A stretch of 64,000 nucleotides of DNA from Actinomycetes bacterium (GCA_021806045.1 JAJZDI010000004.1:88748-152747); one strand, 5' to 3'; numbered from the stretch's first letter, positions 1-64,000 are shown. Program-made: numbers and translations. The notes: generated by a model from the sequence alone, not told the origin.

Positions 1-1133
1 GGCCCATCCTCGTCACCGCCGTCGTCTATGCCGCCGGTGTCGCCGTCGCCGCCGGTGTCCAGGCGCTCCTGGCGTCCCGGTGGCGCCGAGCCGGCCGGGC
101 CGGAGGAGGTGCCGGGCCTGACCGGCCTGACCGGCCGGCACCCGACAGTGGGACCGCCGGCCCACGGGCACCGGAGGTCCTGGCACTGGCGACCGCGGCG
201 CTGGTGGTCGCCATCGTGGTCATCGGCGCGGTCGCCCCGGACGGAGGCCCGGCCCGGAGCCGGGTGACCGTGGCCGCCGTCCAGGGCGGCGGGGTGCGAG
301 GCTTCCGCAAGTCCCAGGTCGACCCGGCCACCGTGCTGGCGGCGGCCAACGCGGCCACGGCCCGCATGGAGGCGGAGGACGGTGGCCGCAACCCGCAGCT
401 CGTCCTGTGGCCCGAGGACGTCGTCTCGCTCGACACCGAGCTCGGGGCCAGCAGCGAGGAGAGCGTGCTGTCGTCGCTGGCGGCCGGCCTGCACTCAACC
501 CTCGTCGTGGGGGTGACCGAGACGGTGTCGTCCACCGCGTTCCGCAACGAGGTCGTCGCCTTCGGCCCCCATGGCACGCTGGTGTCGCGCTATGAGAAGG
601 TCCACCGGGTGCCCTTCGGTGAGTACGTCCCCTACCGGGGGTTCTTCTCCCACCTGGCCAACCTGTCCGCCGTGCCCCGTGACGCCATCCCCGGGCACGG
701 GACGGGGCTGCTGCCGACGCCCGCCGGTCCGCTGGGAGCGATGATCTCCTACGAGGTGTTCTTCTCCGCCCGCGGCCGGTCCGCCGTCCGGGCGGGAGCA
801 CGGCTGCTCATCGTCCCCACCAACACGTCGTCGTACGCGACGTCTCAGGTGCCGACGCAAGAGGTGGCTGCGTCGCGTTTCCAGGCCGTCGAGGAAGGGC
901 GGGACCTCCTCCAGGCCGCCCCCACCGGCTACAGCGCGGTGGTCACCCACGAGGGCGCCGTGCTCCAGCGATCCACGCTGGGGGCGCCCGCCGTCCTCTT
1001 CGCCACGCTCGGGCTGCGTACCGGATCGACATGGTTCGTCGATGCCGGGAACCTCCCCGTCCTCGTCCTCGCCGCCCTGGCCCTACTGGCGGCCTGGGCG
1101 GGGGTAGGCTTCGTCCTGGCCCGGCGCCGGTAG
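1..1133 (+). CDS. lnt: Apolipoprotein N-acyltransferase, 5'-truncated by window edge
   Basis: The reading frame is open from base 3, so the gene starts left of the window. What remains is a hydrophobic segment, a Pro/Arg-rich loop, another membrane segment near 180-230, a nitrilase-fold domain and a C-terminal membrane helix (about 1050-1125). Lnt transfers an acyl chain from phospholipid to the N-terminal Cys of lipoproteins at the outer face of the membrane. Two of the three catalytic residues are clear: Glu in LWPEDVV (codon 414-416) and Lys in YEKVHRVPFGEYVP (597-599). The third, normally Cys in an ICYE-like motif, reads ISYE, with Ser encoded at 747-749. The family assignment is firm from these motifs; whether the Ser form is active cannot be seen. 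Several probable substrates (lipobox lipoproteins) lie at 45-63 kb. Confidence 0.88.
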   Translation, partial: PILVTAVVYAAGVAVAAGVQALLASRWRRAGRAGGGAGPDRPDRPAPDSGTAGPRAPEVLALATAALVVAIVVIGAVAPDGGPARSRVTVAAVQGGGVRGFRKSQVDPATVLAAANAATARMEAEDGGRNPQLVLWPEDVVSLDTELGASSEESVLSSLAAGLHSTLVVGVTETVSSTAFRNEVVAFGPHGTLVSRYEKVHRVPFGEYVPYRGFFSHLANLSAVPRDAIPGHGTGLLPTPAGPLGAMISYEVFFSARGRSAVRAGARLLIVPTNTSSYATSQVPTQEVAASRFQAVEEGRDLLQAAPTGYSAVVTHEGAVLQRSTLGAPAVLFATLGLRTGSTWFVDAGNLPVLVLAALALLAAWAGVGFVLARRR

Positions 1134-1206
1134 GGGAACGTCCACGTGCACGCGTCGCGCCACGGCTGGCTCGGGGGGCCAAGGACGATCGCACCATGAT
1201 CCGCAG

Positions 1207-2406
1207 ATGAGCCACATCGACGACATGCCGAAGCAACGCGACACGCCGGGGCTCGACGAGCTAGCCGACCTCACGTCAGCCGTGTCGGCTGACACCTCGG
1301 CTGGCACGGGTCGGCCCTCGGCGCCACGCCCGTGGCGCGGTCGGCGACGTGTCCTGGCGACATTGCTGACACTGCTGGCAGCCGTCGGCGCCACGGTGGT
1401 GCTCCTCGTTCTTCCCAGCGGGAGCACGGCCGCACCGGTTCCCACCACTGCACCCCTTCCGCCGCCGCCACCCGCACCTGCCACCGCGCCGGCCGGGGTG
1501 GTGGTCAAGGTCGACGCCCCGGACCCGTACGTCTATGTGGGACGGAGCCGCGACTACTTCTACTCGGCCGGGTTCGGGTACGACATCTCACCTCACGTGC
1601 AGGTCATTCCCTTCCACGACCTTCGCAACCTGGCCTCGGACGGTCCGCCCAGCGACGCCATGCCCCAGCTGCCGGCGTGGTCGTCCGGTTGGATCTGGTC
1701 GGTCGACGTCAGCCGGTCGGGCGGGATGTACGTGATGTGGTTCACCTCGCAGGCCAACGACGTGTACATGCCCAACGGGGTACTGGCGAAGTGCATCGGC
1801 GAAGCCATCGCCTCCAGCCCGCTCGGGCCCTTCGTCCCCCAACCGGAGCCGGCCATCTGCCAGCAGTGGGGCAGCCTCGACCCGCAGACCTTCACCGACA
1901 GCAACGGCTCCCGGTGGCTGATCTGGAAGGCGGACCTCAATTCGGACAACCTCGCCCACATCCCCACCACCATCTGGTCACAACGCCTCTCCAGCGACGG
2001 CCAGACCCTGGTGGGGTCACCCACCCAGATCGCGGTGGCGTCGCAACCATGGGAGAACAAGCTCATCGAGGCCCCGCAGCTCGTCGAGCACGACGGTCAC
2101 TACTACCTGTTCTTCTCGGGGAACGCCTCGAACAACCCGGCCAGCGGCATCGGTGCCGCCGACTGTGCCGGGCCCCGGGGGCCGTGCATCGACAGCCGCA
2201 CGGCACCTCTCATCTCCACGAACTCCCAGGGGCCCGGTCCGGGGGAGGAGAGCACGTTCACCGATGGCGGGGCACTGTGGATGATCTACTCGCCCAACGC
2301 CATCTTCGGCACGTACATCTACCGCCTGGTGGCCGTTGCCCGTATCGGCTTCGGGGCCTCCGGGCCTTACATCGGCCAGTTCGCCGGCGCCGTACCGGGC
2401 CACTGA
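1207..2406 (+). CDS. Membrane-anchored GH43-like five-bladed propeller glycosidase
   Basis: A 399-residue protein with a cytoplasmic N-terminus, one membrane helix (about residues 49-70), a Pro/Ala-rich linker (75-98) and an extracytoplasmic beta-propeller domain. The three acidic positions typical of glycoside hydrolase family 43 are present: Asp106 in DAPDPYVY, Asp225 in GSLDPQTFTD and Glu288 in LIEAPQLVEHDG. GH43 enzymes usually cleave arabinan or xylan side chains, but substrate cannot be read from the sequence. The protein stands alone, 73 bp after lnt and convergent with the HAD gene, with no sugar transporter or other glycosidase nearby. It may act on the cell's own envelope glycan or on environmental polysaccharide. 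Confidence 0.72.
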   Translation: MSHIDDMPKQRDTPGLDELADLTSAVSADTSAGTGRPSAPRPWRGRRRVLATLLTLLAAVGATVVLLVLPSGSTAAPVPTTAPLPPPPPAPATAPAGVVVKVDAPDPYVYVGRSRDYFYSAGFGYDISPHVQVIPFHDLRNLASDGPPSDAMPQLPAWSSGWIWSVDVSRSGGMYVMWFTSQANDVYMPNGVLAKCIGEAIASSPLGPFVPQPEPAICQQWGSLDPQTFTDSNGSRWLIWKADLNSDNLAHIPTTIWSQRLSSDGQTLVGSPTQIAVASQPWENKLIEAPQLVEHDGHYYLFFSGNASNNPASGIGAADCAGPRGPCIDSRTAPLISTNSQGPGPGEESTFTDGGALWMIYSPNAIFGTYIYRLVAVARIGFGASGPYIGQFAGAVPGH

Positions 2407-2448
2407 CACGCCCTTCGGGGCGGTGAGCCGCACGCGCCTCACGGCGCA

Positions 2449-2970
2449 CTACGGGCGTAGCCGGTCCGGCCCCGGCTCGTCGTAGTAGCCGGAGTGCAAG
2501 TAGACGCAGGGAACGCCTTCGGCGTGGAACATGGCGAAATTGGCCGGATCGTCCTCGAAGGCGAGGCGGAGATCGAGCCCTGCGGCCCGCAGGTCCTCGA
2601 CCGCACCCCGCTTGAACGCGGTCACCTGGGTGTAGTCCCCGCTGCTGCGCATCACGAGCAGGTCCCACCGCAGCCCGTAGCGCTCCAGCCAACCGAGCGT
2701 CTGGGGCTGGACCCGCAGGGGACGGCCGGTCAGCAGGACGATGGCCAGCGCCGGATCGAGGAGCTCGAGGAGCCGGGCGACCTCGGCGATGATCGGGTCG
2801 TCTCCGCATGCGTCGAAGAAGCGGTCCCAGTCGCGGCGACCGTCCTCCAGGAAGTGCTGGCGACCGACGGCGTCGGACAGCACCCCGTCGACGTCGAAGA
2901 CCACAGCGGGAGCGGGACCCTCGATCGGGCCGGTCCGCCACCGCCAGTTGGGATGGTCGCCCACCGTCAC
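2449..2970 (-). CDS. HAD-superfamily phosphatase (PNK 3'-phosphatase-like)
   Basis: A 173-residue single-domain HAD hydrolase. Motif I is FDVDGVLSD with nucleophile Asp26 and acid/base Asp28. Motif II is Thr81 in LLTGRP, motif III is probably Lys120, and motif IV is the acidic EDD at 139-141. The compact cap-less layout resembles the phosphatase domain of polynucleotide kinases and small acid phosphatases; no kinase domain is attached. The GTG start at 2970 overlaps the acs stop by 4 bp, so the two genes are translationally coupled and this is the second gene of the pair. The substrate is unknown and the link to acetate activation is not obvious. Confidence 0.75.
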   Translation of the reverse strand: MTVGDHPNWRWRTGPIEGPAPAVVFDVDGVLSDAVGRQHFLEDGRRDWDRFFDACGDDPIIAEVARLLELLDPALAIVLLTGRPLRVQPQTLGWLERYGLRWDLLVMRSSGDYTQVTAFKRGAVEDLRAAGLDLRLAFEDDPANFAMFHAEGVPCVYLHSGYYDEPGPDRLRP

Positions 2971-4988
2971 GCGTCACGTGGCGCCATGCGCGCCCTCGCT
3001 CGGATCTCCTCGACCACGGACGGGTCAGCCAGGGTGGCGGTGTCCCCCAGGGGCCGTCCTTCGGCCACGTCGCGCAACAGGCGGCGCATGATCGTGCCGC
3101 TCTCCGTCTTCGGGAGCTCGTCGATGACGATCACCGATCGGGGCCGGGCGACAGCCCCGATCCGCCCGGCCACCCGGTTCCGGAGCTCCTCGCCCAGCGC
3201 CTCGTCCGGTGGCGCCGCACCTGGCCACAGGGCGACGAACGCCACGACGGCCTGGCCGGTGGTCGGGTCGGTGGCGCCCACCACCGCGGCCTCGGCGATG
3301 CCCGGATGGCCCACAAGTGCCGACTCGACCTCGACCGTGGAGATGCGGTGCCCGGCGACGTTCATCACGTCGTCGACCCGTCCCAGCAGCCACAGGTAGC
3401 CCTCCTCGTCGACCCGGGCACCGTCACCGGTGAAGTACCGCCCCGGGAACCGGTTCCAGTAGGTCTCCCGGTAGCGCTCGGTTTCGCCGTAGATGCCGCG
3501 CAGCATGGCAGGCCACGGCCGTGTCAGCGTGAGGTACCCGCCACCCACGTCGACGGGGCGGCCGTGGTCGTCGACGACCTCGACCCCGATGCCCGGCAGG
3601 GCGAACGCCGCCGATCCGGGCTTCGTCGTGGTCACGCCGGGGAGGGGCGAGATGAGGATGGCACCCGTCTCCGTCTGCCACCAGGTGTCGACCACCGGAC
3701 ACCTCCCGCGTCCGATCACGGAGGCGAGCCACATCCATGCCTCGGGGTCGATCGGCTCCCCCACCGACCCGAGCACGCGCAGGGTGGACAGGTCGTGGCC
3801 CGCCGGCAAGCCGTCGCCCCACGCCATGGAGGTCCGGATGGCCGTGGGTGTGCAATAGAGCGAGGTGACGCCGTACCGGTCGATGATCGACCACCAGCGA
3901 TCCCTGGCCGGATGGTCCGGCGCTCCCTCGTAGAGCACCGACGTCGCCCCGTTGGCGAGCGGACCGTAGACGGCGTAGCCGTGGCCGGCGGACCACCCGA
4001 TGTCCACCGTGCACCAGGCGACGTCGGAGTCGGGATGGAGGTCGAAGACGGCACGATGTGTGAAGGCGACCTGGGTCAGGTAGCCGCCGGTCGTGTGCAT
4101 GATGCCCTTGGGCCGGGAGGTCGTCCCCGACGTGTAGAGGAGGAAGAGGAGGTCCTCGGCGCCCATGGGCTCCGGTTGACACGTGGCGGCGGGCGGGCCG
4201 CCGGCCGCGGTGTCGTCACCGGCAACCAGTTCGTGCCACCAGTGGTCGCGCCCCTCAACCATCGCCGGGGGGGCGGCCGGGCCGACCCGGCGGACGACCA
4301 CCACCGCGTCCACCGGTGGGCCGCCGTCGAGTGCCTCGTCGACACCCGCCTTCAGCGGCACGACCGACCCGTGACGCCACCCACCGTCGGCCGTCACCAC
4401 CACCCGGGCGCCGGCGTCCTCGATCCGGTCCCGGAGGGCCGCCGCCGAGTACCCGCTGAAGACGACCGAGTGGGGGGCGCCGATCCGGGCGCAGGCCAGC
4501 ATGGCCACCGGGAGCTCAGGGATCATCGGCAGGTAGATGGCGACCCGGTCGCCCCGCCGCACCCCCAGGCCGATCAGCACGTTGGCGAAGCGCACGACAT
4601 CGTCCAACAGATCGGCGTAGGTGATCGTGCGGGTGTCGCCGGGCTCGCCCTCGAAGTGGAACGCGACCCGGTCCCCACGGCCGGCGGCCACGTGCCGGTC
4701 GAGGCAGTTCACCGAGGCGTTGAGCGTCCCCCCGTCGAACCACCGGGCGAAGGGCAGGTCCCATTCGAGCACCGTGTCCCACGGGCGGAACCAGTCCAGC
4801 GCACCCGCCTGCTCGGCCCAGAACCCCGTGGGGTCGTCCGCCGCCCGGGCGTAGACCTCCGTCCCGGAGATGACGGCGGCCGCCCGGAAGGCGTCGCTCG
4901 GTGGGAACCGCCGCCCGTCGGCCAGGTGCGACCCGATCGTGGTGCCGCCAGTGCCCGCCTCCGGCGGATAGGCATCCGGTTCGGCCAT
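2967..4988 (-). CDS. acs: Acetyl-CoA synthetase with Thr at the catalytic-lysine position
   Basis: A 673-residue AMP-forming acyl-CoA synthetase of normal Acs length. It would convert acetate, ATP and CoA to acetyl-CoA through acetyl-AMP. The P-loop-like motif YTSGTTSRPKG lies near residues 285-296. The DTWWQTETG segment near residue 434 carries the Trp typical of acetate-specific enzymes. The C-terminal A10 motif, usually PKTRSGKIMRR, reads PKTESGTIMRR: the essential Lys is Thr632 (codon at 3093-3095). That Lys is needed for adenylation and is the site controlled by acetylation and sirtuin deacetylation in known Acs enzymes. A good Shine-Dalgarno stretch (GAGGAAGGGGAG) precedes ATG 4988. The gene is divergent from the DUF2156 fusion and followed by the coupled HAD gene. 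Confidence 0.9.
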   Translation of the reverse strand: MAEPDAYPPEAGTGGTTIGSHLADGRRFPPSDAFRAAAVISGTEVYARAADDPTGFWAEQAGALDWFRPWDTVLEWDLPFARWFDGGTLNASVNCLDRHVAAGRGDRVAFHFEGEPGDTRTITYADLLDDVVRFANVLIGLGVRRGDRVAIYLPMIPELPVAMLACARIGAPHSVVFSGYSAAALRDRIEDAGARVVVTADGGWRHGSVVPLKAGVDEALDGGPPVDAVVVVRRVGPAAPPAMVEGRDHWWHELVAGDDTAAGGPPAATCQPEPMGAEDLLFLLYTSGTTSRPKGIMHTTGGYLTQVAFTHRAVFDLHPDSDVAWCTVDIGWSAGHGYAVYGPLANGATSVLYEGAPDHPARDRWWSIIDRYGVTSLYCTPTAIRTSMAWGDGLPAGHDLSTLRVLGSVGEPIDPEAWMWLASVIGRGRCPVVDTWWQTETGAILISPLPGVTTTKPGSAAFALPGIGVEVVDDHGRPVDVGGGYLTLTRPWPAMLRGIYGETERYRETYWNRFPGRYFTGDGARVDEEGYLWLLGRVDDVMNVAGHRISTVEVESALVGHPGIAEAAVVGATDPTTGQAVVAFVALWPGAAPPDEALGEELRNRVAGRIGAVARPRSVIVIDELPKTESGTIMRRLLRDVAEGRPLGDTATLADPSVVEEIRARARMAPRDA

Positions 4989-5104
4989 CGCACGCTCCCC
5001 TTCCTCGGGCCCGCCGGGCGGCCGGGCAGCTCCGCCCGCAGGCGAGCCTACCGCCCGCTCGGCGAGCGTCCGGTGGTGCAGGGACCATCTACGCTGGACG
5101 TGTC
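4989..5104. promoter_or_regulatory. Divergent promoter region acs / DUF2156 fusion
   Basis: A 116-bp spacer between two genes read outward from it, so promoters for both must lie here or inside the flanking genes. I see the acs ribosome-binding site but no clear operator palindrome. Confidence 0.4.
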
Positions 5105-8100
5105 GTGAGCGAACCAGACCTCCAGGAAGGCCGCGCCAGCGAGACCTCCCCGACCACGATCGAGATCCCCATCGGTCGGCGGGTGATGGTGGTGAGCGAC
5201 CTCCTCCTGACCGCCTGTGCCACCCCGTCCTCCACCGTGCTCGCCAACCGCCTGGCCCGCACGCTCGAAGCGTGGAACGGTCCGGGTGTCCTCATCGTGG
5301 CCGGCAACCTCTTCGACCTGTCGGGCAGGGGCGAGGCGGCCGAGGAGGTGCGCGGCGCGCTGGCCGCCCACCCGGCCCTGGCTGACGCCATGCGCACGTT
5401 CCTCGGCGAGGAGGGACGGCGGATCATCCGCATGACCGGGACCCACGAGCCCGGCTTCGCCGACGACCCCCGCATCGGCGCCTACCTGGCCGAGGTGGGG
5501 GTGGAACGATCGGGCCCGGTCGACCTGGTGCTCGAAACGTCGAACGGCATCCGGCGGGTACGGGTCGAACCGGGAGAGAGCGCGTACTCCTCGGGGGCCG
5601 CCGTCCCCGACACCGAGCTCGACCCGTCGGTCGATGCCAAGCCCGGCGCCATCGGCGCGGCGAGGGCAGCCGCGGCGTGGCAGCGCCTGGCCGAGCGTTC
5701 GGCTACCGACGCGCCCTGGCTGGCCGGCATCGACCGGCTCAGCGATCCATCCTCCCTCTCCCGGTTCGTCACGTCGCGCACCCTCTACCGGAGGCTCGGC
5801 CGGTACGCCTGGTGGCTCATCGCGCCGCTTGCCGTCGCCCTGCTCGTCCGGATCGCGGTGACCCCGTGGGTGCTGCACCTCCTCGGCACCGGTGCGGCGG
5901 GCAGGGCGCTCCGCCAGGCGCACGCGGCCGACTGGCAGGACCGCCTCACCGTGTCGCTCGTCGGTGCGCTGATCATCCTCGCCGTGCTCACCGTCCTGCT
6001 CGGCCTCCTCAGCCGCAGGATCTGGACCGTGCTCGGCGGTGGCGCGCTGGTCGAGGTGCAGACGGAGGCCGGACCGAACGACGCCGCCCGCGACGTGGCC
6101 CGGCACCTGGTGGGCGACGGCTACACGGGACTGGTCGCCGCCGCCACGTTCCAACCCGAGCTCACCCATCTCGGGATCGGGTTCTTCGCCAACGTCGGCG
6201 CCACCGGCGAGATCGTCGAGGAGCGGCGTGCCCATCTGGGCCTCCCACCCGTCTTCGTGCACCGCCGCAGGTCGAGCTGGGTCGAGCTGGAGACCGGAGC
6301 CGAACTGCACGTCCGCCTCGTCCTGGCCGAGGAGGACCTGCCCCCCACCAGCTTCCTCGAGCGCCTCGCCGTGCTGCGCCCCCCGACGGCCGCGCCCCTG
6401 CCCGAGGTGGTGGCTGCCTACCCGAACGGCGCCTCGTGGCCTCCGGCCCCCGACCTGCGCCGGTCCCACCGCCGGACCCGCCGGGTGCGCCGGTGGGCGG
6501 CGGCCGCCATCCTGGCCGCCGGGGTCATCGACCTCATCGACGCGGTCACGCCCCCCATGCGGGCCCGGCTCCACCTGTTGCTCCAGGTGCTCCCCCTGCG
6601 CGCCACCCAGGCGGCGGGGGCGTTGGTCGCCCTGTCGGGCATGGCCCTCATCGCGCTCGGCCGGGGGATCCTGCGCGGCCAGCGCCGGGCGTGGCGGGTG
6701 TCGGTGGTCCTGCTGGCCGGCACCGTCGGCCTCCACCTGCTCGCCGGCGGTGACGTCGAGGAGACGCTGCTGGCCGTGGCCGTGCTCGCCATCCTGGTGG
6801 CGAACCGGCGGGAGTTCCAGGCCGCCAGCGACTGGTCATCACTCCGCTCCGCCCTCCTCGCCCTGGTCGGCGGGGCTGTCGGCGTGGCCCTCGTCACCAC
6901 CCTGTCGATCGAGGTCTACTCCCACGTCGGCCGGCACCACCACCACGTGCCCGTGTGGACCGCCTTCTGGGCCGCGGCCGAGCGGATGGTGGGGATCCGG
7001 ACCATCTCCCTGCCCTTGCGCATCGACCGGTTCGTCGCCCCCAGCCTCCTCATGATCGGCATCTTCCTCGCCGCGTTGGCCCTGTTCCTCTTGTCGCGAC
7101 CGGTCGTGGACCGCCGCCTCGTCTCCGGGCGTGCCGCCGAGCTGCGAGCGCGCGACATCGTGCGCCGCCACGGTGCCAGCACGCTCGACTACTTCGCCCT
7201 GCGCTCCGACAAGCAATGGTTCTTCCACCGCGACAGCATGGTCGCCTATGCCATCTACGGCGGCATCTGCCTGATCTCCCCGGACCCCATCGGTCCCGTC
7301 AACGAACGCACCCAGGTGTGGGGCGCCTTCCGGCGCTTCGTCGACCACCACGGATGGGTGCCCGCCGTGATGGGCGCCGGCGAGGAGTGGCTGGCTGTCT
7401 ATCGCGACTCGGGGATGCACCACATCTACATCGGTGACGAGGCAGTCGTCGACGTCCGCCGCTTCTCCCTCGCCGGTGGTGAGAAGAAGGGTCTCCGCCA
7501 GGCGCACAACCGCATCGCCAAAAAGGGCTACCACGCCACCTTCCACGACCCGGCCCGTCTCGACCGGGAGCTGGCCGACCAGTTGATCGACCTGATGGGC
7601 CTGAGCCGTCGGGGGGAGCACGAGCGCGGGTTCTCCATGATGCTCGGCCGGGTCTTCGACCCCCGCGACACGGGCCTGCTCCTCACCGTCGTCCACGCGC
7701 CCGACGGTAGGCCCGCCGCCATGTGCCAGTTCGTACCGTCCCCCGGGATCAACGGCTACTCACTCGACCTCATGCGCCGCGACCCCGGTGAGCACCCGAA
7801 CGGGCTCCTCGACTTCGCCCTGTGCTCGACCATCGAGCACCTCCGCGACCAGGGGATGGACGGACTGAGTCTCAACTTCGCGGCCATGCGCTCCACCCTG
7901 GCCGGCGAGAAGGGCGACGGGGCCGTGCAGCGGAGCGCCCGGTGGGCCCTGAAGCGGCTCTCCAGCTTCGTCCAGGTCGAATCGCTGTGGCGCTTCAACG
8001 CCAAGTACGACCCCGATTGGCTGGGCCGCTACGTGGTGTTCGACACGGCCGAGCACCTGGCACCGGTGGTCATGGCCATCCTGCGGGCGGAGTCCCTGTG

Positions 8101-8302
8101 GGAGTTCCCCATCGTCGGCCGCCTGCTCGCCGCCGGCGCCGAGAAGCGCATGGAAGCGGCCCGTGCCGAGACCCGGCGGGCCGTGGAGGAGGCCGAACTG
8201 GCCGGGGACGGCGAGGGGACGGCCGAGCCGGTGCCGGAACCCGAGCCCCACCGCGATCCGGGGACGTCCGCCGGGCTGGGAGCGGAGTCCACCCGGAGCT
8301 GA
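5105..8302 (+). CDS. Phosphoesterase-like domain fused to MprF-type DUF2156 membrane protein
   Basis: A 1065-residue protein from GTG 5105; an in-frame ATG at 5186 is an alternative start, but it would remove the leader just before the first domain. Residues 28-160 resemble a calcineurin-like metallophosphoesterase, but the metal motifs are worn: SDLLL (31-35) for SDLHL, AGNLFD (66-71) for GDLFD and GTHE (112-115) for GNHD. Two membrane helices follow (about 236-260 and 283-303), then a soluble stretch, then a block of further helices (about 460-680). Residues about 682-985 form a DUF2156 domain like the C-terminus of MprF/LysX, which transfers an amino acid from aminoacyl-tRNA to phosphatidylglycerol. 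The tail is acidic and Pro/Glu-rich. Probable role: modifying membrane lipid charge; the N-terminal domain may be a non-catalytic sensor. No lysyl-tRNA synthetase domain is attached. Confidence 0.72.
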   Translation: MSEPDLQEGRASETSPTTIEIPIGRRVMVVSDLLLTACATPSSTVLANRLARTLEAWNGPGVLIVAGNLFDLSGRGEAAEEVRGALAAHPALADAMRTFLGEEGRRIIRMTGTHEPGFADDPRIGAYLAEVGVERSGPVDLVLETSNGIRRVRVEPGESAYSSGAAVPDTELDPSVDAKPGAIGAARAAAAWQRLAERSATDAPWLAGIDRLSDPSSLSRFVTSRTLYRRLGRYAWWLIAPLAVALLVRIAVTPWVLHLLGTGAAGRALRQAHAADWQDRLTVSLVGALIILAVLTVLLGLLSRRIWTVLGGGALVEVQTEAGPNDAARDVARHLVGDGYTGLVAAATFQPELTHLGIGFFANVGATGEIVEERRAHLGLPPVFVHRRRSSWVELETGAELHVRLVLAEEDLPPTSFLERLAVLRPPTAAPLPEVVAAYPNGASWPPAPDLRRSHRRTRRVRRWAAAAILAAGVIDLIDAVTPPMRARLHLLLQVLPLRATQAAGALVALSGMALIALGRGILRGQRRAWRVSVVLLAGTVGLHLLAGGDVEETLLAVAVLAILVANRREFQAASDWSSLRSALLALVGGAVGVALVTTLSIEVYSHVGRHHHHVPVWTAFWAAAERMVGIRTISLPLRIDRFVAPSLLMIGIFLAALALFLLSRPVVDRRLVSGRAAELRARDIVRRHGASTLDYFALRSDKQWFFHRDSMVAYAIYGGICLISPDPIGPVNERTQVWGAFRRFVDHHGWVPAVMGAGEEWLAVYRDSGMHHIYIGDEAVVDVRRFSLAGGEKKGLRQAHNRIAKKGYHATFHDPARLDRELADQLIDLMGLSRRGEHERGFSMMLGRVFDPRDTGLLLTVVHAPDGRPAAMCQFVPSPGINGYSLDLMRRDPGEHPNGLLDFALCSTIEHLRDQGMDGLSLNFAAMRSTLAGEKGDGAVQRSARWALKRLSSFVQVESLWRFNAKYDPDWLGRYVVFDTAEHLAPVVMAILRAESLWEFPIVGRLLAAGAEKRMEAARAETRRAVEEAELAGDGEGTAEPVPEPEPHRDPGTSAGLGAESTRS

Positions 8303-8323
8303 GGCGGCGCCGGTTCCCTGTCC

Positions 8324-9535
8324 CTACTCCAACTGATCGGGGGGAGCGGGCGCAGGTCCCCGCACCGCGAAGCCGTTCCGGACGAGGAGGTGCAGGGCGA
8401 GCGGGGGGTAGGCGACGACGGAGATCATCGCCGCGCCCACCAGGGTGGCTTCGGTCCCGGGCGTGATCAGCCCGGCCGACACCCCCAGCTCGGCCACCAC
8501 GACCACCAGGGGCAGCGCCGCCGCCGAGAACAGCGCCAGGGGGAGGCGCTCGCCCCGGGGCAGGTCACGGCGGTAGAGGAGCGGGACCGGCACGCCCCGC
8601 ACGACCAGGAAGGCGACGAGGAGGACGGCCATGCGCGCCAGGTTCCAGGGATCGGCCACCAGTTCGTGCACATCGAGCCGCATGCCGGTCACCACGAAGA
8701 ACACCGGGACGAACACGCCGTAGGCCACCGCGTCGAGCTTCATCCCGAGCAGGTCGAGATCCACGCCACCGCTGCCGAGCCGGACGATCACCCCGGCGGC
8801 GAACGCGCCGAGGAGGACGTCGAGGCCAAATCGGGCGGCCATCCAGAGCAGGGCCAGGATGACCAACACGGCCAACCGGAACGGCAGCTGGCTCGACGAG
8901 TGGGTGTGGCGGGCGATGGTATCGAGAAGGCGGCCCGGCTTGCGCCGCGACGCCACGAATGCCGCGGCCACCGACGCTACGGCGAACGCCACCAGGATCA
9001 GGCTTGACCTGACCGGGTGCTCACCAACGAGGAAGAGGGAGATGAGGACGATGGGCCCCAGCTCGCCGGCGATCCCCGCGGCCATGGCGTCGGCGCCGAA
9101 CCGGGTGCCGCTCAGCCCCACGTCGCGCCACATCGGCATGACCATCCCCAGCGCTGTCGTGGTGAGCGCGATGGCGATCACTACCGACGCGGCCGCCCGT
9201 CCGCCCAGCTGGACGGCCACTCCGGCCACCAGTGCCAGCGCCACGGAGACGAGCCACCCCGCCCCCGCCAGCCAGAACGGGCGCCCCCGCACCGATGAGA
9301 AGTCGATCTCGAACCCAGCCAGAAAGATCAGCAGCGTGAGGCCGACCGAGGCGATCTCGTTCACCGCGGGCGCCAGGTGGGCAATGCCGGCCACGTGCGG
9401 CCCGACGACGACGCCGGCCACGATCTCGACCACCACGGCGTTCAGCCGCGTCCGCCCCAGCACGTCGGCGACGAACGGCGACAGCACGCCGATGGCAAAG
9501 ACGACGGTCAAGGTGGCGAACGTGCTCGAGCTCAT
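8324..9535 (-). CDS. CPA2-family cation/proton antiporter
   Basis: A 403-residue polytopic membrane protein with about 12 hydrophobic segments, including the FLAGFEIDF segment seen in Kef/CPA2-type Na+(K+)/H+ antiporters. It lacks the C-terminal TrkA-N/RCK domain of KefB/KefC and is therefore the short form. It probably exchanges Na+ or K+ for H+ at the cytoplasmic membrane. Its start faces the K+ channel gene across 89 bp, which suggests a shared role in K+ or pH balance. It is convergent with the DUF2156 fusion, only 21 bp apart. Confidence 0.82.
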   Translation of the reverse strand: MSSSTFATLTVVFAIGVLSPFVADVLGRTRLNAVVVEIVAGVVVGPHVAGIAHLAPAVNEIASVGLTLLIFLAGFEIDFSSVRGRPFWLAGAGWLVSVALALVAGVAVQLGGRAAASVVIAIALTTTALGMVMPMWRDVGLSGTRFGADAMAAGIAGELGPIVLISLFLVGEHPVRSSLILVAFAVASVAAAFVASRRKPGRLLDTIARHTHSSSQLPFRLAVLVILALLWMAARFGLDVLLGAFAAGVIVRLGSGGVDLDLLGMKLDAVAYGVFVPVFFVVTGMRLDVHELVADPWNLARMAVLLVAFLVVRGVPVPLLYRRDLPRGERLPLALFSAAALPLVVVVAELGVSAGLITPGTEATLVGAAMISVVAYPPLALHLLVRNGFAVRGPAPAPPDQLE

Positions 9536-9624
9536 CCCATCCTTCGATCCCGTACGCCCCGGGGTGAGGCCACCTCCGGCACCGGTGCGAACCGGCGGGG
9601 ACCCACCACGGTATCGTCACCCTC
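9536..9624. promoter_or_regulatory. Divergent promoter region, antiporter / K+ channel
   Basis: An 89-bp spacer between two outward-facing ion-transport genes. It implies co-control from one short region. No convincing palindrome seen. Confidence 0.35.
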
Positions 9625-10449
9625 GTGGACGGCGAGGCCGACGCAGGCGCCGGTGGCACCGGTGGAGCGACGGAGGGGGGCCGTCCCCGGGGGCCACGCC
9701 TTCCGGCCGGCGCGGTCGCCAAAGCGGTGCGGGGTGGGGCGCTCGTGCAGCGGGCGCTGCACACCTCGGACAGCTACGGCCTGCTCCTCGGCATGCTCCT
9801 TGTGGACTACCTGCTCGTCGCCCTGGTGGGCAGTCGGCGCTGGTTCGGGATCGCCGTCACTGTGCCCATCTGCCTCACACTCACCCTCGCCCTCCACACG
9901 TCCCATGCCGGCGCCCGCACCAAGACCCTCGCTCGGGTGGCGGTGGGGGTGACGCTCGTGTCGAGCGTCGCCACCCTCACCTCGGGTGGCGACCAGTCGA
10001 GCGGCGGGACCACCATCTTCCTGCTCGCCGTCCTCCTGGCGGCCACGCCGGTGGCGATCGTCCGCCGGATCCTCGCCCATCGCGAAGTGCGGGTTGAGAC
10101 GATCCTCGGTGCCATCTGCGTCTACGTGCTGATCGGCCTCTTCTTCACCATGCTGTTCATCGGCATCGCCATCGACAGCGGCAGCGCCCACCGGTTCCTG
10201 GCCCAACCGGGGCAGCACGGTCCGTCCTCGTACCTCTACCTCAGCTTCGTCACCCTCACCACCGTGGGCTTCGGCGATCTGACGCCGGCATCGAACCTGG
10301 CCCGCTCCCTGGTCGTGTTCGAGGCGATGATCGGTCAGATCTTCCTCGCCACACTGGTGGCCAGGCTCGTCGCCCTGTTCGGCGTCGCCCGCACCCCGGC
10401 GGTCGACCACGGTGACGGGGGCCGACCAGTACGGGACGGCGACGCCTGA
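9625..10449 (+). CDS. Potassium channel with TVGFGD selectivity filter
   Basis: A 274-residue membrane protein from GTG 9625. After a Gly-rich cytoplasmic N-terminus there are several helices (about 51-68, 74-92, 104-118 and 129-146) and then a standard pore module: helix (about 158-185), pore loop with selectivity filter TVGFGD at residues 213-218, and inner helix (226-248). This is an Ion_trans_2-type K+ channel, probably tetrameric. The extra N-terminal helices could form a voltage-sensor-like unit but lack an obvious Arg ladder. There is no RCK domain. Only 22 bp separate its stop from the convergent LapA-like gene. Confidence 0.85.
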   Translation: MDGEADAGAGGTGGATEGGRPRGPRLPAGAVAKAVRGGALVQRALHTSDSYGLLLGMLLVDYLLVALVGSRRWFGIAVTVPICLTLTLALHTSHAGARTKTLARVAVGVTLVSSVATLTSGGDQSSGGTTIFLLAVLLAATPVAIVRRILAHREVRVETILGAICVYVLIGLFFTMLFIGIAIDSGSAHRFLAQPGQHGPSSYLYLSFVTLTTVGFGDLTPASNLARSLVVFEAMIGQIFLATLVARLVALFGVARTPAVDHGDGGRPVRDGDA

Positions 10450-10471
10450 TGGTCAGCTGACCGGTCCGCGC

Positions 10472-10747
10472 TCACTGGGCGGCCCCCTTCCCCCGGTGCT
10501 GGCGGCGCCGCCAGATGACCAGGCGGTCCAGCCCGGCACCGAGCAGGGCGGTCACGATGAGGACCCAGATGAGCGGCACCGTGGCGCTGCTGAAGACGAA
10601 GCCGACCTTGACGGAACGGCTGTTGTCGAGGACGAAGGCCACCAGCACGACGACGATCACCCCTGCGGCCACCAGCCGTGCCACATCGCGGGCCTCGCGG
10701 GTCCGAGGCCGGACGCCCTCACCCGGCACCGTCTTCCCGTTCGCCAT
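10472..10747 (-). CDS. LapA-domain (DUF1049) small membrane protein
   Basis: A 91-residue protein with a basic N-terminus, two membrane helices (about 24-43 and 52-75) joined by the segment NSRSVKVGFVFSSATVPLIW, and a basic C-terminal tail. The NS.SV.V.F pattern between helices is typical of the LapA/YciS domain. In proteobacteria LapA takes part in envelope assembly; in actinobacteria its role is not established. It lies downstream of nuoN on the same strand across 134 bp and may have its own promoter. Confidence 0.72.
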   Translation of the reverse strand: MANGKTVPGEGVRPRTREARDVARLVAAGVIVVVLVAFVLDNSRSVKVGFVFSSATVPLIWVLIVTALLGAGLDRLVIWRRRQHRGKGAAQ

Positions 10748-10881
10748 GGCGCCCTCCTACGTCGTCCCTGCCATCGTCCCGCGCTGCCGGTCGGCTCCGA
10801 CGCTAGCGCGGGGCACCGCCGTGTCCGGCGGTTCGCCGTACCGGCCCAAGAGTGGATGCCCGGTGCCAGTGCGGTGGACGG

Positions 10882-12531
10882 TCAGTGGAAGAGCAGCGTG
10901 GCCCGGTGGGCGAAGTCGACCAGCGGTGCCGGCACGATCCCGAAGACGACGGTCACCGCCACCGAGATCACGATGGCGGCCCGGGTGAGGACGGGAACGG
11001 TCACCCGCCGCTCGGCCACATCGTCGAGGGGCGGCGCACCGGTCAGCACGGCAAGGCCCGGCACCGCGTCCGAGCCCCGGTCGAAGGTGAGCAGCTCCGT
11101 CACCGCACCGGTCCCGCCACCGCCCTCCTCGCCGTCGCCGCCGGCCGCTGCCGGCACCGGGTCCGCCACCGAGCCGGTCGGCGAGTACATCACCACGGCC
11201 AGCCGCAGGTAGAAGAAGACGGCGATGGCCGCCGACAACATGGCGATGGCAGCCAGAACGTAACCGTGGACGGCGACCACGGCCGAGACCACCTGGAGCT
11301 TGGCCAGGAACCCGGTGGTGAAGGGGGCGCCCGCCTGAGCCAGGAGGAGCACGGCCAGGGCCAGGGCGAGCAGGGGCTGGCGGCGGGCCAGGCCGCGGTA
11401 GTCCTCGAGATCGTGCCCGTTGTCGCCGTCACGGGCCATCACCGTCACCACCGCGAACGTGCCGATGACCATCACCGTGTAGGCGAAGAGGTAGTACAGC
11501 GACGCGGAGACGCCACGCGGGTCGGCCGCCTCGAGCCCGAGGAGGATGAAGCCGGCGTGGTTGATCGACGAGTAGGCCAGCATCCGCTTGACATCACGCT
11601 GGGCGAGGGCGATGGCGGCCCCCACCACCAGGGTGAGGACGGCCAGGCCGGTGACGACCGGCTGCCAGTCGGTCCGGACGGTGGAGAGCGACGAGACGAA
11701 GATCCGCAGCACGGCGGCGAAGGCGCCCGCCTTGGCCACCGCGGCCATGAACCCGGTGACAGGTGACGGCGCCCCCTGGTAGACGTCGGGCGACCACATG
11801 TGGAACGGCACGGCCGCCACCTTGAAGCCGAACCCGACGAGCAGCAGGGCCATGCCGGCCAGCAGGACCCCGTTGTCGGCGACGACGTTGCGGGCCAGGT
11901 AGTCGGCGATCTGGGGGAGGTTGGTCGAGCCGGTCGCGCCGTAGGTCAGCGCGATGCCGTAGACGAAGATGGCCGACGAGAAGCCACCGAGGACGAAGTA
12001 CTTCAGCGCCGCCTCGCCCGATTCGGCCCGCTTGTGGTTCATGGCCGTGAGCACATAGAGGGCGATGGAGAGGATCTCGAGGCCGAGGAAGACGACGATC
12101 AGGTCGTTGGCCGATCCCATCACCATGGCGCCGGACGCGGACAGCAGGGCGAGGGCGTGGAACTCGGGGCCGTCGACCCCCTCGCGCTTCAGGTAGCCGT
12201 CGGCCACCATGGCCGACAGGATGACAGCCACCGCCACCGTCACCTGGACGAGCACGCTGAACCCGTCGAGTACCACGGCGCCGGCGATGGTCACCTTGGC
12301 CCCGTGGGTGGTGACCGAGTGCCACTGGAACAGGGCCGCCACCAGCGCGGCGACGCCGGTGAGGACGGAGAGCGCGGTCGACGCCGACGTGCCCAGCGCC
12401 CGCCGGGTCATCGACGACACGACGACCACCAGCACGGCACCGCCCATCATGATGAGCACGGGCAGGATGCTCAGGTAGTCGATGTGCGGCAGGTGCAGGG
12501 TGGCTGCGCTGGCGACGGTGGCTCCCGCCAT
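10882..12531 (-). CDS. nuoN: NADH-quinone oxidoreductase subunit N
   Basis: A 549-residue antiporter-like subunit of the complex I membrane arm, last gene of the nuo operon. About 14 membrane helices are visible. The proton-path features are present, such as the Lys-containing helix ending in FKVAAVPFHMWSPDVYQGAP and the loop QRDVKRMLAYSSINHAGF. ATG 12531 overlaps the nuoM stop by one base (TGATG); a GTG at 12534 is possible. A Gly/Glu-rich insertion lies before the last helices (about 455-480). It pumps protons with NuoL and NuoM. Confidence 0.95.
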   Translation of the reverse strand: MAGATVASAATLHLPHIDYLSILPVLIMMGGAVLVVVVSSMTRRALGTSASTALSVLTGVAALVAALFQWHSVTTHGAKVTIAGAVVLDGFSVLVQVTVAVAVILSAMVADGYLKREGVDGPEFHALALLSASGAMVMGSANDLIVVFLGLEILSIALYVLTAMNHKRAESGEAALKYFVLGGFSSAIFVYGIALTYGATGSTNLPQIADYLARNVVADNGVLLAGMALLLVGFGFKVAAVPFHMWSPDVYQGAPSPVTGFMAAVAKAGAFAAVLRIFVSSLSTVRTDWQPVVTGLAVLTLVVGAAIALAQRDVKRMLAYSSINHAGFILLGLEAADPRGVSASLYYLFAYTVMVIGTFAVVTVMARDGDNGHDLEDYRGLARRQPLLALALAVLLLAQAGAPFTTGFLAKLQVVSAVVAVHGYVLAAIAMLSAAIAVFFYLRLAVVMYSPTGSVADPVPAAAGGDGEEGGGGTGAVTELLTFDRGSDAVPGLAVLTGAPPLDDVAERRVTVPVLTRAAIVISVAVTVVFGIVPAPLVDFAHRATLLFH

Positions 12532-14171
12532 CACTGCGCTCCTCTCGTCACGGTCCGGGCCACTGGGCGGGCCGGCGCGGAGGAGGCGCCGCCGGGCGCC
12601 GGTCCTGACGCCGTGCCCGCGGCCGGGTGCGACCCTGAGGTGCTCCCGGTCGTCGCCACCGCCGGCTGGTGCTCATGGGTGACCTGCTCGATGTGCGCCA
12701 CCAGCCGGTTGACCGACGGCGTGATCCGGTCCAGGACCGGCTTCGGGTAGATGCCGAGGAACACGATGAGGATGACCAGCGGGGCGATGACGAGGCGCTC
12801 CCCCCACCCGAGGTCCCGGATCTTGGCGTTGGCGCCGGAGGCCACGCCGTGGAAGACCTGCTGGTAGGCCCACAGGAGGTACAGGGCGGCCAGGATCACC
12901 CCGGCCGTAGCCGCCACCGCCCACCACCGGTGGACGATGAAGGTGCCCGACAGGACGAGGAACTCGCCGACGAAGCCGTTGAGGCCGGGAACCCCGACGG
13001 ACGCCAGCATGACGAGGGTGAACACGCCGGCCAGCACCGGAGCTGCCTTCTGCAGGCCGGTCAGCTCGCTCACCTGCCACGTCCGCCTGCGCTCATAGAT
13101 CCACCCGATCAGGAGGAAGAGGGCGGCGATGACGAGCCCGTGGTTCACCATCTGCAGCACGCCCCCAGACAGCCCCTGGGTGGTGAGTGCGAAGGTTCCG
13201 AGGACGATGAAGCCGATGTGCGCCAGGGACGAGTAGGCGACCAGGCGCTTGAGGTCGCGCTGCACGCACGCCACCACCGCTCCGTAGAGGATCCCGACCA
13301 CGCCCAGGGTGAGCAGCAGCGGCGCCAGGGTGTGGGTCGCCTGGGGGAACAAGTTGAGGTCGAAGCGGATGATCCCGTAGGTGCCCAGCTTGGCCATGAC
13401 CGCGGCCAGCAGGACCGACCCGGCTGTCGGCGCTTCGGCATAGGCATCAGGTGACCAGGTGTGGAAGGGGAACACCGGCGCCTTGACGGCGAAGGCGGCG
13501 GTGAAGGCCAGGAAGAGGAGGACGCCCTCGGTCCCGGAGAGATGCGTGTTCATCAGCGCCGGCAGCTCGAAGGTGAGCACGTGGGTCTGGGACTGGTGGA
13601 GGAAGGCCACCGCCAGGATGCCCACCAGCAGGAAGGCCGAGCCGGCGAACGTGTAGACGAAGAACTTGATCGCCGCGTAGCCGCGCCGGGCGAACCCCCA
13701 CCCCCCGATGATGAAGTAGGTGGGGACCAGGGTGAGCTCGAAGAAGAGGAAGAACAGGATCAGGTCGAGGGAGACGAAGCTGCCAAGGCACGCCGCCTCG
13801 AGGAGGAGGATCCAGGCCACGAAGGACCGGCGGTCGGTGCGGGAGCGGGCGCCCAGCATGACCAGCGGGAAGAGCAACGCCGCCATGAGCACCAGGAACA
13901 GGGAGATGCCGTCGACCCCCACGAACCAGTGGATGCCGAGCGACGACGCCCACACGTGGTCGGACCTCATCTGGTAGCCGGCGTTCGACACCTGGAAGCG
14001 GATTGCGATGACGATGGCCAGGACCAGGGTGGCCGTCGCCACCGCGATCCCGAGTGCCTCGTGGAGCCATCCCGCCACCCGGCGGGAGGGGACGAGCGCG
14101 ACCGCTGCCGCGCCGGCGGCGGGCAACAGCACCAGGACGGTGAGAAAGGGGAAGGGCTGGGTGGGCGCCAT
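12531..14171 (-). CDS. nuoM: NADH-quinone oxidoreductase subunit M
   Basis: A 546-residue proton-pumping subunit from ATG 14171, which overlaps the nuoL stop in TGATG. The conserved VKAPVFPFHTWSPDAYAEAP segment and the QRDLKRLVAYSSLAHIGF loop identify the Mrp-like antiporter family. The frame is open further upstream, but that part is antisense noise; the overlap and the N-terminal MAPTQPFPFL fix the start. The C-terminal tail after the last helix is Ala/Pro/Gly-rich and longer than usual. Confidence 0.95.
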   Translation of the reverse strand: MAPTQPFPFLTVLVLLPAAGAAAVALVPSRRVAGWLHEALGIAVATATLVLAIVIAIRFQVSNAGYQMRSDHVWASSLGIHWFVGVDGISLFLVLMAALLFPLVMLGARSRTDRRSFVAWILLLEAACLGSFVSLDLILFFLFFELTLVPTYFIIGGWGFARRGYAAIKFFVYTFAGSAFLLVGILAVAFLHQSQTHVLTFELPALMNTHLSGTEGVLLFLAFTAAFAVKAPVFPFHTWSPDAYAEAPTAGSVLLAAVMAKLGTYGIIRFDLNLFPQATHTLAPLLLTLGVVGILYGAVVACVQRDLKRLVAYSSLAHIGFIVLGTFALTTQGLSGGVLQMVNHGLVIAALFLLIGWIYERRRTWQVSELTGLQKAAPVLAGVFTLVMLASVGVPGLNGFVGEFLVLSGTFIVHRWWAVAATAGVILAALYLLWAYQQVFHGVASGANAKIRDLGWGERLVIAPLVILIVFLGIYPKPVLDRITPSVNRLVAHIEQVTHEHQPAVATTGSTSGSHPAAGTASGPAPGGASSAPARPVARTVTRGAQ

Positions 14172-16075
14172 CACGACCACCACACCCGGGTCAGCATGAA
14201 GCCGAAGATCACGACCACTCCGAGGACGATCCCGAGCGCGTAGTTGCGCACATAGCCGGTCTGTGCCCGCCGCACCAGGCCACCGCCCCGGCGGACCGCC
14301 GAGGCGATGCCGTTCACCGCCCCGTCGATGATGCCGCCCTCCACCGTGGAGGCGGTGAAGGCGGCCAGGCGGGCCCCGGGCCTGCCGATGACCGAGTCGT
14401 AGAGCTCGTTCAGGTACCAGGACCGTCGCAGGAAGGCGTTCTCCAGGGCCGGGCGTTCGGTCACCTTGCGCCACAGAGCGAAGCCGAGCACCACGCCGAC
14501 GATGGCGACAGCCGAGTCGGTGATGGCCAATCCCCACTGGAGCCCGACGGACTGGTGGGCGTCGTACAGGTTGGCGCCGAAGACGGGGTCGACCCACCGG
14601 AGCAGGGTGCCACTCCCGTACCAGGGGAAGCTGAGGGCACCACCGGCCAGGGCCAGGATGGCCAGGATCACCAGCGGGACCTTCATGGGCCACGGCGACT
14701 CGTGCGGCTCGGACCCGTCGTGCCCGTGGCCGGCCGGGCGGTTGTCCGTCCGCCACCGGTCGTCACCGAAGAAGGCCAGGGCGACCAGGCGGCTCAGGTA
14801 GTACGCGGTCAGCAGGGCGGCGGCCAGCCCCACCACCCACAGCGCCGGGTACCGGGCGAAGGCGTTGTCGAGGACGTCGCCCTTGGCCCAGAACCCCGAC
14901 AGAGGCGGCACACCTGCGATGGCCAGCCATGCCACTGCGAACGTGTAGAAGGTCACCTTCATGTAGCGCCGGAGGTTGCCCATGCGCTTCAGGTCCTGCT
15001 CGTCGTGGAGGCCGTGGATGACCGAGCCGGCCCCGAGGAAAAGGAGGCCCTTGAAGAAGGCGTGGGCGATCATGAGGAAGAGGGCGGCCTCGTAGGCGCC
15101 GGTCCCCACGGCGAGGAACATGTAGCCCAGCTGGGAGACGGTCGAGTAGGCCAGGACCTTCTTGATGTCGCTCTGCGCGCAGGCGATGGTTGCGGCGACG
15201 AACGCGGTCGCCGCCCCCACGATGGCGATGGTGAGGGACGCCGCACCCGACGCGTGCAGGAGCGGGTTCACCCGGCACATCAGGTACACGCCGGCGGTGA
15301 CCATGGTGGCCGCGTGGATCAGGGCGGAGACCGGGGTGGGGCCCTCCATGGCGTCGGCCAGCCACGGGAACAGCGGGATCTGTGCCGACTTGCCCACCGC
15401 GCCGACGAAGAGGAGGAGGGCGATGGCCGTGATGGTGCCCGGGCTCACCTGGCCCAGGCGGGCGAAGATCGTCGAGTAGTCGAGGCTGCCCACCGACTGA
15501 AAGGTGAGGAACATGGCCAGCAGGAACCCTGCATCGCCGATCCGGTTGTAGACGAACGCCTTCTTGCCGGCGCTGGCCGCCGAGTCCCGGTGGAACCAGA
15601 AGGAGATGAGCCAGTAGGAGCAGGTGCCCACGCCCTCCCAGCCGACGAAGGTGACGAGGAGGTTGTTCCCCAGCACCAGGATCAGCATGGAGGCGACGAA
15701 CAGGTTCAGGTACAGGAAGAACTTGGGGTAGTCGGGATCGCCCTTCATGTACGAGATCGAGTACAGGTGGATGAGGGTGGAGATCCCGGTCACGAAGAGG
15801 ACCATCGTCATCGACAGCGGGTCCGCGGTGAAGCCCAGGTTGACGTGCAGTCCGCCCACCGGCAGCCACGTCCACAGCACCTGGGTGAACGACCGGACCG
15901 GCGCGTGCACACCGAGGAGGGCGAAGAACACCAGCACACCCACCACGAACGAGGCGCCGACGAACGTCGTGGCCACCGCCCCGGCCAGCGGGTCGCCCAT
16001 GCGCCGTCCGAGCAGAACCTGGACGGCGAACCCGGCCAGCGGCAGCAGGAAGATGAGGAAGGTCAGGTGGAGCAT
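14171..16075 (-). CDS. nuoL: NADH-quinone oxidoreductase subunit L
   Basis: A 634-residue subunit, the distal member of the complex I membrane arm with the long lateral helix. It contains VGAVGKSAQIPLFPWLADAM and the LMCRVNPLLHASGAASLTIA segment typical of NuoL. ATG 16075 lies 7 bp after the nuoK stop. Length is normal for the family. Confidence 0.95.
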   Translation of the reverse strand: MLHLTFLIFLLPLAGFAVQVLLGRRMGDPLAGAVATTFVGASFVVGVLVFFALLGVHAPVRSFTQVLWTWLPVGGLHVNLGFTADPLSMTMVLFVTGISTLIHLYSISYMKGDPDYPKFFLYLNLFVASMLILVLGNNLLVTFVGWEGVGTCSYWLISFWFHRDSAASAGKKAFVYNRIGDAGFLLAMFLTFQSVGSLDYSTIFARLGQVSPGTITAIALLLFVGAVGKSAQIPLFPWLADAMEGPTPVSALIHAATMVTAGVYLMCRVNPLLHASGAASLTIAIVGAATAFVAATIACAQSDIKKVLAYSTVSQLGYMFLAVGTGAYEAALFLMIAHAFFKGLLFLGAGSVIHGLHDEQDLKRMGNLRRYMKVTFYTFAVAWLAIAGVPPLSGFWAKGDVLDNAFARYPALWVVGLAAALLTAYYLSRLVALAFFGDDRWRTDNRPAGHGHDGSEPHESPWPMKVPLVILAILALAGGALSFPWYGSGTLLRWVDPVFGANLYDAHQSVGLQWGLAITDSAVAIVGVVLGFALWRKVTERPALENAFLRRSWYLNELYDSVIGRPGARLAAFTASTVEGGIIDGAVNGIASAVRRGGGLVRRAQTGYVRNYALGIVLGVVVIFGFMLTRVWWS

Positions 16076-16082
16076 CAGGGGA

Positions 16083-16388
16083 TCAGCCCTTCATCAGGTG
16101 CAGGTCGTCGGCGGTGGCACTGGCCCGGCGCCGGAAGATGGCGACGACGATCCCGAGCCCGACGACCACCTCGGCGGCGGCCACCACGAGCACGAAGAAC
16201 ACGAGCACCTGGCCCCCGATGTCGTTCAGGGTGCGGGCGAAGGTCACGAAGGTCAGGTTGGCCGAGTTCAGCATGAGCTCGACGCACATGAACATCACGA
16301 GGACGTTGCGCCGGACCAGCAACCCGATGGTGCCGATGGCGAACAGGACCGCTGCGACGCCCAGGTACCAATCGGCGCTGATGGTCAT
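16083..16388 (-). CDS. nuoK: NADH-quinone oxidoreductase subunit K
   Basis: A 101-residue three-helix subunit. The conserved membrane glutamates are seen in [13 protein letters not shown] (helix 2) and in the [18 protein letters not shown] segment (helix 3). It links the quinone site to the antiporter subunits. It overlaps nuoJ by 4 bp (ATGA). Confidence 0.95.
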
Positions 16389-17221
16389 CGCGCCACCCCT
16401 TCCGCCGCCTGTGCGGCATCGGTCACGTCGGGCGCGGCCTGTCCGGTGGCGCCGGCTGCGCCCGCGGCTGCCGGTGCCTTCTCTGCTGTGTCGGGCTCGC
16501 CGGTGCCGTCCGGCTCCCCCGCGCCCGTGCCCGGATGCGCCTCTGCGTCAGCCGGCGCGCCCTCGTCCGCATCCTCCGCTCCGCCCTCGCCCGAGCCCGG
16601 TACGGGCATGGCCGCCGCACCGGGCGAGCCCTCCGGTCGGGTCGCCGGTGGCCGGCGTGCCAGGACGACGGCGCCGACGACGGCGATCACCAATAGGGCG
16701 GCGGTGACCTCGAAGGGGAACAGGTAGGTGGTGAAGACGGAACGCCCGAGCAGCGCGACGTTCCCGCCGGGGGCATCGGCCGGTCCCGACACGGCATGGG
16801 CGCCGGTCGTCCAGTGGGAAACGCTCCCGAGCACGAGGGTGCCCACCAGCGCCAGCAGCCCCAGGGCTACCGCCACCGGGCGTTGGCCGCGGAGCGGTTC
16901 GACCCGGAGGTTCTCCTCTTTGTCGACACCGAGGAACATGATCACGAACAGGAAGAGGACCACGATGGCCCCGGCGTACACGATGACCTGGACGGCGGCC
17001 AGGAAGTCGTCCCGCTGGAGGACGAAGAGGACCGCCACCCCGAAGAGGGTCATGACCAGCATGAGGGCGGCATGGACCGGGTTCCTGGCCACGACGACGC
17101 CCACCCCGCCGGCGAGGACGATGGCGCTCGCCACCGCGAAGACGCTGACGTCGACGGTCGACGGGTGGGAGGCAACAGCGAGGACGGCCGGCAGGTGGAC
17201 GAGGAGGAGGGTGGCGATCAT
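16385..17221 (-). CDS. nuoJ: NADH-quinone oxidoreductase subunit J with long C-terminal tail
   Basis: A 278-residue protein. Five membrane helices lie within about the first 190 residues, including the [20 protein letters not shown] segment that carries the Tyr and pi-bulge region of NuoJ. The remaining 85-90 residues are a low-complexity Ala/Gly/Glu/Pro tail without visible domains, whereas typical NuoJ ends near 160-200. Overlaps nuoI and nuoK by 4 bp each. Confidence 0.94.
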
Positions 17222-18198
17222 CGCTGCTCCCCTTCCGCCCCGTCATCGGGGGACGGCGACCGGCCCTCGACGTCGACCGCGGCACGGGCCGCCGCGTAAC
17301 GCTCCTCCGCCTGACGGGCGATACGTGCTCCGGCGCCGGGCGAGAAGCGGGACACCTTGTCGCGCAGGCGGCCGAGAGCGCCCCTGGGCCCCCGCTTGGA
17401 CGCGTCGAGATCGGCGGGCCGCAGGTGGCGCTCGAGCGTGTCGCGCAGCGCCATCGTGCCGGTGGCCTCGTCGTCGCGCCGGCCACTCTGGCCGCCTTCG
17501 GGTGCTCGCACCCCGAAGCCCAGCTCGCCGGACCACTGGACCTGGCCCTCGTAGGCGGCGGCGCCGGCCGGCGAGGTGGCCCGCATCCACCCGGACGTGT
17601 GGAGCTCGTCGCCGTCGCGCCAGTCCTCCCACGGTTGGCGGCGGGGACGGCCGTCGTCGTCGACCAGGAGCTCACGCTTGGTGTAGATGGCGTCGCTCCG
17701 GTTGGTGAAGGAGAACTCGAACAGCTTCGACTCGGTGATGGCCTCGGTCGGGCACGCCTCCACGCACATGTCGCAGTGGATGCAGCGCAGGAAGTTGATC
17801 TCGTAGACGTAGCCGTAACGTTCGCCCGGCGAGACCGGGTGGTCGGGCGGGTTGTCGAGCCCGCGCACGTAGATGCAGTCGGCCGGGCAGACGCCGGCGC
17901 ACAGCTCGCAGCCGATGCACTTCTCCATGCCGTCCTCGTACCGGTTGAGGACGTGCCTGCCGTGCTGGCGGGGCTGCTTCGGACGCTTCTCCTCCGGGTA
18001 CTGGCGGGTGACGGCCGGGCGGCCGAGGTGCTCGAAGGTGAGCTTGAACCCGCCGAGGAAGTTCTGGCGCTGGCGGGGCGGGCCGGCCTCGAGCTCGGTG
18101 CCGGGCTCGCCGTCGGCGCGGTCCGCCCACTGTGCCGCCTCGTCGACATGCTCGTCCACGGCCGCGTCGACCGTCTCGTCGACCGTCTCGTCGCTCAC
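17218..18198 (-). CDS. nuoI: NADH-quinone oxidoreductase subunit I with extended C-terminus
   Basis: A 326-residue ferredoxin-like subunit that carries clusters N6a and N6b. First motif: Cys94, Cys97, Cys100, Cys104 (with Cys108). Second: Cys139, Cys142, Cys145, Cys149. The membrane-associating N-terminus (about 45-80) is preceded by an acidic leader. The last ~150 residues are an extension, as most NuoI proteins end at 160-210. GTG 18198 overlaps the nuoH stop in GTGA. It passes electrons from NuoG to NuoB. Confidence 0.94.
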   Translation of the reverse strand: MSDETVDETVDAAVDEHVDEAAQWADRADGEPGTELEAGPPRQRQNFLGGFKLTFEHLGRPAVTRQYPEEKRPKQPRQHGRHVLNRYEDGMEKCIGCELCAGVCPADCIYVRGLDNPPDHPVSPGERYGYVYEINFLRCIHCDMCVEACPTEAITESKLFEFSFTNRSDAIYTKRELLVDDDGRPRRQPWEDWRDGDELHTSGWMRATSPAGAAAYEGQVQWSGELGFGVRAPEGGQSGRRDDEATGTMALRDTLERHLRPADLDASKRGPRGALGRLRDKVSRFSPGAGARIARQAEERYAAARAAVDVEGRSPSPDDGAEGEQR

Positions 18199-19451
18199 CG
18201 CCCGTCACCTCCCTCAGGTCCCGCCGATGCCGGGTCACCCGGGCGCCGCCACACCCGCACGCCCACCGGCGGCAGGATGGCCCGGTCCTCCTCGCGGGCC
18301 GCGCCCACAGAGAACGCCCGGGCGATGAGGACCCCGCCGACCACGGTGGCAGCGGCCATGGCCACCCCCCACCAGCCGTCCACGAGGAACCCGGCGACGA
18401 TCAGCATCCACCCCAGTGAGAGGGGGATGAGACGCTTCCACCCCAGGTCCATGAGCTGGTCGTAGCGCATGCGTGGCAGCGCGGCCCGCAGCCACACGAA
18501 GACGAAGAGGAACACGATCGTCTTGCCAAGGAACCACAGGATGGGCCACAGCCAGTACAGGTGGGGGATGTGGGGGACCGGGCCGTCCGGCCCGCCGAAG
18601 AACAGCGTCACCGTGATGGCCGACATGGTGATGGTGTTCATGAACTCGGCCAGGAAGAACAGTGCGAACCGGATCGACGAGTACTCGGTGTGGAACCCGC
18701 CGACCAGCTCCGACTCCGCCTCGACCAGGTCGAATGGGGGCCGGTTGGTCTCCGCCACCACGGCGGCGAAGAAGATGAGGAACGGGATCACCCCGAGCCG
18801 GATGGCGTTCCACTGCCAGAAGTGCAGGGCCTGGGCGTCCACGATGGAGCGGGTGGACAGCGAGCCGGTGACCAGCACCACGGTGACGACGGTGAGCCCC
18901 AGCGCCGCCTCGTAGGAGATCATCTGGGCGGACGCCCGCACCGAGCCGAGCAACGGGTACTTCGATCCCGAGGACCAGCCGGCCAGCATGATCCCGTAGA
19001 CGGCGATCGACGACATTGCCAGCAAGAAGAGGATCCCCATCGGGGGGTCGGCCAGCTGGAGCTCGAAGGTGTGGCCGGCCACCGTCACCTCCCCTCCGAT
19101 GGGGACGATGGCGAAGGCGAGGAAGGCGGGGATGATGGTGAGGTACGGGGCCAGCTTGAAGACGAACCGGTCCGACCGCTCGGGGATCAGGTCCTCCTTG
19201 AAGAACAGCTTGATCCCGTCGGCCAGCGTCTGCATGATCCCGAACGGGCCGGCACGGTTCGGACCGATCCGGCTCTGCATGTCCGAGATCACCTTGCGCT
19301 CGAACCAGATCATGAGCATGACCGCCACCATCAGCGCGCCGAAGACGACGACCACCTTGATGAGGACGATGAGGAGCACGGCCAGCCCCACGCCGTGCGC
19401 GTAGAGCGGATCGGTGGCAGGCACCGCCGGGACGAGGGCGGCGGGGTTCAC
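18195..19451 (-). CDS. nuoH: NADH-quinone oxidoreductase subunit H
   Basis: A 418-residue subunit that forms the quinone-entry channel with NuoB and NuoD. It shows IWFERKVISDMQSRIGPNRA, FDLVEAESELVGGFHTEYSS and the LRAALPRMRYDQLMDLGWK loop, all diagnostic for NuoH. About eight helices. GTG 19451 overlaps the nuoG stop. The C-terminus is about 50 residues longer than in E. coli and basic. Confidence 0.96.
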   Translation of the reverse strand: MNPAALVPAVPATDPLYAHGVGLAVLLIVLIKVVVVFGALMVAVMLMIWFERKVISDMQSRIGPNRAGPFGIMQTLADGIKLFFKEDLIPERSDRFVFKLAPYLTIIPAFLAFAIVPIGGEVTVAGHTFELQLADPPMGILFLLAMSSIAVYGIMLAGWSSGSKYPLLGSVRASAQMISYEAALGLTVVTVVLVTGSLSTRSIVDAQALHFWQWNAIRLGVIPFLIFFAAVVAETNRPPFDLVEAESELVGGFHTEYSSIRFALFFLAEFMNTITMSAITVTLFFGGPDGPVPHIPHLYWLWPILWFLGKTIVFLFVFVWLRAALPRMRYDQLMDLGWKRLIPLSLGWMLIVAGFLVDGWWGVAMAAATVVGGVLIARAFSVGAAREEDRAILPPVGVRVWRRPGDPASAGPEGGDGR

Positions 19452-22153
19452 GGCGTCTCCAGCCGGAGCTCGACCACCGGGGAGGTGGCGTCGATCAGGT
19501 CACCCGCCGTCACGTCGCCGAAGGGGACGTTCAGCTCGGTGGCCACCACCTTGCGGGCCAGGCCCGGGTCGGCGGCGACCGGAACCACCACGCTGTCCCT
19601 GGCCGTGCGCACCCGGACCAGGTCGCCGGTCGTGATGCCCAGGTCGTCGAGGTCGTGTGGGTTGACGCGCAGGGGGGCGCTCGTGACCAGTGGCGTCAAC
19701 GCTTCCGACATGGCGACGGCCGTCCCGCCGTCGTAGAGGGTGCGCCCGACGACCAGCCGGAACGAGTAGCTGTCGGTCGGAGCCACGTGCGGCGCGTTGA
19801 TGCCGGCCGGCCCGGCCAGGACCGGGGGACGACCCTCGCCCTGCCCGCCGGTACCCTGCTCGACGGTGACCTGCCCGTCCGGCCCGGCTGTCGGGGTGAC
19901 CGCCGATCCGGCCCGGGGCGGCGCCCCCTGGCGCTCCACCGACTCGACCCCGGGAACGGCGATGGGATCGAGCGGTACTGCCGCCTGCGACACCGGTGCG
20001 CCGGCGAACGGCGCCACCACCCCGTCGCGGGCCCACGGTGCATCGAGGACGTCGGCCGTGATCCCGGCGTACGCGGGGGCGAGCCGCTCGATCTCGGCCC
20101 ACACCGCCGCCATCGAGTCGATCCCCATGTCGCTCCCCATGTAGCGGGCAAGCTCGGACGCGATCATCCAGTCGGGCCATGCCTGGCCGGGGGGGACGAG
20201 CTTCTGGGCCACCCGGCTCACCCGACCCTCGATGTTGGTGGTCGTCCCCGGGCGTTCGTGGGCCTCGGCCGCCGGCAGGACCACGTCGGCACGGTCGACC
20301 GCCTCACCGGGACTGGACGTCACCGCCACCACGAAGCTCGCACCGCCGAGCCCGCGCCGCGCCAGGTCCCGGTCGGGGACGTCGACCGACGGCTCCGATC
20401 CGAGCAGCACCAGCGCGGTGACCCGGCTCTCGTCGTCACCGGCGCCGGCCGCCGAGGACAGGATCCCCGTGCAGTCGCGGCCGCGACGGGCCGGCACCGA
20501 TCCCCAGGCACGTTCGAACCAGGCCCCGCCCTCCTCCAGGCCGACCCGGCCGGGCAGCACGCCCGGGGCGAGCCCCATGTCGAGTGCGCCGTGGATGTTC
20601 CCCCGCCGCAGGGCGGACAGGAACCGGACGCCGGGCAGCCCGGCCAGGACCTCGGCTGCTTCCGCAACCATGGCACCGTCCTCCGCCAGCGAGGGGCGGC
20701 CGAGGACGACCACCACGTCGCCCGACCCCAGGTGTTGGCGCGCCGACTCGAGTGCGCCGGCGTCGACACCCTGGGGGGGGCCGCCCGTCCCGGTCAGCGC
20801 CCGTGCCAGCTCGACGACGTCGCCCGGGCGGTACTGCAGGAACGACGTCGTGAGGGGCGTCAGGGCGCTCCGCTGGGGAGCGAGCTCGACGAGGGCGGTG
20901 GTGCCGTCGACGGCGGCGGCGCGCAGCCGCAGGAACGCGACCGGCAGCTCCTCGCGCAGGTCGCCGCACAGGAGGACGACCGTCGCTGCCGAGGCCGCCT
21001 CGGCGATGGTCGCTCGGGGGAGGCCCAGGACCGTCTCCGCCGGCAGGCCGTCGCCCAGCTGGGCGTCGACCGAGTCGGTGCCGATCACACCCTTGGCCAG
21101 GCGCGCCCACAGGTAGGCGCCCTCGTTCGTCAGGCGGGCGCCGCCCAGCACGCCGATCGCCTCCGGCCCGCCGTCGGTCATGGCCCGCCGCAGACCCGCG
21201 GCGGCCTGGTCGAGCGCCTCGCTCCACGTCGTCGGCACCAGCTCGCCGTCACGGCGCACCATGGGCTGGGTGATGCGGTCCTCGGCGTTCACCGACTCGA
21301 AGGCGAAGCGCCCCTTGTCGCACAGCCAACCGTGGTTCACCGGCTCGGAGTCGATGCCGAGGATCCGGGTCAGCCGGTTGGCCGACGACTGGACCGCCAC
21401 CCGGCACCCCATCGCGCACGTGGTACAGGTCGACTCCACCTGGTCGAGGTCCCACGGCCGGGCCGTGAACCGGTACGGCACCGCGGTGAGGGCACCCACC
21501 GGGCAGATCTGCACGGTGTTGCCCGAGAAGTACGACGAGAACGGCTCGTCGGGGAACGTCGAGACCTCGATCATCTCGCCGCGGCCGGAGAAGTCGATCT
21601 GGGCCTCGCCCGCCACCTCGGCGGCGAAGCGCGTGCAGCGACTGCACTGGATGCAGCGCTCACGGTCCAGGAGCACGAGATCGGAGATGGGGATCGGCTT
21701 CTCGAAGTGCCGCTTCTCCTCGACGAACCGGGACTCCCCGGGGCCGTAGGCGAGCGTCTGGTCCTGGAGCGGGCACTCGCCCCCCTTGTCGCACACGGGG
21801 CAGTCGAGGGGGTGGTTGACGAGGAGGAACTCGAGGACGCCGTCCTGGGCCTTCTTCACCTTGGGCGAGTCGGTCACCACCTCCATGCCCTCGGTCACCT
21901 CCAGGTAGCACGAGGGCTGCAGGGCGGCGCCACGGGGACCGGTGACCTCGACCAGGCACATCCGGCACACCCCGACGGACTTCATCCGCGGGTGGTAGCA
22001 GAAGCGGGGGATGAAGACCCCGGCCCGCTCGGCCGCGGCGATCAGCATCTCGCCCTTGCGGCCCCGGGCCGGGCGGCCGTTCAGGGTGAAGGTGAAGTCG
22101 CCCTCGGTCGCGTCGGTGGGAGCGGCGGGGGCGCCGGCGGGCTGCTCAGCCAT
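19448..22153 (-). CDS. nuoG: NADH-quinone oxidoreductase subunit G
   Basis: A 901-residue iron-sulfur subunit. The N-terminal 2Fe-2S motif (YHPRMKSVGVCRMC), the HPLDCPVCDKGGECPLQDQ segment and the CIQCSRCTRF segment give clusters N1b, N4 and N5. The molybdopterin-fold part begins with CTTCAMGC and a distant Cys in GWLCDKGRF, so the optional N7 cluster is present, as in E. coli and Thermus. The start at ATG 22153 gives MAEQPAG and an 8-bp overlap with nuoF. A long Gly/Pro-rich insertion (about 735-790) separates the C-terminal domain. Confidence 0.95.
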   Translation of the reverse strand: MAEQPAGAPAAPTDATEGDFTFTLNGRPARGRKGEMLIAAAERAGVFIPRFCYHPRMKSVGVCRMCLVEVTGPRGAALQPSCYLEVTEGMEVVTDSPKVKKAQDGVLEFLLVNHPLDCPVCDKGGECPLQDQTLAYGPGESRFVEEKRHFEKPIPISDLVLLDRERCIQCSRCTRFAAEVAGEAQIDFSGRGEMIEVSTFPDEPFSSYFSGNTVQICPVGALTAVPYRFTARPWDLDQVESTCTTCAMGCRVAVQSSANRLTRILGIDSEPVNHGWLCDKGRFAFESVNAEDRITQPMVRRDGELVPTTWSEALDQAAAGLRRAMTDGGPEAIGVLGGARLTNEGAYLWARLAKGVIGTDSVDAQLGDGLPAETVLGLPRATIAEAASAATVVLLCGDLREELPVAFLRLRAAAVDGTTALVELAPQRSALTPLTTSFLQYRPGDVVELARALTGTGGPPQGVDAGALESARQHLGSGDVVVVLGRPSLAEDGAMVAEAAEVLAGLPGVRFLSALRRGNIHGALDMGLAPGVLPGRVGLEEGGAWFERAWGSVPARRGRDCTGILSSAAGAGDDESRVTALVLLGSEPSVDVPDRDLARRGLGGASFVVAVTSSPGEAVDRADVVLPAAEAHERPGTTTNIEGRVSRVAQKLVPPGQAWPDWMIASELARYMGSDMGIDSMAAVWAEIERLAPAYAGITADVLDAPWARDGVVAPFAGAPVSQAAVPLDPIAVPGVESVERQGAPPRAGSAVTPTAGPDGQVTVEQGTGGQGEGRPPVLAGPAGINAPHVAPTDSYSFRLVVGRTLYDGGTAVAMSEALTPLVTSAPLRVNPHDLDDLGITTGDLVRVRTARDSVVVPVAADPGLARKVVATELNVPFGDVTAGDLIDATSPVVELRLETP

Positions 22154-23450
22154 GGGGACACCCCCCTTCCTTGATGTGGGTGAGGAATTCGTCACGGAAC
22201 ATGGTGATGGCAGAGTGGATCGACGACGGGATCGACGGCCCGAGCACGCAGATCGTCGTCTGCTGGGGCGGCCACGTGAGGCCGGGAGCGATGTTGTCGC
22301 AGGCGTCGAGCAGCAGGTCGAGATCGTCCGGCCTGCCCCGGCCGGTCTCGATGCGCTCCATGATCCGCTCGAGCCACCCCGATCCCTCCCGGCACGGGGT
22401 GCACTGACCGCACGACTCCCGGGAGAAGAACTTGGTGATCCGCCACGACGCCCGCACCGCGCAGGTGTGGTCGTCCATGACCACCACCGAACCCGATCCC
22501 AGCATGGAGCCGGCCGCCCCCACCTCGTCCTGACCGAGGGGCAGGTCGATCTGGTCGGGACCGAACCACGGCGCCGACACACCGCCGGGGATGAACGCCT
22601 TCAGCTCCCGCCCGTGCCGGACCCCCCCACCCAGGACCGGCGCGTTGATCAGGTCGGCGAAGGTCGTCTTCGCCATCTCCAGCTCGTAGACGCCGGGGTT
22701 GCGCACGTGCCCGGCCAGGGCGAAGAGGCGGGTGCCCGTCGAGCGCCCCTCGCCCAGCGCGGCAAAGGCGGCACCCCCGTTGGTGACGATCCACGGCAGG
22801 TTGGACATGGTCTCCACGTTGTTGACCACCGTCGGCTCGCCGTAGAGGCCGATGGCGGCTGGGAAGAACGGGGGCTTGATCCGGGGGAAGCCCCGCTTGC
22901 CCTCCAGTGACTCGAGGAGGGACGTCTCCTCGCCGCAGATGTAGGCGCCCGCTCCCGGGTGGACCACGATGTCGACCGAGAAGCCGGACCCGAAGATGTC
23001 CGCCCCCACGGCGCCGTGGGCGTAGGCCTCATTCAGGGCTGCCTGGACCCGTTCCAGACCGAGGGCGAACTCGCCCCGGAGGAAGATGAATGCCCGCGTC
23101 ACCTGGAGGGCGTAGGCGGCGATGACCACGCCCTCGATCAGCTGGTGCGGATCACGCTCGACGAGCAGGTGGTCCTTGAAGGTGGCGGGCTCGGACTCGT
23201 CGCCGTTGACCACCAGGTAGGTGACGGGCGACTGGCGCAGCATGGCCCACTTGCGCCCGGCCGGGAACCCGGCGCCACCCCGGCCCAGCAGGCTGGCCGC
23301 GTCGACCTCGGCCGCCACGGCCTCGGGCGTCATGGTGAGCGCCTTGCGCAGGCCCTCGTAGGCGCCGGTGGCCAGGGCCCGCTCCAGGGTGTACGAGTCC
23401 GGGTGGTCGATACGGGCGGTGACGATGCGGGGGGCGTCGGTGACGGCCAT
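22146..23450 (-). CDS. nuoF: NADH-quinone oxidoreductase subunit F
   Basis: A 434-residue subunit that oxidises NADH at FMN. The GRGGAGFPAGRKW motif and VNGDESEPATFKD form the FMN/NADH site. SCGQCTPCREGSGW and a downstream Cys carry the 4Fe-4S cluster N3. ATG 23450 overlaps the nuoE stop by one base. Confidence 0.96.
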   Translation of the reverse strand: MAVTDAPRIVTARIDHPDSYTLERALATGAYEGLRKALTMTPEAVAAEVDAASLLGRGGAGFPAGRKWAMLRQSPVTYLVVNGDESEPATFKDHLLVERDPHQLIEGVVIAAYALQVTRAFIFLRGEFALGLERVQAALNEAYAHGAVGADIFGSGFSVDIVVHPGAGAYICGEETSLLESLEGKRGFPRIKPPFFPAAIGLYGEPTVVNNVETMSNLPWIVTNGGAAFAALGEGRSTGTRLFALAGHVRNPGVYELEMAKTTFADLINAPVLGGGVRHGRELKAFIPGGVSAPWFGPDQIDLPLGQDEVGAAGSMLGSGSVVVMDDHTCAVRASWRITKFFSRESCGQCTPCREGSGWLERIMERIETGRGRPDDLDLLLDACDNIAPGLTWPPQQTTICVLGPSIPSSIHSAITMFRDEFLTHIKEGGCPHG

Positions 23451-24097
23451 CAGGACCCCCCCTCCCCACCGGCGGCCTCGGCCGCCTCGGCCGCACGGCG
23501 GGCCTTCGCTTCGGCCATGGCGGCCCGCTCGCTGGCCACCTGCTCCGGATCGGCCCGCAGGCCGCCGTCACGGCGGACCCGGATGAGCGTCCCGTGCGAC
23601 GGGATCTCGTCACTGCGGCGCCCGGCCCGCAGGTCCTCGATCAGGGCGTCGAACGTCTCGGGCGTCTGGGCTCCCACGTAGCGGTGGTTGACCTGCACAC
23701 AGGGTGCATGGTCACAGTCGGCCAGGCACTCGGCCTCCTCCAGCGTGATCTTCCCGTCCGGTGTGGTCCCGCCCGCGCCCACGCCCAGGTGCTCCTCGGC
23801 GTGCTCGAGGAGCTCGAGGCCCCCGTCCAGCATGCAGGAGATGTTGGTGCAGATCGAGACCAGGTAGGTGCCGACCGGCTCCAGGTGGAGCATGTCGTAG
23901 AAGGACGCCGTCCCCTGGACCTCGGCCGGGGTCACCCCCACCAGCTCGGCGATCTCGGCCATGGCCTCGGGCCGGAGCCAGCCGTCCTGTTCCTGGGCCA
24001 GGTGGCACAGGGGGACGAGGGCGGACCGGGGCTCGGGGTACAGGGAGATCAGCTGGCGGGCGCGGGCCAGGATGTCAGGTCCGAGGTGGCCGCTCAC
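23450..24097 (-). CDS. nuoE: NADH-quinone oxidoreductase subunit E
   Basis: A 215-residue thioredoxin-like 2Fe-2S subunit. The four cluster ligands are visible as CTNISC (CX4C) and CLADC (CX3C). GTG 24097 was chosen because it makes a GTGA overlap with nuoD and yields VSGHLGPDIL just before the conserved N-terminal helices. The C-terminal ~60 residues are an Arg/Ala-rich extension. Confidence 0.94.
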   Translation of the reverse strand: MSGHLGPDILARARQLISLYPEPRSALVPLCHLAQEQDGWLRPEAMAEIAELVGVTPAEVQGTASFYDMLHLEPVGTYLVSICTNISCMLDGGLELLEHAEEHLGVGAGGTTPDGKITLEEAECLADCDHAPCVQVNHRYVGAQTPETFDALIEDLRAGRRSDEIPSHGTLIRVRRDGGLRADPEQVASERAAMAEAKARRAAEAAEAAGGEGGS

Positions 24098-25467
24098 CGG
24101 TCCACCTCGCCCATGACCGGGTCCACCGAGGAGCACACGGCCACCGCGTCGGCCACCAGCCCGCCGCGCATCATCAACGGCAGCCCCTGGAGGTTGACGA
24201 AGCTCGGCCCCCTGATGTGCATCCGGTACGGCTTGGAGCCGCCGTCGGAGACCATGTAGCAACCGAGCTCACCCCGGGGGGACTCCACTGCGACGTACAC
24301 CTCTCCTTCGGGGACGCGGAACCCTTCGGTGAACACCTTGAAGTGGTGGATGAGGGCTTCCATCGACTCGTCGATGCGGGCACGGGGGGGCGGCGTCACC
24401 TTCTTGTCCTGAAGGCGGTAGTCACCGGCGGGCATCTTCTCCACGATCTGGCGGATGATGCGGATCGACTCGCGGATCTCGTTCAGGCGGATCGAGTACC
24501 GGTCGAAGTTGTCGCCGTAGGTGCCCACGATCACGTCGAAGTCGACCTCGTCGTAGCGGAGGTACGGCATGGAGCGGCGCAGGTCCCACGGGATCCCCGT
24601 CGAGCGCAGGATGGGCCCGGTGAGGCTGAGAGCCACCGCCTCCTCGGCGGAGAGCCGGCCGATGCCGACCGACCGCTGCCGGAACAGCGGCTGCCCGGTG
24701 AGGAGCTCGTCGTACTCGTAGGTGCGGGGGAGGACCGTGTCGCAGATGACGGTGACGTCGTCCTCCCACCCGTCGGGCAGGTCGGCGGCCACGCCGCCGG
24801 GACGGATGTAGTTGTGGTTCATCCGCAGGCCGGTGGTCTTCTCGAAGAAGGCCAGCACCATCTCGCGCTCGCGGAACCCGTAGATCATCATCGAGGTCGA
24901 CCCCAGGTCCATGCCATTGGTGGCCATCCACATCAGATGGGACGAGACACGGTTCAGCTCGGACATCAGCATGCGGATCCACTGGGCCCGCTCGGGGGCC
25001 TCGACCCCGAGGAGCGCCTCGACGGCGAGCGAGAACACCAGCTCGTTGTTGAGGGGGGACAGGTAGTCCATGCGGGTGACGTTGGTGGCGCCCTGGACGA
25101 AGGTGAGCTCCTCGCCCGTCTTCTCCATGCCGGTGTGGAGGTAGCCGATGACCGGCTTGGTGCGCAGCACCGTCTCGCCGTCCAGCTCGAGCATGAGCCG
25201 GAGCACCCCGTGGGTGGACGGGTGCTGCGGGCCCATGTTGATGATCATCGTCTCGTCGTCGGACCGCTCGACGTCGATGTCCGACGGGTCGACGGCGACA
25301 CCCTCGGGCAGGCGGAGGACGGCACCCACCTCGCGGCGCAGCTCGCCGGCCCCGGTGGTTGACCGGGGGGTGAGCTCCTGGTCCCCCTCGGAGGTCTCCG
25401 CGGCCAGGAAGGGTGCCTCGGCAGCGTGGCCGGGGAGCGGGAAGAAGTCGTCTCCGTGCTCGGTCAT
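24094..25467 (-). CDS. nuoD: NADH-quinone oxidoreductase subunit D
   Basis: A 457-residue quinone-binding subunit. GPQHPSTHGVLRLMLELDGE near residue 70 carries the key His of the quinone pocket. ATG 25467 overlaps nuoC (ATGA); the first ~60 residues are a non-conserved leader. NuoC and NuoD are separate here, not fused as in E. coli. Confidence 0.95.
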   Translation of the reverse strand: MTEHGDDFFPLPGHAAEAPFLAAETSEGDQELTPRSTTGAGELRREVGAVLRLPEGVAVDPSDIDVERSDDETMIINMGPQHPSTHGVLRLMLELDGETVLRTKPVIGYLHTGMEKTGEELTFVQGATNVTRMDYLSPLNNELVFSLAVEALLGVEAPERAQWIRMLMSELNRVSSHLMWMATNGMDLGSTSMMIYGFREREMVLAFFEKTTGLRMNHNYIRPGGVAADLPDGWEDDVTVICDTVLPRTYEYDELLTGQPLFRQRSVGIGRLSAEEAVALSLTGPILRSTGIPWDLRRSMPYLRYDEVDFDVIVGTYGDNFDRYSIRLNEIRESIRIIRQIVEKMPAGDYRLQDKKVTPPPRARIDESMEALIHHFKVFTEGFRVPEGEVYVAVESPRGELGCYMVSDGGSKPYRMHIRGPSFVNLQGLPLMMRGGLVADAVAVCSSVDPVMGEVDR

Positions 25468-25943
25468 CGGGGACCCGGTGCCTCCTTGAACTGCACCGGG
25501 ACCCGCCCCACCCCGTAGTCCTTGCGCAACGGGTGACCCTCCCACTCCTCGGGCATGAGGATGCGGGTCAGGTCGGGATGGCCGTCGAACACGATGCCGA
25601 AGAGGTCGAAGGCCTCCCGCTCCATGGCCTCGACGCCGGGATAGAGATCGAAGATCGTCGGCACCCGTGCATCGGTCTCGGGCACCTGGACCCGCACCCG
25701 CAGGCGCCGGGCCGCACTGAGCGACAACAGGTTGACCACCACCTCGAACCGCTCGGGCGCCACGCCCTCGGGCAGCCGCCGCCCGGGGTGGGTGAGGTAG
25801 TCGACGGCGCACAGGTCGGCGCACATTTCGAAGCCGTCGTCCCGGTAGCCGGCCACCGTCGCCACGTACTGCTCCCTGGTGGGGAAGGCCGTCTCGAGGA
25901 CGCCGGACGCGACGGTGGGCACGCTACCCGCTGGCGTGGTCAC
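25464..25943 (-). CDS. nuoC: NADH-quinone oxidoreductase subunit C
   Basis: A 159-residue protein with the 30-kDa-subunit signature: [20 protein letters not shown] followed by [18 protein letters not shown] 25943 gives a GTGA overlap with nuoB. It braces the peripheral arm with NuoD. Confidence 0.95.
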
Positions 25944-26581
25944 CGCGGCTCCCCCACCGACCGGGCGATGACCGGGTTGCGCTTCGGCGTGGCCAGGCGG
26001 ACGGCGTCGGGACGCTCGGGCGTCCAACCCTGGGACACCACCCCGGGACCCCGCTCGTCCTCGGTGTCGGCGCCCTCGTCGGAGGCCAACGCCGGGATGC
26101 GCCCACCCGGACGCCGGGTGATCTCCCCGGTCCGCACCTTCTCGTGGAGGGTGAGGATGGCGTGGATGAGCGTCTCCGGCGTGGGCGGGCACCCCGGCGC
26201 GTACACGTCCACCGGCACGATCTGGTCCACGCCCTGGACGATGGCGTAGTTGTTGAACATGCCGCCGCTCGATGCGCACACGCCCATGGAGAGGACCCAC
26301 TTGGGCTCCATCATCTGGTCGTAGACCTGGCGGAGCACCGGCGCCATCTTCTGGGAGACGCGCCCGGCCACGATCATCAGGTCGGCCTGCCGCGGCGAGG
26401 CCCGGAACACTTCCATGCCGAAGCGGGCCAGGTCGAAGTCGGCAGCACCCACCGACATCATCTCGATGGCGCAGCAGGCCAGGCCGAAGGTGGCGGGCCA
26501 CATCGAGTACGTGCGGGCCCACTTGACCAGGTCCTCGAGCCGGCCGGTGAGGAAGTTGTGCTGGAGGTCCTCGAGTCCCAC
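25940..26581 (-). CDS. nuoB: NADH-quinone oxidoreductase subunit B
   Basis: A 213-residue subunit carrying terminal cluster N2. The tandem Cys pair is in [10 protein letters not shown], with further ligands in MGVCASSGG and [12 protein letters not shown] 26581 was chosen: it sits 11 bp after the nuoA stop and gives [10 protein letters not shown]. The C-terminal ~50 residues are a charged extension. Confidence 0.95.
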
Positions 26582-26592
26582 GGCCGCCGCCC

Positions 26593-27075
26593 CTACGCCG
26601 CCTGGCCGGGGCCGGTGCCCGAGCGGTCGCCGTCGCCTGCCGGCGCCAGGCCGGCGGCGATCCGGGAGATGGTCGACTCCGACGTCCGCGAGGGCAGCGC
26701 CCGCTCCAGGCGGGCGGCCGGCCCCCACGTGAGGGCGCCGTTGCTCACCAGGAACAGGAACGACACCAGCACGACTGTGGCGAACACGATGACCTCGACG
26801 AGGCCGAACGAGCCGAGCTGGTGGAAGACGACCGCCCACGGGTAGAGGAACACGATCTCGATGTCGAAGATGATGAAGATCATCGCCACCAGGTAGAAGC
26901 GGACGGGGAACCGGGTCGGCGGCTCGATCCGGGGGACGATCCCGCACTCGTACGGAGCCACCTTGGCTGCCGTCGGTCGCTTCCGGGGTGCCATGAGAGC
27001 CGAGGCGATGAACGAGATCGCCGCGAACAGGAAGCCCAGCACCATCAGGACGAGGATTGGCAGGTAGTCGGCCAC
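26593..27075 (-). CDS. nuoA: NADH-quinone oxidoreductase subunit A
   Basis: A 160-residue three-helix subunit, first gene of the operon. [20 protein letters not shown] is the conserved loop and [13 protein letters not shown] the second helix. GTG 27075 ([11 protein letters not shown]) is preferred over an ATG about 25 bp upstream because it begins directly at the first membrane helix. The last ~40 residues are a non-conserved tail. Control probably lies in the spacer upstream, which holds two palindromes. Confidence 0.93.
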
Positions 27076-27161
27076 AGCACCAGCCGTTCTACCACGGTGC
27101 ATTCGCCGCGAGCACATCGACGAACGGCCTGCAACAACGGGCGACCACGGTGCCGCCGGAC

Positions 27162-27173
27162 CGTGGTTCCACG
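27162..27173. promoter_or_regulatory. Palindromic operator-like site, copy 1
   Basis: CGTGGTTCCACG: perfect 5-bp arms around TT. Identical to the copy at 27196-27207. Reading outward the two copies are flanked by CC and GG so that each extends by one more matching base on one side. Confidence 0.45.
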
Positions 27174-27195
27174 CACCCGTTCGTCGCGCGCGCTG

Positions 27196-27207
27196 CGTGG
27201 TTCCACG
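27196..27207. promoter_or_regulatory. Palindromic operator-like site, copy 2
   Basis: Second identical CGTGGTTCCACG, about 60 bp upstream of the GTG start of the flavoprotein gene and about 120 bp upstream of nuoA. Confidence 0.45.
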
Positions 27208-27265
27208 GGGTCATCCCGCGGTGCGGCGTGACCCGTGGCCCCCGGCTCGCCCTACGATCAGGGGC

Positions 27266-28567
27266 GTGGAACCGACCGATGCCGCCGCCGCCCACGACCT
27301 GCACGACGTCCTCGTCGTGGGTGGTGGACCGGCGGGATCGTCATGCGCCTACTGGCTCGCCGACGCCGGCTGGGACGTGGTCCTGGTCGAGAAGAAGGCG
27401 TTCCCCCGGGAGAAGACGTGCGGCGACGGCCTCACGCCCCGCTCCGTGCGCCAGCTGGCCGACATGGGCCTCGAGCACGCCCTGGCCGGTGCACACCGCT
27501 ACGACGGGTTGCGCGCCAACGCGTACGGCAAGGTGCTCGAGCTGGCGTGGCCGTCGCACCCGTCGTTCCCCTCCTACGGCTATGTCATCACGCGCCACGA
27601 CCTCGACCACCTGGTGAACGAGCATGCGGCGAAGGCGGGCGCCACCGTGCTCCAGCACACCGAGGCGGTCCAGCCCATCATCGACGGCACGATCAGGACC
27701 GGATCTCCCGGCTTGCTGCCCGCCTGCGTGGGGGCCGTGGTGCGCGACGCCGAAACCGGCGCTACCCGCGAGCTCCGTGCCCGTTACGTCGTCGTAGCCG
27801 ACGGGGCGAACTCCCGGTTCGGCCGGGCGCTCGGCACCGGGCGCGACCGCAGGCGGCCCATGGGACTGGCGCTCCGCGGCTACTACACGTCCCCCCGCCA
27901 CGACGACCCGTTCATCGAGTCCCACCTCGACATCCGCGACTCGTCCGGCGCGGTGGTCCCCGGCTACGGGTGGATCTTCCCCCTCGGTGACGGGCGTGTG
28001 AACGTCGGCGTCGGCCTCCTCTCGACCGACCGCCGGTGGAAGGGCGTGAACACCTCCCATCTGATGGACGCCTTCGTCCAGTGGGTGCCCCGGTCGTGGG
28101 GGCTGTCGCCCGCCACCTCGCTCGGCCCCCCCACCGGGGGCAAGCTGCCCATGGGGTTGGCCGTCGGACCACGGGTGGGGCCCACCACCATCGTCGCCGG
28201 CGACGCCGCCGGCTCGATCAATCCCTTCAACGGCGAGGGCATCGCCTACGGGTACGAGACGGGCCGCCTGGCCGCCGCCGCGGTGGGAGCTGCGCTGGCC
28301 GGCGGCGGCGCGGCGGCCATCGCCTCCTACGAGACCACCCTGGAGGAGACCTACGGCCTCTACTACCGGGTGGCGCGGGCGTTCATCCATCTCATCAGCC
28401 GGCCCCAGCTCATGCACCTGTGCGTGGGCACCGGCATGTACTCCGAATCGGTCATGACGTGGGTGCTGCGCATCATGGCCAACCTGCTCCGACCCGACGA
28501 GCTCGGCCCGGCGGAGGCGATCTACCGGTCGGTGGCCGCGCTGGCCAGGTTGCTGCCCGACCCCTGA
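27266..28567 (+). CDS. Geranylgeranyl-reductase-family FAD oxidoreductase (menaquinone/isoprenoid)
   Basis: A 433-residue flavoprotein from GTG 27266. The N-terminal Rossmann motif VLVVGGGPAGSSCAYWLADA binds FAD. FPREKTCGDGLTPRSVRQL follows the GG-reductase family pattern, and GDAAGSINPFNGEGIAYG is the second FAD contact. Members reduce double bonds in isoprenoid chains, for example the menaquinone side chain in actinobacteria (MenJ-like) or archaeal lipids. Its position divergent from complex I fits a role in making or tuning the quinone that complex I reduces; this is inference. It is convergent with the next gene. Confidence 0.85.
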   Translation: MEPTDAAAAHDLHDVLVVGGGPAGSSCAYWLADAGWDVVLVEKKAFPREKTCGDGLTPRSVRQLADMGLEHALAGAHRYDGLRANAYGKVLELAWPSHPSFPSYGYVITRHDLDHLVNEHAAKAGATVLQHTEAVQPIIDGTIRTGSPGLLPACVGAVVRDAETGATRELRARYVVVADGANSRFGRALGTGRDRRRPMGLALRGYYTSPRHDDPFIESHLDIRDSSGAVVPGYGWIFPLGDGRVNVGVGLLSTDRRWKGVNTSHLMDAFVQWVPRSWGLSPATSLGPPTGGKLPMGLAVGPRVGPTTIVAGDAAGSINPFNGEGIAYGYETGRLAAAAVGAALAGGGAAAIASYETTLEETYGLYYRVARAFIHLISRPQLMHLCVGTGMYSESVMTWVLRIMANLLRPDELGPAEAIYRSVAALARLLPDP

Positions 28568-28583
28568 CCAGCACCGCCTCGTT

Positions 28584-28606
28584 GCCGGTGGGCCCGCCGC
28601 ACCGGC
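28584..28606. terminator. Hairpin between convergent genes
   Basis: GCCGGTG (28584-28590) and CACCGGC (28600-28606) form a 7-bp stem with a 9-nt loop in the 46-bp gap between two convergent genes. There is no T-tract, so it would be a weak bidirectional terminator at best. Confidence 0.35.
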
Positions 28607-28613
28607 GCCGCCG

Positions 28614-30164
28614 TCACGATCGCTGGTTGGCCGCCACGTTGTCCAGGAGCGCGCCGTAGACGGAGTGGAAGACCGTCACCGGGAACGACGCTCCCCCGGT
28701 GTTCGGCTGGAGGACCGCTTCCACCCGCCCGCCGGCCAGGAAGGCGTTGCCGAGGTGCTCGGTGGTCCCACCCGGCAGTGTGACGGTGGACACGTAACCG
28801 TAGGTGCTGACTCCCGGCTTGGTCGGCAGCGTCACCGGGACGATCTGGACGGTGGCGCCGGAGGTCACCGCTCCGTAGGCCGCCGTCTGGAACTGGGTGA
28901 AGCACGTGACGAAGTTGGGCATGGCGAAGATCTTGAAGTCGGACGTCGCCTGCGCGGCCGAGCTCACCACCTGGGTCAGCGACTGGATGGTGGTCCCCGG
29001 GTCGCCCGGGGCGCCGAAGAGCGGCGACGAGTCGTGGGCGGTGGCGTCGGACTGGCTGCCCGTGCCGAACAGCCCGGCCATCGAGGTGGCCGGCACACCC
29101 AGGCACGACGCGAACGCCGGCATCGCCTGCTGCGCCCCCTGGCGGTAGGCGGAGCTGACCTGCGGTCCGGTGGCCGTGGTGACCGGCGCCCACCCGGAGG
29201 GCAGGTCGGACTGGACGATGTTCACCTTCGCGGCCAGGGCGCCGTCGTTCGCCGTCGACGGGCGCACCGTGGTGGAGGCCGGAGGTGAGGTGGTGCCGGA
29301 GTTGCGCGAGCTGAGGAGGGCGATGCCGCCGCCGACCACGATCACGAGCAGCACCACGAGGACGATGAGGCGGGTCCGGTTGCTCTTCGGGGGAGCCGCA
29401 CCGGGCGGCATCGCACCGCCGGGGACGAGATCACCCATGGGTGGGAACCCGGCGCCGGCGCCGGCCGGCCCGCCTGGGGGTGCCGGGAGGTCGCCGGACG
29501 GCGCGAACCCGCCCGGGGCAGTGAGCCCGCTCACGTCGAACCCGCCGGGAGTGGGCGGCGAAGCCTCGAGGCCCGCGGCCGCGCCGCCCGCGGCCGCCGC
29601 GCCAGCAGCAGCGCCGGCCAGGTCGCCTGCCTCGGCACCGCCCTTCGCCTTGCGCCCGAAGCGCCCCTTGCGCCCGGCGGCCGGTTCCGCCGGGGCGGTG
29701 AACTCGGTCTCGAGCGGTGCCACTTCGGCCGCCACCGGTGCCTGGGGTGCAGGAGCTGCGGGCGCCTGGGCCACAGCGCCGGGAGTCCCGGCCGCCCCGG
29801 CACCGCCCCCGTAGCGAGCGAGCCACTGGGGCAGGGCCTGGTCGAGGTAAGCGGCCTGGCCGGCCGACACCGCCCCCGCCGGAAGCAGGAACCGGACGGT
29901 CTGTCCGGACGCGGTGAGCTGCATGACCACGGCCGGCGTCCCGTCGGGAAGGTGGGTCTGCTCGTTGCAGGCGACGGACTCGAGACCGCTCCACGCCAGG
30001 AGTCGCTCCGTCCCCGGCTGAGGGCCCTGCACGTTGATGCCAGCTGCGGTGAAGAGCAGGCTGAGCCCGTGCGTCGTCGCGACGCCGCGGGCCTCGTCGC
30101 CCGCCAGGGCGATGCCGGCGAGCAGCATGCCCTCAGGCGGCAGTTCCATCGATCCGACCGTCAT
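28614..30164 (-). CDS. Hypothetical single-pass membrane protein with Ala/Gly/Pro linker
   Basis: A 516-residue protein I do not recognise. Residues 1-118 form a compact cytoplasmic domain. Residues about 119-262 are a low-complexity Ala/Gly/Pro linker with a basic patch (164-175). One membrane helix lies at about 264-284. The outer part (300-516) is Ser/Thr/Gly-rich with single Cys residues in FASCLGVPA and NFVTCFTQF that could pair. The layout, cytoplasmic domain then helix then secreted sensor-like domain, resembles actinobacterial PknH-type or anti-sigma-like surface proteins without a kinase. It follows the hem genes on the same strand but after a 150-bp gap, so it is probably transcribed separately. 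Confidence 0.7.
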   Translation of the reverse strand: MTVGSMELPPEGMLLAGIALAGDEARGVATTHGLSLLFTAAGINVQGPQPGTERLLAWSGLESVACNEQTHLPDGTPAVVMQLTASGQTVRFLLPAGAVSAGQAAYLDQALPQWLARYGGGAGAAGTPGAVAQAPAAPAPQAPVAAEVAPLETEFTAPAEPAAGRKGRFGRKAKGGAEAGDLAGAAAGAAAAGGAAAGLEASPPTPGGFDVSGLTAPGGFAPSGDLPAPPGGPAGAGAGFPPMGDLVPGGAMPPGAAPPKSNRTRLIVLVVLLVIVVGGGIALLSSRNSGTTSPPASTTVRPSTANDGALAAKVNIVQSDLPSGWAPVTTATGPQVSSAYRQGAQQAMPAFASCLGVPATSMAGLFGTGSQSDATAHDSSPLFGAPGDPGTTIQSLTQVVSSAAQATSDFKIFAMPNFVTCFTQFQTAAYGAVTSGATVQIVPVTLPTKPGVSTYGYVSTVTLPGGTTEHLGNAFLAGGRVEAVLQPNTGGASFPVTVFHSVYGALLDNVAANQRS

Positions 30165-30314
30165 CCTCGCTCCTCTGCGCGTCGTCCCCCGGCACCCACC
30201 GGTGCCCTGCTCCCGAACTTCTCGGACGCAGCCCCCTCACGGGCCACGCCGGCTGCGAACGCCATCGCGCCAGCTTTGCAAACCCGGGAGGCAAAGTGCG
30301 GGACGCTCACCGGG

Positions 30315-31667
30315 TCACGGGTCGAGGGCCTCCGCCAGGGCCAAGCCCGCCCGCTCGGCGACGGACGTGAGGAGGTCCGGCTCGTGGGCCATCGACGGGA
30401 ACATCGCCTCGAAGGCGCCCGGAGCGAGGGCGACGCCCCGTCCGAGCAGGTGGTGGAAGAACCGCTGGTAGACGCCGGTCCCGGCCGCAGCGACGGCGCC
30501 GTCGTAGTCGGCGACGGGCCGGCCCGCATCCGCTGCCGGCACGAAGAAGACGCCGACCAGCGGGCCGCTCACCGGGACCTGCACCCCGAACGGTGAGCCA
30601 CCTGCCGCGTCCTCCAGGTGCCTCCGCAGCTCACCGGCGAAGGCGGCCACCCGCGCCGCGAGCTCGGCGTAGGCCCCCTCGTCCATGGCGTCGAGAACGG
30701 CAAGGCCGGCGGCGGTGGCGAGCGGGTTCCCCGACAGGGTCCCCGCCTGGTAGACGGGACCCTCCGGCGCCAGCACGGCCAGCACCTCGGCCCGGCCGCC
30801 GAACGCCCCCACCGGGAGCCCACCACCGATCACCTTGCCGAAGCACCACAGGTCGGGGGTGACGCCGGTCGCGCCCGACGCCCCCGACGGCCCGACACGG
30901 AACCCGGTGATCACCTCGTCGAAGACGAGCAACGCACCTGCCGAGTCGCACACCGCCCGGAGCTGCTCGAGGAACCCCGGCACGGGCGGAACCAGGCCCA
31001 TGTTGGCCGCCACCGGCTCGACGATGACGCACGCGACGTCCTCGCCGATGTCGGGCACCACGTTGTAGGGGACCACCACCGTGTCGGCCACGGCCGCCCG
31101 GGTGACGCCGGCCGAGCCGGGGAGTCCCAGAGTGGCCACACCGCTGCCGCCGCCGGCCAGCAGGCCGTCCGAGTGGCCGTGGTAGCACCCGGCGAACTTC
31201 ACCACCCGGTCGCGGCCCGTGTAGCCCCTGGCCACCCGGACGGCGCTCATCGCCGCCTCCGTCCCCGACGAGACGAGGCGGACCTGATCGCATCCCGGCA
31301 CGCGCCCGCAGATGGCCTCGGCCAGGAGGATCTCGCCCTCGGTGGGCGCCCCGAAGGTGGTGCCGCCCGCCGCCGCTCGTGCGATCGCGTCCACCACGGC
31401 CGGATGGGCGTGGCCGAGGATCGAGGCGCCGTAGGACTGGACCATGTCGACGTAGCGGTTGCCGTCCACGTCCCAGATGTGCGCGCCGCTGCCCCGGGCC
31501 ACCACGTAGGGCTCGCCGCCCACGGAACGGAACGAGCGCACCGGCGAGCTCACGCCGCCGGGGATGACGGCGCGGGCCCGCTCCCACCAGGCGTGCCCGG
31601 CCGGACCCGTGCGATCCGAGGCCGCGCCACCGGGGCCGCCCTCGGCTCGTGGCGGGGCGGCGGTCAT
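30315..31667 (-). CDS. hemL: Glutamate-1-semialdehyde 2,1-aminomutase
   Basis: A 450-residue PLP enzyme that converts glutamate-1-semialdehyde to 5-aminolevulinate, the second C5-pathway step. The PLP Lys lies in WCFGKVIGGGLPVGAFGG. GVSSPVRSFRSVGG and the KFAGCYHGHSDGLL segment are family-specific. Overlaps hemB by 4 bp. With hemA in the same cluster, the C5 route is complete. Confidence 0.95.
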   Translation of the reverse strand: MTAAPPRAEGGPGGAASDRTGPAGHAWWERARAVIPGGVSSPVRSFRSVGGEPYVVARGSGAHIWDVDGNRYVDMVQSYGASILGHAHPAVVDAIARAAAGGTTFGAPTEGEILLAEAICGRVPGCDQVRLVSSGTEAAMSAVRVARGYTGRDRVVKFAGCYHGHSDGLLAGGGSGVATLGLPGSAGVTRAAVADTVVVPYNVVPDIGEDVACVIVEPVAANMGLVPPVPGFLEQLRAVCDSAGALLVFDEVITGFRVGPSGASGATGVTPDLWCFGKVIGGGLPVGAFGGRAEVLAVLAPEGPVYQAGTLSGNPLATAAGLAVLDAMDEGAYAELAARVAAFAGELRRHLEDAAGGSPFGVQVPVSGPLVGVFFVPAADAGRPVADYDGAVAAAGTGVYQRFFHHLLGRGVALAPGAFEAMFPSMAHEPDLLTSVAERAGLALAEALDP

Positions 31668-32689
31668 GACAGGAGCTCGGCCAGCTCGGCGGCGAAGTAC
31701 GTGATCACCACGTCCGCCCCGGCCCGCTTGATGGCGGTCACGTGCTCGAGGGCGACGGCCGTGCCGTCCAGCCAGCCGCGCTCGGCCGCCGCCTTGACCA
31801 TGGCGTACTCACCGCTCACGTGGTAGGCGGCGACGGACACCTCGACGGCCGCCCGCACGTCTGCGAGGACATCGAGGTACGAGAGGGCCGGCTTCACCAT
31901 CACCATGTCGGCCCCCTCGGCCACGTCGAGGGCCACCTCGACGGCCGCCTCCCGCCGGTTGCGAGGGTCCTGCTGGTAGCCGCAGCGGTCGCCGCCCCCA
32001 GCGATGGTCACGTCCACCGCGTCGCGGAACGGGCCGTAGAGGGCGGACGCGTACTTGGCCGCATAGGCGAGGATGGCCGTCGTAGCGAAACCGGCCCCGT
32101 CCAGCCCGGAGCGGATGGCCGCCACCTGCCCGTCCATCATCCCGCTGGGTGCGACGATGTCGGCCCCGGCCGCCGCATGGGAGACGGCCGCCGCCGCGTA
32201 GAGGGGGAGAGTGGCGTCGTTGTCGACGTCCGCCCCGGTGGCGTCGAGCACGCCGCAGTGGCCGTGGTCGGTGAACTCGTCGAGGCAGCAGTCGGTCATG
32301 ACCACCAGACGGTCACCGGCCGCATCGCGGACGGCGGCGACCGCACGGGGGACGATGCCCTGGGGATCGGTCCCGGCCGAACCGGTGGCGTCCTTGTCCT
32401 CGGGGCGGGGCAGGCCGAACAGGAGGACACCGGGGACACCCAGGCCTGCCAGGCGCGCCGCCTCGTCCCTGAGCGAGCCGAGCGTGTGCTGGAACACCCC
32501 CGGGAGGGAGGGGATGGGCCGGGGCTCGTCCAGGCCGTCCGCCACGAAGAGGGGTGCGACCAGGTCGTCGACGCTGACGCGGGTCTCGGCGACCAGACGG
32601 CGGAGCGCCGGGGTCCGGCGGAGCCGGCGCATGCGTCGCTCCGGGTACCCACCGAGCGGGCCCCGTTCCGGTGGCGGGGTGGCGGTCAC
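31664..32689 (-). CDS. hemB: Delta-aminolevulinic acid dehydratase (porphobilinogen synthase)
   Basis: A 341-residue enzyme that condenses two 5-aminolevulinates to porphobilinogen. The Schiff-base Lys is in MVKPALSYLDVL. The metal-site segment reads TDCCLDEFTDHGHCG: the Cys before LD and the Cys in HGHCG are kept, while the middle zinc Cys is Asp. Start GTG 32689; a later ATG (about residue 20) is possible. It follows hemD after 10 bp. Confidence 0.95.
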   Translation of the reverse strand: MTATPPPERGPLGGYPERRMRRLRRTPALRRLVAETRVSVDDLVAPLFVADGLDEPRPIPSLPGVFQHTLGSLRDEAARLAGLGVPGVLLFGLPRPEDKDATGSAGTDPQGIVPRAVAAVRDAAGDRLVVMTDCCLDEFTDHGHCGVLDATGADVDNDATLPLYAAAAVSHAAAGADIVAPSGMMDGQVAAIRSGLDGAGFATTAILAYAAKYASALYGPFRDAVDVTIAGGGDRCGYQQDPRNRREAAVEVALDVAEGADMVMVKPALSYLDVLADVRAAVEVSVAAYHVSGEYAMVKAAAERGWLDGTAVALEHVTAIKRAGADVVITYFAAELAELLS

Positions 32690-32699
32690 GCCGTGGAGC

Positions 32700-33512
32700 C
32701 TAGGCGGGGCGCGGGTGCCCGGCAGCGCGAGGTGCGGCCCGTACCGCCGTCAGTGCCGAGGTCAGGGCACCGACGAGGCCGTCGAGATCGTGGGGCGCCG
32801 CCTCGGCCGCGACGACCAGCCCGGCCCGCCGGGCGGTCTCCGACGTCTGGGGGCCGATGGACACCACGACAGGCGGCACGCCGTCCATCCCGACCAGGTC
32901 GATGAGCCCCTCCACGGTCGACGAGGAGGTGAAGGCCACGGCGCCCGCCCGGAGGGCCGCCTCAAGTACGCCCGGATCGGGTCGGCCCCGCACGGTCCGG
33001 TAGGCGACCACCTCGTCCATCTGGTACCCGGCCGCCGCCAGCCCCTCGGCCAGTCCACCGTCGACCGTCTCGGCTCGTGGGAACAGGACGCGAGGCGCGG
33101 TGGTCCCGGCCGCGGGCGGGAAGGCGGCTGCCAGGTCCGCCGCGGTGCCGCCGGGAGCGACCAGGTCGACCCGGTGCCCGGTGGCGCCAATGGCCCGGGC
33201 CGTCGCCGGCCCCACGGCCGCCCAACGGGTGGCCCCTGGCGCCGACCGGCCACCGAGGGCGTTCGCCAGCCGCTCGACGGCCGGTTGCGACGTGCAGACC
33301 ACCCACCGGTAGGACCCGGCCACCAGCCGGTCGGCAGCGGACCGCAGCCCACGCCCGCCGTCCGGCGGGTCGGCGATCTCGATGACGGGGACCTCGACCA
33401 CGTCGGCTCCGAGTGCCCGGATCCGGTCCGAGAGAGACGACGCCCGGTCACGGGGCCGTGGCACGACCACCGACCATCCCGCCAGCTGGCCCCCGGTCCC
33501 CGTCTCGCTCAC
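32700..33512 (-). CDS. hemD: Uroporphyrinogen-III synthase
   Basis: A 270-residue two-lobed protein. The fold is recognisable from WSVVVPRPRDRASSL at the start, VAFTSSSTVEGLIDL in the middle and VSIGPQTSETARRAGL near the end. It cyclises hydroxymethylbilane to uroporphyrinogen III. Sequence conservation is low in this family, so context (between cobA and hemB) supports the call. GTG 33512 overlaps the cobA stop by 4 bp. Confidence 0.88.
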   Translation of the reverse strand: MSETGTGGQLAGWSVVVPRPRDRASSLSDRIRALGADVVEVPVIEIADPPDGGRGLRSAADRLVAGSYRWVVCTSQPAVERLANALGGRSAPGATRWAAVGPATARAIGATGHRVDLVAPGGTAADLAAAFPPAAGTTAPRVLFPRAETVDGGLAEGLAAAGYQMDEVVAYRTVRGRPDPGVLEAALRAGAVAFTSSSTVEGLIDLVGMDGVPPVVVSIGPQTSETARRAGLVVAAEAAPHDLDGLVGALTSALTAVRAAPRAAGHPRPA

Positions 33513-34255
33513 CCGATCGGCCCCTCCCCGCCGGGGACCGCCTGGGGGCGGGTCACGTCGAGGCCGGCCACCGCGCCGATCACCAGGGCGGCAGGCGCCG
33601 GCAGGTCGACGTCGCCCATGCCGGCGAGAGTGGTGCGCACGACCCGCTGGCGGGGGGTGGTACCCCAGTGGACGGCGGCGACGGGCGTGGACGGGTCCCG
33701 GCCCCCGTCGATGAGGGCGCGGGCGATCTCGACGCGGGTGTCGATGCCCATGACCACCACCAGCGTGCCGCCGGCCCGTGCCAGCGATGCCCAGTCCACC
33801 CCGCCGGGAGCAGTCGGATCGCCCACTCGGCCTGTCACGACCGTCACCGAGGTGGCGAGACCCCGGTGGGTCACCGGCACCCCCGCCGCGGCCGGCGCCG
33901 CGAACGCGGACGACACCCCGGGGACCACCTCGAAAGGCACCCCCGCCTCGGCCAAGACCAGCGCCTCCTCACCGCCCCTGCCGAAGACGAAGGGGTCGCC
34001 CCCTTTCAGGCGGACCACCGTCCTCCCCGAACGACCGCGGTCGACGAGGACCGAGTTGATCTCCGCCTGGCGCACCGGGCGGCCGGGGAACTTGCCGACG
34101 TCGATCCGCTCGGCGTCGGCGGGAGCCAGGTCCAGCAGCTCGTGGGCGATGAGCCGGTCGAACACGAGCACCTCGGCCCGACCCAGGATCGATGCACCCT
34201 TCACGGTGATGAGGCCGGGGTCACCCGGTCCCGCGCCGACCAGGTACACGGTCAC
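33509..34255 (-). CDS. cobA: Uroporphyrinogen-III C-methyltransferase (SUMT)
   Basis: A 248-residue SAM-dependent methyltransferase from GTG 34255, which overlaps hemC in GTGA. VYLVGAGPGDPGLITVKGA, VVRLKGGDPFVFGRGGEEA and VVPGVSSAFAAPAAAGVPVTHRG are standard SUMT motifs. It makes precorrin-2, the branch to sirohaem and cobalamin. In many actinobacteria cobA is fused to hemD; here the two are separate overlapping genes. Confidence 0.93.
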   Translation of the reverse strand: MTVYLVGAGPGDPGLITVKGASILGRAEVLVFDRLIAHELLDLAPADAERIDVGKFPGRPVRQAEINSVLVDRGRSGRTVVRLKGGDPFVFGRGGEEALVLAEAGVPFEVVPGVSSAFAAPAAAGVPVTHRGLATSVTVVTGRVGDPTAPGGVDWASLARAGGTLVVVMGIDTRVEIARALIDGGRDPSTPVAAVHWGTTPRQRVVRTTLAGMGDVDLPAPAALVIGAVAGLDVTRPQAVPGGEGPIG

Positions 34256-35187
34256 GGCACGGTTCCCCCGGCGCCCGGCGCCGCCGTCCACGCCGCTCCC
34301 ACCTGGTCGAGGAGCTGCCCAGCCACGCCGGAACCCACCCGGACCAGGTCGTGCCCCGATGCGGTCGCCCGTACGACGGTTCGGCCGCCGTCGACGGCCA
34401 GCATCCCCGTCACCGACGCGCCTCCCCCGGCCGACGCCGTGGCTGTGGCACCGACCGGCAGGGAGCACCCACCGCCCAGGCGGGCGAGGAACGCCCGCTC
34501 GGCCACCAGCTCGCGGTGGGACGGTTCGTGGTCGACCAGGCCCAGCGCCTCCAGCACCGGTCCGTCGCCGACCCGGCACTCGAGCGCGAGCGCCCCCTGG
34601 CCGACCTGGGGGATCATCACCTCCACCTCCAGGACCTGGTGGGCGCCGGGAGCAGGCCGGTGCCCCAGGCGGTCGAGGGCCGCCTGTGCCACCAGTACGG
34701 CGTCGATGCCACCGGTGCCGACACGGTCCAGGCGGGTGCCGAGGTTGCCCCGCAGAGGGACGAATGCCAGATCGGGCCGGGCAACGGCCAGCTGGACGCG
34801 CCGGCGGGCGGACCCGGTGGCCACCGTCGCCCCCCGGGCCAGTCCGGCCAGGGTGGCACCGACCAGGGCGTCGCGCCGGTCGGCCCGCTCGGGGACCGCT
34901 CCGATGACGAGGCCGGGCACCGCGACGGAGGCAGGCAGGTCCTTGGCCGAGTGGACGGCGACGTCGGCCCGCCCGTCGAGGACGGCCTGCTGTACCTCCT
35001 TCACGAAGATCCCCTGGCCACCCACCTCCTCCAGGGGGGCCTCCCGGTCGCGGTCGCCGGCCGTCTCCACGATGACGTGGATGGCGTCGACGCCCGCCCG
35101 CTGGTGCAGCAGGTCGGCGACGTGGGCGGCCTGCCAGCGGGCCAGCGGTGAGCCACGGGTGGCGAGACGGAGCGTGGTGCCGGGCAC
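34252..35187 (-). CDS. hemC: Porphobilinogen deaminase (hydroxymethylbilane synthase)
   Basis: A 311-residue enzyme that links four porphobilinogens on a dipyrromethane cofactor. LRLATRGSPLARWQA, SAKDLPASVAVPGLVIGAVP and RGNLGTRLDRV are diagnostic. The cofactor Cys is in ARLGGGCSLPVGATA. GTG 35187 lies 1 bp after the hemA stop. Confidence 0.95.
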   Translation of the reverse strand: MPGTTLRLATRGSPLARWQAAHVADLLHQRAGVDAIHVIVETAGDRDREAPLEEVGGQGIFVKEVQQAVLDGRADVAVHSAKDLPASVAVPGLVIGAVPERADRRDALVGATLAGLARGATVATGSARRRVQLAVARPDLAFVPLRGNLGTRLDRVGTGGIDAVLVAQAALDRLGHRPAPGAHQVLEVEVMIPQVGQGALALECRVGDGPVLEALGLVDHEPSHRELVAERAFLARLGGGCSLPVGATATASAGGGASVTGMLAVDGGRTVVRATASGHDLVRVGSGVAGQLLDQVGAAWTAAPGAGGTVP

Positions 35188-35188
35188 G

Positions 35189-36490
35189 TCAGAACGAGAA
35201 CAGCGCCCGCAGCGCCTCGACCAGGCGCTCGCCACGCGGCGTTCCCGCTGCTTCCTTCAGCGCAACGGTCGGTTCGTGCAGGAAGGAGGCGACCATGGCC
35301 CGGGTCACCTCGTCGACCTGGTCCCACTGCTCGTCGGTGAGGTCGGACCGCTTCGCCCGCTGGCGGTCCAGCTCGGTCTGCCGTGCCGACTCCGCCCGCG
35401 CCCGCAGCGCGGAGATCACCGGCGCTGCACCGCGTGCCCGGGCCGCCTCCCGGTACCGGTCGAGCTCGCCCGAGACAATCTGCCTGGCCTGGTCCACTTC
35501 GGCCTGGCGACCGGAGAGCGCCTGGTCGACCGAGCGCCGCAGGTCGTCGATGTCGAGGAGGGTGACCCCGCCGAGCCCGGCCACCTCCGGCTCGACGTTC
35601 CTCGGCACGCCCAGGTCGACCACGACCATCGAGCGGGCCCCTCCCCCCGCCTCGACGGCGGGAGCCACGGCGTCGAGGCCGACCACCGGCACGGTAGAGG
35701 CCACCGTGGTGAAGACCACGTCGGCGCTGGCGAGGACGGAGGCCAGCTCGGACAGCTCGGCGGTGGCGATCGTCCCCCCGAACCCGGGTGGCACCGACTC
35801 GAGGTGGGCACGGGCGCGGGCGGGGGTCCGGTTGACGATGGTGATGTGTCGCGGGGCTCCCCAGCCGGAGCCCGACGCGCCGGTGAGGGCGGCGACCACG
35901 CCACTGCCCATCTCCCCCGCGCCGATCACGACGGCGACGCGGCCGCCCAGATCGCCACCGGCATGGCGGGCGGCCAGTGCGACGGCGCCGTGCGACATCG
36001 ACGTCACCCCCCGGGCGATGGCCGTTTCCGAACGGACACGCTTGCCCGCCTCCACCGCGTGCCGGAACAGGGCGCTGAGAACGGGGCCGGAGGCATCGGC
36101 CCGGTGGCTCCGCTCCCAGGCGCGGCGCACCTGTCCGAGCACCTCGGACTCGCCCAGCACGGCCGACTCCAGACCGGACGCGACGGAGAAGAGGTGATCG
36201 GCCACTTCATCGTCGAAGCGGACGTTCGCATGGTCTTCGAGGTGCGACGCGGGCACGCCGGCCAGGTCGGCCAGCGTCTCGCGGATCTCGGCCACGCCCT
36301 GGTGGAAGCGGTCGACCACTGCGTAGACCTCGACCCGCTGGCAGGTGGAGACGATCACCGCCTCAGCCAGATTGGCCCGGTCGCGCAGGGCGGCAAGTGC
36401 CTTCGGAAGGGCGTCGTCAGCCAGCGCGACCTGCTCGAAGAGGTCGAGTGGCGCCTGGCGCTGTTCGAGGCCCACGACGACAACGGACAC
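35189..36490 (-). CDS. hemA: Glutamyl-tRNA reductase
   Basis: A 433-residue enzyme catalysing the first committed step of haem synthesis. GTG 36490 gives VSVVVVGLEQRQAPLDLFEQ, aligning with the usual GLNHRTAP start; an ATG 11 codons upstream is less likely. The catalytic Cys is present, but its motif reads STCQRVEVYAVV, where Asn normally follows Cys. The NADPH domain shows VIGAGEMGSGVVAAL. Placement next to rex suggests redox control of haem synthesis. Confidence 0.93.
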   Translation of the reverse strand: MSVVVVGLEQRQAPLDLFEQVALADDALPKALAALRDRANLAEAVIVSTCQRVEVYAVVDRFHQGVAEIRETLADLAGVPASHLEDHANVRFDDEVADHLFSVASGLESAVLGESEVLGQVRRAWERSHRADASGPVLSALFRHAVEAGKRVRSETAIARGVTSMSHGAVALAARHAGGDLGGRVAVVIGAGEMGSGVVAALTGASGSGWGAPRHITIVNRTPARARAHLESVPPGFGGTIATAELSELASVLASADVVFTTVASTVPVVGLDAVAPAVEAGGGARSMVVVDLGVPRNVEPEVAGLGGVTLLDIDDLRRSVDQALSGRQAEVDQARQIVSGELDRYREAARARGAAPVISALRARAESARQTELDRQRAKRSDLTDEQWDQVDEVTRAMVASFLHEPTVALKEAAGTPRGERLVEALRALFSF

Positions 36491-36628
36491 TGCTCTGCTG
36501 CGGCTCCCCTGTGCTCGGCACATGACGCCGTCCCGCCCCGGCTGGCGGGACGTGGCCGGACATCAAGCATGCCGGGCGATCGACCCCGCCGCCAGTCAGT
36601 GCCCGGACCTGGTCTCCGTGGAGGTGCC

Positions 36629-37528
36629 TCAGGTGCCGGGGGCGGTACTCCCTGCAGCCCCTGTGGAGGTGCCCTTGGAGGTGAGGCCGACCGAACGGAT
36701 GATCGGCATGTCGGCACCCGCCCGATGGGCCGGTCCTCGCCCGCGGCCCGGTTCGCCATCCCCGTCGCTCGGAGCCCCGGTCACGCCCGTCCTGGCCGGG
36801 CCGGGGCCTTCAGCGCCGGCGGGGGCGGACGCTGCCTCCCGGGCCTGGTAGAAGCTCATGACCTGTAGCTCGATGCTGAGGTCCACGTAGCGGATCAGCA
36901 CCTCGGGCGGCACTGTCAGCACCCGAGGTGCGAAGTTGAGCAAGGACCGGATCCCCACCGCCACCAGGCGTTCGGCGACCTGCTGAGCCGCTCCGGCCGG
37001 GGTGGCCACCACGCCGATCGCCGGCTGCGTCACCGCGGCCACATCGGCGAGCTCATCGAGGTGGCGGACGGTGAGCTCGCCGACGTGCTCTCCCACCACC
37101 TGCGTGTCGGTGTCGAAGAGTGCCGCCACCCGGAAGCCCCGGGCCGAGAACCCCTGGGAGTTCGCCAGCGCCCTGCCCAGGTTGCCGATGCCGACGATCA
37201 CCACCGGCCACACCTGGTCGAGTCCCAGGGCCCGGTCGATCTGCTCCACCAGGAAGGCGGCGTCATACCCGGCGCCGCGGGTGCCGAACGACCCCAGGAG
37301 CGACAGGTCCTTGCGCACCTTCGCCGCGTTCACCCGCGCCAACGAGGCAAGCAGCTCGGACGACACCGTCGTCGTGCCGGCCCGGATCAGCTCCTCGAGG
37401 ATGCGCTGGTAGACAGGCAGGCGGGTGACGGTGGCCTCGGGGATGCGGCGCGGTCCTGCCGCCGTCGGCTGGCCCGACGGGTCCGGACCGTCGTCGGGAG
37501 TACCGGAGGATGTCGAGGTCGGCGTCAT
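36629..37528 (-). CDS. rex: Redox-sensing transcriptional repressor Rex
   Basis: A 299-residue NADH-sensing repressor. The winged helix (about residues 33-90) includes TVSSELLASLARVNAAKVRK and LSLLGSFGTRGAGYD. The Rossmann domain begins with VVIVGIGNLGRALANSQGF. The C-terminal swap helix ends near AREAA, and a further ~70-residue Gly/Pro-rich tail follows, longer than usual. It overlaps the SAM hydrolase gene by 4 bp and is followed after 138 bp by hemA. In known actinobacteria Rex represses respiratory genes when NADH is high. I found no good Rex operator here. Confidence 0.94.
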   Translation of the reverse strand: MTPTSTSSGTPDDGPDPSGQPTAAGPRRIPEATVTRLPVYQRILEELIRAGTTTVSSELLASLARVNAAKVRKDLSLLGSFGTRGAGYDAAFLVEQIDRALGLDQVWPVVIVGIGNLGRALANSQGFSARGFRVAALFDTDTQVVGEHVGELTVRHLDELADVAAVTQPAIGVVATPAGAAQQVAERLVAVGIRSLLNFAPRVLTVPPEVLIRYVDLSIELQVMSFYQAREAASAPAGAEGPGPARTGVTGAPSDGDGEPGRGRGPAHRAGADMPIIRSVGLTSKGTSTGAAGSTAPGT

Positions 37529-38442
37529 CGTCGCGGATGGTAGCCATCGGGCCGGAGCACGACGGGGCGGGCCCGGCCGCCGGACAGCGACCGGATGCCG
37601 AGCAGCTCGGCGGCGGACGCTTCAGCCAGGGTCAGTGCCCACCGCCCGTCCGAGTCGCGCAGCATGCCGAGCTCGCCCGGTCCGAGGTGCCCGAACCCCC
37701 CGACACAACGGGTATGGATCTCCCCGGGCCCCGCCGGGTCCAGGGGCTCCACCCTGACCTGGAGGGAGCCGGGCCAGGGCCCGCCCCAGGGGCTCGCCCC
37801 GCCTGCGGCCAGGTCCAGCTGGACGTTGCCATACCGGTCGATCCACCGGACAGCAACCCGGACCTCGCCGGCATCGTCGGGACCCTCGGTGCCGGCGGAA
37901 CCGGCAGCCAGGGTGACCAGGCTCGCAGGATCGGCGTCCGGCCCGAGCTCGGCAGGGTCGCCGCCGTTGCACAGGTGGGCGACGGCCGGAGCGAACACGT
38001 CGCGCCCGTCGAACGTCGATGCGCCAGGCAGGACGCGAACCTCCTCCACCGCGCCAAGGCGCTTGGCCGCCGGGACCAACAGCCCGTTGTCCGGGCCGAC
38101 CAGCCAGGCCGGCCGCCCACCAGAGGGCGCACCATCCGCCCGACCGGCCGCCGGATTTCCCACGCCGATCGCCACCCCCCGTCGATCCGTCCCGACTCCC
38201 GGGTCGACCACGGCCAGCACCACACCCTCACCCAGGTAGGCGACGGCCCGTTCCAGCGCGAGCGCCCCGGCGCGCACGTCGAACGGCTCGATGCCGTGGG
38301 TCAGGTCGATCGTCGTCACGCCGGGCGCCAGGCGGTGGAGGACGGCTCGGACCACGCCGGCGAATTCGTCCCTGTCGCCGAAGTCGGAGAGGAAGAAGAC
38401 CGTGGACGCGCCATCGCTCCCCCGTGCTCCCCGTCCCGGCAT
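37525..38442 (-). CDS. SAM hydrolase (S-adenosyl-L-methionine hydroxide adenosyltransferase, DUF62)
   Basis: About 305 residues from ATG 38442 (MPGRGARG); a GTG at 38514 would add 24. FFLSDFGDRDEFAGVVRAVL and IDLTHGIEPFDVRAGALAL are the N-terminal family motifs. FDGRDVFAPAVAHL carries the conserved Asp/His, and RWIDRYGNVQLDL starts the C-terminal domain. These enzymes split SAM into adenosine and methionine using hydroxide; the related fluorinase and chlorinase use halide, but no halide-binding loop is evident. The reason for coupling to rex is unclear. Confidence 0.85.
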   Translation of the reverse strand: MPGRGARGSDGASTVFFLSDFGDRDEFAGVVRAVLHRLAPGVTTIDLTHGIEPFDVRAGALALERAVAYLGEGVVLAVVDPGVGTDRRGVAIGVGNPAAGRADGAPSGGRPAWLVGPDNGLLVPAAKRLGAVEEVRVLPGASTFDGRDVFAPAVAHLCNGGDPAELGPDADPASLVTLAAGSAGTEGPDDAGEVRVAVRWIDRYGNVQLDLAAGGASPWGGPWPGSLQVRVEPLDPAGPGEIHTRCVGGFGHLGPGELGMLRDSDGRWALTLAEASAAELLGIRSLSGGRARPVVLRPDGYHPRR

Positions 38443-38611
38443 GGCCGACGTTGCTGGCCTCGGATCGGGCACTCGGCACCTCCCTCGCCCAGACGGTACC
38501 TCGCGCCGTCCCACCCGTCGACGCGCCCGTCGACGGGTGGCACGCGCCAGCCGCAGGTGCCCGAGGGGCGGTCGGACCCACGACGGACAGTGCCAGCGAA
38601 GACCCCGCCGG

Positions 38612-39403
38612 TCAGCGACCCAGCTGGCGAGATCGCTCGGTCGCGGCGGCCACGGCCTCGATGAACGCCGAGCGGACGGCCTTGAACTCGAGAGTGCGGA
38701 TGCCGGCCGCCGTCGTGCCGGCTGGCGACGTCACCGCTGCCCGCAGGTCGGCCGGACCGTCACCCGATTCGACCAGCAGCTTGGCAGCGCCGGCGATCGT
38801 GCCGATGGCCAGATCGCGGCTGACATCGGGGGGGAGACCTGCCATCACCCCGGCGTCGATGAGCGCCTCGGCGACGAGGAAGACGTACGCGGGTCCCGAT
38901 CCGGACAGCCCGGTGACGGCGTCGAGATAGCGCTCGGGCAGGCGCACCACGGTGCCCACCGAGCCGAGCACCGACTCGGCCCAGTCCAGGTCGGCCGAGG
39001 TCGCCGTGTCCCCGCCCGAGATCACCGACACCCCGGCTCCGACCAGCGCCGGAGTGTTCGGCATGGCCCGCACGACGGCCGTACCGGGAGGCAGCGCCGC
39101 GGCCAGGCGTGCGGTGGACAGCCCGGCGACCACCGAGAGCAGGCGGCGCGGGGGAGCCGACATCATCGACCGGCAGGCGGCTTCGGCCACGTCCGGCTTG
39201 ACGGCCAGGACCACCCCCTCCGCCACCACCGGTTCGGCGACCACGGTGACCCCCGGATGTGAAGCAGCGATGCGCTCCCGCGCGCCGGGGTCGGTGTCGA
39301 GCACGGCCAACGATGCGGGATCGGCCCACCCGCCGGCGACCAACCCGCCCACCAGGGCGGCACCCATCCGACCACCACCGACGAGGAGCAGCTTGGGGGA
39401 CAT
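38612..39403 (-). CDS. proC: Pyrroline-5-carboxylate reductase
   Basis: A 263-residue NAD(P)H-dependent enzyme for the last step of proline synthesis. LLLVGGGRMGAALVGGLVAG is the dinucleotide fold. VVRAMPNTPALVGAGVSVI and DAVTGLSGSGPAYVFLVAEA are ProC signatures. Length is normal. It stands 90 bp after ybjN and 169 bp before the SAM hydrolase gene. Confidence 0.95.
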   Translation of the reverse strand: MSPKLLLVGGGRMGAALVGGLVAGGWADPASLAVLDTDPGARERIAASHPGVTVVAEPVVAEGVVLAVKPDVAEAACRSMMSAPPRRLLSVVAGLSTARLAAALPPGTAVVRAMPNTPALVGAGVSVISGGDTATSADLDWAESVLGSVGTVVRLPERYLDAVTGLSGSGPAYVFLVAEALIDAGVMAGLPPDVSRDLAIGTIAGAAKLLVESGDGPADLRAAVTSPAGTTAAGIRTLEFKAVRSAFIEAVAAATERSRQLGR

Positions 39404-39493
39404 CCCCCGAACCTACCAGCGCCTCCGCCGGAGGCCGAGGAGGAGGCGGGGAGAAAGCGGCGCTCCGGGTCCGGGCGACGACTCCGCCTGTCG

Positions 39494-39994
39494 TCAGCCG
39501 GCGGGTGGGCGGCGCCGGTAGCGGCCGGCGAACCCCAGCGACATGGCCGTTGGGAAGTAGTCGTCGCAGTAGGCGAGGGAGGCGCCGACGATCCTGTCGA
39601 GCTCGTCGTCGTCGACACGGTCGTAGGGCACCCTGCCGACCAGGTAGATGGCGTCCTCGGGACCGATGGCGAACGCCATCCCGAAGAGGTCGGCGTTGCG
39701 CCGCAGGAGGTACGCGTAGGTCGCCTCGGGATCGGTCTCCGGGGCCGGCATGAACTGGCACTCGTGCTGGAGGGTCCGCTGGCCGAGGGTCAGCCAGACG
39801 GTGACGAACTCCCGCTCCTCGCCCCGCAGGCGCAGGTACCAGCGGGGGGCGCCGGTGAGCGGATCCCCCTCCGCCGGCCGATCGGCAGCCACCAGCGGGC
39901 CATCCCCTACCAGCTCCCGAGCTGCCCACCGGTCGATGACCGCGCTGACGGCGGCGATCGCTTCGTCGTCGGCGATTCCAGCGCCGCCGGTCAC
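39494..39994 (-). CDS. YbjN-domain protein coupled to mshA
   Basis: A 166-residue YbjN-family protein from GTG 39994, which overlaps the mshA stop (GTGA). The fold resembles type III secretion chaperones. WYLRLRGEEREFVTVWLTLG and YAYLLRRNADLFGMAFAIGP match the actinobacterial form. A ybjN gene directly after mshA is a recurring actinobacterial arrangement. Its function is unknown; the constant linkage suggests a role connected with mycothiol. Confidence 0.82.
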   Translation of the reverse strand: MTGGAGIADDEAIAAVSAVIDRWAARELVGDGPLVAADRPAEGDPLTGAPRWYLRLRGEEREFVTVWLTLGQRTLQHECQFMPAPETDPEATYAYLLRRNADLFGMAFAIGPEDAIYLVGRVPYDRVDDDELDRIVGASLAYCDDYFPTAMSLGFAGRYRRRPPAG

Positions 39995-41247
39995 GGGCAC
40001 TGGACGAGGCGACCGACGGTCAGCTCGTCGTAGATGCCCCGCAGGAGGGTGGCCCCCTGGCGCCACGTATAGCGGCGTGCCCGGAGGACGGCGCCGGTGG
40101 ACAGCCGCTCTGCCAGCAGCGGTTCAGCCAGCACCTGGCGCACCCACGCCGCGTAGGACTCGGGTGCACCGTCGTCGACCAGGAACCCGGTCCGGCCGTG
40201 GTCGACCAAGGTGCGGAGCCCGCCCACCTCGGATGCCACCACCGGCGTTCCACAGGCTGCAGCCTCCAGTGCGACGAGGCCGAACGACTCCGAGCGGCTC
40301 GGCACCAGGCACACGTCGGCGGCCCGGTAGTAGGTGGAGAGGAGCTCATGGGGCTGCGGCGGGACGAAGGTCACCTGGCCGTCGAGACCGAGATCGCCGA
40401 CCAGCGCCACCAGCCGCTCGACCTCGGCGGCGCCGTGGGGACCGCTCGGGCCCCCGACGACCAGCAGCCGGGCGTCGGGGTGCTCCCCGGCAAGGGCGGC
40501 CAGGGTGTGCACGGCCGTCTCCGCGCCCTTGAGGGGCTGGATACGACCGACGAAGAGGAGCAGGGGACCGGCGGCGTCGACCCCGATGGCCCGGCGCGCC
40601 TGGGGCCGGTGGCCCGGTCCGAAGAAGGCATGGTCGACCCCAGGGGCCACGATCCGGATCCGCGTCGGATCGGCGTGGTAGAGGGCTTCGATCTGCTCGG
40701 CCTCGACGGTGCACGACGCCAGCACGGTGTCCGAGCAGCGGATGACGGCGGCCTCGGCCTCGGCCCGGCGGCTGGAGTCGTGAGCGGCCACCTCCTCGGG
40801 GCTCTCCTCAGCCTTGACCCGGTCGAGGGTATGGAACGTGCAGACGAGGGGCAGGTCGAGCTCGTGCTTGAGCTGGTGGCCGGCCAGCCCGCTCAGCCAG
40901 TAGTTGGCGTGGATGGCATCGAAGTGGGGATCGTCCTCGCCGCCCCCGGCCGCCGACATCGTCTTCAGCACACCTTCGGCGAACTCGTCGACCACGGCGG
41001 GGAGCGCCTCCTTGGCCATGGGGGCTCGTGGGCCTGCTGTCACGTGGTGGACCCGCAGCCCGGGCTCGACGTCCACCATCGCCGGCAGATCGGGGTCGCA
41101 CGCTCGGGTGAAGACGTCGCAGGTGACCCCGGTCCGGGCCAGCGCTGCGGACAGCTCGCGGACGTAGACGTTCATGCCGCCGCCGTCGCCCGTCCCCGGC
41201 TGCGCCAGGGGTGAGGTGTGGAGGGAGAGCACGGCCAGACGTCGCAT
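39991..41247 (-). CDS. mshA: D-inositol-3-phosphate glycosyltransferase (mycothiol synthesis)
   Basis: A 418-residue GT4-family enzyme, the first step of mycothiol synthesis: GlcNAc is moved from UDP-GlcNAc to inositol-3-phosphate. GTGDGGGMNVYVRELSAALA is the MshA-specific N-terminal loop. HANYWLSGLAGHQLK and SRSESFGLVALEAAACGTPV form the substrate and UDP sites. Mycothiol is the main thiol of actinobacteria, which supports the taxonomic reading. Confidence 0.93.
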   Translation of the reverse strand: MRRLAVLSLHTSPLAQPGTGDGGGMNVYVRELSAALARTGVTCDVFTRACDPDLPAMVDVEPGLRVHHVTAGPRAPMAKEALPAVVDEFAEGVLKTMSAAGGGEDDPHFDAIHANYWLSGLAGHQLKHELDLPLVCTFHTLDRVKAEESPEEVAAHDSSRRAEAEAAVIRCSDTVLASCTVEAEQIEALYHADPTRIRIVAPGVDHAFFGPGHRPQARRAIGVDAAGPLLLFVGRIQPLKGAETAVHTLAALAGEHPDARLLVVGGPSGPHGAAEVERLVALVGDLGLDGQVTFVPPQPHELLSTYYRAADVCLVPSRSESFGLVALEAAACGTPVVASEVGGLRTLVDHGRTGFLVDDGAPESYAAWVRQVLAEPLLAERLSTGAVLRARRYTWRQGATLLRGIYDELTVGRLVQCP

Positions 41248-41372
41248 GCGGGGATGAGCCTACCGGTGGGGTCGTCGGCGCCGGCCTCGGTCAGGCTGCC
41301 GCGTGCCGGGCTCGGCGGCGGCGGCGTTCCGTCCGACAGGCGACGGCCCAGGTCAGACCGGGTCGGCCGGGT

Positions 41373-41903
41373 TCAGCTCGGGTCCGGCGCCGCGCCCGCC
41401 GGGGCATCGGGACCACCACCACCGGCGACTCCGTTGCGCCGTGTCCCGCCGCCTGGACCGTGGGTGCCCGCCCCGTCCATTCCGTCACCCGCTCCCGGCT
41501 CGCCGGGCTCGTTCTCGTGGCGGAAGGAGAGGTAGATGCGCATCAGCGCCTGCTTCTGGTCCTCGCTCAGATGGGCGTCGGCGAAGATGTGCCTGGCCAG
41601 ATCGGTGTCACCGGTCGGCTTTTCGAGGATGCCGGCCTGCACGTAGAGCGTCTCGGCCGAGATACGCAACGCCTTCGCGATCTGCTGGAGGATCTCCGCT
41701 GACGGCCGGCGCAGGCCGCGCTCGATCTGGCTGAGGTACGGGTTGGAGATGCCGGCCAGCTCGGACAGGCGCCGGAGCGACAGGCGCGCCGTATTGCGCT
41801 GCTCCCGGATGAACGATCCGAGCTCGTTGAAGCGGTCAGGCAACTCCTTCACGAACTGTGCCCCCTCACCGTGAGCGTGATGCGGTCCGCCCTTGGTCAC
41901 CAC
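41373..41903 (-). CDS. XRE-family transcriptional regulator
   Basis: A 176-residue protein with a helix-turn-helix of the lambda-repressor type at about residues 25-90 (IREQRNTARLSLRRLSELAG then NPYLSQIERGLRRPSAEILQ). It resembles the actinobacterial family encoded beside the mycobacterial hbhA gene. The segment LYVQAGILEKPTGDTDLARH and the DQKQALMRIYLSF helix follow, and then a disordered Gly/Pro-rich tail from about 132. The GTG start at 41903 has a second GTG next to it. Targets unknown. Confidence 0.82.
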   Translation of the reverse strand: MVTKGGPHHAHGEGAQFVKELPDRFNELGSFIREQRNTARLSLRRLSELAGISNPYLSQIERGLRRPSAEILQQIAKALRISAETLYVQAGILEKPTGDTDLARHIFADAHLSEDQKQALMRIYLSFRHENEPGEPGAGDGMDGAGTHGPGGGTRRNGVAGGGGPDAPAGAAPDPS

Positions 41904-41999
41904 TCGCCCACCGCCCCGGCCGGCGGCACGTTGCGGCCGGCACGCGGTGCCGGGCAGCCACCTTCCGGGGCCAGCGGAGTGATCACGTCCGGCTGCCCC

Positions 42000-42554
42000 T
42001 CACGACAGCAGCTCCTCGACGGTGGCGCTCCCCGTCTTGTAACGGCGGACGATCTCGGCCTGCAGGGAGTCGATCCGCTCGTGGAGGAGCCTGCGGTCGG
42101 CAGAGACCGCCGCCTCCAGCTCGGAGAGGCGGGTGACGATGCCCTCCAGCGCAGCCTCCTCGAGGTCGCCCAGCCGGCCCACCCCCTCGGCGTCGAGGAT
42201 CTCGTCGAGTTGCGCCGTCAGCTCGTCGCGCTCGGTGTCCGGCGCCAGCAGCATGGGCAGGCGGCCCGGCCCCGGCGGGCGGTGCGGTCCCGCAGCCAGG
42301 ATCTGCGGCAGCTCGTCCACCATGGCAGCCAGGTCGTCGGCGGTCGGCTGGGGCGTGCCGTCCCGTCGATGGTCGAGCGCCCGCAGGACGATGTCGATGC
42401 GGCCCTGGGCCAGCCGGCGGACGTAGGAGAGGCCGACCTCGGCCTCCTGGCACTCGGCGCGCATCTGGCGGATCTCCTCCAGCGGCCTCTCCTCGATGCC
42501 GTCGAGGTAGCCGGGGACGAGGAGTGCTGCGAGATCGACGGGTCCGGAGGCCAT
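42000..42554 (-). CDS. rsiG: RsiG-like c-di-GMP-binding anti-sigma factor
   Basis: A 184-residue helical protein from ATG 42554. It contains the c-di-GMP motif described for RsiG of Streptomyces, E(X)3S(X)2R(X)3Q(X)3D, exactly: Glu39, Ser43, Arg46, Gln50, Asp54. A second copy on the C-terminal helix is Glu147, Ser151, Arg154, His158, Asp162, with His for Gln. The two motif helices are separated by a loop, as in the antiparallel coiled coil of RsiG. With c-di-GMP, RsiG holds the sigma factor WhiG inactive. No sigma factor gene is in the window, so the partner must be elsewhere. It lies between the XRE regulator and sodX. Confidence 0.78.
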   Translation of the reverse strand: MASGPVDLAALLVPGYLDGIEERPLEEIRQMRAECQEAEVGLSYVRRLAQGRIDIVLRALDHRRDGTPQPTADDLAAMVDELPQILAAGPHRPPGPGRLPMLLAPDTERDELTAQLDEILDAEGVGRLGDLEEAALEGIVTRLSELEAAVSADRRLLHERIDSLQAEIVRRYKTGSATVEELLS

Positions 42555-42629
42555 CGCGGACGAGCGTACCCCTCGCCGCAGGCGTCGGCGGCCACCCCTC
42601 GGCGCCGTCACCATCGCCGCTCGAAGCGG

Positions 42630-43079
42630 TCAGTGACCTCCGGGCGCGGGGCCCGGGCCCAGTGCACCGCTCCGCCCCGCCGGCCCGTAGCGGTAGACGG
42701 CGACGGCGAGCACGTCGGTGACGGCGACGGGTCCGAACGTCCGGCTGTCGGTGCTGGCGCCCGGCGCGTCACCGAGCACCACCACCCCTTCGGTACCACC
42801 GACGCGGACCGTGGCCACCCGCTTGACAAGGATCCGGCCACCGCCTCGCGGATCCCGGACGATGACGACAGCACCGGGGCGGACGAACCGGTATCGAATC
42901 CAGCGGGGAAGCCGTCTCGGGAGGCGGAGTGCGGCCAGCCGGTCGCCCGGCTGCAGGGCCGGCACCATCGACGTGCCCTCCACCTCGACCCGCCGCACGC
43001 CTGCCAGAGCGGCCAGGACAGCGATTGCGGGCAGCACCACCAGGACCGCCACCAGGCGCCGTGCCGGGTGGGCCGTCAC
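42630..43079 (-). CDS. sodX: Ni-superoxide dismutase maturation protease (S26 family)
   Basis: A 149-residue signal-peptidase-like protein with one N-terminal membrane helix (about 8-27). The catalytic Ser37 is in VEGTSMVPALQPGD and Lys86 in RILVKRVATV. Box E reads GDAP...STDSRTFG (103-115). Such proteases remove the leader of Ni-SOD so that His1 becomes the N-terminus. It is divergent from sodN, which confirms the assignment. Confidence 0.9.
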   Translation of the reverse strand: MTAHPARRLVAVLVVLPAIAVLAALAGVRRVEVEGTSMVPALQPGDRLAALRLPRRLPRWIRYRFVRPGAVVIVRDPRGGGRILVKRVATVRVGGTEGVVVLGDAPGASTDSRTFGPVAVTDVLAVAVYRYGPAGRSGALGPGPAPGGH

Positions 43080-43351
43080 CCGCCCGCACCAATCGCAGGC
43101 CCGGGCGCGATCTCGCGGCCGATGGATAAGGTGTCGTGCGGGGGCCGCACGCCCCTACTGGAGCACAGCGCCCTCACCCGGACCGCGTCGAACGGGACGG
43201 TCCCGAGGGCGGACGCAACGTGGCGGACGGACGGCCGGCTTCGCCGTGTGAGGGACGAGTGCCCACCCACGGCGGGGACGATTCGTCCGTACCGCCGGAC
43301 CACCCACCGGGACCCACCCCTCCCGGATAACCCGAGACAAGGAGCCCGACC
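43080..43351. promoter_or_regulatory. Divergent sodX / sodN promoter region
   Basis: A 272-bp spacer. A perfect 7-bp hairpin or operator, CGTGCGG-GGG-CCGCACG, lies at 43135-43151, just after a GATAAGGT stretch that could be a -10 element. AAGGAG precedes sodN. I found no match to the Streptomyces Nur box (TTGCAA pairs). Confidence 0.4.
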
Positions 43352-43771
43352 ATGCGCATCGCCGACCGTCTGCTTGCTGCACTCGACCGTGTGTCGCCAC
43401 CGTCCACCGTCAGTGCCCACTGCGACCTGCCCTGTGGCGTGTACGACCCGGCCCAGGCACGCATCGAGGCCGAATCGATCAAGGCGACCATGGAGAAGTT
43501 CAACGCCTCGAACGACGAGACCTTCAAGGTGCGGGCCACCATCATCAAGGAGGAGCGGGCCGAGCTGGTCAAGCAGCACCTGTGGATCCTGTGGACCGAC
43601 TACTTCAAGCCGGAGCACCTCGAGGCCCATCCCCAGCTGCACGACCTGTTCTGGCGGGCGACCAAGACCGCCGGTGAGTCGAAGAAGACGAACGACGTCG
43701 CCGTCGCCGAGCGGCTCCTCTCGGAGATCGCCGAGATCGACACCATCTTCTGGGCGACGAAGAAGGGCTGA
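43352..43771 (+). CDS. sodN: Nickel-containing superoxide dismutase
   Basis: A 139-residue precursor. The nickel hook HCDLPCGVYDPAQ starts at His23, with ligands His23, Cys24 and Cys28. Residues 1-22 are the leader that SodX would cut after Ala22, leaving the usual 117-residue enzyme. It dismutates superoxide in the cytoplasm as a hexamer. A good ribosome-binding site (AAGGAG) fits the start. Two strong hairpins follow the stop codon. Confidence 0.97.
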   Translation: MRIADRLLAALDRVSPPSTVSAHCDLPCGVYDPAQARIEAESIKATMEKFNASNDETFKVRATIIKEERAELVKQHLWILWTDYFKPEHLEAHPQLHDLFWRATKTAGESKKTNDVAVAERLLSEIAEIDTIFWATKKG

Positions 43772-43806
43772 CCGTCCCGGTCGAGCCGGGGCCCCCTGGC
43801 GGGCCC

Positions 43807-43826
43807 GGACCGCGGTGACGCGGTCC
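43807..43826 (+). terminator. Perfect 8-bp hairpin after sodN
   Basis: GGACCGCG-GTGA-CGCGGTCC, 36 bp after the sodN stop. A GTGA tetraloop caps a perfect stem; no T-tract follows. Confidence 0.5.
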
Positions 43827-43869
43827 TCCGGCAGCCGGACCGGCGACAACAGGACCGGCGCGATCTGAT

Positions 43870-43903
43870 CACGGGCCCTCGGGGGGAACCTCGGGGGCCC
43901 GTG
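43870..43903. terminator. 15-bp hairpin between sodN and convergent zinc-finger gene
   Basis: Arms 43870-43884 and 43889-43903 pair over 15 bp with two G-T wobbles and a 4-nt loop. It lies between convergent genes and could end transcription in both directions, though no T-tract is present. Confidence 0.5.
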
Positions 43904-43963
43904 CCGCGCCCGGTCCGCACAGGAGGCCCGCCGGTCCACGTCTCCTCCCGGAACCGGCCCCCG

Positions 43964-44257
43964 TCAGGCCGGCGGGGACGGAGTATCCCCGCCGGGTCGG
44001 GGCGCCTGGTCGTGCGCACACGCCTGGCAGTGCGAGGCGGCGGGATCGTCCTCGAGCACCGACGCCTCCACGGGGCCTCCACAGCGGGTGCAGCGTCCGT
44101 AGGCACCCTCGTCCAGCCTGGCCAGTGCCGCCTCGACGGCGGCCAACGTGGCTTCGGCCCCGTCCAGCTCCTCAACGAGGGCATCGGGTGCCCGGTCGGG
44201 GCCCTGGCCGCCGTCGTCCGGCTGGGAAGGGGTCAGGGTGCCCTCAGCGGTGGTCAC
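43964..44257 (-). CDS. DksA/TraR-type zinc-finger protein
   Basis: A 97-residue protein from GTG 44257. A helical segment (about 25-50) precedes the four-Cys finger CTRCGGPVEASVLEDD...CQAC, which matches the C-terminal finger of DksA/TraR. The length is close to short TraR-like members rather than full DksA. The coiled-coil tip that enters the RNA-polymerase secondary channel is acidic and Ala-rich here. It probably modulates transcription, but this is inferred. It is divergent from the aminotransferase gene (61 bp). Confidence 0.8.
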   Translation of the reverse strand: MTTAEGTLTPSQPDDGGQGPDRAPDALVEELDGAEATLAAVEAALARLDEGAYGRCTRCGGPVEASVLEDDPAASHCQACAHDQAPRPGGDTPSPPA

Positions 44258-44318
44258 GGGGCGATGGTAGCCGGGAGGCGAGTCGAGCCCGCTCCCGGGC
44301 GCATCGTAGGGTTTGCAC

Positions 44319-45713
44319 ATGGACCCATCCGGACCGCCGCTGATCGAGCCGATCGGCGCCGTGCTGACCGTCCCCTGCGTCGACGGGACGGAACGGCGCG
44401 CCGTGGAGCTCGACCAGGCAGCCTCGACCCAGGCGCATCCCGCCGTGCTGGCTGCGGTGGCCGAGTTCCTCCCGTGGTACTCGAGCGTCCACCGCGGGGC
44501 CGGGTTCCGGTCCCGGCGGTCGACCGGCGCCTACGAGGCGGCCCGGCGGGCCATCCTCACCTTCGCCGGGCGGGATCCCGACGGTGACGACGTGGCCATC
44601 ATCTGCCGCAACACGACCGAGGCCATCAACCATCTCGCCTACCGGTTGCGGTTGGGCCCGGGGGCGGTGGTGGTGACCACCGTGGTCGAGCACCACGCCA
44701 ACCTCCTCCCGTGGGGACGGGTCGCCACCCGGCGGCACGTCGAGTGCGGCCCCGACGGCACGTTCGACCTCGACGACGTCACACGGGCACTCGACGCCGA
44801 TCCTCGCCCGGCCCTCCTGGCCGTGACGGGCGCCTCCAACGTCACCGGCTGGCTGCCGCCCATCGACGAGATCATCGCCGCCGCCCACCACCGGGGCGTG
44901 CCGGTGCTGGTCGACGCGGCCCAACTGGCCCCACACCGCCCCCTGCCGGCGGAAGCCGACTTCGTGGCGTTCAGCGGGCACAAGATCTACGCGCCCTTCG
45001 GCGCGGGCGCCCTCATCGGGCCGAGGTCCGCCTTCGAGGACGGCGATCCGTTCCTTGCCGGAGGCGGTGCCGTCGACCTGGTCGACCTGGAGGAGGTCGT
45101 CTGGACGGCACCCCCCGAGCGGGAGGAGGCAGGTTCCCCCAACGTCGTCGGCGCCGTCGCGCTCCATGCCGCGCTCGACGCCGTGGCGGCGATCGGATGG
45201 CCGGCCATCGAGGAGCGCGAGCGCGCCCTCGCTGCGCGGCTGCGCACCGGGCTCGCCGCCATCGACGGCGTACGGCTCCTCGGCCCCCCGCCAGCCGCCA
45301 CCAATACCCTGGCGGTGGCCACCTTCACCGTCGAGGGCATGGGGCACGCACTCGTCGCGGCCAGGCTCAGCGCCGAGCACGCCATCGCCGTCCGCCACGG
45401 GTGCTTCTGCGCCCACCCCTACATCGTGCGGCTCCTCGGCATGGCACCCGAGGACGTCGCCGCCTACCGGGCCCAGGTTCGCCGTGGGGACCACTCGGCC
45501 ATGCCCGGCGCGGTCCGGGCCAGTGCCGGCCTCGGAACGTCAGCGGCCGACATCGACCGCCTCCTCCAGGCGGTGGCCGAGCTGGCCGCGGGTGCACCGC
45601 CCCCGGTCCCCTACCAACAGGACGCGGCGAGCGGCGACTACTTCCCGGTCACCGACGTCGCCGGTTGGGCGGATGCGGTCGCCGAGCTGGGCGGGTCGTG
45701 CGCGCCCGGGTGA
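44319..45713 (+). CDS. Class V aminotransferase, cysteine-desulfurase-like
   Basis: A 464-residue PLP enzyme from ATG 44319. The PLP Lys222 lies in FVAFSGHKIYAPFGAG and HHANLLPW carries the ring-stacking His. A Cys-rich loop RHGCFCAHPY (Cys362, Cys364) occupies the place of the mobile catalytic Cys loop of cysteine desulfurases. No suf or isc genes are nearby, so it may serve a specialised sulfur transfer or act as a selenocysteine-lyase-like enzyme. The C-terminal ~60 residues extend beyond the usual end. Its stop overlaps the ATG of the lipoprotein gene (TGATG). Confidence 0.82.
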   Translation: MDPSGPPLIEPIGAVLTVPCVDGTERRAVELDQAASTQAHPAVLAAVAEFLPWYSSVHRGAGFRSRRSTGAYEAARRAILTFAGRDPDGDDVAIICRNTTEAINHLAYRLRLGPGAVVVTTVVEHHANLLPWGRVATRRHVECGPDGTFDLDDVTRALDADPRPALLAVTGASNVTGWLPPIDEIIAAAHHRGVPVLVDAAQLAPHRPLPAEADFVAFSGHKIYAPFGAGALIGPRSAFEDGDPFLAGGGAVDLVDLEEVVWTAPPEREEAGSPNVVGAVALHAALDAVAAIGWPAIEERERALAARLRTGLAAIDGVRLLGPPPAATNTLAVATFTVEGMGHALVAARLSAEHAIAVRHGCFCAHPYIVRLLGMAPEDVAAYRAQVRRGDHSAMPGAVRASAGLGTSAADIDRLLQAVAELAAGAPPPVPYQQDAASGDYFPVTDVAGWADAVAELGGSCAPG

Positions 45714-46855
45714 TGGCGGAACGCGCCGGATCGGAGCCGTCGAGGGCCGGCCGCTCTCGGATGCGGCTGCAGGCACGTTGCCACACCGCCGCGTCGGCCC
45801 GTCGCCTGCTGGCCCGTCGCCTGCTGGCCCGTGGAGGGCGCACGTCGTGTGGCGCAACACGATCCGGCCGGGTGGCAGCGGCTCTGGGCCTCGCAGTGGC
45901 CGGCGCCGTCCTCAGCGGGTGCGGGTCGTCCGGGATCGCCGCCTCGTCACCCGGGACCGTGGCCTACGTCGCCATCCACACCGGCCTCGCCGATCCGGGC
46001 GACACGGTCGCCGCCCTGTCGACGAGCACGTTCCGGGCCCTCCCGCCGGTCGCCACCGCGTCGCTGCCCGTTGCCCTCGCCGCCACGCCTGACGGCCGCC
46101 GGGTGCTGGTAGCAGACGAAGGCGCCCAGCAGGTGACCGTCCTCGACGCGTCGAACGGCCACGTCACGGCCAGGGTCGGCGTCGGGCTCGAGCCGGACGC
46201 CATTGCCGTCACACCGGACGGACGTACTGCGCTGGTGGCCAACTTCAGCGACGGCACCGTCACGCCCATCGACCTCGCCACCATGCGTACAGGTCCCACC
46301 ATCGCCGTCGGGTCCGAGCCGGACGCCATCGCTGTCACGCCGGACGGGCGGACCGCACTGGTGGCCGACTTCCACAGCGGGACCGTCACACCCATCGACC
46401 TCACCAACATGCGTGCCGGCCCCGCCGTCGCCGTCGGGCCCGAACCGGTCGCCATCGCCGTGCTGGCCGGCGGTTCGGTCGCGCTGGTGGCTTCGTTCCA
46501 GGACAGCACCCTGGTGCCGATCTCGCTTCCGTCGCTCGTCGCCGGTGCTGCCGTCGCCATCGCCGGGAACCCGACAGCAATCGTCGCCGGACCGGCCGGC
46601 GGGCACGCTGCCGCCTACGTGACGGCCGGTGCGTCCGTCATACCCATCGACGTCCCCGGCCCCACCGCTGGCAGGGCGGTCGACGTCGGGACGCCGGTCG
46701 AGGGGATCGCCCTGAGCGGCAACGGTTCGACCGTGTGGGTGACCACCGCCGCGGGGTGGGCCGCTCCCGTCGACATGGCGACCGGCACGGTCGGCCAACA
46801 GGTCCACGTGGGCGGGCAACCGGGTGCGATCGTCATCCCCCGACCGGGCGGGTGA
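45713..46855 (+). CDS. YVTN/NHL-type beta-propeller lipoprotein
   Basis: A 380-residue protein whose ATG overlaps the aminotransferase stop. A long Arg-rich N-terminus is followed by a lipoprotein signal, AALGLAVAGAVLSGCGSS, with the lipid Cys about residue 71. The mature part is a run of ~42-residue blades (PDAIAVTPDGRTALVANF...). Two adjacent blades (about 46191-46316 and 46317-46442) are nearly identical at DNA level, a recent duplication. Such propellers usually bind partner proteins or ligands outside the cell. Function unknown. Confidence 0.8.
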   Translation: MAERAGSEPSRAGRSRMRLQARCHTAASARRLLARRLLARGGRTSCGATRSGRVAAALGLAVAGAVLSGCGSSGIAASSPGTVAYVAIHTGLADPGDTVAALSTSTFRALPPVATASLPVALAATPDGRRVLVADEGAQQVTVLDASNGHVTARVGVGLEPDAIAVTPDGRTALVANFSDGTVTPIDLATMRTGPTIAVGSEPDAIAVTPDGRTALVADFHSGTVTPIDLTNMRAGPAVAVGPEPVAIAVLAGGSVALVASFQDSTLVPISLPSLVAGAAVAIAGNPTAIVAGPAGGHAAAYVTAGASVIPIDVPGPTAGRAVDVGTPVEGIALSGNGSTVWVTTAAGWAAPVDMATGTVGQQVHVGGQPGAIVIPRPGG

Positions 46856-46926
46856 CCCATCCCCGACCACGGCTCCGGGTGGTTCACCCCTTCCGGGCCT
46901 CGCGTCGGGCCGGGTAGCGTGCCAGT

Positions 46927-46999
46927 GGGCCGTTAGCTCATCGGGTAGAGCAGGGGACTTTTAATCCCAAGGTGCCGGGATCGAGACCCGGACGGCCCA
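46927..46999 (+). tRNA. tRNA-Lys (TTT anticodon)
   Basis: A 73-nt cloverleaf: acceptor GGGCCGT/ACGGCCC, D-arm GCTC/GAGC, anticodon loop CTTTTAA with anticodon TTT, T-arm CCGGG/CCCGG with loop ATCGAGA, discriminator A. CCA is not encoded. One mismatch (G27-A43) tops the anticodon stem. Its 3' half is repeated at 48391-48425, which marks it as an integration site. Confidence 0.95.
46964..46998 (+). repeat. attL-like direct repeat (3' half of tRNA-Lys)
   Basis: A 35-bp segment from the anticodon arm to the end of the acceptor stem. It matches 48391-48425 with 2 mismatches. Placement at the 3' end of a tRNA is typical of tyrosine-integrase attachment sites. Confidence 0.75.
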
Positions 47000-47080
47000 C
47001 GGAACCAGACCAGTTCGGCGGCAGGTAGTGCCGTGTCGCTCCTCGGCAGTGCGGTGCTGCCCTGCGCGACGCGCAACAAG

Positions 47081-47160
47081 GTGAGCGCCGGCATTCCGGG
47101 GAGCGTGCGCCAGCGACAGCCGGGCGTGTGGGAGTTGCGGGTCCTCGCAGGCGGTGTCGC
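47081..47160 (+). pseudogene. Tyrosine-integrase N-terminal remnant
   Basis: Translation in this frame gives GSVRQRQPGVWELRVLAGG, a segment characteristic of the arm-binding N-terminus of actinobacterial phage-type integrases (commonly GS.RQRSPG.WELRV..G). After about 25 residues the similarity is lost and no catalytic domain follows. Its position directly beside the tRNA attachment site is where such integrases normally lie. Confidence 0.6.
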
Positions 47161-47460
47161 TGGCGGCGGGCTCCAGCTACGCCGCTTCAGCAGCTCGGCC
47201 GCGCCCGTCGTGTTGGTGACGACCACCGAGTTCTTCCTTCGGATCGTTGGACGGCTCTCGAAGGTCGACGCTGTGGTCGTCGCGTCTGGGGGACCCTCAG
47301 TTCCGGCTACCCCTCGCAAGCCACGCTGGTGGACTCAACTGGGTCGGACGGCGGCGGAGCCTCGGCGCCGATCGTGACACCGACCGCGGTTCGTGCGGCG
47401 ACCTCCCGGCTGTCCCCGGTGACCACGTCGCAATCGACGAGCCAGGGGCGACCACTCGGA

Positions 47461-47482
47461 TAATCCTACTGTAGTAGGATTA
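47461..47482. promoter_or_regulatory. Palindromic operator/promoter of vapBC
   Basis: TAATCCTAC-TGTA-GTAGGATTA: perfect 9-bp arms with a 4-bp centre, ending 4 bp before the vapB GTG. It is strikingly A+T-rich for this genome and includes a -10-like TAGGAT. Its place fits self-repression by the VapB-VapC complex. No separate Shine-Dalgarno is visible, so the message may be leaderless or nearly so. Confidence 0.7.
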
Positions 47483-47486
47483 CGTC

Positions 47487-47750
47487 GTGGCCACCGAGAA
47501 GCTGTCCGTGACGGTCGACGCCGACGTCGCTCACCGTGTGAAGGAGCTGGCCGGGCACCGGGGTGTCAGCACGTTCGTCGATCGAGCGTTGCGACACGAA
47601 GTGGCCCGAGCCGACCTCCGGACGCTGCTGGACGAGCTCGAGGCCGAGCTCGGTCCGGCAGACCCCGGCATGGTGGGCGAGGCGGAAGCCATGCTGGCGA
47701 GCCTCGAGCAACGGGCCCGCCGGGCTCCGAAGCGCCGTGCCGCGGGGTGA
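47487..47750 (+). CDS. vapB: VapB-type antitoxin
   Basis: An 87-residue protein from GTG 47487. Residues about 5-40 (LSVTVDADVAHRVKELAGHR then STFVDRALRHEV) form a ribbon-helix-helix DNA-binding unit. The rest is an acidic helix that would thread through the toxin active site, ending in an Arg-rich tip. It overlaps vapC by 14 bp. The operator directly upstream supports autoregulation. Confidence 0.82.
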   Translation: MATEKLSVTVDADVAHRVKELAGHRGVSTFVDRALRHEVARADLRTLLDELEAELGPADPGMVGEAEAMLASLEQRARRAPKRRAAG

Positions 47751-48171
47751 GCCGCCGGTCGGTCCGGTAGTCGTCCTCGACTCCGAGGCCGTCTCGGTGC
47801 TGGCCAGTCCGAACGAACGAGGGTCGGCGTCTCGACGAGCACAGGCCGTCCTCGAGGCCATCGAGCGTCGCGGGGGCTACGCCGTCGTGCCGGCGCCGGT
47901 CCTGGCCGAGACGAGCCGCACCCGGGGGCGCCGTGCCGCCGTGGACCACGTGCTGCGTCGGCTGCAGGTGGTCCCCACCGACCGGCCGATCGCCGAGCGG
48001 GCCGGGGCACTGTTGGAAGCGGCCGGCATGGGGTCCGCTGCTGCGGTCGACGCCTTCGTGGCCGCGACGGCCGCGCAGGCACCGGCGGCGGTGATCCTCG
48101 CCGGGGACGCTGGCGATCTCGATCGCCTGTCGTCCAGCCTCACGAACGTGGCGGTGCAGGGTCTCCACTAG
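47737..48171 (+). CDS. vapC: VapC-type PIN-domain toxin ribonuclease
   Basis: A 144-residue PIN-domain protein from GTG 47737. The acidic Mg2+ site is complete: Asp15 (VVLDSEAVSVL), Glu58 (VLAETS), Asp105 (AAAVDAFVAA) and Asp124/Asp127 (LAGDAGDLD). VapC toxins cut tRNA or rRNA when freed from VapB. The pair lies within a tRNA-bounded element, where toxin-antitoxin genes often stabilise the DNA. Confidence 0.85.
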   Translation: MPRGEPPVGPVVVLDSEAVSVLASPNERGSASRRAQAVLEAIERRGGYAVVPAPVLAETSRTRGRRAAVDHVLRRLQVVPTDRPIAERAGALLEAAGMGSAAAVDAFVAATAAQAPAAVILAGDAGDLDRLSSSLTNVAVQGLH

Positions 48172-48514
48172 CGGCGAGACGTTCCTGTCGGCCATGGGTC
48201 GGCGGCACGCCGTCCTCGCGTCCGGAGCGAAGTCGGCGACTCGACATCCGACCTGACAACCGGGTCCCACATCGCTCCCGGTCCTCGCCAGGGGACTCCG
48301 CTGACAGCCCGGACACCAGCGCCTGCCAGCCACGATGCAGCCCGTTGACGCGACATGGGCACCGCCAGCACGCTCTCGAGCCCTCGATCGATCCCAACGT
48401 GCCGGGATCGAGTCCCGGACGGCCCTCGGCAAGAGCCCGGGTCGGCCACCTGTGCGGCGGCGCCTCTTCCCGGAAGTGGGGCCCGTTCCCCCCGAGGAGC
48501 GCCTGCAGCCGGTC
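48172..48514. other. 343-bp gap holding the attR repeat
   Basis: No convincing gene. It contains the second tRNA-Lys-derived repeat (48391-48425). The rest shows no clear structure. Confidence 0.5.
48391..48425 (+). repeat. attR-like direct repeat of tRNA-Lys 3' half
   Basis: Matches 46964-46998 at 33 of 35 positions, then diverges. Only the 3' half of a tRNA is present, with no upstream acceptor or D-arm, so it is not a tRNA gene. Confidence 0.75.
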
Positions 48515-48790
48515 CTAGTCGGCGTGGCCGTTGGTGGGCTGCTCGGAGCGAGGCCGCCGGAGCAGCGCGACGGAGGCAACGGTCCAGGCGGCGATGAGGA
48601 CCAGCCAGATGAGCAGCCGCACCCACGGGTGCATCCCGCCGGCAAGGCCGTGAGATGGATGCGACAGCGGCGCATACGCCACCCACCTGACTCGCGATCC
48701 GAGTCGGGTCACCCACGTCCCGATGGCGAACAGACCAGCGGCGAGCCCGATCACGATGACGACGCGCTGCCCGAAACTGGTCTGACGCAC
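48515..48790 (-). CDS. Small two-helix membrane protein
   Basis: A 91-residue protein from GTG 48790 (VRQTSFGQRVVIVIG). Two membrane helices (about 9-26 and 53-77) flank an outer loop, VRWVAYAPLSHPSHGLAGG. The pattern recurs in uncharacterised actinobacterial proteins as I recall them. No function known. It is divergent from the GT87 gene, 91 bp apart. Confidence 0.6.
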   Translation of the reverse strand: MRQTSFGQRVVIVIGLAAGLFAIGTWVTRLGSRVRWVAYAPLSHPSHGLAGGMHPWVRLLIWLVLIAAWTVASVALLRRPRSEQPTNGHAD

Positions 48791-48881
48791 GCCACAGTGT
48801 TGCACCGTCCGGAGGTGGCCCACCGGCCGATCGGAGCACGCCACCCGGCTCCGTGGGCGCACCGGCCCTACGATCGGGCAC

Positions 48882-50177
48882 ATGGCGGCCGGCGGAGGTG
48901 TCCGTACGCGCGTTCATCAGATGGGATCCGGTCGACCCGGCGGCACACGGCTCGCCGTCGTGACCGCGGTCACGGCCGGCGCCGCCGTCATCGTCTATCT
49001 CGCCCTCGCCGGACGGCGTTACGGACTCGACCTCCAGGTCTACCGGGCGTCTGCAAGTGCCGTCCTCAACGGGCACGACCCGTACGATCGGGTGTTCACG
49101 GCCAGCCGGCTGCCCGCCACCTACCCGCCGTTCGCGTTCGTCCTGTCGAGCTGGTTCGCCTGGGGCCCCTTGGCCTTCGCCCGCTGCCTGATGTGGGCGT
49201 TGAGCATCGCCGCCGCCACGGCCAGCGTCTTCATCGTCCTCCGCGCCCAGGGGCACCCGGGACGCCTGCGGCTCTGGAGCTGGTCGTTCGCGTGGGTGTG
49301 CGGGTCGGTACTGGCGATCGAACCAGCGCGCAGCAGCATCGACTACGGACAGATCGAGTTCCTGCTGATGTTCCTGGTGGTGGCGGACCTGCTGCTCGTC
49401 CGCCCTCCGGCCCGGGGCGTCGCGCTCGGCGTCGCCGGGGCCATCAAGCTGACGCCCCTCGCGTTCATCCTCGTACTCGTCACCCGCCGCGACCGGTGGT
49501 CGGTGTTCCGGGCAGGAGCATCGTTCGTCGCCTGCGGCGCGCTCGCCTGGATCGTCTGGCCAGGGCTGTCCCGCACCTACTGGTTCCACGATCTCCTCCA
49601 CGTCAAGCGGATCGGCACGATCGCCTATGCCGGCAACCAGTCGTGGTACGCGGTCGTGCACCGGGCGCCGTTCTCCGGCCACGGATCCACGGCAGCGTGG
49701 TTGGCGTTGTCGGTCGTCACGGCCGCCCTCGGCACCTTCGTCGCCTGGCGGTGCGACCAGACCGGGCGTCGCTCCTTCGCCCTGGTCCCGATCGCGTTGC
49801 TGGCACTCCTGGTCAGCCCCGTCTCGTGGTCCCACCACTGGATCTGGGTCATCCTCGTCCCACCCCTTCTCGTCGGTCGGGGGCGGACTCAGGTGGCCGC
49901 CGGCGTCCGCGTCTCCATGTGGGTGCTGGTCGCCCTCACGATCGCAGCGCCGTACTGGTGGCTCCACGCCGGCGCCGGCGCCGGCGCCGACGCGCTCGAG
50001 GCCCTCCTCCCCGCCTGGGCCTTCGTCCTCCTGGCGGTGTGGAGTGCCTCCGAGTACCGGCGGTGGAGGACAGCGGCACCGGTACCGGGGCCGCCTGCCG
50101 GTGAGGCCCCCGCGGCGACCGACCGCGCCACCGCAGAGTCCGGCGGAGCACGGCAGGTCGGAGCAGTCCACCGGTAG
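48882..50177 (+). CDS. GT87-family membrane glycosyltransferase (DUF2029)
   Basis: A 431-residue polytopic protein with about 10 helices. The first outer loop, RYGLDLQVYRASASAVLNGH then DPYD, carries the Asp and Tyr residues typical of GT87 polyprenyl-phosphate-mannose-dependent mannosyltransferases such as those that build mycobacterial lipomannan. ATYPPFAFVL follows. A role in envelope glycan or lipoglycan synthesis is likely; the acceptor is unknown. The sirtuin gene starts 5 bp after its stop. Confidence 0.8.
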   Translation: MAAGGGVRTRVHQMGSGRPGGTRLAVVTAVTAGAAVIVYLALAGRRYGLDLQVYRASASAVLNGHDPYDRVFTASRLPATYPPFAFVLSSWFAWGPLAFARCLMWALSIAAATASVFIVLRAQGHPGRLRLWSWSFAWVCGSVLAIEPARSSIDYGQIEFLLMFLVVADLLLVRPPARGVALGVAGAIKLTPLAFILVLVTRRDRWSVFRAGASFVACGALAWIVWPGLSRTYWFHDLLHVKRIGTIAYAGNQSWYAVVHRAPFSGHGSTAAWLALSVVTAALGTFVAWRCDQTGRRSFALVPIALLALLVSPVSWSHHWIWVILVPPLLVGRGRTQVAAGVRVSMWVLVALTIAAPYWWLHAGAGAGADALEALLPAWAFVLLAVWSASEYRRWRTAAPVPGPPAGEAPAATDRATAESGGARQVGAVHR

Positions 50178-50182
50178 CCTCC

Positions 50183-51007
50183 ATGATGATGTCCCCCGCG
50201 CACGCCGATGCCGTCGCACGTGCCCGTGGGCTGGTCAGTTCGGCCCGCCGGGTGGTGGTGCTCACCGGTGCCGGGATCTCCACCGACTCGGGCATTCCCG
50301 ACTTCCGGGGGCCGCAGGGTGTCTGGACGAGGAACCCCGAAGCCGAACGGCTGTCGACCCTGCAGGCCTACCTGGCCGACGGGGACGTCCGCAGGCAGGC
50401 ATGGCAGGCACGGCTGGCGTCACCGGCGTGGTCGGCGACGCCGAACGCCGGCCACCGGGCCCTCGTCGACCTCGAGCGCGGGGGGAACCTCGACGTCCTC
50501 GTCACCCAGAACATCGACGGCCTCCACCAGCTGGCCGGGAACGACCCCGCCCGGGTCGTCGAGATCCACGGCACCATGCGCGAGATCGTGTGCATGTCGT
50601 GCGGGGATCGCGGGCCGGCCGGGCCCACCCTGGACCGGGTGCGCAACGGGGAGGAGGACCCTGCCTGCCTGCGGTGCGGCGGCATCCTCAAATCGGCCAC
50701 CATCAGCTTCGGGCAGTCGCTGGTCGAGGCCGACCTCGAACGGGCGGAGGAGGCGGCGCGCCACTGCGACCTGCTGCTCGCCGCCGGCACGAGCCTCGGC
50801 GTCTACCCGGCAGCGGGCCTGGTGCCCCTGGCTGTCGCCCACGGTGCGGCGTTGATCGTCGCCAACGCGGAGCCGACGCCGTTCGACCGCATCGCCGACG
50901 CCGTCGTCAGGGATCCGCTCAGCCAGGCCCTCCCTGCCATGGTGGGCGGCGACACCGCCGCCTCGCCCCCTCCGTCCGGCACGTCGGGCCCAGCACCACC
51001 CAGCTGA
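50183..51007 (+). CDS. cobB: NAD-dependent protein deacylase (sirtuin)
   Basis: A 274-residue sirtuin. The NAD-binding motif GAGISTDSGIPDFRGPQGVW, VTQNIDGLHQLAG and the catalytic His in EIHGTMREIVC are intact. Zinc is held by CMSC and CLRC. It removes acyl groups from lysines; a classical target in bacteria is the A10 Lys of Acs, which is Thr in the Acs of this window, so other targets are implied. It lies 5 bp after the GT87 gene. The C-terminal ~25 residues are a disordered tail. Confidence 0.92.
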   Translation: MMMSPAHADAVARARGLVSSARRVVVLTGAGISTDSGIPDFRGPQGVWTRNPEAERLSTLQAYLADGDVRRQAWQARLASPAWSATPNAGHRALVDLERGGNLDVLVTQNIDGLHQLAGNDPARVVEIHGTMREIVCMSCGDRGPAGPTLDRVRNGEEDPACLRCGGILKSATISFGQSLVEADLERAEEAARHCDLLLAAGTSLGVYPAAGLVPLAVAHGAALIVANAEPTPFDRIADAVVRDPLSQALPAMVGGDTAASPPPSGTSGPAPPS

Positions 51008-51234
51008 GCCGGCGCGCCGCCGGGCTCGCCCTCGGACGGGGAATGCCAGCCGGTACCACGGGCCCGGGCTCGGAATGCCGCCCGTCGGGTTGTCCACCGT
51101 CCCTGGCGATGCCGCGCTCACGACGCGCTCATCACGCTTTCAGCCCGCTCCCATCTCCGGCCCCTACGGTGCCGTCGATCATCACCGGCAGCATCCGCTG
51201 CCGAGCATGGTCATCGACTGAGGAGGAGGTCGCC

Positions 51235-52287
51235 GTGCGTCGATCACGACCGCTTACCCACCGGCACGCGCATCGGGGCCCGCACCGGTCCGGCCGCAAC
51301 CGGACCGTTGCCGGTCTGGTTGCGCTGGCCACGTTGGCGGCCGCCTGCTCGACGGCCGGCACCGCCGGCGGGAGAGGCACGTCGGCACCCCCGCCCGCCT
51401 CGTCGCCTGCCTCCAGCACCGTGGCCGGCGGGACCACCCAGACGGCCGGTGGATCGTCGTCGACCACGACGTTGCCGCTGGGCGACGGGAAGGTGACAAG
51501 CGGCACCCCCGAGGCCGGGTACGTCGACTCGTGCCAGACCGGGCGGACCAGGGGCGGCCCGGCGCACAGCGGCCCGTGGATCAACTCGGACGGGACGTGG
51601 ACCCCCGCCGAGAAGGTGGCGGTCCAGGGTTCGAACGCATGGCCCCAGGCTTACTTCCACCAGTCCGTGTCCGGTTCGGTCCGGACCATCACGGCCGACG
51701 ACATCCCGGTCGGTGCCACCACCGGCAACTTCCCCATCGCGACGACCGACCCCGCCTACCAGTACGACCACAACCCGAACCACGTGCAGCCCAACGCCAT
51801 CACCCTCACCATTCCCGCCGATCCGACCGCCGCGTCCACCCCCGGCTGCCTACCCATGGGGCCGATCGGCATCACCACCTCGGGCGTGTGGCTCTACAAC
51901 GCCCTGGACAACGGGAACCTCGACGCCGTCGCCCACGAGACGCAGGACAGCTGCGGTGGCCACCCTGACGGCCACGACCGCTACCACTACCACGACATCG
52001 GCCCGTGCCTGATGGCCACCGCCACCGGGAGCTCGACACTCGTCGGCTACGCCCTGGACGGCTACGGCATCTACGTCGAGCACAACGCCGACGGCTCGTT
52101 GGTCACCGACGCACAGCTCGACGCCTGTCACGGCCGCACGTCCCCGGTGCTGTGGGACGGCAAGGTCGTCGACATCTACCACTACGACGCCACCGCCGCC
52201 TACCCCTACACCCTCGGGTGCTTCCACGGCGTGGTGCCGACCAGCGCCGTCATCTCCTCCGGTCACACCCCGGCACAGTTCGCGTGA
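51235..52287 (+). CDS. YHYH-domain lipoprotein
   Basis: A 350-residue exported protein from GTG 51235, preceded by a very strong ribosome-binding site, AGGAGGAGG (51221-51229). A basic N-terminus and hydrophobic stretch end in LATLAAACSTA, a lipobox-like site (Cys about residue 38). A Ser/Thr/Pro linker follows (to about 80). The globular part carries HDRYHYHDIGPC, the YHYH signature, with paired Cys residues and many His residues, as expected for a metal-binding surface domain. Function unknown. 227 bp separate it from the sirtuin gene. Confidence 0.78.
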   Translation: MRRSRPLTHRHAHRGPHRSGRNRTVAGLVALATLAAACSTAGTAGGRGTSAPPPASSPASSTVAGGTTQTAGGSSSTTTLPLGDGKVTSGTPEAGYVDSCQTGRTRGGPAHSGPWINSDGTWTPAEKVAVQGSNAWPQAYFHQSVSGSVRTITADDIPVGATTGNFPIATTDPAYQYDHNPNHVQPNAITLTIPADPTAASTPGCLPMGPIGITTSGVWLYNALDNGNLDAVAHETQDSCGGHPDGHDRYHYHDIGPCLMATATGSSTLVGYALDGYGIYVEHNADGSLVTDAQLDACHGRTSPVLWDGKVVDIYHYDATAAYPYTLGCFHGVVPTSAVISSGHTPAQFA

Positions 52288-52443
52288 CCCGGCCGCGCAG
52301 GCGCGTCGCCGGTCCCGGCACGACCGACCGGCTCGCCGGCACCGCCGACTCGGAACCCGACCGGACCGGTCCCGTCTACGCTGCGGCAACGAGCTGACGG
52401 ATGCCGTCCGGCACCCGGGCTCCATTCGAGGAGGAGCGGCACC

Positions 52444-53190
52444 GTGGCCAAGACCGTGATGATCACCGGTGCGGGATCGGGGTTCGGTAAGGGAACCAGC
52501 CTCGCGCTCGCCGAACGGGGCCACCGGGTCATCGCCACCACGGAGACCGAGGCCCAGGCGGAGGCACTGCGAGCGGAGGCACCCCAGCTCACGGTGGAGA
52601 AGCTCGACGTCACCTCCGCGGACGTGGCCAAGGTGACCAGCTGGGAGATCGACGTCCTCATCAACAACGCCGGTGCCGGGCAGACGGGGCCGCTGGCCGA
52701 TGTCCCATTGGAGCGGGTGCGGCGCCTGTTCGACGTCAACGTCTTCGGGACCCTGGCCGTCACCCAGGCCGTCCTCCCGGGCATGGTCGAGCGGGGATCG
52801 GGCCGGGTGATCATCCTGTCATCGATCGCCGGGTTCATCACCGGCCCCGGGTTCGGTCCCTATTCCATGACCAAGCACGCCCTCGAGGCGATGGGCAAGG
52901 CGTTGCGGTCCGAGCTGGCCGGCCAGGGGATCGACGTCACGCTCGTCAACCCGGGCCCGTACCTCACCGGGTTCAACGACCGCATGGCCGACTCCATGTG
53001 GGAGTGGTTCGGCGAGGGATCGCTCAACGCGCCGTCCGCACCGCTCTTCCAGATGGTCCGCGACTTCGTCACCGGGGACCAGCGCGATCCGGCCGAGGTC
53101 GTCGACCGCCTTGTCGAGCTGACCGAGGCGGAGACGACCGACGAGCACAACTTCATCCCGCCGGAGCTCCGCGACCAGATCACCGTGTGA
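52444..53190 (+). CDS. Short-chain dehydrogenase/reductase
   Basis: A 248-residue classical SDR. ITGAGSGFGKGTSLALAERG binds the nucleotide, LINNAGAG follows, and the catalytic Ser...Tyr-X3-Lys is in ILSSIAGF and PYSMTKHALEAM. It starts at a GTG with GAGGAGGAG upstream. The substrate cannot be predicted. It is flanked by 156 and 77 bp gaps, so it is probably monocistronic. Confidence 0.88.
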   Translation: MAKTVMITGAGSGFGKGTSLALAERGHRVIATTETEAQAEALRAEAPQLTVEKLDVTSADVAKVTSWEIDVLINNAGAGQTGPLADVPLERVRRLFDVNVFGTLAVTQAVLPGMVERGSGRVIILSSIAGFITGPGFGPYSMTKHALEAMGKALRSELAGQGIDVTLVNPGPYLTGFNDRMADSMWEWFGEGSLNAPSAPLFQMVRDFVTGDQRDPAEVVDRLVELTEAETTDEHNFIPPELRDQITV

Positions 53191-53267
53191 TCCCGCCAGC
53201 CGGGCCGGTTCGGTACGGACCGTGCCCCGGACCCCGCTCCCCGGGCGGGGCGTAGACTCGGGGCACC

Positions 53268-53966
53268 GTGACCGTCTCCGACGACCACCAGTCAGCCCAC
53301 GACCACACCATCACCGTCGGCATCGTCGACGACCACGCCCTCGTCCGTGCCGGACTGCGGGAGCTGGTCGAGTCCGAGCCCAGGTTGCGCGTGGTCGGCG
53401 AGGCGGACGACACCGAATCGGCGATCGACATGCTCGCCTCGCTCCGCCCCCACGTCGCACTGGTCGACCTCGAGCTCCCGGGGGGCGGCGGCATCGCCGT
53501 GCTCGAAGCGGCGGCGGCGCGGGTGCCCGAGACGCGCTGTCTCGTCGTGAGTGCCTACTCCGACTATGCCTACATCGCCGCCGCGCTCGATGCGTCGGCC
53601 GCCGGCTATCTCCTGAAGACGGCCAACCGGACCGAGCTGGCCGAGGCGATCGTGGCCGTGTCCAAGGGAACGACCGTCCTCGACCGAGAGGTCGCCCAAC
53701 GGTTACAGCGCCGCTGGCGTGACGAGCGGGAACCCGAGGTGTCGCTCACTCCCCGTGAGGTCGAGGTGCTGTCGCTGATCGCCCGGGGCGCGGCGAACAA
53801 GGAGATCGCCGCCGAGCTCGGCCTCGGGATCCGCACCGTCGAGGGCTACGTCAGCAACGTCCTGGCCAAGCTGGGGGCCAGCTCCCGGACCGAGGCGGCG
53901 CTCTGGGCCCATGAGCACCGCATCGTCGGCGGTGGGCCGGGACCGCTCTCCCCGAACCGGCCGTGA
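53268..53966 (+). CDS. NarL/LuxR-type response regulator
   Basis: A 232-residue two-domain regulator from GTG 53268. The receiver has acidic Asp21-Asp22 (VDDHALVRAGL), phospho-acceptor Asp67 (VALVDLELPG) and Lys near 109 (GYLLKTANR). The LuxR-type helix-turn-helix (LTPREVEVLSLIARGAANKE) is at about 160-215. Its stop overlaps the kinase start (GTGA), so the two form one signalling pair. Confidence 0.93.
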   Translation: MTVSDDHQSAHDHTITVGIVDDHALVRAGLRELVESEPRLRVVGEADDTESAIDMLASLRPHVALVDLELPGGGGIAVLEAAAARVPETRCLVVSAYSDYAYIAAALDASAAGYLLKTANRTELAEAIVAVSKGTTVLDREVAQRLQRRWRDEREPEVSLTPREVEVLSLIARGAANKEIAAELGLGIRTVEGYVSNVLAKLGASSRTEAALWAHEHRIVGGGPGPLSPNRP

Positions 53967-55720
53967 GCCCCGGCCGACCCCGCCCGACACCTTCCGACAG
54001 CGGTTCGTCGCCGGCCACCCTCGACGGCGCCACGGTCGGCACCGATCCAACCGACCGGCCAACGGGCACCCCCGGGCCGGACCTGTTGGCCCCGGATGGG
54101 GTCGAGCCTGCAGCCGGTACGGCTGCCCGGCCCTCCGCCAGTACGGCCGCCGGGCCCCCCGCCGGGTCGGCCCACCCGCGGGAGGTCGCCGGCCGGCGCG
54201 TCCCGTTGGTCAACCCCGACGGCACACCCGGCGACTCCGCAGGTTGGCGTTCGGCCATGGCCAACGTCCGCGTCAGCGACGTCTTCCGCCAGGCGCTCCG
54301 CCCGCCCATCGCCGACCCCGCCTTCTGGGTCGTGCAGGCGAGCGTCGTGGCACTCACCCTCGCCCACCTTGTCCTCGACCACTCGGGGCTGGTCAACTCG
54401 TCGGCGCTGGCCAGCCTTCCCGTCGCCGCCCTCTTCATTCCCGTCGCGTACGCCGCCCTGCGCTTCGGTCTGCACGGTTCCGCTGCGACGGCCCTGTGGG
54501 CCACCATCCTCTGGGTCCCCGACCTGTCCGTCGCCCACCACCACGGCGACCCCGGCACCGACCTCGTGAGCCTCCTCCTCATCGACACGGTGGCCGTGAT
54601 CGTGGGCCAGCGGATCGAGCGGGAGAACCTTGCCCGGACCGCGGCCATGGAGGCATCGTCCCGGCGCCGGGCCACCGAGGCCCGCTACCGGCAGCTCTTC
54701 GCCGCCACCCGGGCGCCCATCCTCCTCTTCGACATGTCCGGCAAGGTGCTCGACGCGAACCCGGCGGCGTGGTCGGTGTTCGGCAGCTCCGTTCTCGAGG
54801 GCACCATGGGCGAGCTCCTCGGCCTGTCGCCGGCCACCCTCGCGGGCGCAGCGAGCTCGGGCCGGGTCGACCTGGAAGTCGAGGGCCAACCCAGCGAATT
54901 CCGCTACCTGAGCAGCGTCTCGACGGGAGAGGGCGGCGCCCAGTTCCAGGTCCTCCTCCAGGACGTCACCGTCGAGCGGCGGGCGTGGCGCGATGTCCAG
55001 GCGTACGCTGCCGCGCTGCTCGGCGCCCAGGAGGAGGAGCGGTCCCGCCTGGCCCGTGAGCTGCACGACGATCCCCTCCAGAGCCTCGTGCACGTCGCCC
55101 GCCGGTTGGAGCTCCTGGGCATGCAGGCGGGGATCACCCCTGATGAGGCCACCCGCCTGGAAGAAGCTCACGTGGAGCTCCTCGACACCTCCCGCCGGCT
55201 GCGCGACATCGCCCAGGGCCTGCGACCACCGGCACTGGAGCGGTTGGGCCTCGCAGCTGCGCTCCAGGGCCTGGTGGCAGACGAGGAGGAAGATGTGCCA
55301 GGGAGCCCACGGCTCGACTTCGCCGTCCACGGGATCGAGCGCCGCCTGGTACCCGAGTGCGAGCTCGGCCTCTACCGCATCGCCCAGGAGGCGCTCCACA
55401 ATGCGCTGGAGCACGCGGCGCCCACCCGGGTACAGGTCGTGCTCAGCTTCGACGAGTCGTTGGTCCACCTGACGGTGACCAACGACGGCACCGGGTTCGA
55501 CCCCGAGGTCACCCCGGACGCGGATCAGCTCGGCGTGCGGGGCATGCGCGAACGCGCCGGCCTGCTCGGCGGCACCCTCGCCATCGACTCGTCCGCCGGA
55601 GGCCACACCCGCGTGACGGCCACCGTCCCCCTCCGGATGGCAGGCGACCCGGCGGCTGGCACCGAGCCCTGCGCACCGGTTGGTCCGTCGGATCTGGTCG
55701 GTCCGACGCCGCAGGCATGA
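53963..55720 (+). CDS. Membrane sensor histidine kinase (NarX-like, PAS domain)
   Basis: A 585-residue kinase. A long Pro/Ala/Gly-rich N-terminus (1-105) precedes four probable membrane helices (about 115-215), a PAS domain (about 235-345, RYRQLFAATRAPILLFDMSG), a HisKA_3 dimerisation helix with phospho-acceptor His368 (LARELHDDPLQSL) and a HATPase domain (NDGTGFDPEV, LGVRGMRERAGLLGGTL). The helices could sense a membrane or redox signal. The gene is followed at once by a 7-bp tandem repeat and by the convergent DoxX-like gene. Confidence 0.92.
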   Translation: MSPGRPRPTPSDSGSSPATLDGATVGTDPTDRPTGTPGPDLLAPDGVEPAAGTAARPSASTAAGPPAGSAHPREVAGRRVPLVNPDGTPGDSAGWRSAMANVRVSDVFRQALRPPIADPAFWVVQASVVALTLAHLVLDHSGLVNSSALASLPVAALFIPVAYAALRFGLHGSAATALWATILWVPDLSVAHHHGDPGTDLVSLLLIDTVAVIVGQRIERENLARTAAMEASSRRRATEARYRQLFAATRAPILLFDMSGKVLDANPAAWSVFGSSVLEGTMGELLGLSPATLAGAASSGRVDLEVEGQPSEFRYLSSVSTGEGGAQFQVLLQDVTVERRAWRDVQAYAAALLGAQEEERSRLARELHDDPLQSLVHVARRLELLGMQAGITPDEATRLEEAHVELLDTSRRLRDIAQGLRPPALERLGLAAALQGLVADEEEDVPGSPRLDFAVHGIERRLVPECELGLYRIAQEALHNALEHAAPTRVQVVLSFDESLVHLTVTNDGTGFDPEVTPDADQLGVRGMRERAGLLGGTLAIDSSAGGHTRVTATVPLRMAGDPAAGTEPCAPVGPSDLVGPTPQA

Positions 55721-55745
55721 GCGTCGACGCGGGCTGACCCGGCCA

Positions 55746-55875
55746 GGCACCCGGCACCCGGCACCCGGCACCCGGCACCCGGCACCCGGCACCCGGCACC
55801 CGGCACCCGGCACCCGGCACCCGGCACCCGGCACCCGGCACCCGGCACCCGGCACCCGGCACCCGGCACCCGGCA
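55746..55875. repeat. 7-bp tandem repeat (GGCACCC)x18.6
   Basis: 130 bp of uninterrupted GGCACCC units with no visible mismatch, starting 25 bp after the kinase stop. Because 7 is not a multiple of 3, every frame reads PGAGCRV-type peptides; I do not regard these as genes. Perfect identity suggests recent slippage-driven expansion. Confidence 0.95.
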
Positions 55876-55920
55876 GGCCTGACTGACCTGATCGACGTGG
55901 CCGAGACCGGGCCGGGAGGT

Positions 55921-55962
55921 TCAGGACTCGGACCTCAGGACTCGGACCTCAGGACTCGGACG
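55921..55962. repeat. 14-bp tandem repeat, three copies
   Basis: Three head-to-tail copies of TCAGGACTCGGACC (last base G in copy 3), directly before TCA at 55963-55965, the stop codon of the DoxX-like gene on the minus strand. Each copy carries a TCA that is a TGA on that strand. Confidence 0.9.
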
Positions 55963-57051
55963 TCAGGCCCCCGCAGGGGCACCGGGCCGACCACCGAAGG
56001 CGGCGCCCGAGTGGGCAGCCCGCTCGGCACGGCGGGCCCGGGCGACCGTCGGTCGGGGCACCCCCTGCCACAGCGTGAAGGCCAGCAGGACGAACAGCGG
56101 GCCGGCGTTCGGGTCGGTCCCGCTTCCGGTCAGGATCCCACCCAGGTCCTGCCCGACCACCCAGAACACGAGCGATACGACGATGCCGGCGCCAAGAGCG
56201 AAGTTGGGCTTGCGCCAGAGCACGCCCAGACCGATGGCAGCCTCGATCACGGCCAGGATCACCGCCGCACTCGTACCGTGCGTACCGATGAGGTTGGCCG
56301 CGCCGGTGGACAGGGACGCCAGCAGGTGGGGCTCGCCGGAACCGGCGCCGCTGATGGCGGAGCTGACGGCGGCGTTCGACCGGTTCGCCGGCAGCAGCTG
56401 GAGAACCGCGCTGCCGACCCACAGGACGGCCCACATGGCCCGCCCACCCCAGGCGCCAACGACGCTCTCGGCAGCCTCTGGTCCCGCCTGGGCACCGGTG
56501 GCGCCGTGTTCACGGGGCCAGACCAGGAGGGCCAGGAAGGCGTAGATGAGCACCGCGCCGGGTGCGCCGGTGATGAGGCTGGCGCTCCCACTGAAGATGC
56601 CCCCGAACGCCTCGCCGAACCACCAGACGGAGATCGACCAGGCGATGGAGGCCGCCAGTGCCGGCTTGACGGCCCGGTTGGCCAGGAGGCACACGCCGAT
56701 GGCCAACTGGGTGAGGGCGAAGAGCACGTTCCACTGGGCGATGTGCGGCGCCAGGTCGTGGGCGACGTGGGTCACGCTGTGGAGGACCCACCACGGCTGG
56801 CCCTGGCCGGTCCCCGCCAGGGTATCGGTGGCGAACGACTGGCGGAACATCGACGGTTGCAGCTGCAGGAGGCCGTCGACGAGCCAGATGGCGCCCAGCA
56901 CGATCATGACCAGGCGCAGCGACGGCCGGAGGCGGAACCAGGCGATCTGTTTGGCACCGTTGGGCACCCGCCCGTCGCCGCCATCACGTCCGGTCCGTCC
57001 GACCGCTCCGCCCGTCCTCTGCGATCGGCCTCGATGGATCACCGTCGTCAT
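55963..57051 (-). CDS. DoxX-like membrane protein with internal duplication
   Basis: A 362-residue polytopic protein from ATG 57051 with GGAAAGGAG upstream. It consists of two similar halves: residues about 48-177 and 206-327. Each has four helices and a matching hallmark, WWFGEAFGGIFSGS (143-156) and FWVVGQDLGGILTGS (296-310). The halves also share LLQLQP/VLQLLP and the following helix pattern. The fold resembles DoxX/DoxD-type small membrane proteins, of which DoxD is the quinone-binding part of an archaeal thiosulfate oxidoreductase. It is last in the NrfD-cupredoxin group, 196 bp after the cupredoxin gene. Confidence 0.72.
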   Translation of the reverse strand: MTTVIHRGRSQRTGGAVGRTGRDGGDGRVPNGAKQIAWFRLRPSLRLVMIVLGAIWLVDGLLQLQPSMFRQSFATDTLAGTGQGQPWWVLHSVTHVAHDLAPHIAQWNVLFALTQLAIGVCLLANRAVKPALAASIAWSISVWWFGEAFGGIFSGSASLITGAPGAVLIYAFLALLVWPREHGATGAQAGPEAAESVVGAWGGRAMWAVLWVGSAVLQLLPANRSNAAVSSAISGAGSGEPHLLASLSTGAANLIGTHGTSAAVILAVIEAAIGLGVLWRKPNFALGAGIVVSLVFWVVGQDLGGILTGSGTDPNAGPLFVLLAFTLWQGVPRPTVARARRAERAAHSGAAFGGRPGAPAGA

Positions 57052-57247
57052 CGCGGAGCTCCTTTCCTCTTTCCTCGTGCACTGCCTGTCCGGGACGTCG
57101 CCCGCAGGTCCTTCGTTTCTGTAGTTCGTTGCTGCTGTCCGGTGTGGATGTCCGGTGTGGCCGGTCCGATGCACCGGCGACGGCCGTCTCGCCGCCGGCA
57201 CACCGGGCCGTGTTCCCGAGGGAGGGGGAACGCTCGAGGGCCCGTTC

Positions 57248-57859
57248 TCAGGCGGTGACGGTCACCGAGCCCTTCATGTAACCGGTGTGGCTCATCACCC
57301 AGTCGCCGCAGGGGACCGAGCAGTACCAGGAGAACGTGCCGGCCGCCGATGGCGTGAAGGTGAAGGTGGTGCTGGACCCGGGATTGACCGAGGCGTTCAC
57401 GTTGATGTCCGGCGCCGTGAACGTGTGGGGCATGGCATCGTGGTTGACGATCGTCACCTTGACCGCCTGGCCCACCTTGACGGTGAAGAGCACCTGGGCG
57501 CCGACACCTCCCGAGCCCACGTAGGCCGGTTCGGAGCCCTCGGGCGTGTTGACGTCGTTGATCTGCAGCTTGATGTCCGCCGACGAGCCTCCCGATCCGG
57601 CCGGCGCCTTGGGCTGTGTCACCATCCACGGTGCGTTGCCGGTCAGCTTGGCCACGTTCGGCTGAGCACTGGGCGTGCTGCTGCACGCAGCGAGCAGCAC
57701 CGCCCCCGCCACCACCGCTGCCAGCACGGCACCGCCGTGCCGCAACGTCGACAGCGTCGATCGGACCTTTCCGGCCGCCAGCCCCACCCCAGGGCCGGCG
57801 GGCGCCCCCGCACCCGATCCGGAAGTCGACGTTCCTGCCTGCGCAGCTCCACTCCTCAT
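57248..57859 (-). CDS. Lipoprotein cupredoxin with CuA-like CX3C site
   Basis: A 203-residue exported protein from ATG 57859 (AGGGAGAGG upstream); an ATG at 57904 would add 15 residues. Signal and lipobox VLLAACSS give lipid Cys59. The domain (about 95-203) is a cupredoxin: His140 and His145 (NHDAMPHTF), then Cys180-X3-Cys184, His191 and Met195 in WYCSVPCGDWVMSHTGYMKG. Cytochrome-oxidase CuA uses CX3CX3HX2M, so this is a variant with wider Cys-His spacing. It probably carries electrons outside the membrane for the adjacent NrfD complex. A long frame continuing upstream on this strand is antisense to codon sense of NrfD and was discarded. Confidence 0.82.
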   Translation of the reverse strand: MRSGAAQAGTSTSGSGAGAPAGPGVGLAAGKVRSTLSTLRHGGAVLAAVVAGAVLLAACSSTPSAQPNVAKLTGNAPWMVTQPKAPAGSGGSSADIKLQINDVNTPEGSEPAYVGSGGVGAQVLFTVKVGQAVKVTIVNHDAMPHTFTAPDINVNASVNPGSSTTFTFTPSAAGTFSWYCSVPCGDWVMSHTGYMKGSVTVTA

Positions 57860-57918
57860 CGTCCAACCTCTCCCTTCGCGTCCGGTCGTCGATCGCTTCG
57901 TCATCGGTCCCCCGGCCC

Positions 57919-60126
57919 TCACTGCCGGCCCAGCTTCGGCATCCGGAGCACCACCAGGAACAGGCTCCCGAGAAGCAGGATCCAGACGATGGCCACGATG
58001 GTGAGGAGGGTGGTCACCACCCAGTGGCCGGTGGTCGTCAGCGGGCGCTGGTACTCGTAGACGCTCTTCGGCAGCCCGGGCGGGTCGATGGTGACCTTGT
58101 AGGAGGCCGACGCGCTCCCGGCCACCGACCCGGCAGGGCCGGCCACCTGGGCGACGAACTGCTCCTCGCCCGTCCAGGTCGGCTCGTAGGTGAACTGGGC
58201 GACGCCCGAGGCGGTGGTCGTGGCCTGGCCGATCTGCATCTGCCCGCTCCCGTTGAACTGGTTGACCATCACGTAGAAGGTCACCGTCGTCCCGGAGGGA
58301 ACGGGGGCGGATGGCGAACCGACGGTCGCCGTCAGGTCGAGGGCCGACTTCCCCGCCGCCGGCTGCGTGACGGCGAGCGTTACCGGGGTGGACGGCGCGA
58401 CCTGGCTGGCTGCGGGCTGGGCCGTGGCCGGCTGGGCGGAAGCCGGCTGGGCCGGCGTGGCCGCACCCGCTGCCTTGGCACCGCCACCGATGAGGGCGAC
58501 GAGCCCGAGGGCGACGGCAGCAACGACCACCGCGGTGGTGGCACCCCGCGGCCGACGCAGCCAGGTGAGCGGGCGCCGGCCGGCAGGTGCAGGGACGCTC
58601 GCCGCCGCCATGGCCCCGACCGGCACCTTGGTCTCGGCACCCACGGTGCCCTCGGCGATGGCCTTCTCCGTCTCGGTGGAGACCTGCTCGAAGGACCCGA
58701 TCGGGCCCGCCTCCTCCATCTCGTCGATGGACATCACCGGGATGTAGCGGAAGAGGAGCATCAGCGACAGCGGGATGGCGGCCACGCCGGCCAGGGTGAT
58801 CGTGATCGACACCCAGGTGAAGTGGTAGGAGCCCCACTGCCCTGCGACCAGTGGCTGGGTCACCGGGGGCAGCACGATGACGATCCGCTTGATCCACAGC
58901 GAGATGACCACACCGACGCTCGCCACCGTCATGCCGGCCACGTTCCGCGTCCTGCGTACCGCCACCAGGACGATGGGCAGGATCTCGCCGAAGACCACGT
59001 AGATCCAGAAGGCCGGTGCGTAGCGGCCGACCACCGTCTCGCGGATCCAACCGCTGGTGATGCCGGTGTAGCCCTCCGAGATCAGGTCGGCGAAGGTCAG
59101 GTAGGCGTACACCAGGCCGAGGGCGGCCATCAGGTACCCGAGGCGGACGAAGTGGCGCTTGGTGATGAAGCGCTGGAGGCGGTAGCCCCTGCGGAAGGCG
59201 GCGGCTGTCACGATCACCAGCGCCGTCCCCGAGTACAGGGCGGCCACCACGAAGTAGGGCGGGAACACCGTCTCCGCCCAGCCGGGCCGGCTGGTCACCG
59301 CGAACGCCCACGACAGCACCGAGTGGACGGACACGGCCAGGGGCACGATGAGGAGGGCGACGATGGTGAGGGCACCGTGGAGAAGGCGCCGTTGCCTGTC
59401 GTTGCCAAGCCACCCGAAGGAGAGGAAGCGGTAGGCGGCCCGGCGGATCCCGCCCTCGGCCGAACCGAGCGTGCGCTGGACGATGGCCAGGTCGGGGATG
59501 AGGGGCAGGTAGAAGAAGATCATCGTGGCGACGGTGTAGGTGGCGATGGCCAGGAAGTCCCACACCAGCGGCGACGACATGTTCGGGTACGCAACGATGT
59601 TGAGGAAGCGTTCGGGCCGGCCCAGGTGGGGGAAGATGAACGCCCCACCGATGAGCACGGTGACCAGTGCCATCCCCTCGGCCAGCCGGGTGAGGGGAGC
59701 CCGCCAGCTCTGGCCGGTCAGCCGAAGGATGGCCGAGATCACCGCGCCTCCGTAGCTGACGCCGATGAAGGTGATGACGTCGACGATGTAGACGGCCCAG
59801 AAGGCCTGGTCGTTGTAGCCGGCCGATCCCAGGCCGTGCTTCAACTGGTAGATCCAGGCACCGATCCCGGCCAGCACCACCAGCGCCAGAACGCCAGCAC
59901 CTGCCTTCCACAGGGCGCCCGGCTTCTCCATCATCGGCCGCATGGCCGCACTCCGGACTGCCCGGGACCACTCCGGATTGGCCCCGTGGCCGCTGTGGCC
60001 CACCGAAGCCGCCCCGCTCTCCGTTCCTGTCTCGCTCACTGTCGCCTCCGCATTCCCACTCGTTCCCGTCCGCCCACTTGCCTGCGCGTCGTCCATCGCC
60101 CGACCTGTTCCTGTCGTCTCAGTCAT
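57919..60126 (-). CDS. NrfD/ActC-like membrane subunit fused to Ig-like domain
   Basis: A 735-residue protein. After a Ser/Gly/Thr-rich leader (1-65) come about ten helices (75-490) of the NrfD/PsrC/ActC type, which exchange electrons with the membrane quinone pool. AEGMALVTVLIGGAFIFPHL then GRPERF is a family landmark. Unusually, another helix (about 532-552), an Ala/Gln/Pro linker, an Ig-like beta domain (about 575-690) and a final helix (about 703-727) are attached. It starts 5 bp after the ferredoxin stop and is certainly cotranscribed with it. No molybdopterin or haem subunit accompanies the pair. Confidence 0.85.
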   Translation of the reverse strand: MTETTGTGRAMDDAQASGRTGTSGNAEATVSETGTESGAASVGHSGHGANPEWSRAVRSAAMRPMMEKPGALWKAGAGVLALVVLAGIGAWIYQLKHGLGSAGYNDQAFWAVYIVDVITFIGVSYGGAVISAILRLTGQSWRAPLTRLAEGMALVTVLIGGAFIFPHLGRPERFLNIVAYPNMSSPLVWDFLAIATYTVATMIFFYLPLIPDLAIVQRTLGSAEGGIRRAAYRFLSFGWLGNDRQRRLLHGALTIVALLIVPLAVSVHSVLSWAFAVTSRPGWAETVFPPYFVVAALYSGTALVIVTAAAFRRGYRLQRFITKRHFVRLGYLMAALGLVYAYLTFADLISEGYTGITSGWIRETVVGRYAPAFWIYVVFGEILPIVLVAVRRTRNVAGMTVASVGVVISLWIKRIVIVLPPVTQPLVAGQWGSYHFTWVSITITLAGVAAIPLSLMLLFRYIPVMSIDEMEEAGPIGSFEQVSTETEKAIAEGTVGAETKVPVGAMAAASVPAPAGRRPLTWLRRPRGATTAVVVAAVALGLVALIGGGAKAAGAATPAQPASAQPATAQPAASQVAPSTPVTLAVTQPAAGKSALDLTATVGSPSAPVPSGTTVTFYVMVNQFNGSGQMQIGQATTTASGVAQFTYEPTWTGEEQFVAQVAGPAGSVAGSASASYKVTIDPPGLPKSVYEYQRPLTTTGHWVVTTLLTIVAIVWILLLGSLFLVVLRMPKLGRQ

Positions 60127-60131
60127 GGCGA

Positions 60132-61163
60132 TCAGCTCGCGGCACTCGAGGTGTCCTGGGACACGTCAGCGTCGAGGTCCTGGCCGTGGCCGAGGATGTA
60201 CCAGACCCTCGGATGCGTGTTCTGTTCCGGCTTGAAGGTGACTGCGTCGTTGTCGTTGAGGAACTTCGAGAGCTTCACGGTGTTGCCCATCGAGTTCACG
60301 GCGACGTCGGTGATGATGTCCGCGTTGTAGATGGCGCCCATCGGACAGCCGGCCGCACACTCGCTCATGAGGCCGTTGTTGAGGTTCCCCACGCAGAAGG
60401 TGCACTTGCCCACCGTCCCGAGGCGCTGGGGAACCGGGAACTGGGCGTCCTGCGGCATGCCCGTGTCGGGGTACTTGGTGCCCGAGTTCCAGTTGAAGTA
60501 GCGGGCCTGGTAGGGGCAGGCGGCCATGCACATACGGCAGCCGATGCACCGGGTCTCGTTGACCAGCACCACACCCTGGTCCTGCCGGTAGGTGGCGTGC
60601 ACCGGGCACACGTGCAGGCACGGGGGGTTCTCGCACTGCATGCACGGCCGGGGGAAGGGGAACTCCTTGCCCGTGCTGCTGGTCATGGTGAACACGTCGA
60701 TCCACGTCTGCTCCTGGGTCAACGAGTGCGCCTTCTGGCACGCCGCCGTGCACGACTTGCACCCGTTGCAGCTGCGCAGGTCGATCACCATGGCCCACTG
60801 GTGGGTGGGGGGTGCCGACGGGTCGGCCATGGAGGCGGCGGCACCCCCGCTCACCGCACCGCCCTTGGTGGTGCCGTTGGCGGCGGCCGCTCCGGCTGCG
60901 TACTCCCGGTAGGTGAGGAGCTCGACCCCGGCACCCACCGCCGCGGCTGCGCCGGCGCCGATGCCGAGCAGCCGCAGGAACGACCGGCGCGACACCGACG
61001 GGTCCTCGGCGTCGTCGCCGGCATCGGGTACAAGGCACGTCCCCGACGAGCAGGACGAGCCCGACGAGCAGGACCCTCCGGGGTGTGCGTCGAGCACCGA
61101 GAGCGGAGTGCTCCCCTCGCTCCCGTCGGGCTCGTTCAGATGTGGATCGATCAACCAGCTCAC
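60132..61163 (-). CDS. Tat-exported four-cluster ferredoxin (PsrB/NrfC-like)
   Basis: A 343-residue protein from GTG 61163 with GAGGGAGAA upstream. Sixteen Cys residues in four groups (132/135/138/142, 174/177/182/186, 206/209/212/216, 254/257/269/273) would bind four 4Fe-4S clusters, as in PsrB, DmsB and NrfC. A twin-arginine signal SRRSFLRLLG (Arg59-Arg60) is preceded by an unusual ~57-residue leader with three Cys residues (SCSSGSSCSSGTC). It should dock to NrfD on the outer face and relay electrons between quinone and a partner, here plausibly the cupredoxins. Confidence 0.88.
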   Translation of the reverse strand: MSWLIDPHLNEPDGSEGSTPLSVLDAHPGGSCSSGSSCSSGTCLVPDAGDDAEDPSVSRRSFLRLLGIGAGAAAAVGAGVELLTYREYAAGAAAANGTTKGGAVSGGAAASMADPSAPPTHQWAMVIDLRSCNGCKSCTAACQKAHSLTQEQTWIDVFTMTSSTGKEFPFPRPCMQCENPPCLHVCPVHATYRQDQGVVLVNETRCIGCRMCMAACPYQARYFNWNSGTKYPDTGMPQDAQFPVPQRLGTVGKCTFCVGNLNNGLMSECAAGCPMGAIYNADIITDVAVNSMGNTVKLSKFLNDNDAVTFKPEQNTHPRVWYILGHGQDLDADVSQDTSSAAS

Positions 61164-61228
61164 AGCAGTTCTCCCTCGTGTCTCACTCCATGACGGACGG
61201 CGGCCGGGGCCGGTGGCCCCCGACCCGA

Positions 61229-61936
61229 TCAGGTGAAGGTGACGTGTCCCATCATCCAGCCGTCGGTGTTCATCGCTCCGCCCATGCCCGTCTCCCCGCT
61301 CCCGCACGGAGCGGCGCACAGCCAGTCGAAGGTCCCCTTCTTCGTCACCCGGAAGGTGAACGTGACGGTGACCGGGTGGCTGGACGACTGGGCCGCCGGA
61401 ATGGGCACGTTGATCAGGAGCCCGGGGATGGTGAAGGTGTGGGCCACCTGGTCGTTCGGGATGCTGTGCACCGGCGAGCCGTCGACCAGCTCGGTGCCAC
61501 CCGTGGTCGCCCCGTAGGTGGCGTCGGCGCCCCACACCTGGCCCCACGGCGACGCCGGCGGCAGCGGCGCGGTCCCGTCGTCGTAGCTGACGATCGTCAG
61601 CACCACGGTGGCGCCGGCCGGGGCGGTGAAGCCGGAGGGGGAGTAGCGGGGCCACCCGGACCGCCCGTCCATCTTCCCCGTCTGGATCTCCATCGTGCGG
61701 TGGACGGTCACCGTGCTCGCCGTCAGCCCGGCTGTCGACGATCCGTTCCCGCTCGCGCTCGACGACGAGCAGGCGGCGAGGGACAGGGCGATCGTGGCCC
61801 CGGCTCCCAGCACCGCCGCCGTGCGCAGGAGGGACCGGTGACGGCTACCGGCGCCCTCGTGCCGGCGGGCCGGCAGGCGAGCGGGGTCACCCCCCGCTCG
61901 CCTGCCTCCCTTCTGATGGTGCCCTACCGGTGTCAT
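61229..61936 (-). CDS. Lipoprotein cupredoxin-like protein B
   Basis: A 235-residue protein from ATG 61936, with AAGGAGGAG upstream. The signal ends in LSLAACSS (lipid Cys56). A conserved block VVLTIVSYDDGTAPLP (111-126) and His166 (VAHTF) precede the copper-loop-like WLCAAPCGSG with Cys207-X3-Cys211 and a Met-rich end (Met218, Met222, Met228, Met229). It is a paralogue of the next gene. The second His of a classical CuA site is missing, so the metal site would be Cys/Met-rich. 65 bp upstream of the ferredoxin gene. Confidence 0.78.
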   Translation of the reverse strand: MTPVGHHQKGGRRAGGDPARLPARRHEGAGSRHRSLLRTAAVLGAGATIALSLAACSSSSASGNGSSTAGLTASTVTVHRTMEIQTGKMDGRSGWPRYSPSGFTAPAGATVVLTIVSYDDGTAPLPPASPWGQVWGADATYGATTGGTELVDGSPVHSIPNDQVAHTFTIPGLLINVPIPAAQSSSHPVTVTFTFRVTKKGTFDWLCAAPCGSGETGMGGAMNTDGWMMGHVTFT

Positions 61937-61992
61937 GCCCTGCTCCTCCTTCGCCCTCGAGATATCCTGCGCGCTTTCCGTGGACGGTCGGC

Positions 61993-62637
61993 TCACGCCA
62001 CCGTCAGGTTGCCCTCCATGTAGCCCATGGTCGCCATGGGGCCACTCATGCCGTCAGAGCCGCTGCCGCACGGAGCCATGCACTTCCAGGTGAAGGTGCC
62101 GGCCTTGGTCGCCTTGAAGCTGAACGTCACGACCAGCGGCTTCTGCTCGCTGTTGGCAGCTGCCGTCGGTGCCACGCCGTAGGGCACGTTGATCCCGAGC
62201 TGGGGCACGGTGAAGGTGTGGGCCACGTCGGAGGCGGCGACGGTGGTGACCGGCTGGCCGCCCTCGGTCAGGTCGGCGACACCGGTGGCCTTGGTGTAGA
62301 TCGCCATGTTCGACGGGAGCGGGGCGGTGCCCGTGTCGTAGCTGTAGATGGTCATGTCGACCGTGGCGCCCTTCGGCACGGTGATGTCCGACGGCTGGTA
62401 CATGGGCCACCCGCTGTGATTGACCATCCCGCCGTCCATCACGACCGTGGCCACGTGCACGGTGACGGGGGGAGGGGCGGTGGTGGTGTTGCTGGCGCTG
62501 CTGTTCGAGCTGCAGGCGGTCAGTGCCCCGCCGGCAGCCAGTGCGCCGGCGGCGACCAACAGCCAGCGCCGGCCACGGCCCGCCCGGCTGCGGCCAGCCT
62601 GAGCAGACATCGCATCTCCCCGAGTTGCAGTATCCAT
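61993..62637 (-). CDS. Lipoprotein cupredoxin-like protein A
   Basis: A 214-residue protein, probably from ATG 62637 (AAGGAGG upstream); ATG 62610 is also possible. The lipobox is GALTACSS (Cys42). It shares with protein B the block TVDMTIYSYDTGTAPLP (92-108), His140 (VAHTF) and WKCMAPCGSGSDGMSGPM with Cys186-X3-Cys190, Met197 and Met201, ending MATMGYMEG. First gene of the group in transcription order. The tandem arrangement of A and B points to duplication. Confidence 0.78.
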   Translation of the reverse strand: MDTATRGDAMSAQAGRSRAGRGRRWLLVAAGALAAGGALTACSSNSSASNTTTAPPPVTVHVATVVMDGGMVNHSGWPMYQPSDITVPKGATVDMTIYSYDTGTAPLPSNMAIYTKATGVADLTEGGQPVTTVAASDVAHTFTVPQLGINVPYGVAPTAAANSEQKPLVVTFSFKATKAGTFTWKCMAPCGSGSDGMSGPMATMGYMEGNLTVA

Positions 62638-62958
62638 GCGGACCCAACCTCCTTGGCTCTACGCAGCGCATGGTGCGCCACGCTGGTCCGGTACCGGATC
62701 GCCCCAACGGCTCTGCCGGCACCTTCAGCGATTCTGCGGAAGGACCGTCGCGCAGGGCAGCGAGCTACCACCGTGAACGCGCCCCGTAATTCCTTGGTGG
62801 GGTGGTTCGGTGTTTCCCGTAACGGGGGCGGGCGGGTGCGGCGTAGTGCCAGGAGTGCGACGCCGAGACGGGCGTGGGGCCCGGGCCGGGTACGGGCGTG
62901 GGGCGTGGGGCGTGGGGCCCGGGACCAGCCCTACGGGCCCGGGACCAGGCGCGAGAAC
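62638..62958. promoter_or_regulatory. 321-bp region upstream of the cupredoxin-NrfD group
   Basis: Lies between the stop of the right-hand kinase and the start of cupredoxin A on the same strand, so the promoter of the group is probably here. It holds three GGGCGTG units (62894-62914) and two copies of GGGCCCGGGACCAG (62915-62928 and 62935-62948) next to the kinase stop. No clear operator seen closer to the cupredoxin start. Confidence 0.4.
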
Positions 62959-64000
62959 TCAGCTGTGGGGCACGGTCACGGCGACCGTCGTCCCTCCCTG
63001 ACGGCCCGGCCCCACCTCCAGGTGGGCACCGACGGCGTCGGCACGCTCCCGCATGCCGAGAAGGCCCAGACCGGGTGGTGCGTCCGTGACGATCCCGGTG
63101 CCGTCATCGGCGATGGTGGCTCGGCACTCCTCGGGCGAGAAGGCCAGGCAGACGTTGATGTGGGTGGCACCGGAATGGCGCTCGGCGTTGCGCACCGACT
63201 CCTGGACGATCCGGAAGACAGCCAACTCCACCTGGGGAGCCAACCGCCTCGGGGTCCCTTCCACGTCCAGCGTCCGGACCGCATCGCCGTTGGTCTCGTC
63301 GAGGAGCGCCTCCACGGCGGCGACCAGCCCCAGGTCATCGAGGACGGGCGGCCGCAGGCCTCGTGCCAGCGCCCGTAGTTCGGCGATCACGTCGATCGCT
63401 TCCTGGCGGGCGTCACGGATGGGATCGGCCAGTGCCTCACCGCCGCCTGCCAGGCCGGCGGCCCGTTCGGCTGCCAGCAGTCGCTGCGACAGGTGGACCA
63501 GGCGCTGGACCGGCTCGTCGTGGAGCTCCTGGGAGATCCGACGGCGCTCGTCCTCCTGCACTTTGACCAGGTCGTTCGCGTAGGCGCGGGCGCTGCGTCC
63601 CTCGCGTGCCTCCGCGGTCACGTCATGGAGCACGACCTGGACGGTCTGCTCACCGGGGGTGCCGAGACCCGCCACCACGGTGGACTGGACCCGGAACTCG
63701 CGGGCGTCGTTCCCGGTCCCCACCACCAGGGAGTGGGCCGGCGCCGCGCCGTCGACGTCGGTCGTGCGCCATCCGTCCTCGATGCCCACCTCGGCAGCCG
63801 GGCTGCCCGTGATCGTGTCGCCGAACACCTCCCGGGCCGCTGGATTGGCCAGGACCACCGTGCCCGCCGCGTCGATGAGCAGGGTGGGGGACGCATGAGC
63901 GTCGAGCAGGCTCCGGTAACGCTGCTCCGCTGCCTGGTGCTCGGCATCGGCACGCTCGGCCGTGGCGCGAGCGGCACGCTCCCGCTCGATGCGGAACCCG
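62959..64000 (-). CDS. Sensor histidine kinase, 5'-truncated by window edge
   Basis: The frame is open to the right edge, so the N-terminus lies outside. Visible parts: an Ala/Glu/Arg-rich coiled coil, a PAS domain (RYRSLLDAHASPTLLIDAAG), a HisKA_3 helix with phospho-acceptor His in ISQELHDEPVQRL, and a HATPase domain (ADDGTGIVTDAPPGLGLLGM). It is similar in layout to the kinase at 53963-55720. Its position directly upstream of the cupredoxin-NrfD group suggests it senses a signal for that system; no response regulator is seen next to it within the window. Confidence 0.9.
   Translation of the reverse strand, partial: GFRIERERAARATAERADAEHQAAEQRYRSLLDAHASPTLLIDAAGTVVLANPAAREVFGDTITGSPAAEVGIEDGWRTTDVDGAAPAHSLVVGTGNDAREFRVQSTVVAGLGTPGEQTVQVVLHDVTAEAREGRSARAYANDLVKVQEDERRRISQELHDEPVQRLVHLSQRLLAAERAAGLAGGGEALADPIRDARQEAIDVIAELRALARGLRPPVLDDLGLVAAVEALLDETNGDAVRTLDVEGTPRRLAPQVELAVFRIVQESVRNAERHSGATHINVCLAFSPEECRATIADDGTGIVTDAPPGLGLLGMRERADAVGAHLEVGPGRQGGTTVAVTVPHS

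Follow-up and report, generated by a model that had tools for sequence, protein, structure and literature searches.

To our knowledge, all known relatives of the complex type considered here use haem or molybdenum subunits. The PsrABC, TtrABC and ArrABC systems join a four-cluster iron-sulfur (FeS) subunit and an NrfD quinone module to a molybdopterin catalytic subunit, and DsrMKJOP contains a comparable pair, DsrO and DsrP. Alternative complex III (ACIII; ActABCDEF) is composed of the NrfD-type protein ActC, the protein ActB with a cluster domain and a Mo-like domain (ActB1), the multihaem ActA, the monohaem ActE, ActD (DUF3341) and ActF. The initial annotation of the DNA analysed here took the known NrfD systems to pair it with molybdenum and/or c-type haem. 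NrfD-type transfer from quinol to copper nevertheless has a precedent: in Chloroflexus and Roseiflexus, ACIII passes electrons to auracyanin, a blue copper protein, although it does so through haem subunits (PMC3150298, PMC8552683).

Here, we describe an actinobacterial gene cassette, which we favour with moderate confidence as a haem-free, ACIII-like quinol:cupredoxin oxidoreductase on the outer side of the cytoplasmic membrane, feeding an oxidase. The complex was initially proposed as possibly undescribed, and no description was found in the searchable literature: among papers open without subscription, none of relevance combines NrfD with cupredoxins or with Acidimicrobi-.

Gene layout of the cupredoxin cassette

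The host is an actinobacterium with a 3.1 Mb genome in 43 contigs, and the window (the whole stretch of 64,000 nucleotides that was analysed) comes from contig 33. It contains a six-gene operon at 55963–62637. All six genes are read from the minus strand, the gaps between them are short, and their ribosome-binding sites are plausible. The six same-strand genes and the three lipoprotein cupredoxins of the initial annotation were both recovered, with a lipobox in all three cupredoxins. The features are as follows, with the operon genes in the order of transcription:

61993–62637, minus strand: Cup1, lipoprotein cupredoxin; LTAC lipobox; CuA-like His, CxxxC and Met, no second His
61229–61936, minus strand: Cup2, lipoprotein cupredoxin of the Cup1 family; lipobox
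60132–61163, minus strand: FeS subunit of the PsrB/DsrO/ActB type; Tat signal SRRSFL; 16 invariant Cys forming four [4Fe-4S] motifs
57919–60126, minus strand: ActC-like NrfD in a fusion protein with an Ig-like domain at the C terminus; transmembrane segments flank this domain
58639–59907 (limits approximate), minus strand: NrfD/ActC-type membrane domain of the fusion; equivalents of H139, S164 and D169 kept, predicted quinone site
58057–58374 (limits approximate), minus strand: Ig-like domain of the fusion
57248–57859, minus strand: Cup3, lipoprotein cupredoxin with the CuA domain of NosZ as its nearest match; C-x3-C-x10-M loop
55963–57051, minus strand: duplicated polytopic membrane protein, initially called DoxX-like
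62959–64000, minus strand: upstream histidine kinase (HisKA_3, PAS), running past the window edge; conserved in relatives
53268–53966, plus strand: LuxR-type response regulator, convergent to the operon; conserved in relatives
53963–55720, plus strand: membrane histidine kinase (HisKA_3, PAS), convergent to the operon; conserved in relatives

The refined starts are located at 62637 (Cup1), 61936 (Cup2, ATG), 61163 (FeS, GTG), 60126 (NrfD, ATG), 57859 (Cup3, ATG) and 57051 (membrane protein, ATG), and NrfD begins 5 nt past the FeS stop. Promoter and terminator scans of the locus gave nothing informative. No molybdopterin or haem subunit was found in the window operon. For the neighbourhoods compared below, open reading frames were taken from a codon-based caller other than Prodigal, with which small genes are possibly missed and starts are approximate.

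Subunits compared with ACIII and CuA proteins

The FeS subunit (343 aa) gives four-cluster ferredoxin matches in Pfam and NCBIfam, and its profile matches chains of the PsrB, ArrB and ActB type. All 16 Cys residues of its four cluster motifs are invariant across members. NrfD matches PF03916 at 106.8 bits, and its profile retrieves only ACIII ActC chains from the PDB (6f0k_C, 6lod_C, 6btm_C and 8k9e_C; E 1e-63 to 8e-50). The initial reading of a ferredoxin with an NrfD quinone module is supported. The Ig-like domain reaches just 19.5 bits with PF16640, which is under the cut-off; most relatives encode it as a separate gene after NrfD, and the fusion is seen in the window and in its nearest kin. 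Although the best NCBIfam models are DsrO for FeS (162 bits) and DsrP for NrfD (70 bits), both scores lie below the respective cut-offs of 200 and 350, and none of DsrM, DsrK and DsrJ was seen in the loci. Compared with PsrABC, TtrABC and ArrABC, the cassette lacks the molybdopterin catalytic subunit, and its NrfD lies far off in the tree.

With ACIII, the cassette shares the ActC-like NrfD and an FeS protein resembling the cluster domain of ActB. Using the residues listed by Calisto and Pereira (PMC8076601), the alignment shows that H139, S164, D169 and R395 of ActC are retained in nearly all cassette NrfDs, and that H97 is replaced by Tyr throughout the clade. However, D253 of the quinone site is Ala in the whole clade and E394 is mostly Lys, both of which count against the quinol-oxidation reading. 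In contrast to ACIII, the operon encodes no ActD (DUF3341), ActF or Mo-like ActB1 domain, and no CxxCH protein corresponding to ActA or ActE was found in the window operon or in the cassettes of the cupredoxin clade. The absence of these parts places the cassette outside ACIII, although it plausibly works in an analogous way: like ACIII, it would oxidise quinol at the P side, and ACIII can end on a copper protein. The cassette differs in carrying its copper proteins within the operon, and these are CuA-like instead of type 1.

The likeness of the cupredoxins to CuA shows in both profiles and ligands. The Cup1/2 profile finds the CuA domain of Thermus ba3 oxidase as its best match, with weak Pfam matches to COX2, and the Cup3 profile finds the CuA domain of nitrous oxide reductase (NosZ), with Pfam matches to Cupredoxin_1 and the NosZ CuA domain. 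The AlphaFold2 model of Cup3 is modest (pLDDT 57, core ~78) and retrieves general cupredoxins with Foldseek. The cassette proteins share with CuA of oxidase subunit II and nitrous oxide reductase the cupredoxin fold, a His, CxxxC and Met-x-Gly, and all 67 cassette cupredoxins checked retain His, CxxxC and the Met before x-Gly. Unlike those CuA domains, they are stand-alone lipoproteins, and none of the 67 has the second His, which in CuA stands four residues past the second Cys. The spacing from the second Cys to the Met is 10–11 or 16–17 residues, compared with 7 in CuA. The CuA ligand pattern C-x3-C-x3-H-x2-M (two His, two Cys and one Met) is therefore not found in the cassette cupredoxins, whereas the full motif is present in all seven oxidase subunits II of the same genome group, including that of the host. 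Type 1 blue copper proteins, such as auracyanin and rusticyanin, have a single Cys ligand and a His in the C-terminal ligand loop; the cassette proteins depart from this pattern as well, since both Cys of their CxxxC are invariant and the loop has no invariant His. So far, a CuA-like site without the second His has been approached through protein engineering, and papers on His120 variants of CuA azurin were sought without result. The missing His is perhaps an adaptation to acid. It also tells against the reading favoured here, for which the cupredoxins would have to be redox-active.

Distribution and evolution of the cassette

The gene order recurs at 14 named loci of actinobacterial metagenome-assembled genomes (MAGs) and in most genomes of the order that carry the cassette. 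Among named genomes, the nearest are MAGs that bear the label Actinomycetes or Acidimicrobiaceae, and the best of these has 89% NrfD identity. Co-conservation of the genes, which the initial annotation had set as a test, was observed across many families of the order, beyond what chance would give: cassette-clade NrfD and strong Cup1/2 matches occur in an identical set of 22 of the 148 genomes of the order (Fisher p 1e-26, kinship ignored). The co-occurrence holds even where the genes are unlinked, as in G033 and G083, whose Cup genes lie on another contig beside regulators of the same type. In the maximum-likelihood tree, all NrfDs associated with cupredoxins form one clade (100/99), which is separate from ACIII (100/100) and from Psr. 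That the cassette is a conserved, co-conserved module is well supported; its function we infer.

At the class and phylum level, the neighbourhoods fall into three layers: the cupredoxin cassettes; FeS-NrfD-Ig loci without a visible carrier; and FeS-NrfD-Ig loci with cytochrome c, which is either part of the Ig protein by fusion or encoded after it; many of these also encode an EB_dh haem-b protein upstream. Modules of the third layer, such as those of G017, G221 and G349, share FeS, NrfD, Ig and often the same type of two-component regulators with the cassette, and have cytochrome c and the EB_dh protein where the cassette has cupredoxins. In G221, the module is preceded by genes for a Rieske protein, cytochrome b and multihaem proteins. 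The true ACIII loci, like those of the PsrABC type, stand apart from all of these, and the host has a PsrABC-type operon of its own (L072). The three layers and the NrfD tree together suggest that a single FeS-NrfD-Ig module can have either copper proteins or cytochrome c as its carrier, one in exchange for the other, and the existence of kin with an Ig-linked cytochrome c or no visible carrier makes it seem that copper replaces haem. A molybdopterin or cytochrome subunit in the operons of relatives, which the initial annotation regarded as evidence against its proposal, is thus found in distant FeS-NrfD-Ig kin, as cytochrome c and haem-b (EB_dh) partners, but not in the cupredoxin clade.

Molybdopterin subunits are absent from the cassette loci examined, save for a type-II molybdoenzyme gene adjoining the cassette in G129. 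The initial claim of an NrfD/FeS module with copper instead of haem or molybdenum partners therefore stands for the operon itself, with this one relative as an exception. The exception bears on a different reading, in which the cassette is the quinone link for periplasmic type-II (ethylbenzene-dehydrogenase-like) molybdoenzymes and the cupredoxins shuttle between these and FeS-NrfD. The gene in G129 is of the TIGR03479 type and lies a few bases upstream of the cassette regulator, type-II molybdoenzyme genes are on the cassette contig in G129, G073, G109 and G088, and the EB_dh proteins of the cytochrome c relatives fit the same picture. Cassette contigs hold 11 matches compared with ~1.5 expected, an enrichment of about seven-fold in counts that were partly assigned by hand. 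The copper proteins of these genomes may thus serve molybdoenzymes instead. However, the type-II genes are not adjacent at most loci, those of the host sit on other contigs, and the match on the cassette contig is NuoG in G105 and G048. G142, G120, G033 and G083 have one or two molybdoenzyme matches, which may be NuoG or formate dehydrogenase, so that use by molybdoenzymes would be lineage-specific at most. We regard this link as unlikely to be the function of the cassette.

The sixth gene was initially described as a duplicated DoxX-like protein. The duplication is evident from an internal self-match (30%, E 6e-8), but the DoxX label lacks HMM support: DoxX-type Pfam models do not match any of five members of the family up to E 1. 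The AlphaFold2 model of the protein is poor (pLDDT 50). As a fixed partner of the cassette the protein was rejected, since it occurs in 47 of the 148 genomes of the order and is not exclusive. A distant homologue in G110 bears a C-terminal SCO1/SenC-like domain (46 bits), and another in G032 bears such a domain below the cut-off (16 bits), which suggests that the membrane protein serves in copper-site assembly.

The whole cassette could be read in this way, with FeS-NrfD supplying reducing power to load Cu(I) and thiols into oxidase CuA sites and the cupredoxins acting as metallochaperones. Apart from the SCO1/SenC-like domains, Met-rich CxxxC sites suit Cu(I), and the gene after the cassette is NapH/NosR-like (Fer4_5) in G083 and G033. 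Against this, nearly all genomes of the order have oxidases and just 22 of 148 have the cassette, a four-cluster quinone-linked module is oversized for such a role, and cytochrome c takes the place of the copper proteins in relatives. A copper-handling function for the entire cassette is quite improbable.

Respiratory context and direction of electron flow

Distant Cup homologues (~30–39% identity) are located directly upstream of COX2-COX1-COX3 in G110, G032, G022 and G142, which points to the cupredoxins as donors for haem-copper oxidases. About ten kilobases ahead of the window, the host encodes a cytochrome b/bcc-aa3 chain, and the cytochrome c matches of the host, searched with PF13442 (CBB3-type), are confined to one diheme ORF beside the bcc genes. 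Nearly all cassette relatives have such a chain as well, so the cassette is not a sole complex III. Loss of the bcc complex in the cassette genomes was considered and rejected, since nearly all have cytochrome b and COX1.

Electrons could also run in the reverse direction, with the cupredoxins taking them from an outside source such as Fe(II) and FeS-NrfD pushing them into the quinone pool at the expense of the proton motive force. Rusticyanin is a copper protein that collects electrons from Fe(II). The named relatives are MAGs, three of which are labelled Acidimicrobiaceae or similar, and several carry isolate codes that we take to denote acid-mine-drainage samples, an origin that would suit this direction. 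The Cup homologue of G032 adjoins an oxidase, but that genome has no cassette. To reach menaquinone from a CuA-like potential, electrons would have to move uphill, which is costly. Reduction of menaquinone by an NrfD module is nevertheless possible, as in QrcABCD (PMC13059093), and actinobacterial iron oxidisers given iron show reduced a-type haem and no blue copper (PMC5143472), which is in keeping with this reading. Full-scoring RuBisCO is found in just 2 of the 22 cassette genomes and is absent from the host, which argues against reverse flow for CO2 fixation as a common purpose and weakens it as the main role. Overall, the reverse direction seems rather unlikely.

The position of Cup homologues upstream of oxidases and the scarcity of RuBisCO lead us to favour the route from quinol through cupredoxin to oxidase. 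In such a quinol:cupredoxin oxidoreductase, the ActC-like NrfD would oxidise menaquinol at a P-side site, of which the alignment shows H139, S164 and D169 kept and D253 replaced by Ala. The FeS subunit, exported by Tat, would carry the electrons along its four clusters, whose Cys ligands are seen in the sequence. From the clusters the electrons would reach the lipid-anchored CuA-like cupredoxins, a transfer suggested by the observed co-conservation, and then the CuA of an aa3-type oxidase, as the genes upstream of oxidases in distant relatives suggest. The Ig domain may act as an extracytoplasmic scaffold, the duplicated membrane protein probably helps to load copper, given the SCO1-like domains on its distant homologues, and the flanking two-component systems, conserved in the neighbourhood, presumably regulate the cassette. 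The direction of the electrons, the partners and the activity are those that we infer for the cassette. A stronger form of the proposal, which we put forward tentatively, is a haem- and molybdenum-free 'complex III', in which FeS clusters pass electrons to His-lacking CuA-like proteins and these to haem-copper oxidases without cytochrome c.

If the proposal is true, the cassette would be a respiratory quinol-oxidising complex without haem and without molybdenum, and it would show that, within one phylum, a single module has taken cytochrome c in some members and copper proteins in others as its periplasmic carrier. The cassette cupredoxins offer a natural CuA-like site without the second histidine. 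How acidophilic actinobacteria respire iron and oxygen is poorly understood, and the cassette provides a candidate electron route for them.

Relatives of the cassette components in other actinobacteria

A single open reading frame of genome G377 (locus L128, 3523-5160) joins the duplicated membrane protein to a cupredoxin of the Cup1/2 type (the CuA-like lipoprotein family of the cassette), and is a natural link between the two. In genome G221 (L134, 24-12541), genes for a multihaem protein, a Rieske-like protein, cytochrome b and a multihaem cytochrome b/c are followed in one run by those for FeS, NrfD, an Ig-cytochrome c and a hexahaem protein; the arrangement looks like a bc complex combined with an NrfD module in a single operon. 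Loci resembling alternative complex III occur in another actinobacterial family (L153 and L154; G618 and G430), with FeS and NrfD on separate genes, a gene like DUF3341 (the ActD subunit) and a nine-haem protein.

Other features of the window and host genome

A perfect array of the heptamer GGCACCC (18.6 copies, 55746-55875) separates the cassette from the kinase gene that converges on it, and a shorter GGGCGTG array (62894-62918) lies on the opposite side of the operon. Elsewhere in the window, a nickel superoxide dismutase-like gene (43352-43771; motif HCDLPCGVYDP) is located near a signal-peptidase-like gene (42630-43079).

A large cluster recurs at L183, L184, L186, L190, L191, L194 and L196. 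It encodes a pair of type-II DMSO-reductase-like subunits, an FeS subunit of the ferredoxin type, one gamma-like and one TorD-like protein, and also small membrane proteins and another enzyme, about 400 aa long. The cluster is present in several copies per genome, including the host (contigs 13, 43 and 4).

Cup1-like cupredoxins at oxidase genes

At four loci (L170, L173, L174 and L177), COX2-COX1-COX3 is directly preceded by a gene for a distant Cup1-like cupredoxin. The cassette is absent or located apart in the genomes with this arrangement, G032 among them. The oxidase-linked cupredoxin is possibly a rusticyanin-like donor in actinobacterial iron oxidisers.
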